Shown here one piece after another: positions 1 through 24,921 of a DNA stretch of 24,921 bases. The position numbers and the translations under genes were made by a program. The notes under the pieces were generated by a model. The model made no database searches. It was given only the letters and a program-made list of their open reading frames with translations, and was not told the origin of the DNA. How positions within the stretch are numbered: position 1 is the stretch's first letter; each line of letters starts with the position of its first letter. This stretch comes from Candidatus Aminicenantes bacterium UBA4085 (GTDB lineage Bacteria; Acidobacteriota; Aminicenantia; Aminicenantales; UBA4085): the NCBI GenBank assembly GCA_002383325.1, contig DFYJ01000111.1:25183-50103 (forward strand). The letters run 5' to 3'.

Positions 1-1238
1 CGCCGCAGGACGGCGGAGGCGTAGCGGGGATGGACCGAGTCGAGCTTCTCCAGGAGATTCCAAGCCGGGGCGTTGGAGATCCTCAGGTATTCGTTGCCGG
101 GCTGAAGCGAGGCCTGATGGGCGCAGTTGGCCACGCTGAGAAGGAGCCGCAGGACGATCAGGGAGAAGAGCTGATCGATCTCGAGCTCGGAAGCCGGGCA
201 TTCGGCCTGGTAACCGGCCGTGACTTCGGCCGCGGCCGCGAGCGGGTCTTCCTTGCCCAGCATGGCGTAGGCGCAAGCCACGGCGGCATCGGAGACGGCG
301 AAGGATCGGACCATGTCCCCAAAGTCGATCACGGCGGCCGCGCGGCGGGCGAAGGCCGGATCGTCCGCGGCGGGCGGAGCAATGATGACGTTGTAGTCGT
401 TGGCGTCGTTGTGGACCACGGAGCGGGGCAAGCCGCCCCAAAACGGCGCGGAATCGCGCTCGATCCGGGCCAGGTGGCGATCGAGAAGGGCCCGGCGGGC
501 GGAGTCGGCGATGAGGGAGCCGTGCCGGCGAACAACATCCAGACCGCCGTCAAGGGTCCATAAGAGCGGGCGGCCGGTCATGGGATGGTCGAAGCCCCGC
601 AGTCCCCGCGACAGGCGGCCGGTGATGCGTCCGACATCCCGAAGCAGCCCGGGCGTATGGGGCTTGACCGCAGCCAGAGGAGCGCCTTCGGCGTAGGAGA
701 CGAGCCGTACGAAGTGGCGCTCTCCTCCGGCCGGCGTGAAGGCCGAGATGAGCTCGCCCTGGAGATTGGGGAAGACCCGCGGCGCGAGGCCGGGTTCCCT
801 CTCGGCCAGCCGGGCCATGGCCGCATTCTGCATGTCCAGAACCGCTTTTTCCTCATCGGGATTGGCAATTTTCAGCACGTATCTCGAATTAGCAGACACA
901 TACTTAATTGAATTAGCAGACACATACTCATTTCTATCTGGAACGGGAGAATCCTCCCCCCTCCCAACCGCATCGCCCGCAATTGATGAATTAACATCCT
1001 CATACGAAGCATAAATGGCTTCCCTATCCAGGGGGAAGTCCGGTTGGGCTTCGAGTCGGAAATGAGTATGTGTCTGGAAATTAAAATTGGTATGTGTCTG
1101 GTAATTTGGGGACAGGAGGAAGTTTTGGTCGCGCTCACCGGGCAGGACTTCGACCCGGGCTGCGATACCGAACAGCGCCTCCGCCAGTCGGGCCGCCTCG
1201 CCGGCCGTGAATCGGGGAGCGCGGTCGACGGAAGTCAT
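1..1238 (-). CDS. APH-fold phosphotransferase (partial, likely N-terminal part of a class-III aminotransferase fusion)
   Basis: Reading from the ATG at 1238, the frame stays open to the left window edge (412 codons), so the C-terminus is missing. The product is an aminoglycoside-phosphotransferase/choline-kinase fold. It shows GERDQNFLL near residue 35, the catalytic-lysine strand YVLKIANP (K123), the catalytic loop HNDANDYN (H276-N283) and the metal-binding DFG (D305). ERDQNF followed by VLKIAN is typical of the kinase module at the start of large proteins carrying a PLP class-III aminotransferase domain; the missing end may hold that domain, but this is inference. Residues 43-118 are encoded by an AT-rich foldback repeat (885-1112) inserted just before the catalytic-lysine strand without breaking the frame. 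The gene starts 7 bases after the HhH gene's stop codon, so the two are probably co-transcribed. No good Shine-Dalgarno is seen. Substrate unknown. Confidence 0.8.
   Translation of the reverse strand, partial: MTSVDRAPRFTAGEAARLAEALFGIAARVEVLPGERDQNFLLSPNYQTHTNFNFQTHTHFRLEAQPDFPLDREAIYASYEDVNSSIAGDAVGRGEDSPVPDRNEYVSANSIKYVSANSRYVLKIANPDEEKAVLDMQNAAMARLAEREPGLAPRVFPNLQGELISAFTPAGGERHFVRLVSYAEGAPLAAVKPHTPGLLRDVGRITGRLSRGLRGFDHPMTGRPLLWTLDGGLDVVRRHGSLIADSARRALLDRHLARIERDSAPFWGGLPRSVVHNDANDYNVIIAPPAADDPAFARRAAAVIDFGDMVRSFAVSDAAVACAYAMLGKEDPLAAAAEVTAGYQAECPASELEIDQLFSLIVLRLLLSVANCAHQASLQPGNEYLRISNAPAWNLLEKLDSVHPRYASAVLR
886..1107. mobile_element. Foldback (MITE/REP-like) element 1, inside the APH kinase gene
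   Basis: AT-rich insert in GC-rich coding DNA. On the left, an 18-base unit (GAATTAGCAGACACATAC) occurs perfectly twice, at 886-903 and 910-927, with a 24-base pitch. On the right, GTATGTGTCTG occurs at 1066-1076 and 1090-1100, also with a 24-base pitch. The two sides are inverted copies about one centre near 996: 917-933 pairs perfectly with 1060-1076, and 893-903 with 1090-1100. A further inner inverted pair is CCCAACCG 963-970 and CGGTTGGG 1041-1048. The right end continues into GGGGACAGG. No transposase is encoded, so any mobility would need a protein acting in trans, possibly a Y1/REP-associated tyrosine transposase (inference). The insert is open in the host gene's frame. Confidence 0.75.
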
Positions 1239-1245
1239 GCGCGGG

Positions 1246-1803
1246 CTACCGGATGACGACCAGGTTCCGGATCCGGGCGAAGGTCCTGGTCCCGATCCCT
1301 CCCACTTTCATCAAGTCTTCGATCTTGGCGAACGGCCGCTTCTCGATGATGCGGTAGGCTAGACCCGCGCCTATACCCGGCAGGGCTTCGAGCATCTTGC
1401 GCTCGGCGGTGTTGATGTTGACCTTCTCGCCCGGCGCCAAGCGGTATTCAGCCTTCCGCCAATGGCCCTTGCGGCCGGAGCCGATCGTCAGATACGGCCG
1501 CACGGCGTCGATCTGGACCTTGTTCAGGCCGACCTTGACCAACTCGTCCAGGCTGCGGAACGGCCGGGCGGCTACGATCTTGGCCGCCAAGTCCTGATTC
1601 AGGCCCTTGATAGCCGCGAGCTGACCCGCGGTGGCGGCGTTCAGGTCGATCGGCTTGACCTGGGCGGTTTCGGCAGCGCGCCTCCAAGCCGAAGCCGCGA
1701 CGCCTCCAGCCCCCTCCGCCGAGGACGCGGCCAGCGCGGCCGCCAAGCCGGCGGCCATCCAAACCTTCGTCTTCATCCCCCTATTCGTTCTTGGCGCCCT
1801 CAT
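1246..1803 (-). CDS. Exported helix-hairpin-helix (ComEA-like) protein with two HhH units
   Basis: 185 residues from the ATG at 1803, chosen because GGAGGGG lies about 4 bases upstream. The next in-frame ATG (residue 10) has a G-run touching it, which is too close. Residues 12-33 form an Ala-rich hydrophobic signal peptide or anchor. Two ComEA-type HhH modules follow: residues 49-107 (starting KPIDLNAATAGQLAAIKGL) and 127-184 (starting KVNINTAERKMLEALPGIG). Each has the N-x-A start and the hairpin glycines, although the first has GLN where GIG is usual. ComEA-family proteins bind incoming double-stranded DNA at the cell surface during natural transformation, so extracytoplasmic DNA binding is the likely role. 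It lies 23 bases downstream of the VKOR-DsbA gene and 7 bases upstream of the APH kinase. It lacks the single-HhH layout of classical ComEA, so competence is not proven. Confidence 0.8.
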   Translation of the reverse strand: MRAPRTNRGMKTKVWMAAGLAAALAASSAEGAGGVAASAWRRAAETAQVKPIDLNAATAGQLAAIKGLNQDLAAKIVAARPFRSLDELVKVGLNKVQIDAVRPYLTIGSGRKGHWRKAEYRLAPGEKVNINTAERKMLEALPGIGAGLAYRIIEKRPFAKIEDLMKVGGIGTRTFARIRNLVVIR

Positions 1804-1826
1804 CGTCCCCTCCTCCCCTTCCCGCC

Positions 1827-3110
1827 TTATTTTCCAGCTCCCGGTCGGACCGCCGGCTTTGAGTCTTCCCAATTCTCGATGAAACGGCCCGCGCCGGGCT
1901 TTTCCGCGCGGTCCAGGACGGCCTGCAGGATGGCCTTCATGTTCTCGTAGGGCAGGGTCCCGATGACCATCCGTCCGTTGATGATCATGGTCGGGGTGGA
2001 GCGGATGCCGTGGGAATATTTATCGGAGGTCTTCTCGTACTCCGCCCCGGTCTGGATGATGCGGTCAAGCATGGCCCGAGTCCCCGGATCGGTCAAGGCC
2101 GCCTCCAAGCCGTAGCGCGCCATCAGATCGGCCCTCCACTCGGGCTTCTTGGCCTCCTGGTAACTGGCGAAAATCTCCTCCAACAGGGACGGGAAGCGCC
2201 CCGGATCATGGGCCGCGATGAGAGCTAGGTCGCAACCGCCCGGATGGATGTCCTTCTCGACAACGTCGTTGCACTTGCCCTCCAGGGGAAAGAACTGGAA
2301 GGCGATGTTCATCTTGCCCGGGAAGTCCCTCTTCAGCTGGTTCAGCTGCTGGTGAAGGAAAAGGCAGTCGGGGCAGGTGAAGTCGGAATACTCGATGATC
2401 CGGATCGGCGCATCCTCCCAACGCTCGGCGGCCGAGGCCACCCGGTAGGGCGAGATAAAGCTTGGCTCGGGGACGACGGCCAAGCCATAGAACTCCTCGA
2501 CCATCTTGGCCGCTGTGCCGCCCCGCTGGGCCTGCCGCTTGGCCGCCGTGAACTCGTGGAAGCCGTAGCCGCCCGCGCCGAGCCCGACGGCGGCGGCGAT
2601 CAGGACGGCGATGGACGGCTTGAGATAGGAACCCAAGAGGCGGCCGATCCCCCGGCCCCCGCCGCGCAGCCCGAATTTCCAGAAGAGGAAGAAGCTGATC
2701 AGGGAGAAGAGGTAGTACCCGCTGCAGAGCAAGCAGACCTTCTTGAGAGCGAAGATGGAGTACCCCAGGAGGGCCAGGACGCCCACGGCATTGAGCAGGG
2801 CCAGCGACTTGTTGGACCGCTCGAAGCGCGGCGAGGGGAAGACGGCGCCCAGCACGACGAGGGCTCCGACGACCAGCCCGGGCCAGCCCATCGGCACACC
2901 CCAAACCTGGGCGATCGAAGAGAAGGCCGAAGCGTCGCAGTTGAAGAAAGCGCTGATGTCGCAGAAGGCGCCCTTGTAGATCGAGTCGGGGAAGTTGGCC
3001 AGGTAGAAATGGCGGATGGTCATGATCGAAGAGGCGATCATGCCCGACCCGGCCAGGAAGCTCCATAATCGTCGCCAGGGATGGTTGCCGACTGTTAAGG
3101 CGTGTTCCAT
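1827..3110 (-). CDS. VKOR-DsbA fusion: membrane disulfide-bond-forming protein
   Basis: 427 residues from the ATG at 3110. AGGAGG about 6 bases upstream decides this start over an upstream in-frame codon. Residues 15-150 are a vitamin K epoxide reductase four-helix membrane domain with loop cysteines C50 and C58 (CDISAFFNC) and the quinone-side C126-L-L-C129. After another membrane segment (about 164-182), residues 235-400 form a thioredoxin/DsbA domain with active site C246-P-D-C249, a second cysteine pair (C280, C293) and the cis-proline loop STPTMIING (P373). VKOR reoxidises DsbA with quinone, so one polypeptide makes periplasmic disulfides and passes the electrons to the membrane. The placement directly ahead of a ComEA-like gene recalls the need of competence proteins for oxidants such as BdbDC, but this is only context. 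Confidence 0.93.
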   Translation of the reverse strand: MEHALTVGNHPWRRLWSFLAGSGMIASSIMTIRHFYLANFPDSIYKGAFCDISAFFNCDASAFSSIAQVWGVPMGWPGLVVGALVVLGAVFPSPRFERSNKSLALLNAVGVLALLGYSIFALKKVCLLCSGYYLFSLISFFLFWKFGLRGGGRGIGRLLGSYLKPSIAVLIAAAVGLGAGGYGFHEFTAAKRQAQRGGTAAKMVEEFYGLAVVPEPSFISPYRVASAAERWEDAPIRIIEYSDFTCPDCLFLHQQLNQLKRDFPGKMNIAFQFFPLEGKCNDVVEKDIHPGGCDLALIAAHDPGRFPSLLEEIFASYQEAKKPEWRADLMARYGLEAALTDPGTRAMLDRIIQTGAEYEKTSDKYSHGIRSTPTMIINGRMVIGTLPYENMKAILQAVLDRAEKPGAGRFIENWEDSKPAVRPGAGK

Positions 3111-3144
3111 GGGGGCCTCCTGTGCGGTCCATTCTATCAAAAAA

Positions 3145-3420
3145 AATAGGGGTACAGTATACGTAATTCCCTATTTCCATTGGCGAGTCCCCGCAACAAT
3201 TAGGGGGACACCCTACATAACTCCCTAATTATCAAACCTCCCTTCACAACCGTTTCAGGTTAGAAAAATTCAAATACCTATTGGCAATGATCACATCGAT
3301 GGCAGTCTCTGCCCAGATTTGGAATTCGGGAGTAATGTAGGGTGTCCCGGAATTCCAGGCGAAATTCCATGCCGGCCTCACGACTCGGAAATAGGGATTT
3401 ATGTATACTGTACCCCTATT
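3145..3420. mobile_element. Foldback (MITE/REP-like) element 2 in a divergent intergenic region
   Basis: This fills nearly all of the 322-base gap between the VKOR-DsbA gene and the nucleosidase gene. Outer arms 3145-3178 and 3387-3420 are inverted copies matching at about 32 of 34 bases, beginning AATAGGGGTACAGTATAC. Inner arms 3198-3230 and 3321-3354 are a second inverted pair with the core GACACCCTACAT (3207-3218 against 3335-3346). Outer and inner units share one plan, roughly AATAGGGG, ACA, TA, TCCCTA, TT, so each unit is itself a small palindrome like a REP. The middle (3231-3320) shows no gene. It ends 13 bases before the downstream start codon and about 35 bases before the divergent one, so the promoters of both genes probably lie in or at this element. 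Each outer arm carries an outward-pointing TATACT. Confidence 0.8.
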
Positions 3421-3432
3421 ATGGAGAGAAGC

Positions 3433-4218
3433 ATGCGACGGCAGCTAGTGGGATGCGCCCTTGGGCTACTGGGAATCATCGCGGCCTGCGGGTACCGGGC
3501 GGAGAGCCGCACGGCAGCCGCTCTACCCGCCGCCGTCCTCGTTTCGGCCAACGCCGAATGGGACGTCGTCCGGACGCTCTTCCCGGACGAGTCGTACACG
3601 AAGTCGCCTTTCGGCGAGTACTTCCTCCGCGACTTCGCCCTCGCCGACGGCTCGTCACGACGCGTACTCGTCTTCCACGGCGGATGGGGCAAGGTGGCGG
3701 CCGCCGCTTCCACCCAATACGTCATTGACCACTTCGACCCGGGCCTTCTCGTCAACCTGGGAACCTGCGGCGGATTCGAGGGGGCCATCGAGCGGGGCGC
3801 CGTCGTCTTGGCCGAACGGACCGTGATCTACGACATCATCGAGCGGATGGGCGACGCCGACGAGGCCATTCAAGACATGGCCACGACGCTGGACCTGTCC
3901 TGGCTGTCCGGAAAGCCTCCACTCGAAGTCGTCCGCGGTACGCTCGTCTCCGGCGACCAGGATCTCGATCCCACGGCCGTCTCCGCGCTTCGGGCCAAGC
4001 ATGGAGCTCCGGCGGGAGACTGGGAATCCGGGGCCATCGCCTACACGGCCGCGCGCAGCGGCAAGCGCCTTCTCATCCTGCGCGGCGTCACCGACCTGGT
4101 CGGTTCCCGCGGCGGCGAGGCCTACGGCAAGATCGAGGTCTTCCGGACCGCGACCCGCACAGTGATGAGGAGGCTCTTCGACTCCCTCCCCGCCTGGCTG
4201 GCGATGTCCGGCAGCTAG
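3433..4218 (+). CDS. Lipoprotein of the PNP/MTA-SAH nucleosidase superfamily
   Basis: 261 residues. The ATG at 3433 is preferred over the one at 3421 because GGAGAG (3423-3428) sits at proper distance and the N-terminus then reads as a clean lipoprotein signal ending IIAAC, with C19 as the lipid-modified residue. The rest matches the PNP_UDP_1 fold: strand VLVSANAEWDVV (35-46), a glycine-rich segment GWGKVAAAAS (84-93), VNLGTCGGF (107-115), and DWESGAIA (196-203), whose E198 matches the ribose-binding/catalytic Glu of MTA/SAH nucleosidase. RGVTDLV (217-223) follows, with D221 matching the catalytic Asp. The likely reaction is cleavage of a purine or related nucleoside. An extracytoplasmic lipid-anchored location is unusual for this family, so a nutrient-scavenging role is inferred. 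The gene begins right after foldback element 2. Confidence 0.8.
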   Translation: MRRQLVGCALGLLGIIAACGYRAESRTAAALPAAVLVSANAEWDVVRTLFPDESYTKSPFGEYFLRDFALADGSSRRVLVFHGGWGKVAAAASTQYVIDHFDPGLLVNLGTCGGFEGAIERGAVVLAERTVIYDIIERMGDADEAIQDMATTLDLSWLSGKPPLEVVRGTLVSGDQDLDPTAVSALRAKHGAPAGDWESGAIAYTAARSGKRLLILRGVTDLVGSRGGEAYGKIEVFRTATRTVMRRLFDSLPAWLAMSGS

Positions 4219-4416
4219 CTGCGCCGCCATTTCCGCCATCCGCACCGCCTTGACACCTCCCTCGGCCGCGTCCGTCCAACCGTCTTCTTCGCCGCCCATC
4301 CCCCAGCCCGGCCCCCCCCCAAGTTCCCGTCCAGCGCTGAAAGGCCCCTTGATCGCAAGCCATTTTTGGCCGAGAATGAACTCCTCTCGCCCGCACGCGG
4401 GGAACGCCTGCCCCGC

Positions 4417-4433
4417 CCATTCCGTAGGAATGG
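4417..4433. repeat. Short perfect hairpin with CCGTAGG-type core, upstream of the M28 gene
   Basis: CCATTCC and GGAATGG flank GTA, a perfect 7-base stem lying 31 bases before the M28 start. The core ATTCCGTAGGA also appears in the middle of foldback element 3 (18096-18105), which suggests a shared repeat family. The rest of the 246-base gap 4219-4464 is C-rich and shows no gene or convincing promoter. Confidence 0.5.
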
Positions 4434-4464
4434 CAGACGGAGCTTGAAAGAAGCGGAGAATCCC

Positions 4465-6669
4465 ATGAATCTCAAACGATCGATCCTCACCGCCCTTATG
4501 ATCACCGCCGCCGGCCTGTCCATCGCCTTCTCTCAAGTCCGCGAGACAGGCTCGCTGTTCGACGGGCTCAGCCCGCGCACCGGGCTCCTCCTCACGGACG
4601 ACGTCGTCGTGACCCTGATCCAAAACAGCTCCGGCGACCTGGCCCGCAACACCGTGGCCCGGCTTTCGCTTTGGGACCGCAGCCAGGTGACCCCGGGCTA
4701 TCGCCGCGCCGCTGAATGGATGGCCGAGCGGGCCCGCGAGATCGGTCTCAAGGACGTAGCCATCGAGGAGTACCCCTCCGACGGGAAAGCCCAATATTTC
4801 GGCAACGGGACCGAACGGTTGTGGAAGGTCCGCAAGGGCGAGCTGTGGGTCACATCCCCGTTCCGCCTCAAGCTGACCTCTTCCGACGAGATGCCGATCT
4901 CGCTGGCCCGCAACAGCACGACCGCTGACGTCGAGGCCGAACTTATCGACGTGGGCGAGGGGACAAGCGACCGCGACTACGCCTCCGTCGACGTCAAGAG
5001 CAAGATCGTCCTGGCCTCCGGGTCGCCTTTTGTCGTTGTGATGAAGGCCGTGAACCAGAAAGGCGCTCTCGGGGTCCTCTCCTCCGCCGTAGTGCCTTCC
5101 TTTGATCTCCAGAACCGCCTGCCGGGTGATTACCCCTCTCAAGTGGGCTGGAACAGCATTCAAGCCCCGCGGGACGACCAGCCCGGCCGCTTTGCTTTCC
5201 TGATCTCATCGCGCCGGGCCCAGGAGCTGAAGGGCCTTCTGAAAAAAGGCCCCGTCAAGGTCCGCGCAACCGTGGACGCGGAGCTTCTGCCCGGCAGCCT
5301 GGACGTGGTCAGCGGGGTCATTCCCGGCGCTTCGCCCGACGCCGGCGAAGTCGTGATCACCGCCCACCTCGACCATTACAAGCCGGGAGCCAACGACAAC
5401 GCCTCGGGCAGCGCGGCCATCCTGGAGATGGCCCGCACGATGCGGAGCCTGATCGACGCCGGGACGCTGCCGCCGCCGACCCGCACGATCCGATTCCTCT
5501 GGGTTCCCGAGTACAGCGGCACCTGGGCCTGGTTTTCCAAGCACCTGAACGACCCGGTCCGGCGCGTCCTGGAGCTGAACTTCGACATGGTCGGTGAGAA
5601 CGTCAAGAGCACCAATGCGGTCTTCTCGGTCTCCTACTCCCCCGACGCGAACCCGTCCTTCCTTAACGGCCTGGCCGAGTCGATCGTGGACTTCATCAAC
5701 CGCCATAACGACGACCGCTACCCGACGAGGCCCGATCTGCAGGCCGTCTCGCTGTCCGGGTCCCGCGACCGCATCGGCATCCGCATGGCGCCCTACATGA
5801 CCGGCACCGACCACGAGCTGTTCAACAACGCCGGCATCCCGGGTACGACCTTGGGCGTGTTCCCCGACGACCACTACCACTCGAGCCTCGATTCCATCGA
5901 GCAGGTGGACGCCACCCAGCTCCACCGCGCCGTCGTCTTCGGCCTGATCGGCATGACCACGGCCGCCTATGCCGGCGACGCCCAAACCGCCGACCTGGCC
6001 TGGCAGTCGCTCCTCTACGGAAGGCAGCGGGCCGCGGACGCCGAATCGGAGGCCGCCCGCTCCCTGCTGGCGGCGACGAAGGCGGGATTCGCTTCCGCCG
6101 ACATGGCCGCTAAAGCCTCGCTGCGGCACGTCTATAGGCGCGAGCAGGCCGCCGTCGCCACGTGCGCCGCATTCGCTTCCCATGCCGAAGCCAAGCGCCA
6201 GGTCGAGAGGGCGGCGGCGATGATGGAGGGCGACCTGCCGGCGGCCGAGAAGCGGCTCGAGAGTCTGGCCGCGGCCCGGGCCAAGGAGCTGGGCGCCGTC
6301 CGGACCGGAGCCGCCCCGAGCGAAGCCGACAAGCGCGCCGCCCGGCTTGTTCCGGATTGGGAGCCGGGGATGCGGCTGATGAGCATCAACGGGGCCATCA
6401 CCAAGGCCGGAAGCGGCAAGGACGTGCCGATCCTTAAAGCCCAAACGGCTCTTATCGGCGCGATGAACGCCCTGCGGGCCCGAGGCGTGGGCGAGCTGCG
6501 GCTCATGGGGTTGGCCAACGCCCCCGCTACATGGGTGGACGGCCGGAGATCGATCCTGGAAATCGCCGAGGCCATGGCTGTGGAGTACGCGCCGATCGCG
6601 GCCGACGCGCTGGAGGCCTATTTCAGGATCTTCGAGAAAGCGGGTGCCATGAAAATCATGGAAAAGTGA
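4465..6669 (+). CDS. Exported M28-family metallopeptidase with PA-like insert
   Basis: 734 residues from the ATG at 4465, with GGAG about 6 bases upstream and a signal peptide (residues 1-23, ending IAFSQ). Residues 100-275 look like a protease-associated insert. The zinc peptidase core spans about 280-500: HLDH (H301, D303), GANDNASG (D311), VPEYSG (E349), NFDMVG (D374) and a late DDHYHSSLD (H470/H472). These match the H-D, D, E, D, H order of M28 aminopeptidases. In M28 the acidic pair is normally Glu-Glu; here it is E349-Y350, so the zinc-binding second Glu is replaced by Tyr, as may occur in a divergent subgroup. Residues 500-734 are an alpha-helical, charged C-terminal region I do not recognise. 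Role: probable periplasmic or secreted aminopeptidase for peptide scavenging. Confidence 0.87.
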   Translation: MNLKRSILTALMITAAGLSIAFSQVRETGSLFDGLSPRTGLLLTDDVVVTLIQNSSGDLARNTVARLSLWDRSQVTPGYRRAAEWMAERAREIGLKDVAIEEYPSDGKAQYFGNGTERLWKVRKGELWVTSPFRLKLTSSDEMPISLARNSTTADVEAELIDVGEGTSDRDYASVDVKSKIVLASGSPFVVVMKAVNQKGALGVLSSAVVPSFDLQNRLPGDYPSQVGWNSIQAPRDDQPGRFAFLISSRRAQELKGLLKKGPVKVRATVDAELLPGSLDVVSGVIPGASPDAGEVVITAHLDHYKPGANDNASGSAAILEMARTMRSLIDAGTLPPPTRTIRFLWVPEYSGTWAWFSKHLNDPVRRVLELNFDMVGENVKSTNAVFSVSYSPDANPSFLNGLAESIVDFINRHNDDRYPTRPDLQAVSLSGSRDRIGIRMAPYMTGTDHELFNNAGIPGTTLGVFPDDHYHSSLDSIEQVDATQLHRAVVFGLIGMTTAAYAGDAQTADLAWQSLLYGRQRAADAESEAARSLLAATKAGFASADMAAKASLRHVYRREQAAVATCAAFASHAEAKRQVERAAAMMEGDLPAAEKRLESLAAARAKELGAVRTGAAPSEADKRAARLVPDWEPGMRLMSINGAITKAGSGKDVPILKAQTALIGAMNALRARGVGELRLMGLANAPATWVDGRRSILEIAEAMAVEYAPIAADALEAYFRIFEKAGAMKIMEK

Positions 6670-6725
6670 CCGGCCTCGCTCTCCGATAGACAAGAAAACT
6701 ACGCCGAACGGAATTTAAATAATGT

Positions 6726-6754
6726 TTGACACATCAATATTTGTATATTACAAT
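6726..6754 (+). promoter_or_regulatory. Sigma-70-type promoter of marR-hgcA-hgcB
   Basis: TTGACA (6726-6731), an exact 17-base spacer, and TACAAT (6749-6754, 5 of 6 consensus). It lies in an AT-rich stretch about 30 bases before the MarR start codon. This is the best promoter in the window. Confidence 0.8.
6741..6753. promoter_or_regulatory. Putative MarR operator overlapping the -10 box
   Basis: TTGTA-TAT-TACAA is a perfect 5-base inverted repeat around a 3-base centre. It covers the end of the spacer and most of the -10 hexamer. MarR proteins usually bind such AT-rich palindromes as dimers, and a site here would block RNA polymerase, giving autorepression of the operon. Binding is inferred from position and symmetry only. 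Confidence 0.55.
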
Positions 6755-6783
6755 TATGGTTACGGTAAACTTTAGGATTTTAC

Positions 6784-7254
6784 ATGGAAGAACAAAAAAT
6801 TAGGAATCTGCGGGAAAAACTTCGCATCCTCGAACGCGAGTCCGGCGGAGTCTTTGAGGGCCAAGATGACTGCTGCGGGGTGACGGCAGCCCAATGCCAC
6901 ACACTCCTTGAAATCGGCTCTCGCGGCGAGATTAGCCTGATCGACCTGGCCGCCGCTCTCGGCCTGGACGCCAGCACCATGAGCCGGACGATCCAAGGCC
7001 TGGTCCTGATCGGCCTTGTCGACCGCCAGGCCAGCCAGGAAGACCGGCGCTTCGTGAAGATCAGCCTGACCGGCCAGGGCCGCCGGGTCATGGCCGACAT
7101 TGAGACCCGCTACAACGCCTACTACGACCAAGTCATCGCCCTTCTGCCTGAAGACAGGCGCGGCGGCGTGCTGGCCGCCATCGGCGAATTCGCCGACGCG
7201 ATCCGCACGCTCAACGAATCGACCGGCTGCTGCCGAAAAGGACGCCGGCCATGA
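6784..7254 (+). CDS. Cysteine-rich MarR-family regulator of the hgcAB operon
   Basis: 156 residues. The ATG at 6784 is preceded by TAGGA six bases upstream. The winged helix-turn-helix is clear: ISLIDLAAALGLDASTMSRT (50-69) as the recognition region, then LVLIGLVDRQASQEDRRFVK (73-92) as the wing with the D-R-R motif typical of MarR. There are five cysteines: C30-C31 and C38 in DDCCGVTAAQC ahead of the DNA-binding domain, and C149-C150 near the end. Such paired cysteines suit sensing of a thiophilic metal or metalloid, or of redox state, though no ligand can be read from sequence. Its TGA overlaps the hgcA ATG (ATGA at 7251-7254), so the genes are co-transcribed and probably translationally coupled. 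The palindrome in its own promoter suggests autoregulation. Confidence 0.9.
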   Translation: MEEQKIRNLREKLRILERESGGVFEGQDDCCGVTAAQCHTLLEIGSRGEISLIDLAAALGLDASTMSRTIQGLVLIGLVDRQASQEDRRFVKISLTGQGRRVMADIETRYNAYYDQVIALLPEDRRGGVLAAIGEFADAIRTLNESTGCCRKGRRP

Positions 7255-8405
7255 GCAAGATGTTCGACCGGTTCCTGAAGAACCCGGAAGAGGTCTCCTG
7301 CGGCTGCGGCGACGGCTGCTGCGGATCGACGGCCGCCCGGGCCAGCGACGGCGCGGAGGCCGATCCCCTCCCTCCCCTGACGCCCACCGACCACCGCTGG
7401 ATCGTCGGATCGGTCGGGACGGCCGTGGGATCCGTTCCTATCGTCTCGACCCGCTTGGCCGGCGGAGACCGTTTCGGTGCGCTTGCCGTCCGCCTCGGCG
7501 TCCGCCGCGCCAGCTACTCCGTGCGTCCCGGGCTCTACGGCGTAGGCAAGCCCGACCCGTGGTCCCCCGTCTTCGTCACCGGCAACTACAAGCTCAGCTT
7601 CGACCACCTGCGCCGCTCCCTGGGCGGCCGCGACGGCTGGATCCTGGCCCTCGACACACACGGCATCAACGTCTGGTGCGCCGCCGGCAAAGGCACTTTC
7701 GGCACGGACGAGCTTGTCGCCCGGATGGAAGCCGCCGGCCTGGCCCGCGTCGTCTCTCACCGGACCCTGATCCTGCCCCAGCTCGGAGCGCCCGGCGTGG
7801 CCGCCCACGAAGTTTCCCGGCGGACGAAGTTCCGCGTCGTCTACGGCCCCATCCGAGCCGCCGATCTTCCGGCCTTCCTGGACGCCGGCTCCAAGGCCGC
7901 GCCGCAGATGAGGCTCTTCCGCTTCCGGTTAAAGGATCGCATCATCCTGACGCCGATTGAGGTCGTCACGGTCATCACCCACAAGCTCTTCCTGGCGATG
8001 CTGGCCCTGTGGGCCGTCGGCGCACTGTGGGTCAAGCCCCTGTCCTTCAGCCTGCCGGCCGTCCTGGGCGCGATCGCCGTCGGAGCCGTCGTCGTCCCGG
8101 CTCTTCTCCCCTGGATCCCCGGCCGGGCCTTCTCGCTCAAGGGCTGGCTGCTGGGCTTCCTTTGGACGGCCGGGTTCCTGGTCCTGAGCGGCCTGCCCGT
8201 AACTGTAAGCGGCTGGCTGTCCGCGGCCGCCTCTATCCTGATCCTGCCTGCGTTGTCCGCCTTCATCGCCATGGGCTTCACCGGCTCCAGCCCGATCACC
8301 TCGCTCTCGGGCGTGGTCAGAGAGATGAGGACCGCCGTGCCTTTGATGATCCTGTCCACCGGCCTGGGAGCGGCCGCTTACATCGCCGCCGCCGTCATCG
8401 CCTGA
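7251..8405 (+). CDS. hgcA: HgcA, membrane corrinoid protein for mercury methylation
   Basis: 384 residues. HgcA carries a methyl group on a corrinoid and transfers it to Hg(II), forming methylmercury. The diagnostic cap-helix motif N140-V-W-C-A-A-G-K147 is intact, with C143 matching the cobalt-ligand cysteine. Around it are other HgcA-like blocks: RPGLYGVGKPDPWSPVFVTG (92-111), GTFGTDEL (148-155), ILPQLGAPGVAAHEV (174-188) and VVYGPIRAADLPAFL (196-210). Five hydrophobic segments follow (about 238-262, 266-288, 297-317, 320-342, 362-384), matching the known five-helix membrane domain. That domain and the cap motif separate it from the CFeSP large subunit of the acetyl-CoA pathway. The N-terminus has an extra cysteine cluster, SCGCGDGCCG (C17, C19, C23, C24). 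Translation overlaps marR by 4 bases. Confidence 0.96.
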   Translation: MSKMFDRFLKNPEEVSCGCGDGCCGSTAARASDGAEADPLPPLTPTDHRWIVGSVGTAVGSVPIVSTRLAGGDRFGALAVRLGVRRASYSVRPGLYGVGKPDPWSPVFVTGNYKLSFDHLRRSLGGRDGWILALDTHGINVWCAAGKGTFGTDELVARMEAAGLARVVSHRTLILPQLGAPGVAAHEVSRRTKFRVVYGPIRAADLPAFLDAGSKAAPQMRLFRFRLKDRIILTPIEVVTVITHKLFLAMLALWAVGALWVKPLSFSLPAVLGAIAVGAVVVPALLPWIPGRAFSLKGWLLGFLWTAGFLVLSGLPVTVSGWLSAAASILILPALSAFIAMGFTGSSPITSLSGVVREMRTAVPLMILSTGLGAAAYIAAAVIA

Positions 8406-8419
8406 AAAGAGAGAAAGCC

Positions 8420-8692
8420 ATGTCGCTTCGCTATCTCGAGAACGTCGTCACCCTCGAATATGCCCCTGAGAAATGCACCGGCTGCGGCAAGTGCGCCGAG
8501 GTTTGCCCCCACGCCCTCTTCGTCATGGAGGAGCGCAAGGCCCGTCTGACCGACCGCGACCTGTGCATCGAGTGCGGCGCCTGCATGCGCAACTGCGCCT
8601 TCGACGCCATCAAGGTCCGACCCGGCGTCGGCTGCGCCTATGCTCTGATGATCAGCGCCCTGCGGGGCCGGCCGGCCCCCATCTGCGAATAG
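8420..8692 (+). CDS. hgcB: HgcB, 2[4Fe-4S] ferredoxin partner of HgcA
   Basis: 90 residues; the start at 8420 follows an AGAG-type site and lies 14 bases after the hgcA stop. HgcB is thought to reduce the HgcA corrinoid and help deliver mercury. Two ferredoxin cysteine sets are complete: CTGCGKCAEVCP (C19, C22, C25, C29) and CIECGACMRNC (C49, C52, C55, C59). The extra HgcB-specific cysteine is present in GVGCA (C72). HgcB of studied methylators ends with a cysteine pair; here the tail is PICE, with one cysteine (C89). Next to hgcA, the assignment is secure. A strong GC hairpin follows the stop codon. Confidence 0.95.
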   Translation: MSLRYLENVVTLEYAPEKCTGCGKCAEVCPHALFVMEERKARLTDRDLCIECGACMRNCAFDAIKVRPGVGCAYALMISALRGRPAPICE

Positions 8693-8751
8693 GCGGCGGA
8701 GGCCGCCCGTCCATCCCGCGCGGCCTTCGCGGACATGCTTCCGTGTCCGCG
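8692..8751 (+). terminator. Two GC hairpins just after hgcB, possible terminator
   Basis: GGCGGC (8692-8697) pairs with GCCGCC (8702-8707) around a four-base loop. Then CGCGGACA (8728-8735) pairs perfectly with TGTCCGCG (8744-8751) around eight bases. Neither is followed by a T-run, so intrinsic termination is uncertain. The rest of the gap to 8914 shows no gene; a TATGAT hexamer at 8825-8830 lacks a fitting -35. Confidence 0.4.
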
Positions 8752-8914
8752 GCCCGACCGGCTTCTCGATCGCGGGAAGAACGGAGCGCCCTTCTCTCAG
8801 GGAACCATCTCGATTGTTTTTCAGTATGATAGTAAGAAGGTTCGGGCCTCGACTCGAGCCGGCCGGCAGGCGGCGGTCCCCCGCCCTAAGATTGGCGATC
8901 CGGAGGAAAAGATC

Positions 8915-10414
8915 ATGGTTCATCGAGGCTTTCGGTATAACGTCCCGGCCCTCATAGCCGCCGCGGCGCTAATCGCCGCCACCGGCGCAGCCGGCGCCCT
9001 CGCCCGCTCTTCTTCCGGTCAAGCTCCCCTGCAGAACGCACCCGAAGCCCGCATCGCCCGGGTCGAGAGCAGCCTCCTTCCAGGCCTCGTCATCGCCGGT
9101 CAACCCCTTCCCTTCCGGACCATCTCCGAGCGGATGGCCGCCCTGAAGGTCCCCGGAGTCAGCGTTGCCGTCATCGACGATGGGAGAATCGCCTGGGCCA
9201 AGGGCTATGGCGTTCTCGAGACGGGATCGAAAGCACCCGTCACACCCCAAACCCTCTTCCAGGCCGCCTCCATCAGCAAGTCCGTAGCCGCGCTGGGCGC
9301 CCTGCGACTGGTCGAGCAGGGAAAGCTCCTCTTGGACGAGGACGTCAACGCCAAGCTCTCGTCATGGAAAGTCCCGGAGAACGACTTCACCAAGGCCGAG
9401 AAGGTCACCCTGAAGCGACTCCTCAGCCACACCGCCGGCCTGACCGTGCACGGCTTTGGCGGCTATGCGGCAGATCAGCCCGTGCCCACGGTCCCCCAGA
9501 TTCTCGACGGCCTCAAACCTGCCAACAGCGCCGCGGTCCGGGTCGATGTCGTCCCCGGCAGCCTGCATCGCTACTCAGGCGGCGGCTTCACCGTCATGCA
9601 GCAGCTCCTGGTCGACGTGACGGGCCGGCTTTTCCCCGTTCTCCTGTCCGAGCTGGTTCTGAAGCCGCTGGGGATGTCCGACAGCACCTTCGAACAGCCC
9701 TTGCCGGCAGATCGACACGCCGTCGCGGCAAGCGGCCACCGGACCGACGGAAGCCTCCTCCCCGGCCGCTATCACACCTACCCCGAGATGGCGGCGGCCG
9801 GCCTCTGGACGACACCCAGCGACCTGGCCCGCTTCCTCATCGAAGTGCGGCGCGGCCTGCGGGGCGAGTCATCCGTCATCCCGGCTGCCACGGCCAAGGC
9901 CATGGCGACGGCGGTCAAGCCGGGCTACGGACTGGGGCTGTCGCTGCAGGGCTACGGCCCTTCGGCCGGCTACGGCCACGGCGGCTCCAACGAAGGCTTC
10001 AAGTGCCAGATGATCGCCTACATCGAGAGAGGTCAGGGCGCCGTGATCATGACCAACGGAGACGCCGGAGGCCGCTTGGCCGGAGAGATCCTGCGGGCCG
10101 TCGCCCGTGAATACGGCTGGCCGACCATGAAGGCCCAGGAGCGCAAGGTTGTCTCCATTGCGCCGGAGGCCCTGGCTTCTCTCGTCGGCAAGTACGAGCT
10201 GCGGCCGGGCAAGGTCATCTCCGTCGTCCTGGAGGGGGCGACCCTGTTCGTCGTCGACGGCAGCCAGAGGATCGAGCTCCATCCCGAATCCGACGTGCGC
10301 TTCTTCGAGCTGGTCGAGGGATCGACGCTCTTCTTCCAGAAAGGCGCCGACGGCAAGCCGACCCACGTGCTCATCGACGGTTCGATCAAGGCGCCCCGGG
10401 TCGAAGGCAAGTAG
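8915..10414 (+). CDS. Exported serine hydrolase, class C beta-lactamase/esterase fold
   Basis: 499 residues from the ATG at 8915, which has GGAGG about 7 bases upstream. A signal peptide covers residues 1-30 (hydrophobic LIAAAALIAATGAAG, then ALA). The serine beta-lactamase/D-Ala-D-Ala peptidase fold follows: SISK (S119 to K122) gives the nucleophile and base, YSGGG (Y220) is the second element, and HGG (355-357) replaces the KTG triad. That HGG form is common in class C-like esterases and peptidases rather than true beta-lactamases. Residues 420-499 form a small beta-rich C-terminal domain. The likely substrate is a D-amino-acid peptide or an ester; drug resistance is not implied. It is on the hgcAB strand but separated by 222 bases and hairpins, so it is probably its own unit. 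Confidence 0.88.
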   Translation: MVHRGFRYNVPALIAAAALIAATGAAGALARSSSGQAPLQNAPEARIARVESSLLPGLVIAGQPLPFRTISERMAALKVPGVSVAVIDDGRIAWAKGYGVLETGSKAPVTPQTLFQAASISKSVAALGALRLVEQGKLLLDEDVNAKLSSWKVPENDFTKAEKVTLKRLLSHTAGLTVHGFGGYAADQPVPTVPQILDGLKPANSAAVRVDVVPGSLHRYSGGGFTVMQQLLVDVTGRLFPVLLSELVLKPLGMSDSTFEQPLPADRHAVAASGHRTDGSLLPGRYHTYPEMAAAGLWTTPSDLARFLIEVRRGLRGESSVIPAATAKAMATAVKPGYGLGLSLQGYGPSAGYGHGGSNEGFKCQMIAYIERGQGAVIMTNGDAGGRLAGEILRAVAREYGWPTMKAQERKVVSIAPEALASLVGKYELRPGKVISVVLEGATLFVVDGSQRIELHPESDVRFFELVEGSTLFFQKGADGKPTHVLIDGSIKAPRVEGK

Positions 10415-10547
10415 CGTTTTTTTCTGCCCAGCCGATGCAGGCCGCTTCTTCCAAACACCGCTCCCGCCGGAAGGTACAGGGCCGCGAACCTCAAAGATCC
10501 TGTTGAGAAATCTCCGGCCCGTATCTCCCGGCTACGGGGAGGGCGGA

Positions 10548-12158
10548 TCAGGCGAAGACGAGGTAGAGCCCGATCATGACGGCGACGAGGACGGCCGCCA
10601 CCAGCCGGTAGTCGAAGAGGCCGGCCCAGGCTGTCCCTCGCACCGCGGCCCAGGGGTTCTTCCAGACCAGGGCCTCGCTCTCGGCCGTGTGGATTTGCGG
10701 CTTGAGATACGAGACGGCCACCAGGACCAGCGAGCAAATCCCGAACAGGTAGAACGTCGCCATCATCGACGGAATACGCCAGCCGGTCGTCGCCTTGAAC
10801 CAGTCGAGCAGGAAGACGGCCAGTCCCAGGATCGACCCGGCCGACAGCGTCACCGCCGCCGCCTTGGCCGAGGCCCGCTTCCAGAAGACGCCCCAGACGA
10901 AGACGGCTGTAATCGGCGGTGCGATGTAGCAGATGAGCGCCGTGATGCCCTGGAAGATGCTCTGGAAGTGGCTGATGAGCGGCGACCAAAGGATGGCCGC
11001 GACCATGGCCGCGAAAGTGACGACGCGGCCGATCCGGGTCAACTGGCGGTCGGAGGCGGCCGGGTGCCGGCGCTTGTAGATATCCAGGCTGAACAGCGTG
11101 GCTATGGAGTTGAGCGCCCCCGAGACCGTACTCATCAGCGCCGCCAGCAGGGCCGCCGCCACGATCCCCTTGAGCCCGACCGGAAGAAGACCGTTGATCA
11201 GCACGGAGTACGTGTCCGCCGAGTCGGAGAAGGCAGGCAGCTTGCCCTGCCGGACAAGTGCCGCGGCGATGACGCCCGGCAGGACGAACAGGAACACCGG
11301 CAGGATCTTGATGAAGCCGGCGAACAGCGGCCCCAGCCGGGCGTTTCGCTCGTCCTTGGCGCCCAGGACCCGCTGGACGATGGTCTGGTCGGCGCACCAA
11401 TACCACAAACCGATCACGGGATAGCCGAGGAGGACAGCATACCAGGGCAGGCTGGGCGTTTCGGCCGCGGTGCGCAGGATGGTCAGCTTGACCGGCTCGA
11501 CCGAGGCCGCCATTCCGCCCCAGCCGCCGGCCTGGACGAGGCCTATGACGACAACGCAGGCTGCCCCGGCGATCAGAATGACGGTCTGGACCGATTCGGT
11601 CAGGACGACCGCCAAAAGCCCTCCGACGATCGTGTAGAGGCCGGTCAGGACGGCCGTCAGGATGATGCTGACGTTGATCGGGATGCCGAAAAGCCCTTTG
11701 AGCACCACGGCCCCGGTGTAGAGCGAGAACCCGATGTGGATGAAAATCGCCGAGAAGATCGAGAGCACCGCCAGCCAGTCCCGGCTAGCCCGGCTGTAGC
11801 GCTTCTCCAGGAAATCCGGCAGGGTGGCCACCCGGGAGCGGATGTAGAAAGGAGCGAAGAAGAACGACAGGACGACCAGAAGGAAGGCGGCCATCCACTC
11901 GAAGTTGCCGTAAGCCAGCCCGTTGACGTAGCCCTCCTGGGCCAGGCTGACCAGGTGGGTGGTGGAGATATTGGTCGAGAAGAGGGCCAGCCCGATGATC
12001 GGCCAGCGCAGGGTGCCCCCGGCCAGGAAATACTCTCGGCTGGATCCGGTGCGGGACCGCCGCCCCTTCCAGGACCACAGCCCCAGCCCGACAATGCCGG
12101 CCAGGTAGACACAGATCACGACCATGTCCGGCCAAGCCAGGCGCAGGGCTTTATCCAT
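10548..12158 (-). CDS. SSS-family sodium:sugar symporter (SGLT-like)
   Basis: 536 residues with about 13-14 membrane helices across the whole length; a purine-rich Shine-Dalgarno precedes the ATG at 12158. SGLT-type signatures are STNISTTHLVSLAQEGY (61-77) in the first repeat, WYWCADQTIVQRVLGAKDE (252-270), and MSTVSGALNSIATLFSLDIY (342-361), where the adjacent Ser/Thr residues match the Na2 sodium site of SGLT proteins. Sodium-driven uptake of a monosaccharide across the inner membrane is likely. It is the last gene of a minus-strand run (methyltransferase, fucosidase, mutarotase, symporter), 29 bases after the mutarotase. L-fucose is therefore the most likely substrate, by context only. The 133-base gap to the convergent serine hydrolase shows a small CTCCC/GGGAG hairpin (about 10524-10540) with no T-run. 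Confidence 0.9.
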   Translation of the reverse strand: MDKALRLAWPDMVVICVYLAGIVGLGLWSWKGRRSRTGSSREYFLAGGTLRWPIIGLALFSTNISTTHLVSLAQEGYVNGLAYGNFEWMAAFLLVVLSFFFAPFYIRSRVATLPDFLEKRYSRASRDWLAVLSIFSAIFIHIGFSLYTGAVVLKGLFGIPINVSIILTAVLTGLYTIVGGLLAVVLTESVQTVILIAGAACVVVIGLVQAGGWGGMAASVEPVKLTILRTAAETPSLPWYAVLLGYPVIGLWYWCADQTIVQRVLGAKDERNARLGPLFAGFIKILPVFLFVLPGVIAAALVRQGKLPAFSDSADTYSVLINGLLPVGLKGIVAAALLAALMSTVSGALNSIATLFSLDIYKRRHPAASDRQLTRIGRVVTFAAMVAAILWSPLISHFQSIFQGITALICYIAPPITAVFVWGVFWKRASAKAAAVTLSAGSILGLAVFLLDWFKATTGWRIPSMMATFYLFGICSLVLVAVSYLKPQIHTAESEALVWKNPWAAVRGTAWAGLFDYRLVAAVLVAVMIGLYLVFA

Positions 12159-12187
12159 CCCCTCTTCCCATCTTTAGGGATCCGCGG

Positions 12188-12619
12188 TCAATCGAGGTGG
12201 AAAACCTCTTCCATGCCCGACCACCAATCCTTTTCGCCGCTCAGGGGGATGCGCGTCTGGCAGGGATTGGTCTCCTTCCACCAGCGCTGGGTCTCCGGGT
12301 CGGCCGCCATCTTGGCCATGTCCGCGGCGAAGTCGGTTCCGGTATACTCGAAATAAGCGAAGAGATAGAACTTCCCCGCTTCGACCTCCTTCAGATAGAT
12401 GGAGTAGTTGCGGATGTTGGAGGTCTTGATCTGCCTCAGCACCGACGGCCAGACGGCCGCGTGCAGCTCTTTGTAATAGGCCAGCTTCTCCGGCTTCAGG
12501 GCGATGATCTGGCCGAAGCGCTGGACCTGTGGCTTGGGCGTCGGACCCTTGCGTCCCGAGGCCGCGGCCACGACGAACAGCCCGCCCAGGAAGCCCGCGG
12601 CGATCTTTTTCAGTGACAT
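12188..12619 (-). CDS. Exported L-rhamnose/L-fucose-type mutarotase (RhaM family)
   Basis: 143 residues from the ATG at 12619, with GGAGGG upstream. It matches the RhaM/DUF718 dimeric alpha-beta fold: RFGQIIALKPEKLAYYKELH (34-53), VWPSVLRQIKTSNIRNYSIY (57-76), YFEYTG (89-94), and the C-terminal W-rich part with QRWWKETNPCQ (111-121). The family interconverts alpha and beta anomers of 6-deoxy sugars. Known members are about 104 residues and cytoplasmic; this one has an extra N-terminus of about 32 residues that reads as a signal peptide (KKIAAGFLGGLFVVAAA). An extracytoplasmic mutarotase between a fucosidase (11 bases upstream) and a symporter makes sense: it would convert released fucose to the anomer taken up. 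Rhamnose remains possible. Confidence 0.85.
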   Translation of the reverse strand: MSLKKIAAGFLGGLFVVAAASGRKGPTPKPQVQRFGQIIALKPEKLAYYKELHAAVWPSVLRQIKTSNIRNYSIYLKEVEAGKFYLFAYFEYTGTDFAADMAKMAADPETQRWWKETNPCQTRIPLSGEKDWWSGMEEVFHLD

Positions 12620-12630
12620 GTTTCCCTCCT

Positions 12631-14067
12631 CTATTTTACGGCCACCGCTTCCGCGCCGGTGATCTTGACGACGACGGGCCAGTCGGGCCCCCAGGTCAGG
12701 CTGGGGGCCTTGTCCCCCTTGGCCTTGGCCAGCGCGGCCGGCGTCCCGATGAGCTGGACGGTATGGGTCCGATCGACCGTGACGTGGAGGCCCGTCTTGT
12801 CCTGGCTCCACTCGACGCCTCCGGCCTGGCTGAGAACCGAGACCTGTGTGTTCGGCCCCGCCTTGACGGATTTCAGGGTGAAGCGGGCGCCGGCGGGGCT
12901 CTTGACGCCATCCAAGCCGTAGGTCAGATCGACGAATGCGTAGACCGTCCCGTCGGACCGGCGGGTCGTAAGCCACACGCCGCCCTCGTTGGTCACGGCC
13001 CAGGGCCGGACGCCCCTCACGCCTTCCCCGTACAGGCTCATCCACAGGCCCAGCTCGCGCAGCAGCGCCTCGTCGGCCGGGGCGATCGTCCCATCGGGCC
13101 GCGGGCCGATGTTGAGCAGCATATTGCCGCCGCGGGCCCGGATGTGGATGAGGTTATCAATGACCTCGGACGCCGTGCGGACGTCGGCGTTGGGCTGGTA
13201 GGCCCACTGCCAGCTCGTGGTCATGCAGCTCTCCCAGGCCCGGTCGTCGGCTTTCCCGGGGATCTCCTGCTCCGGCGTGGGAATCTCACCCCGCCCGATG
13301 AAGACATCCTGCTTGACCTGCCAGGAGCGCTTCTTGAGCGGCTCGCAGGCCCCGTCGAACCAGATCATGAAGACGTCGCCGTATTTGGTCAGAAGCTCCT
13401 CGACCTGTCCCCGCTCGTAATCGGCGAAGCCCAGCTTCCGAGGGCCGAAGGGGGCCGCGGCCGCGAAGTCCGGCTCGTAGAGGTGCTTGAAGCGCAGGCC
13501 GGTCTCGAACTGGTAGCGGAAGTCGCCCGGCGAGTAATAGAAGCCGACAAGAATATTCTCCTTGCGGAAGGCCTCGGCCACGGCGGCAGCGATGTCCTTG
13601 CCGTAGGGCGACTTGGTGATCTTGAAATCGTTGTAGGCCGTGTCGAACATGGCGTAGCCGTCGTGGTGCTTGGCGGTGAAGCAGACGTACTCGATGCCGG
13701 CCAGCTTGGCCAGGCGGGCCCAAGCGGCCGCGTCGAAGGCGGTCGGGTTGAACGTCTCGGCCAGGGCGTAGTAGCGCTTGACATAGTCGTCCGAGGCGTT
13801 GTTGAGCGGCCAGGAGATTTCCGTTCCCAACTGGGAGTTGGGTCCCCAGTGGATGAACAGGCCCAGCCCGGCGTCCCGGAAGAGCTCCGTCTTGCCCGGG
13901 TCGTTGGACATCCGGACCTGGTCCTCGGGGATCAGCGTCACGGGCGCGGGGCCCGCCGCCTCGTCCTTGGGCTTATCGGCTCCGGGAGAGCAGGCGACGG
14001 CCAGGAAGATGGCGATTCCCGCCAGGACAATGAGCGCGGCCATCGTTTTTCGAGCGGTCTCTTTCAT
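12631..14067 (-). CDS. GH29 alpha-L-fucosidase lipoprotein
   Basis: 478 residues. The ATG at 14067 is chosen because GGAG lies upstream and a lipoprotein signal follows (ALIVLAGIAIFLAVAC, C26). GH29 blocks are LGLFIHWGPNSQLGTEISW (68-86), EYVCFTAKHHDGYAMFD (126-142), VGFYYSPGDFR (174-184), and MIWFDGA (234-240), where D238 matches the catalytic nucleophile. Later, GGNMLLNIGPRPDGTI is a family signature. A beta-sandwich C-terminal domain follows the barrel. The enzyme hydrolyses terminal alpha-L-fucose from glycans with retention, and would act outside the cytoplasm as a lipid-anchored protein. It follows the methyltransferase-like gene by 46 bases and precedes the mutarotase by 11. Confidence 0.93.
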   Translation of the reverse strand: MKETARKTMAALIVLAGIAIFLAVACSPGADKPKDEAAGPAPVTLIPEDQVRMSNDPGKTELFRDAGLGLFIHWGPNSQLGTEISWPLNNASDDYVKRYYALAETFNPTAFDAAAWARLAKLAGIEYVCFTAKHHDGYAMFDTAYNDFKITKSPYGKDIAAAVAEAFRKENILVGFYYSPGDFRYQFETGLRFKHLYEPDFAAAAPFGPRKLGFADYERGQVEELLTKYGDVFMIWFDGACEPLKKRSWQVKQDVFIGRGEIPTPEQEIPGKADDRAWESCMTTSWQWAYQPNADVRTASEVIDNLIHIRARGGNMLLNIGPRPDGTIAPADEALLRELGLWMSLYGEGVRGVRPWAVTNEGGVWLTTRRSDGTVYAFVDLTYGLDGVKSPAGARFTLKSVKAGPNTQVSVLSQAGGVEWSQDKTGLHVTVDRTHTVQLIGTPAALAKAKGDKAPSLTWGPDWPVVVKITGAEAVAVK

Positions 14068-14113
14068 GGTTTCTCCTCTTGTGACCCGATCTTCTCCCAA
14101 CTTCGGGGAACGG

Positions 14114-15196
14114 TCAAGCTGACCAAACGCTCGACGCGCCGCACTCCCGCACGGTTTCGTAGAGGGCCAGCGTATTCTCCACACCAGTCTCCGGCAGCAG
14201 ATAGTCATGGCTGGGCGAGGCGATGTAGCCGCCGCCCGGCTTCATGATCTCGAGGATGCGCCGGGTCTCGCGGCGGACAAGGTCCGGCGTCCCGGCGATC
14301 AGGAGATAATGGGTATCGAGGCAGCCGTTGAGGACGAGGTCCCGGCCGTAGAGGCGCTTCAGCCGCTCCGGCTCCATGCCCCGGGCGCTGGGCTGGAGCG
14401 ACTGCAGGGCGTCGATCCCGGTTTCGATCATGTCCGGGAAAAGCGGGTCGAAGCCGCCGCAGCAGTGGAGCTGAACCTTGAGGCCGAAGGAGTGGCCCAG
14501 CTCGGCCAGGCGCTTCAGATGCAGCCCGAAGAACCGCCGGAACATGGCCGGCGAGACAACCGGCCCGTTCTGGGTGCCGAAGTCGTTGCCGATGAAAAAG
14601 ATGTCGATGGCCCCGGCGGCGGCCTCGAAGATCCGGCGGCTGACGGCGGCGTAATAGCCGGCCATCCGCTCCAGGGCCGCTTCGATCAGCACCGGCTCCT
14701 CGACCATCAGGGTCATGAACCGCTCCATCCCGAACAGGTCGATGGCGTCGTGATAGAAGGGCGACCAGTCGCCGCCCAAGACGGCATACTTTCCGCCCCA
14801 GACCAGCGCATCGGAACGGATCGACGAGACATCCATCCAGCCCGGATCGGGCCAGGCGAAGCGCTCGATGTCCGCAACGGTCTGCGCCCCGGCCAAGGGG
14901 TGTGAAAGCGGTTGGCCGTAGCCGTAGCCGGTCCTCTCGACGCCGAAAGGCGTGCGGGAGGTCGCCTCCGGATGGTTGAAACAGGAGGAAGGCGAGCGCT
15001 CCTCAGGGCCGGCGTAGCGGGCGAAGACACGGCGGAAGTCGTCGCCCAGGGCGCGGGAAAGCGCCTCATCATCCCCGCCCAGCCCGAGCTTGTCGCGGAG
15101 CATGGCCCGGAACTCGGGCGAGGCCCCGCACCAGGCCGGGACGCGGTCGGGCTCGCGGTGGGCGAAGGCGGTCAGGACGCGCTCCCGGGAAGTCAT
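14114..15196 (-). CDS. Uroporphyrinogen decarboxylase-fold protein, MtaA-like
   Basis: 360 residues, URO-D/CmuA/MtaA superfamily barrel. It starts MTSRERVLTAFAHREPDRVP, the typical opening of this family. The corrinoid-methyltransferase branch binds zinc through His-x-Cys and a distal Cys; here H244-C245-C246 (LHCCGG) and C292 (NGCLD) fit that pattern, and SPSHDY (328-332) adds a late conserved His. Heme-synthesis HemE enzymes lack this zinc set, so a methyltransferase-type role is more likely, but no corrinoid partner protein lies next to it. It leads the fucosidase-mutarotase-symporter run, and members of this family are often found in sugar loci, where their job is unknown. Its Shine-Dalgarno is weak. 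It is divergent from pyrE. Confidence 0.8.
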   Translation of the reverse strand: MTSRERVLTAFAHREPDRVPAWCGASPEFRAMLRDKLGLGGDDEALSRALGDDFRRVFARYAGPEERSPSSCFNHPEATSRTPFGVERTGYGYGQPLSHPLAGAQTVADIERFAWPDPGWMDVSSIRSDALVWGGKYAVLGGDWSPFYHDAIDLFGMERFMTLMVEEPVLIEAALERMAGYYAAVSRRIFEAAAGAIDIFFIGNDFGTQNGPVVSPAMFRRFFGLHLKRLAELGHSFGLKVQLHCCGGFDPLFPDMIETGIDALQSLQPSARGMEPERLKRLYGRDLVLNGCLDTHYLLIAGTPDLVRRETRRILEIMKPGGGYIASPSHDYLLPETGVENTLALYETVRECGASSVWSA

Positions 15197-15250
15197 GCGG
15201 ACCCGTTTTATACCAGGCCGGCGGGCAAGTCAAAGGCCGCCTTCTTGATA

Positions 15251-15279
15251 TTGGGCCCCCGGCTTCTTTGGGATATAAT
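15251..15279 (+). promoter_or_regulatory. Promoter of pyrE-buk-ptb
   Basis: A perfect -10 box TATAAT (15274-15279) with TTGGGC 17 bases upstream (15251-15256) as a weak -35. A second weak -35 candidate, TTGATA (15245-15250), has a spacer of 23 and is too far. It lies about 50 bases before the pyrE start, in the gap from the divergent methyltransferase-like gene. Confidence 0.65.
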
Positions 15280-15330
15280 TCGCCCTCCTCGGCCCCCGGG
15301 GGGACGCCATCCTCATAAGGAGACCGCTCC

Positions 15331-15924
15331 ATGTTCGATCCCAGCGATCCCGTCTTGAAGCTTTTCCAGGATTCCGACGCCCTCCTGCGGGGCCATTTTA
15401 AGCTGACCTCGGGCAAGCACTCCGAGTGGTACTTCGAGAAGATCCGCCTGATCGAGAAGCCGGCCGTCATGGACCGGATCATCGACCTGCTGGCGGCCAA
15501 GATCCGCCGCGAAGTTCCCGATTTCGAATACATCGTCTCCCCTGCCTACGGGGCCATTGCCCTGGGCTTCCTGGCCGCCCTCAAGCTGGGCAAGAAGTTC
15601 GCCTTCAGCCAGCGGGTCGAGGAGAAGATGGCCTTCCGGGCCGGCTTCGCCGGTATCGAGGGCTCCCGGGCCGTGATCGTCGAGGACATCCTGACGACCG
15701 GCGGCTCGCTCAACGAGGTCGTGGCCGCCCTCAAGGAGAAGTCGGTCGACGTAGCCGGCATCTACGTCCTGGTGGACCGAAGCGGCGGCGCCATCCCGGT
15801 CGAAGGCAAGCCGGTGGGCAGCCTGCTGGCCCTCAAGGTCGAGGCTTTCGAGCCCGACGTCTGCCCCTTCTGCCAAAAGGGTCTGCCCATCACCAAACCC
15901 GGCGCTTCCGACAAGAAGTCCTGA
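15331..15924 (+). CDS. pyrE: Orotate phosphoribosyltransferase
   Basis: 197 residues from the ATG at 15331, with AAGGAG about 8 bases upstream. OPRT joins orotate and PRPP to give OMP in pyrimidine synthesis. The substrate loop LLRGHFKLTSGKHSEWYF (18-35) is typical of OPRT, and the PRPP-binding motif VIVEDILTTGGSL (115-127) has the paired acidic residues E118-D119. The C-terminal CPFCQKGLP (about 178-186) is seen in the shorter Thermus/archaea-like OPRT group. First gene of a plus-strand operon, 11 bases before buk, an unusual partner. Confidence 0.93.
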   Translation: MFDPSDPVLKLFQDSDALLRGHFKLTSGKHSEWYFEKIRLIEKPAVMDRIIDLLAAKIRREVPDFEYIVSPAYGAIALGFLAALKLGKKFAFSQRVEEKMAFRAGFAGIEGSRAVIVEDILTTGGSLNEVVAALKEKSVDVAGIYVLVDRSGGAIPVEGKPVGSLLALKVEAFEPDVCPFCQKGLPITKPGASDKKS

Positions 15925-15935
15925 GAGGAATCCCC

Positions 15936-17000
15936 ATGCGCCTCCTGATCATCAACCCGGGCTCGACATCGACCAAAATCGCCGTCTATGAGGACGAGAA
16001 GGAAGTCTTCTCCCAGAGCATCTCTCATTCGAGCGAGGAAGTGGCCCCCTTCGCCCGCATCGTCGAGCAGAAAGGCTTCCGCAAGGACATCATCCTGCGG
16101 GTGCTCAAGGAGAGGACCATCGACGCCGGCAGCTTCGACGCCGTGGTCGGCCGCGGCGGGCTTCTCGAACCCATTCCCAGCGGCATCTATGCCGTCAACG
16201 ACCGCTTGCTGGACGACCTGTTCCGGGGCGTCCAGGGCGAGCACGCCTCCAACCTGGGCGGGCTGATCGCCGACGAGATCGCCCGGCCGCTCGGCATCCC
16301 CGCCTATATCGTCGACCCGGTCGTGGTCGACGAGCTGGCCGACTGGGCCCGGCTGACCGGAGTCGCGGAGATCAAGCGGCGCAGCATCTTCCACGCCCTC
16401 AACCACAAGTACGCCGCCCGCCTGGCCGCCAAGGAGCTGGGCAGGCCCTACGAGGACTGCAGCCTGATCGTCTGCCACCTGGGCGGCGGGATCTCCGTCG
16501 GGGCCCATCTCAAGGGCCGGGTCGTCGACGTCAACAACGCCCTGAACGGCGAAGGCCCCATCGCTCCCGAACGGGCCGGTACGGTTCCCGCCGGCGACCT
16601 GGTCGATCTCTGCCTGTCCGGCAAGCTCGGCCGGGACGACCTCAAGCGCCGGCTGGCCGGCAAGGGCGGCCTGGTCGCTCTGCTCAAGACCAACGACATG
16701 CGCCAAGTCGAGGCCCGCATGGCTCAGGGGGAGGCCGAGGCCCTCTTGGTCTTCGAAGCCATGACCGCAACCATCGCCAAGACGATCGGCGGAGCGGCCA
16801 CCGTTTTGCGCGGCCGCGTGGACGCCATTGTCCTGACCGGAGGCCTGGCCTTCAGCCAGAAGCTCGTCGACGGCATCATCGAGCGGGCCGGCTTCCTGGG
16901 CCGGCTCCTCGTGTACCCCGGCGAGAACGAGATGATCGCCCTGGCCACGGCCGGCCTGCGGGTTCTGCGGGGCGAAGAGACGGCCAAGATCTATTCATAA
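15936..17000 (+). CDS. buk: Butyrate kinase
   Basis: 354 residues from the ATG at 15936, with AGAGGA about 7 bases upstream. The ASKHA-fold acetate/butyrate kinase signature opens the protein (LLIINPGSTSTKIAVYEDE). VVGRGGLLEPIPSGIYAVND (about 68-88), IFHALNHKYAARLAAKELG (about 151-169) and CHLGGGISVGAH (about 180-192) follow the butyrate-kinase pattern. IVLTGGLAFSQ near residue 305 is the nucleotide-binding end. The enzyme makes ATP from butyryl phosphate (or branched acyl phosphates), forming the free acid. It is coupled to ptb downstream, so this is a substrate-level phosphorylation pair. Confidence 0.95.
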   Translation: MRLLIINPGSTSTKIAVYEDEKEVFSQSISHSSEEVAPFARIVEQKGFRKDIILRVLKERTIDAGSFDAVVGRGGLLEPIPSGIYAVNDRLLDDLFRGVQGEHASNLGGLIADEIARPLGIPAYIVDPVVVDELADWARLTGVAEIKRRSIFHALNHKYAARLAAKELGRPYEDCSLIVCHLGGGISVGAHLKGRVVDVNNALNGEGPIAPERAGTVPAGDLVDLCLSGKLGRDDLKRRLAGKGGLVALLKTNDMRQVEARMAQGEAEALLVFEAMTATIAKTIGGAATVLRGRVDAIVLTGGLAFSQKLVDGIIERAGFLGRLLVYPGENEMIALATAGLRVLRGEETAKIYS

Positions 17001-17009
17001 TATCGGCGG

Positions 17010-17024
17010 CCCCGCCGGGCGGGG
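17010..17024 (+). promoter_or_regulatory. Small GC hairpin between buk and ptb
   Basis: CCCCGC and GCGGGG form a perfect 6-base stem with a 3-base loop, ending just before the GGAGGA ribosome binding site of ptb. It could influence ptb translation or stability; no proof in the sequence. Confidence 0.35.
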
Positions 17025-17038
17025 CGGAGGAATCATCC

Positions 17039-17938
17039 ATGATTACGTCGCTTCAACAGATCGTCGAGCACGTCAAGGGCAAGCCGGCCAAGCGGCTGTC
17101 CGTCGCCTGCGGCGAGGACCCCCACACCATCGAGGCCGTCGGCCGGGCCTGCCGGGAAGGCCTGGTCAAAGCCGTCTTAACCGGATCCAAGGCCAAGATC
17201 GAGAAGGTCGCGGCCGAGAACAAGATCGATCCCGGCCTCTTTACCATCGTCGACCACCCCGATCAGGCCTCGGCCCTGGTGGACGCGGTGGCTCGGGTCC
17301 GGGCCGGAGAGGCCGACTTCCTGATGAAGGGCCTCCTCGACTCGTCGATCTACATCAGGGCTATCATCGACAAGGAGAAGGGCCTGCTCAAGCCGGGCCG
17401 GCTCCTGTCCCATGTCAGCATCATCCAGGTGCCGCGCTGGAAGAAGCTGATCGTCTGCGCCGACGCGGCGGTCGTGCCTTACCCGGACCTGGAAGCCAAG
17501 GCCCAAATCCTTACCTATTGCATCGAGGCGGCCAAACGGCTGGGCATCGAGAAGCCCAAGGCGGCCATCATCTGCGCCGTGGAGAAGGTCAACCCCAAGA
17601 TGCAGGCAACCCTGGACGCGGCTCTCCTCAGCCGGATGGCCGAACGCGGCCAGATCAAGGGCGCCGTCGTCGACGGTCCCCTGGCTCTGGACGTGGCCTT
17701 CTCCAAGGAGAGCGCCGAGATCAAGGGGGTCAAGTCCGAAGTGGCCGGCGACGCCGACATCCTGCTCTTCCCGGCCATCGAGGCGGGCAACATCTTCTTC
17801 AAGACCTGCTCCTACCTGGCCGGCGGCGAGAACGCGGCGGTCGTGGCCGGAGCCAACTGCCCGTGCGTGCTGACCTCGCGCTCCGACAGCGAGGACTCCA
17901 AGTATTACTCGATCGCCCTGGGATCCCTACTGGCGTAG
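17039..17938 (+). CDS. ptb: Phosphate butyryltransferase
   Basis: 299 residues from the ATG at 17039, with GGAGGA about 7 bases upstream. This phosphotransacetylase-family enzyme converts butyryl-CoA and phosphate to butyryl phosphate, the substrate of butyrate kinase. Family features are ADFLMKGLLDSSIYIRAIID (about 95-114), the LLSHVSIIQVP segment (about 122-132), and late blocks VVDGPLALDVAFSKESAEIK (about 211-230) and GDADILLFPAIEAGN (about 237-251). The length is normal for Ptb and shorter than Pta. It is the last gene of the operon, 38 bases after buk. Foldback element 3 begins 13 bases after its stop. Confidence 0.94.
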   Translation: MITSLQQIVEHVKGKPAKRLSVACGEDPHTIEAVGRACREGLVKAVLTGSKAKIEKVAAENKIDPGLFTIVDHPDQASALVDAVARVRAGEADFLMKGLLDSSIYIRAIIDKEKGLLKPGRLLSHVSIIQVPRWKKLIVCADAAVVPYPDLEAKAQILTYCIEAAKRLGIEKPKAAIICAVEKVNPKMQATLDAALLSRMAERGQIKGAVVDGPLALDVAFSKESAEIKGVKSEVAGDADILLFPAIEAGNIFFKTCSYLAGGENAAVVAGANCPCVLTSRSDSEDSKYYSIALGSLLA

Positions 17939-17950
17939 GAAAAAAGGCTC

Positions 17951-18234
17951 TTCGCCAAATTTCGGGGATCTCGCTTCGGGGCATCGTCCCGGCGGCTTCG
18001 GGCGCAACTCGCCTTTTTCCACAACTCTCTTCGGCGCCTGCGGAACTCCGCATATCAGATCTTGGGAACATCCAAGACCTTCCACTTCATCACAATTCCG
18101 TAGGATTGTCGCGTGCTCAAACATCCCTCGGCGCCCGCTGGGTGCCCTCAGAGAGTCATGGAAAAAGGCTGCACCCTCGCAATTTCGCCGTTGGCCGATA
18201 CCCCGAATCGAGCTAAACCCCCAAATTCGGCGAT
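17951..18234. mobile_element. Foldback element 3, between convergent ptb and DUF4097 genes
   Basis: This occupies most of the 375-base gap 17939-18313, which holds no recognisable gene. Outer arms 17951-17986 and 18196-18234 are imperfect inverted copies (shared blocks TCGCC, AATTT, GGGG, TCGG/TTCGGGG, ATCG). Inner arms 18011-18030 and 18150-18169 are inverted copies matching at 18 of 20 bases, built on GCCTTTTTCCA. Between them lie small hairpins: TGCGGA/TCCGCA (18039-18052), TCTTGG/CCAAGA (18060-18077) and ACAATTCC/GGATTGT (18092-18109). The whole could fold as one branched cruciform or RNA. It is GC-richer than elements 1 and 2 and differs in sequence, so kinship is by architecture only. 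A structured RNA is an alternative. Confidence 0.6.
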
Positions 18235-18240
18235 GAACCG

Positions 18241-18309
18241 AAAAAAGGGCGCCGCCGCCCCGGGGGTGAGCTTGGAAGCGATCTTTCCCGGTGCCGACGC
18301 GGCGCCCTT
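18241..18309 (-). terminator. Intrinsic terminator of the DUF4097 gene
   Basis: On the minus strand, AAGGGCGCCGC (18309-18299) pairs perfectly over 11 bases with GCGGCGCCCTT (18255-18245). An inner CCGGG/CCCGG pairing shortens the loop, and a run of six T begins within the stem's end and continues past it. It starts just after the stop codon at 18314. Confidence 0.7.
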
Positions 18310-18313
18310 GTTG

Positions 18314-19171
18314 TTACTTTTCGATGGTGATCGAGCCGTTGGTCGTGTCGAGCGACAGCAGCGGGCCGCCGTCGCCGATCGTGCCGGAGATGCTCCGGCG
18401 CGAGCGGCTCAGCCCCTTGATCGTCACCGGAACAGCCACGTCGATGTGGCCGTTGGTCGTCTCGGCCTCAAGCTGGGCGTTGATCGGGCCGACCAGCCGG
18501 ACGGTGATCGAGCCGTTGGTCGTGTCCGCCTCGACGTTGCCCTTGAGCCCGTCGATGGTCAGGGTGATGCCGCCGTTGGTGGTATCAGCCTTGACCGCGC
18601 CGCGGATGTCGCGGGCGGTGATGTCGCCGTTGGTCGTATCCAGGAAGGACGGACCGGCGGCGCCTTCCAGGCGGATGTCGCCGTTGGTCGTTTTGGCCGT
18701 GACTTCGCCGAATGTCCCGACAAGCTCCAGCCCGCCGTTGGTGGAACGAACCATCTCCAGCCGCACGCCGGCCGGAACCTTGATCTCGTAGTCAACGCTG
18801 ATCCGAAGGTTGCGGAAGGGCGCCTTGGGCCAGAGGGTGTCGATGGACGCGAAACCGGCGCCGCTCTGGGCTTCGATCGTGACCAGCTTGAGGTTCTCTT
18901 CCTTGCTCCGGGAGATCTTGACCGCGGAGACATCGGCTTCCGGCTTGTCCCAGGTCGTGATCCGGATATCGCCGTTGACGTTCTTGACGCTGAAGCGGCC
19001 GTCGGGGCCGAGCGGGAAGGTCTTGTGCCAATTCTCCTTGAATTCCCCAGCCGCCGGGGCGAAGCCGCTCCCGTCAGCCGCGATAATCAGGCTGCCGCAC
19101 AGAGCCAGCCCCAGGGCCAGCGCGATGACGCCGGCTAAACTGCTGTTTCGGCTCGATTTGTTGACGGACAT
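18314..19171 (-). CDS. Exported DUF4097 beta-helix protein with TNG repeats
   Basis: 285 residues from the ATG at 19171, with AGGAGG upstream. A signal peptide covers about residues 1-32 (GVIALALGLALCGSLIIAA). The mature part has a regular repeat with core TNGxI: NVNGDIRI, STNGGLEL, TTNGDIRL, TTNGDITA, TTNGGITL, TTNGSITV, TTNGHIDV, TTNGSITI, about 20-24 residues apart, each a turn of a right-handed beta-helix. At the DNA level this shows as repeated GCCGTTGGTCGT. DUF4097 (putative adhesin) proteins are surface or periplasmic, with no defined chemistry. It lies 131 bases downstream of the sialidase fusion on the same strand and may share its transcript, although a CCCCCG/CGGGGG hairpin (19264-19281) lies between them. 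Confidence 0.85.
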   Translation of the reverse strand: MSVNKSSRNSSLAGVIALALGLALCGSLIIAADGSGFAPAAGEFKENWHKTFPLGPDGRFSVKNVNGDIRITTWDKPEADVSAVKISRSKEENLKLVTIEAQSGAGFASIDTLWPKAPFRNLRISVDYEIKVPAGVRLEMVRSTNGGLELVGTFGEVTAKTTNGDIRLEGAAGPSFLDTTNGDITARDIRGAVKADTTNGGITLTIDGLKGNVEADTTNGSITVRLVGPINAQLEAETTNGHIDVAVPVTIKGLSRSRRSISGTIGDGGPLLSLDTTNGSITIEK

Positions 19172-19263
19172 GGTGTTCCTCCTCGATTAAGTATCACCTG
19201 TATAGACGGCAAATTCGGGCAGATGGTTCCCTGAAATCCGTCCCAATATTTTCGGATCGACAT

Positions 19264-19281
19264 TCCCCCGTCTTCGGGGGA
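19264..19281 (-). terminator. Hairpin between sialidase fusion and DUF4097 gene
   Basis: TCCCCCG and CGGGGGA form a perfect 7-base stem with a TCTT loop, 22 bases after the sialidase-fusion stop. No T-run follows on either strand, so it may only weaken read-through or stabilise the upstream mRNA. Confidence 0.4.
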
Positions 19282-19302
19282 GACTGGCCGGGTCGAAGAA
19301 TC

Positions 19303-22300
19303 CTAGTGGATTGCCGCCGGAACGTCCAGCCGCGGGGAAATGCCGTAGGCGCCCGAATCCAGGTCGATCGTCACCGTGGTCCCGTCCGCATAGACGAAAC
19401 GCTGTCGCCGATAGGAGTCGTCCACGAATTCATGGCGGACAAGCTCCTGCAGCCCGACCCGGGCGTTCAGGGCGCACATCGTCCGGACCCGCTCCATTTC
19501 CTCCGGCGACGGATCGAGCGAGAGGTAAGGCAGCCCGGCGTGACCGAGGCCGTGCAGGAACCCCAGGTCGGTCTCCGGGATGCCCCAGGCCCCCTTGTCC
19601 AGGGACCAAGGCAGGAGGATGGCGTCGTGATAGACCAGGTCGAAGAGCGGAATGGGGATGCCCATGGCCGGCCCCGAGCCGGGGTTGGGATCGAGCGGAT
19701 AGGGGCCGTGGTGGACCAGGTCGAGATGGGGTATCGCCCAGCCGGCCGGCTCCTCGGAGCTGACGACACCGCCGCGTGAGCGGATGTAATCGAAGGCGTC
19801 GCCGCGGTAGCGCAGGCACTCGGTGCGGGTGACGGGGTGCTCGGGATTGGCGCACTCGTCGGGCGGCACCACGGCGAAGACATCGAGGTAGGCGCCCTTG
19901 ACCATCATGCCGCGGTCGAGCAGGGTCCCGTAGTTCTTGCGGACATGTCCGGGGGCCAGGCTGGGGCAGAGGTAGGTCTGCATGCCTCCGTACCAGGTGC
20001 CGTGGGTCGAGAGCTTGCCGCCCTCCTCCATCTGGGCATTGCGGGGGGTGTAGGATGCCGCGTCCAGGTAGAAATCGCGATACTGGTCGTGGATGGCGAA
20101 GACGAAACCGAGCGAGTCGAGGGCCCAAGCCAGGCGCCGCATCCCGTCCCAGCCTCCAGCCTCGAGGTTGGGGGGCAGGATGTCGGGGTGGAGGTTGTCG
20201 TAGCCGCGCGCGCCCCAGCCGTCAAGATGGACATAGGCCCGGCCGATGCCTTTCTCGGCCAAGGCGCGGAGCTGGGTGGCGCGCGCGTCGAAGGTCACGA
20301 GCTGGTGATTCTTGGCCGGGTCCTCGCGGTCGTAGTAGCTCGACTGCGGCTGGATGTGGTAGAGGATGCTCGTGTGGATGACGGGCGCCCCGACCAGCCG
20401 GGCTACGAGAGGACTGCGGGCGATCTTCTCCTTGAGCGAGACGAACTGCCCCGTCTCAACGACCGAGCGACGGTAGCGCTTGGCCAGTTCGACATAGCCG
20501 CCGCGGTCAAGGAAGGCGAAACGGACCGTGCGGGGGTAGGCGAAGCGGCCCAGCGAGTGAATCCAGCGGACATCGATGCGGGTCGGACCTCCGGCGGGAT
20601 GATCGAAGCGGCAGCCGGCGTCGTCGGGCGTCTCCAGGATGGCGGCGACGGCGGCGCTCCCCTTCTGGAAGCCCCACCACGGCATATAAAGGCCCCGGCC
20701 GTAGCTCATGGAATCGTAGAGCCACACTTGGCGCGGCCAGTCCCTCGGCAGGAGCATGCCCTGCATGAAGGGAACGACGGCGGCATCGAGGGAGGCGGGT
20801 TCGAAGGAGGCCGGCCAAATAAGCTCCCGAACGCGATCGGCGCCGTCGGGCGAGACGATCCGGCAGACCAGATCCTCGTCGGCCCCGTCGAGGCCGACGA
20901 AAAGCCGGATCGAAGCGTCGAGCGGCGTCTCGCCAGCCCGATATCCGTCGAGGCCGATCCTGATCCCGGTCTGGAAGCCGGTCTCGTAGGTGACCGCGGC
21001 GCGGCGCGGGGCGGCGGCCAGGCGCAGCTTGTGGTCGGCTTCGCCGTGCCGGACGGTCAGGTCGCCGTCGAACGAGGGCAGGGTGGCCCATGCGGCGCCG
21101 CCCGTTCGGATCTTGAGCCCGAGCGTCGCCGTGTCGATCTCGACCGTGCGCCTGGCGCCGGTGATCGTCCAGATATCTCCCTGGCGGGAGACGCGGACGG
21201 CCGGTCGAGAGCCCCGCCAGGCTTCCTGACCGCCCGTGTTGGCGATCGCGGCTCCCTCGATCGGCGCGCCGGCCGGCGAGAGCCAGTCGATGCCGCCTTC
21301 GGAGGCGCGGAAACGTCGGGCCCGGATGTTCGAGCCTTCGCCCTCTTCGTAATAGACGATCAGGATCGAGCCGTCCTTGAGCGGCGCCATCGACGGATAG
21401 GCGCCCAGGCAGTCATCGACCGGGACATTCGCGCTCCACGTCTCGCCTTCGTCCAGGCTGTAGTGGAGGGAGGTCTGGGGCAGCCGATGGGCCAGCAGAA
21501 GGATGTCCCCCGGCGCCCGGAAGAGATAGGGGCAATGCCCGGGGAAGCCGAGCGGCTTGGAGACGCTCCAGGTCTTCCCGCCGTCGGTCGAAAGGGAGGC
21601 GCACATGGTCGTGCTCGGTTCCCGCTCCACGGCCAGGATCGAGCCGTCCTTGAGGGCGATGACGTCGGTCTCCGCGTCCAGCTTCCAGCCGCCGTTGGGA
21701 ATGTCGATGACGGGCCCCCAGGTCGCGCCGCCGTCGTCGGACGAAATCACGGCGCCCCAGGCTTTCTCTCCTGCTTGCTTGTAGAGGCCCAGCATCAGCC
21801 GGCCGCCGGGCAGCCTGCGGATGGGCGCGCTGCAGTAGTAATCCGCCGCGATCTGCCGCGGCTTGGACCAGGTGCGCCCCAGGTCGTCGGATTCGACAAG
21901 CCAGGTTCCCAGTCCATCCAAGGCTTTGGGGTCGTCCGCCTTGGCCTTGAGAGTGAAGAAGTTGCAGAGCAGGCGGCCCGAGGGGAGCTGGACGATGGAC
22001 GGGTCGCGGTCGTCGTAAGGGCCGTCATAGATGACCGCGGCTTTCGTCCAGGTCCGGCCCTCATCGGAGGAGAGACAGGAGACGATCCGGCCGCCCCGGG
22101 GCCAGGCTGGGGCGGGCAAGCTGACGTGGCCATAGCCGGCATAGAAGACGGCCATGAGCCTGCCGTCGCTCAGACGGCAGACGTCGGGGAAGGCTTCGTA
22201 GCCGCCCGCACCGGCGTCGCCGCATACGATGATGTAATCCCGCTCCACGGCTTGGCCGGGAGCCGCCGGGCCCGGGGCCGCTGCGCGCACGGACAGCCCC

Positions 22301-22362
22301 AGGATAGACAGGGGAGAGAAAAACAGTGCGAGCGCCGCGATGGATCTTCCGGCTTTCCGCAT
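19303..22362 (-). CDS. Exported sialidase propeller fused to a GH101/DUF5696-like barrel
   Basis: 1019 residues. The ATG at 22362 is chosen because AGGAG lies 6 bases upstream; another ATG six bases earlier touches that site. A signal peptide covers about residues 1-28 (SIAALALFFSPLSILGLSVRA). Residues 40-355 form a sialidase-type beta-propeller with five Asp-boxes: SSDEGRTW (98-105), SDDLGRTW (158-165), SSDDGGATW (207-215), STDGGKTW (258-265) and SLDEGETW (302-309). Residues 390-1019 are a beta-sandwich plus barrel resembling DUF5696 and the GH101/GH129 endo/exo-GalNAc-ase clan. KGAYLDVFAV (D827) fits the nucleophile strand and VVSSEEPAGW (E870/E871) the acid/base. Sialic acid and O-glycan core cleavage by one protein is inferred; neither specificity is certain. 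Follows another sialidase-fold gene by 80 bases. Confidence 0.78.
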   Translation of the reverse strand: MRKAGRSIAALALFFSPLSILGLSVRAAAPGPAAPGQAVERDYIIVCGDAGAGGYEAFPDVCRLSDGRLMAVFYAGYGHVSLPAPAWPRGGRIVSCLSSDEGRTWTKAAVIYDGPYDDRDPSIVQLPSGRLLCNFFTLKAKADDPKALDGLGTWLVESDDLGRTWSKPRQIAADYYCSAPIRRLPGGRLMLGLYKQAGEKAWGAVISSDDGGATWGPVIDIPNGGWKLDAETDVIALKDGSILAVEREPSTTMCASLSTDGGKTWSVSKPLGFPGHCPYLFRAPGDILLLAHRLPQTSLHYSLDEGETWSANVPVDDCLGAYPSMAPLKDGSILIVYYEEGEGSNIRARRFRASEGGIDWLSPAGAPIEGAAIANTGGQEAWRGSRPAVRVSRQGDIWTITGARRTVEIDTATLGLKIRTGGAAWATLPSFDGDLTVRHGEADHKLRLAAAPRRAAVTYETGFQTGIRIGLDGYRAGETPLDASIRLFVGLDGADEDLVCRIVSPDGADRVRELIWPASFEPASLDAAVVPFMQGMLLPRDWPRQVWLYDSMSYGRGLYMPWWGFQKGSAAVAAILETPDDAGCRFDHPAGGPTRIDVRWIHSLGRFAYPRTVRFAFLDRGGYVELAKRYRRSVVETGQFVSLKEKIARSPLVARLVGAPVIHTSILYHIQPQSSYYDREDPAKNHQLVTFDARATQLRALAEKGIGRAYVHLDGWGARGYDNLHPDILPPNLEAGGWDGMRRLAWALDSLGFVFAIHDQYRDFYLDAASYTPRNAQMEEGGKLSTHGTWYGGMQTYLCPSLAPGHVRKNYGTLLDRGMMVKGAYLDVFAVVPPDECANPEHPVTRTECLRYRGDAFDYIRSRGGVVSSEEPAGWAIPHLDLVHHGPYPLDPNPGSGPAMGIPIPLFDLVYHDAILLPWSLDKGAWGIPETDLGFLHGLGHAGLPYLSLDPSPEEMERVRTMCALNARVGLQELVRHEFVDDSYRRQRFVYADGTTVTIDLDSGAYGISPRLDVPAAIH

Positions 22363-22442
22363 CGACATCTCCTGGCCGGGAATCAGGGCGCGCTCGCTCG
22401 ATCCCGGGACTCTATTTGGCATTCAGCACGGACAATGCGCCT

Positions 22443-23546
22443 TTATCTCGCCGGCCGCATCGGGCTCCCCGCCCCCTTCGACTTGGGCCGGATCCCCGGG
22501 TCGAGAATCACGTGCTTGATCCGGGTTCTGCGCCACGTGTAGGTCACATGGAGGCGGCCGTCGCGGGCCTGGATGACGGCGGGATAGGAGTATTCCTCTC
22601 CCGGATCGTCTTCGAGGCGGGCGGCCCGGCGCCATTCCTTCCCGTCGAGGCTGCAGGCGACGTCGAGAACCGCCCGCCCCGAGCGGACCGGATTGTAGAC
22701 GAGCACATGGCGGCCGTCGGCCATTGTCACGGCGTCAACACCGCTGTCGGGATTGGGCAGCTCGGTGGGCGCCAGCCTGGTCCAGGCTCCCGGATCCGCT
22801 GCCCGGCCCCAGGCCTCCATCAGCACGCCCTGCTTGGACCGGCAAAGGACCTGCAGGATTCCGCCCATATGCCTCAGCAAGGCAGGTTGAATGGCGGAGA
22901 TGGCCGGAGGGGTGTTGAGGTCGGGCCCGCGGCTCCAAGCGCCCGCCGGATCGCGGGTCCACTCCATGCGGACGCGCCATCCGCCGTCCTCCGCGCTGGA
23001 GCCGCAAAGCAGGGTTCCGTCGGCCAGCTCGAGGGGCTTGTTCTTGATGGGGCCCAAGATCCCTGTGGGAAGGCGGCGGGCCTCGCTCCAGGTCAGGCCG
23101 TTGTCGGCGGAGGTCTTGAGCATCCCCCACCAAGCGGAGGGCGAAGGACCGACCTTGTAGAAAAGGAGCAGCTCACCCGACCGACGACGGAAAAGGACCG
23201 GATTCCAGCAGGGATGGCGGGCCGCCTCCCACGCCATGATCCCGGTCGCGACCTCGATCGGGGGCAGCCAGGCCTTGCCATCGTGGCGGGCCAGCCAGAT
23301 CCCCACATCCTCGGCTCCCTCGCGGCTGCCGCCGAACCAGGCCGCCGCCAGGCCCGAGGGCGTCTCCTCGATCGTCGAGGCGTGGCTGGAGGCGAAAGAC
23401 GGCGAGGGCACGATGAATTCAGCGCCGAGGATTCGGAAGACGCCGGCCGAAGAGACCTGAAGCGCGGGCCAAGCGGGGGAGAGCCCCGCCGCCAGAACAA
23501 GAATTCCCGCGGCCGAAGCCGGGGACGCAAGCCGACGGAGGCGCAT
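22443..23546 (-). CDS. Exported sialidase-fold (BNR_2) protein
   Basis: 367 residues from the ATG at 23546, with AGAAGAG upstream. An upstream in-frame TTG (23582) would add 12 residues and spoil the signal peptide (about 1-29, AAGILVLAAGLSPAWPA). The body matches the BNR_2 six-bladed propeller family: ASHASTIEETPSGLAAAWFG-like opening (54-72), GGSREGAEDVGIW, an Asp-box SADNGLTW (146-153), GPIKNKPLELADGTLLCGSS (165-184), and a late YSYPAVIQARDGRLHVTYTW. Family members are usually annotated exo-alpha-sialidase, but many act on other sugars and the arginine triad cannot be confirmed by eye. It leads the minus-strand set with the sialidase fusion and is divergent from the ankyrin gene. Confidence 0.8.
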   Translation of the reverse strand: MRLRRLASPASAAGILVLAAGLSPAWPALQVSSAGVFRILGAEFIVPSPSFASSHASTIEETPSGLAAAWFGGSREGAEDVGIWLARHDGKAWLPPIEVATGIMAWEAARHPCWNPVLFRRRSGELLLFYKVGPSPSAWWGMLKTSADNGLTWSEARRLPTGILGPIKNKPLELADGTLLCGSSAEDGGWRVRMEWTRDPAGAWSRGPDLNTPPAISAIQPALLRHMGGILQVLCRSKQGVLMEAWGRAADPGAWTRLAPTELPNPDSGVDAVTMADGRHVLVYNPVRSGRAVLDVACSLDGKEWRRAARLEDDPGEEYSYPAVIQARDGRLHVTYTWRRTRIKHVILDPGIRPKSKGAGSPMRPAR

Positions 23547-23678
23547 GGCTCTTCTGTTATCATACGCCCTCCGGGATGTCAAAACGGCGGCGGCCCAAGG
23601 GGGCGAAGAACGAAAAGACGGGAAGTCCGAAACACCGGGGCCTCGGGAAACGTATTAGTTGGACGAGGAGAACAAACC

Positions 23679-24921
23679 ATGGATCCATCCGCCCGCCCCT
23701 TTTTCGTGACTCTGCTGGCGACGGCGCTGCTGGCGCTCGCGGCATCGCCGGCGGCTCCCCAAGTGGCCGTGAGCGGAGGGGCTCCCCCGTCGGACGGTAT
23801 CCACGCCGCGGCCCGGGCGGGAGACCTGGGCAAGTTGAAGGCCCTGCTGGCCGATCATCCGGCCCTGATCGGGAGCCGCGACGGGAATGGGCGGACTCCC
23901 CTGCACGCCGCGTGTCAGGATAAAAAGCCCGAAGCCGTGGCGCTTCTCCTGGCGGCCGGAGCCGACGTCAAGGCCGTCGACGCGGAGAAGTACACCCCTC
24001 TCCACCGGGCCGCCTTCGTGGGCGACGCCGAATGCTGTCGCCTGCTTCTCGAAGCGGGGGCCGATCCCAAGGCCGTGGAGACGATGGGCCGGACGCCCCT
24101 GATGCTGGCCTGCGGCTTCGGCAATGAGCTGGCGGCGGTCGAGCGCCTGGTCATCGGGGGATCCGACGTCAACGCTCTGGCGGCTGGCGGCGACAGTGTC
24201 CTTCTCTCGACTATTTTCTACGGAAAGCGCGAGATCATCGATTTTCTCATGGCCAGCGGCGCCCGGCTTCCCGAGAACGGGCGCTCTGTCGGCACCGCGC
24301 TTGTCGTCTCGGCCCGCAACGGACAAGAGACGGTCTTCCGCCTGGCCCAGGAGGTGGCCGCCAAGCTGGGCATGCGGCCGGAGGAAATCGTCTCCCTGCA
24401 CGACGCGGCCAGCGGCGGCTCGGCCGAGATCGGGCGGCTTCTCCTGGCCAAAGGCGCCGAGCCAGACGGCAAAAACATGTACGGCATGACGCCTCTGCAT
24501 GCCGCCTCTGACGGGGGCCGTACAGAGTTCGTCAACCTCCTGCTCGAGCGCGGGGTGAAGATCGATGAGCGGGACCGGATGGGCCGCTCGGCCTGGAACT
24601 TGGCCCGGGATAAAAAGCACCAGGAGACGGCCGAGCTCCTACGGAGCCGGGGCGCATCCCAGGCGGAGGCGAGGTTTCCGGATCTGAGGGGGCCCTGGCT
24701 GGGCCAGCCCGACCCCGGCGACACGCCGGCTGTCTTTGCGCCGGGCATCGTCTCCGGATACGAGTTTGACAGCGAGCATAGCCCGGTGGCCTTTACGCCG
24801 GACGGAAACGAAGCCTATTGGACCAAGAGATTCCGCGGCCCGCTCCTCGTTTCCAAGCGGATCGACGGGCTGTGGACGCCGCCGCGGCCGGCGCCCTTCA
24901 ACTCGCTATGGGGCGACGGCG
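23679..24921 (+). CDS. Exported ankyrin-repeat protein with PD40-like propeller start (partial)
   Basis: The frame from the ATG at 23679 (GAGGAG about 8 bases upstream) is open to the right edge, 414 codons. A signal peptide covers about residues 1-28 (FFVTLLATALLALAASPAAPQ). About seven ankyrin units follow from residue 40, with clear ones at NGRTPLHAACQDKKPEAVAL, KYTPLHRAAFVGDAECCRLL, GRTPLMLACGFGNELAAV and YGMTPLHAASDGGRTEFVNL. From about residue 355 a new domain begins; HSPVAFTPDGNEAYWTKR looks like the first blade of a PD40/TolB-type propeller, but it is cut. Ankyrin repeats bind proteins, and an exported one with a propeller may act in envelope binding. Partner unknown. A 132-base divergent gap with no clear promoter precedes it. 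Confidence 0.8.
   Translation, partial: MDPSARPFFVTLLATALLALAASPAAPQVAVSGGAPPSDGIHAAARAGDLGKLKALLADHPALIGSRDGNGRTPLHAACQDKKPEAVALLLAAGADVKAVDAEKYTPLHRAAFVGDAECCRLLLEAGADPKAVETMGRTPLMLACGFGNELAAVERLVIGGSDVNALAAGGDSVLLSTIFYGKREIIDFLMASGARLPENGRSVGTALVVSARNGQETVFRLAQEVAAKLGMRPEEIVSLHDAASGGSAEIGRLLLAKGAEPDGKNMYGMTPLHAASDGGRTEFVNLLLERGVKIDERDRMGRSAWNLARDKKHQETAELLRSRGASQAEARFPDLRGPWLGQPDPGDTPAVFAPGIVSGYEFDSEHSPVAFTPDGNEAYWTKRFRGPLLVSKRIDGLWTPPRPAPFNSLWGDG

What the first reader, a model, noticed from the sequence alone, without database searches (positions are those of the whole stretch)
6726..8692. A marR-hgcA-hgcB operon: mercury methylation under a cysteine-rich MarR regulator
The sequence shows a near-consensus promoter, an operator-like palindrome on its -10 box, a five-cysteine MarR gene, and hgcA and hgcB read through with a 4-base overlap and a 14-base gap. 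HgcA has NVWCAAGK with the cobalt-ligand cysteine, and HgcB has both iron-sulfur sets. hgcAB is established as the gene pair needed for methylmercury production. Control is poorly understood in general, and arsR-like neighbours have been discussed for other methylators; a co-transcribed cysteine-rich MarR overlapping hgcA suggests direct local control. That the regulator senses Hg(II) or a related thiophile is inference.
Basis: partly seen in the sequence, partly recalled or inferred. Interest (0 to 1): 0.93.

Follow-up and report, generated by a model that had tools for sequence, protein, structure and literature searches.

The report
Arsenic-type switch before mercury-methylation genes
A bacterial pair of predicted mercury-methylating genes sits directly behind a cysteine-rich switch gene whose relatives, many with the same DNA control site, sit in front of arsenic-methylating genes in other bacteria, so arsenic-like metals would likely help decide when methylmercury is made.

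Summary
The window carries a near-consensus promoter (11 of 12), a perfect palindrome TTGTA-N3-TACAA on its -10 box (6741-6753), a five-cysteine marR, and hgcA and hgcB that pass curated family cut-offs. The linkage is conserved: this MarR type lies directly upstream of hgcA in 45 of 130 distinct hgcA loci examined, in groups chosen around MarR carriers, and MarR distances track HgcA's (r 0.70). Of 80 family loci, 32 are followed by hgcA, 33 by a SAM methyltransferase (28 of these ArsM) and 10 by an ArsN-like gene. The generalised palindrome TTGYANNNTRCAA stands before 28 of 53 hgcA-type and 24 of 33 methyltransferase-type marR genes, against 2 of 656 control starts. Best reading: a local autorepressor, predicted to respond to As(III)-like thiophiles; binding and ligand are untested. 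ArsR control of hgcAB, and a MarR upstream of hgcA in two organisms, are already in print; my searches of the held library turned up no account of this family, its operator or its sharing with arsM.

The parts
6726..6754 (+). sigma-70-type promoter, TTGACA (6726-6731), 17-base spacer, TACAAT (6749-6754)
   Evidence: 11 of 12 matches; activity not tested
6741..6753 (.). operator-like palindrome TTGTA-N3-TACAA on the -10 box
   Evidence: only match in the window; recurs upstream of marR across phyla; binding not tested
6784..7254 (+). marR, 156 aa MarR-family regulator
   Evidence: PF01047 48.8 bits; model mean pLDDT 85 with a MarR fold
6871..6897 (+). codons of MarR C30, C31 and C38 (motif CCGVTxxQCH)
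   Evidence: C30 in 103 of 103, C31 in 96 of 103, C38 in 100 of 103 family members; metal binding is inference
7228..7233 (+). codons of MarR C149 and C150 (C-terminal cysteine pair)
   Evidence: C149 in 77 and C150 in at least 79 of 103
7251..8405 (+). hgcA, 384 aa corrinoid protein of mercury methylation
   Evidence: NF040863 420.8 bits, cut-off 275
7299..7322 (+). HgcA N-terminal cysteine motif C17-x-C19-x3-C23-C24
   Evidence: C17, C23 and C24 nearly invariant in 22 close HgcA; function unknown
7668..7691 (+). HgcA cap-helix motif NVWCAAGK with the predicted cobalt-ligand C143
   Evidence: N140-G146 invariant and K147 nearly invariant in 22 sequences
8420..8692 (+). hgcB, 90 aa two-cluster ferredoxin; Cys73-equivalent and one C-terminal cysteine
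   Evidence: NF040864 119.6 bits, cut-off 99

Best explanation
The three genes likely form one operon whose first product, a MarR-family protein, is predicted to repress its own promoter by binding the palindrome TTGTA-N3-TACAA on the -10 box and to let go when a thiophilic metalloid or metal, most likely As(III), binds its cysteines. Shown: the gene order and spacing, the family memberships, the conserved cysteines, the recurring palindrome at the promoter, the linkage across phyla, and the same MarR family and palindrome before arsM/ars genes in other bacteria. Inferred: co-transcription, binding, repression rather than activation, the cysteine site (C30 with C31/C38 and perhaps C149/C150 of either subunit), the ligand, and Hg methylation by this organism. 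The control looks local: in some relatives the whole genome holds the site once, at this promoter.
For: Linkage: MarR of this family (95 bits or more) directly upstream and co-directional in 15 of 24, 12 of 30, 15 of 26, 2 of 22 and 1 of 28 hgcA loci of five groups, 45 of 130 in all. The family is sharply bounded: in 20 genomes, one member each at 151-240 bits and the next MarR at 71 or less. Operator: all ten specified bases of TTGYANNNTRCAA within 110 bp of the marR start in 29 of 54 distinct hgcA-type promoters with the window, shuffled mean 0.07; 28 of 53 without the window, against 2 of 656 other gene starts in the same loci; 0 of 56 hgcA starts that lack the MarR. Single site: G099, G092 and G089 (3 of 10) hold the exact site once, 687-696 bp before the hgcA core; G565, G010 and G1002 (3 of 12) hold the longer site once, at this promoter. 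Arsenic kin: of 80 family loci 33 are followed by a SAM methyltransferase, 28 of them ArsM, and 10 by an ArsN-like gene, often with arsR, acr3 and arsD nearby. Co-inheritance: r 0.703 over 51 MarR-HgcA pairs, 0 of 999 permutations as high.
Against: No binding, expression or ligand data exist for this protein. Most hgcA loci examined (85 of 130) lack it at 95 bits, so it is one of several regulators. The MarR label needs 18 changes on the HgcA tree, at least 15 forced (three of its no-MarR rows are cut off upstream or masked, which inflates this a little). Of ten relatives scanned for the exact palindrome, five had none, G001 among them, whose promoter carries it with one mismatch; G056 and G101 hold theirs away from hgcA. 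Of twelve scanned for the longer site six had none, and none of the four in G007 is at its marR promoter. The motif was generalised (Y/R) after looking at the loci; with the window's exact arms the counts fall to 17 of 53 hgcA-type, 4 of 33 methyltransferase-type and 0 of 10 ArsN-type, control 2 of 656; at nine of ten bases the generalised form also hits 15 of 656 controls and 4 of 56 hgcA starts without the MarR.
Confidence: 0.7

Rival explanations
1. The MarR senses Hg(II) itself and is a dedicated mercury switch for hgcAB; its arsM-linked relatives would have a different ligand.
For: Five cysteines, a family tree with one 45-row clade that is almost wholly hgcA-linked (42 hgcA), and genomes with one site only.
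Against: The core cysteines are the same in hgcA-linked and arsM-linked members, and the palindrome recurs before both. No mer genes are among the neighbour families that I named, but most neighbour families were not annotated.
Confidence: 0.15
2. It is a redox or electrophile switch of the OhrR/MexR kind: the cysteines form disulfides or adducts under oxidative or reactive-sulfur stress, and metals are incidental.
For: Cysteine switches are common in the MarR family (recalled), and MexR and MarR structures are among the fold matches.
Against: Of 48 non-hgcA loci of the family, 28 are followed by ArsM and 10 by an ArsN-like gene (the ArsN representative scored below its cut-off), which points to a metalloid signal.
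Confidence: 0.12
3. The MarR is an activator or a bystander carried along with hgcAB, with no repression at this promoter.
For: No expression data; linkage alone can follow from shared transfer.
Against: The palindrome lies on the -10 box, where a bound protein would block polymerase, and it goes with the MarR: 0 of 56 hgcA starts without the MarR carry it in full.
Confidence: 0.08

Closest known systems
ArsR-like regulator of hgcAB in Pseudodesulfovibrio mercurii ND132 (Gionfriddo et al. 2023; paper not held; seen only as cited in passages of PMC10349881, and PMC12953829)
   Same: A small DNA-binding regulator upstream of hgcAB that is linked to arsenic.
   Different: ArsR/SmtB family; the window's protein is MarR-family with no ArsR HTH_5 match and lies at its own palindrome.
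[quoted passage not shown]
   Same: A MarR-family gene upstream of hgcA, in genomes that the paper counts among confirmed methylators.
   Different: One sentence in the passages seen, with no subfamily, cysteines, operator or arsM link. Whether those two belong to this family was not tested.
[quoted passage not shown] 2020, PMC7438021; passages, one section read)
   Same: A conserved gene immediately upstream of hgcAB across phyla.
   Different: Its family is not named in the parts seen; it may or may not be this MarR. Its table was not available.
MarR-arsM and MarR-ars operons, mostly of Clostridia (among L014-L079)
   Same: Same MarR family, same core cysteines, same generalised palindrome.
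   Different: The downstream gene is the SAM-dependent arsenite methyltransferase or ArsN-like/ars genes rather than the corrinoid hgcAB.
Zinc-sensing MarR proteins ZitR and AdcR (PDB 5yhx, 6fi9, 5jls)
   Same: MarR fold; PDB titles show that ZitR C30 and H42 were mutated, and C30 has the same number as the window's first conserved cysteine.
   Different: ZitR is titled zinc-responsive; control of zinc uptake genes by both is recalled. Low sequence identity (13-19% in the rows shown); residue-level equivalence was not checked.

Membership tests
HgcA | match to NCBIfam equivalog NF040863 over its cut-off | tested here: met
   420.8 bits against 275, model positions 1-324 of 325
HgcA | cap-helix motif N(V/I)WCA(A/G)GK with the ligand cysteine | tested here: met
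   NVWCAAGK at residues 140-147; the motif itself is recalled
HgcA | methylates Hg(II) | not testable with these tools
   no assay
HgcB | match to NF040864 over its cut-off, with two [4Fe-4S] motifs | tested here: met
   119.6 bits against 99; both motifs in the translation
HgcB | Cys73-equivalent and at least one C-terminal cysteine | tested here: met
   GVGC and PICE; the need for them in ND132 is from passages of PMC7305189
HgcAB-like fusion (NF043039) | score over the curated cut-off | tested here: not met
   195.8 (HgcA) and 56.9 bits (HgcB) against 285
MarR | Pfam MarR domain over the gathering score, and winged-helix MarR fold | tested here: met
named MarR models in NCBIfam (BilQ, FabT, SlyA, HpaR and others) | score over the curated cut-off | tested here: not met
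   none of 12 listed; best 40.2 bits against 125 (BilQ)
ArsR/SmtB regulator of hgcAB | ArsR HTH_5 domain | tested here: not met
   not among the six Pfam families at E 0.001 or better
arsM/ars-linked MarR family | CCGxTxxQC core, C-terminal cysteine pair, TTGYANNNTRCAA upstream | tested here: met
   the family and its features are defined here
arsM/ars-linked MarR family | response to As(III) | not testable with these tools
   no binding or expression data

The most novel reading that the evidence does not exclude
hgcAB is natively part of the arsenic response: one MarR switch and one operator govern SAM-dependent arsenic methylation in Clostridia and corrinoid mercury methylation in Aminicenantes, Spirochaetes and Syntrophomonads, with ArsR as the interchangeable alternative. 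As(III), not Hg(II), would be the inducer, so arsenic would set methylmercury output in these lineages, and the native job of HgcAB would lie in thiophilic-metalloid chemistry.
Probability: 0.38. Interest if true: 0.86.

Novelty: new variant of a known kind. Interest (0 to 1): 0.68.

Why it matters
What switches hgcAB on, and what HgcAB is natively for, are open questions (PMC10349881, passages). A second, unrelated regulator family that hgcAB shares with arsenic methylation, with a defined palindrome, makes the arsenic link testable in uncultured methylators that lack the ArsR. The family profile and motif also give a sequence marker for which methylators carry this switch.

Tried and rejected
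Considered and dropped: (1) That the HgcA N-terminal cysteines mark MarR-linked loci: two or more cysteines occur in 58 of 76 HgcA tails with the MarR and 38 of 56 without it (repeat loci included, start codons chosen by script). (2) That cysteines moved from the HgcB tail to HgcA: the Aminicenantes-type HgcB have one or two C-terminal cysteines and 76 of 106 tails surveyed have three or more, but the HgcA tails of the others are often cysteine-bearing too. (3) A wider regulon: the four longer sites in G007 and the second one in G1185 lie in or at the edge of reading frames, and the one in G516 lies just past the 3' end of an ArsR-like gene. The sites of G056 and G101 were not followed.

Print searches: 'hgcA' with 'MarR' as whole words gave 3 papers, of which PMC10349881 is relevant; the other two were judged by title and abstract start. 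One search gave that same paper alone, none. Searches were seen as listings (30 of 290, 2 of 2, 25 of 91 and 15 of 61 papers); PMC8060452, PMC8649762 and PMC7862947 were checked by passages and do not describe such a system (unrelated MarR genes, reference list only, a place name). Subscription papers are mostly not held, so absence from print is not shown.

Limits: the groups surveyed were centred on genomes found through the MarR, so 45 of 130 is not a frequency among all methylators. In some searches only the best 30 of 44 and of 98 hgcA genomes had DNA examined. Four loci with under 300 bp upstream were left out. Four loci shared are counted once (in the group), so the group stands at 2 of 22 here and at 5 of 26. 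Below the 95-bit line and not counted: L112 (interrupted by Ns) and five Desulfobacterota loci at 70-85 bits. Of 226 family stretches found, the best 80 were kept. Next-gene classes rest on mechanical reading frames and BLAST clusters. The HgcA search scored 7996 candidates and listed 120.

Full report
What is there. The window carries, on the + strand, a promoter TTGACA-17-TACAAT (6726-6754), a perfect palindrome TTGTATATTACAA over its -10 box (6741-6753; the only TTGYANNNTRCAA match in the window at up to one mismatch, expected 0.35), marR (6784-7254, 156 aa, five cysteines), hgcA (7251-8405, overlapping marR by the four bases ATGA) and hgcB (8420-8692, 14 bases after the hgcA stop). MarR passes Pfam's cut-off (48.8 against 24.6). 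HgcA and HgcB pass the NCBIfam equivalog cut-offs (420.8 against 275; 119.6 against 99). HgcB keeps the Cys73-equivalent and one C-terminal cysteine; in ND132 Cys73 and at least one C-terminal cysteine are needed for full activity (PMC7305189, passages).

Whose it is. No whole genome is held for the window. Its close MarR and HgcA hits that bear an organism name (P0005, P0011, P0116; 72-78% identical) come from Candidatus Aminicenantes or Acidobacteriota MAGs, and in both trees the window groups with L001 and L091.

Linkage to hgcA. I searched genomes for HgcA over cut-off in five groups: 26 of 142 genomes, 44 of 344, 26 of 97, 26 of 348 and 98 of 345. Among loci with at least 300 bp upstream, this MarR (95 bits or more) lies directly upstream, same strand, in 15 of 24, 12 of 30, 15 of 26, 2 of 22 (after removing four loci shared with the previous group; one search prints 5 of 26) and 1 of 28: 45 of 130. 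These groups were centred on genomes found through the MarR, so this is not a rate for all methylators. For 55 loci of the first four groups without the MarR I looked for a same-strand gene within 250 bp upstream and found 46 (mechanical reading frames, some perhaps not genes): 17 of the 46 match the ArsR domain, 2 an SBF-type (Acr3-like) transporter, 2 an arsenate-reductase-type phosphatase, 2 MazE, and 3 match Pfam MarR models as well. MarR and HgcA distances correlate (r 0.703, 51 pairs, 0 of 999 permutations as high). Yet on the HgcA tree the MarR label changes 18 times, at least 15 forced, shuffled mean 37 (two no-MarR rows are cut off upstream and one has a masked MarR), so the switch is often gained, lost or replaced.

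Linkage to arsenic genes. The genome-collection scan with A1 found 226 family stretches and kept the best 80. By the next gene these are 32 hgcA, 33 SAM methyltransferase, 10 ArsN-like acetyltransferase and 5 other (one of the five, L003, runs off its contig). Of the 33 methyltransferases 28 match NF008823 arsenite methyltransferase at E 1e-20 or better. One representative each of the acr3, arsA, arsD and arsR neighbours passed its NCBIfam cut-off; the acetyltransferase and arsC representatives matched ArsN1 and arsenate-reductase models below cut-off. On the MarR tree a 45-row clade (support 100/100) holds 42 hgcA-linked members, and 13 further hgcA-linked members lie among the mostly arsM-linked rest: 9 label changes, at least 5 forced, shuffled mean 34. 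The regulator has changed partners between arsenic and mercury genes more than once.

The operator. In distinct marR promoters with at least 90 bp upstream, all ten specified bases of TTGYANNNTRCAA are found within 110 bp in 29 of 54 hgcA-type (window included), 24 of 33 methyltransferase-type, 6 of 10 ArsN-type and 4 of 5 other, with shuffled means of 0.02-0.08; at nine or more of ten, 47 of 54, 31 of 33, 9 of 10 and 5 of 5, with shuffled means of 0.2-2.1. The motif was generalised after looking at the loci. With the window's exact arms and the window left out it is 17 of 53, 4 of 33, 0 of 10 and 3 of 5. Controls: 2 of 656 other gene starts in the same loci for either form in full, 15 of 656 for the generalised form at nine or more; 0 of 56 hgcA starts without the MarR in full, 4 of 56 at nine or more. 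Of five divergent Desulfobacterota MarR next to hgcA (70-85 bits), L203, L205 and L220 carry the full motif, L219 nine of ten and L211 seven.

Local control. In ten relatives of the window's class the exact site occurs at most once per genome: five have none, and in G099, G092 and G089 the single site lies 687-696 bp before the hgcA core, at the marR promoter; in G056 and G101 it lies elsewhere. In twelve other hgcA genomes the longer GTTGYANNNTRCAAC site is the marR-hgcAB promoter, once only, in G565, G010 and G1002; G1185 has it there plus one site inside a reading frame; G516 has one elsewhere; G007 has four, none at marR; six have none.

Reading. The simplest account is an autorepressor that covers its own -10 box and leaves when a thiophile binds its cysteines. 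As(III) or methylarsenite is the likeliest class of ligand, because core cysteines and operator are shared with the arsM-linked members. Binding, repression, ligand and co-transcription are inference. ArsR control of hgcAB with an arsenic response is in print for ND132 (as cited in PMC10349881); the same passages count a putative arsR upstream of hgcA in 14 of 31 confirmed methylators and mention a MarR in two others; McDaniel et al. report an unnamed regulator upstream of hgcAB in 112 genomes (PMC7438021). The parts that I did not find in the held library by seven searches, mostly seen as listings, are the family, its cysteines and operator, and its sharing with arsM.

Noticed in passing
window 7299-7322: HgcA starts with SCGCGDGCCG, and many ArsM behind the same MarR family start with SCGCGxSCCG-like stretches. 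Cysteine-bearing HgcA tails also occur without the MarR (38 of 56).
   Followed up: partly
window 8420-8692; L001, L002, L004-L009, L091: HgcB of the window and nine Aminicenantes-type relatives have one or two cysteines beyond the Cys73-equivalent, while 76 of 106 HgcB tails surveyed have three or more.
   Followed up: partly
L122:303-1430, L124:290-1420, L171:1032-1442, L172:1041-1451: Acr3-like transporter genes directly upstream of hgcA in two genomes of the Spirochaetota search, and arsenate-reductase-type genes upstream of hgcA in two genomes of the G151 phylum search.
   Followed up: no
L038: marR-hgcAB lies in an ars cluster: ArsA-like and Acr3-like genes upstream and an ArsN-like gene downstream, by neighbour clustering.
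   Followed up: no
L203, L205, L220: Divergent MarR (76-85 bits) beside hgcA in the G159 phylum (Desulfobacterota) search lack C31 and C38 but keep a C30-like cysteine and have one further on, about the fifth long helix by eye; the palindrome is intact.
   Followed up: partly
L071:6488-7771: Sporomusa protein behind the MarR fuses an arsenite methyltransferase to an ArsN2-type acetyltransferase, both over cut-off.
   Followed up: no
L011: Record titled Desulfovibrio sp. falls in the same class as a Syntrophomonadaceae genome in the genome search (G151 within the class of G003), so its name looks wrong.
   Followed up: no
window 1827-3140: Predicted VKOR-thioredoxin fusion upstream of the operon; a look-alike (compared by eye) lies upstream of marR in L006, and one of the same BLAST cluster in L001.
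   Followed up: no
window 14114-15196: MtaA/CmuA-like methyltransferase, below the family cut-off, about 5.4 kb beyond hgcB.
   Followed up: no
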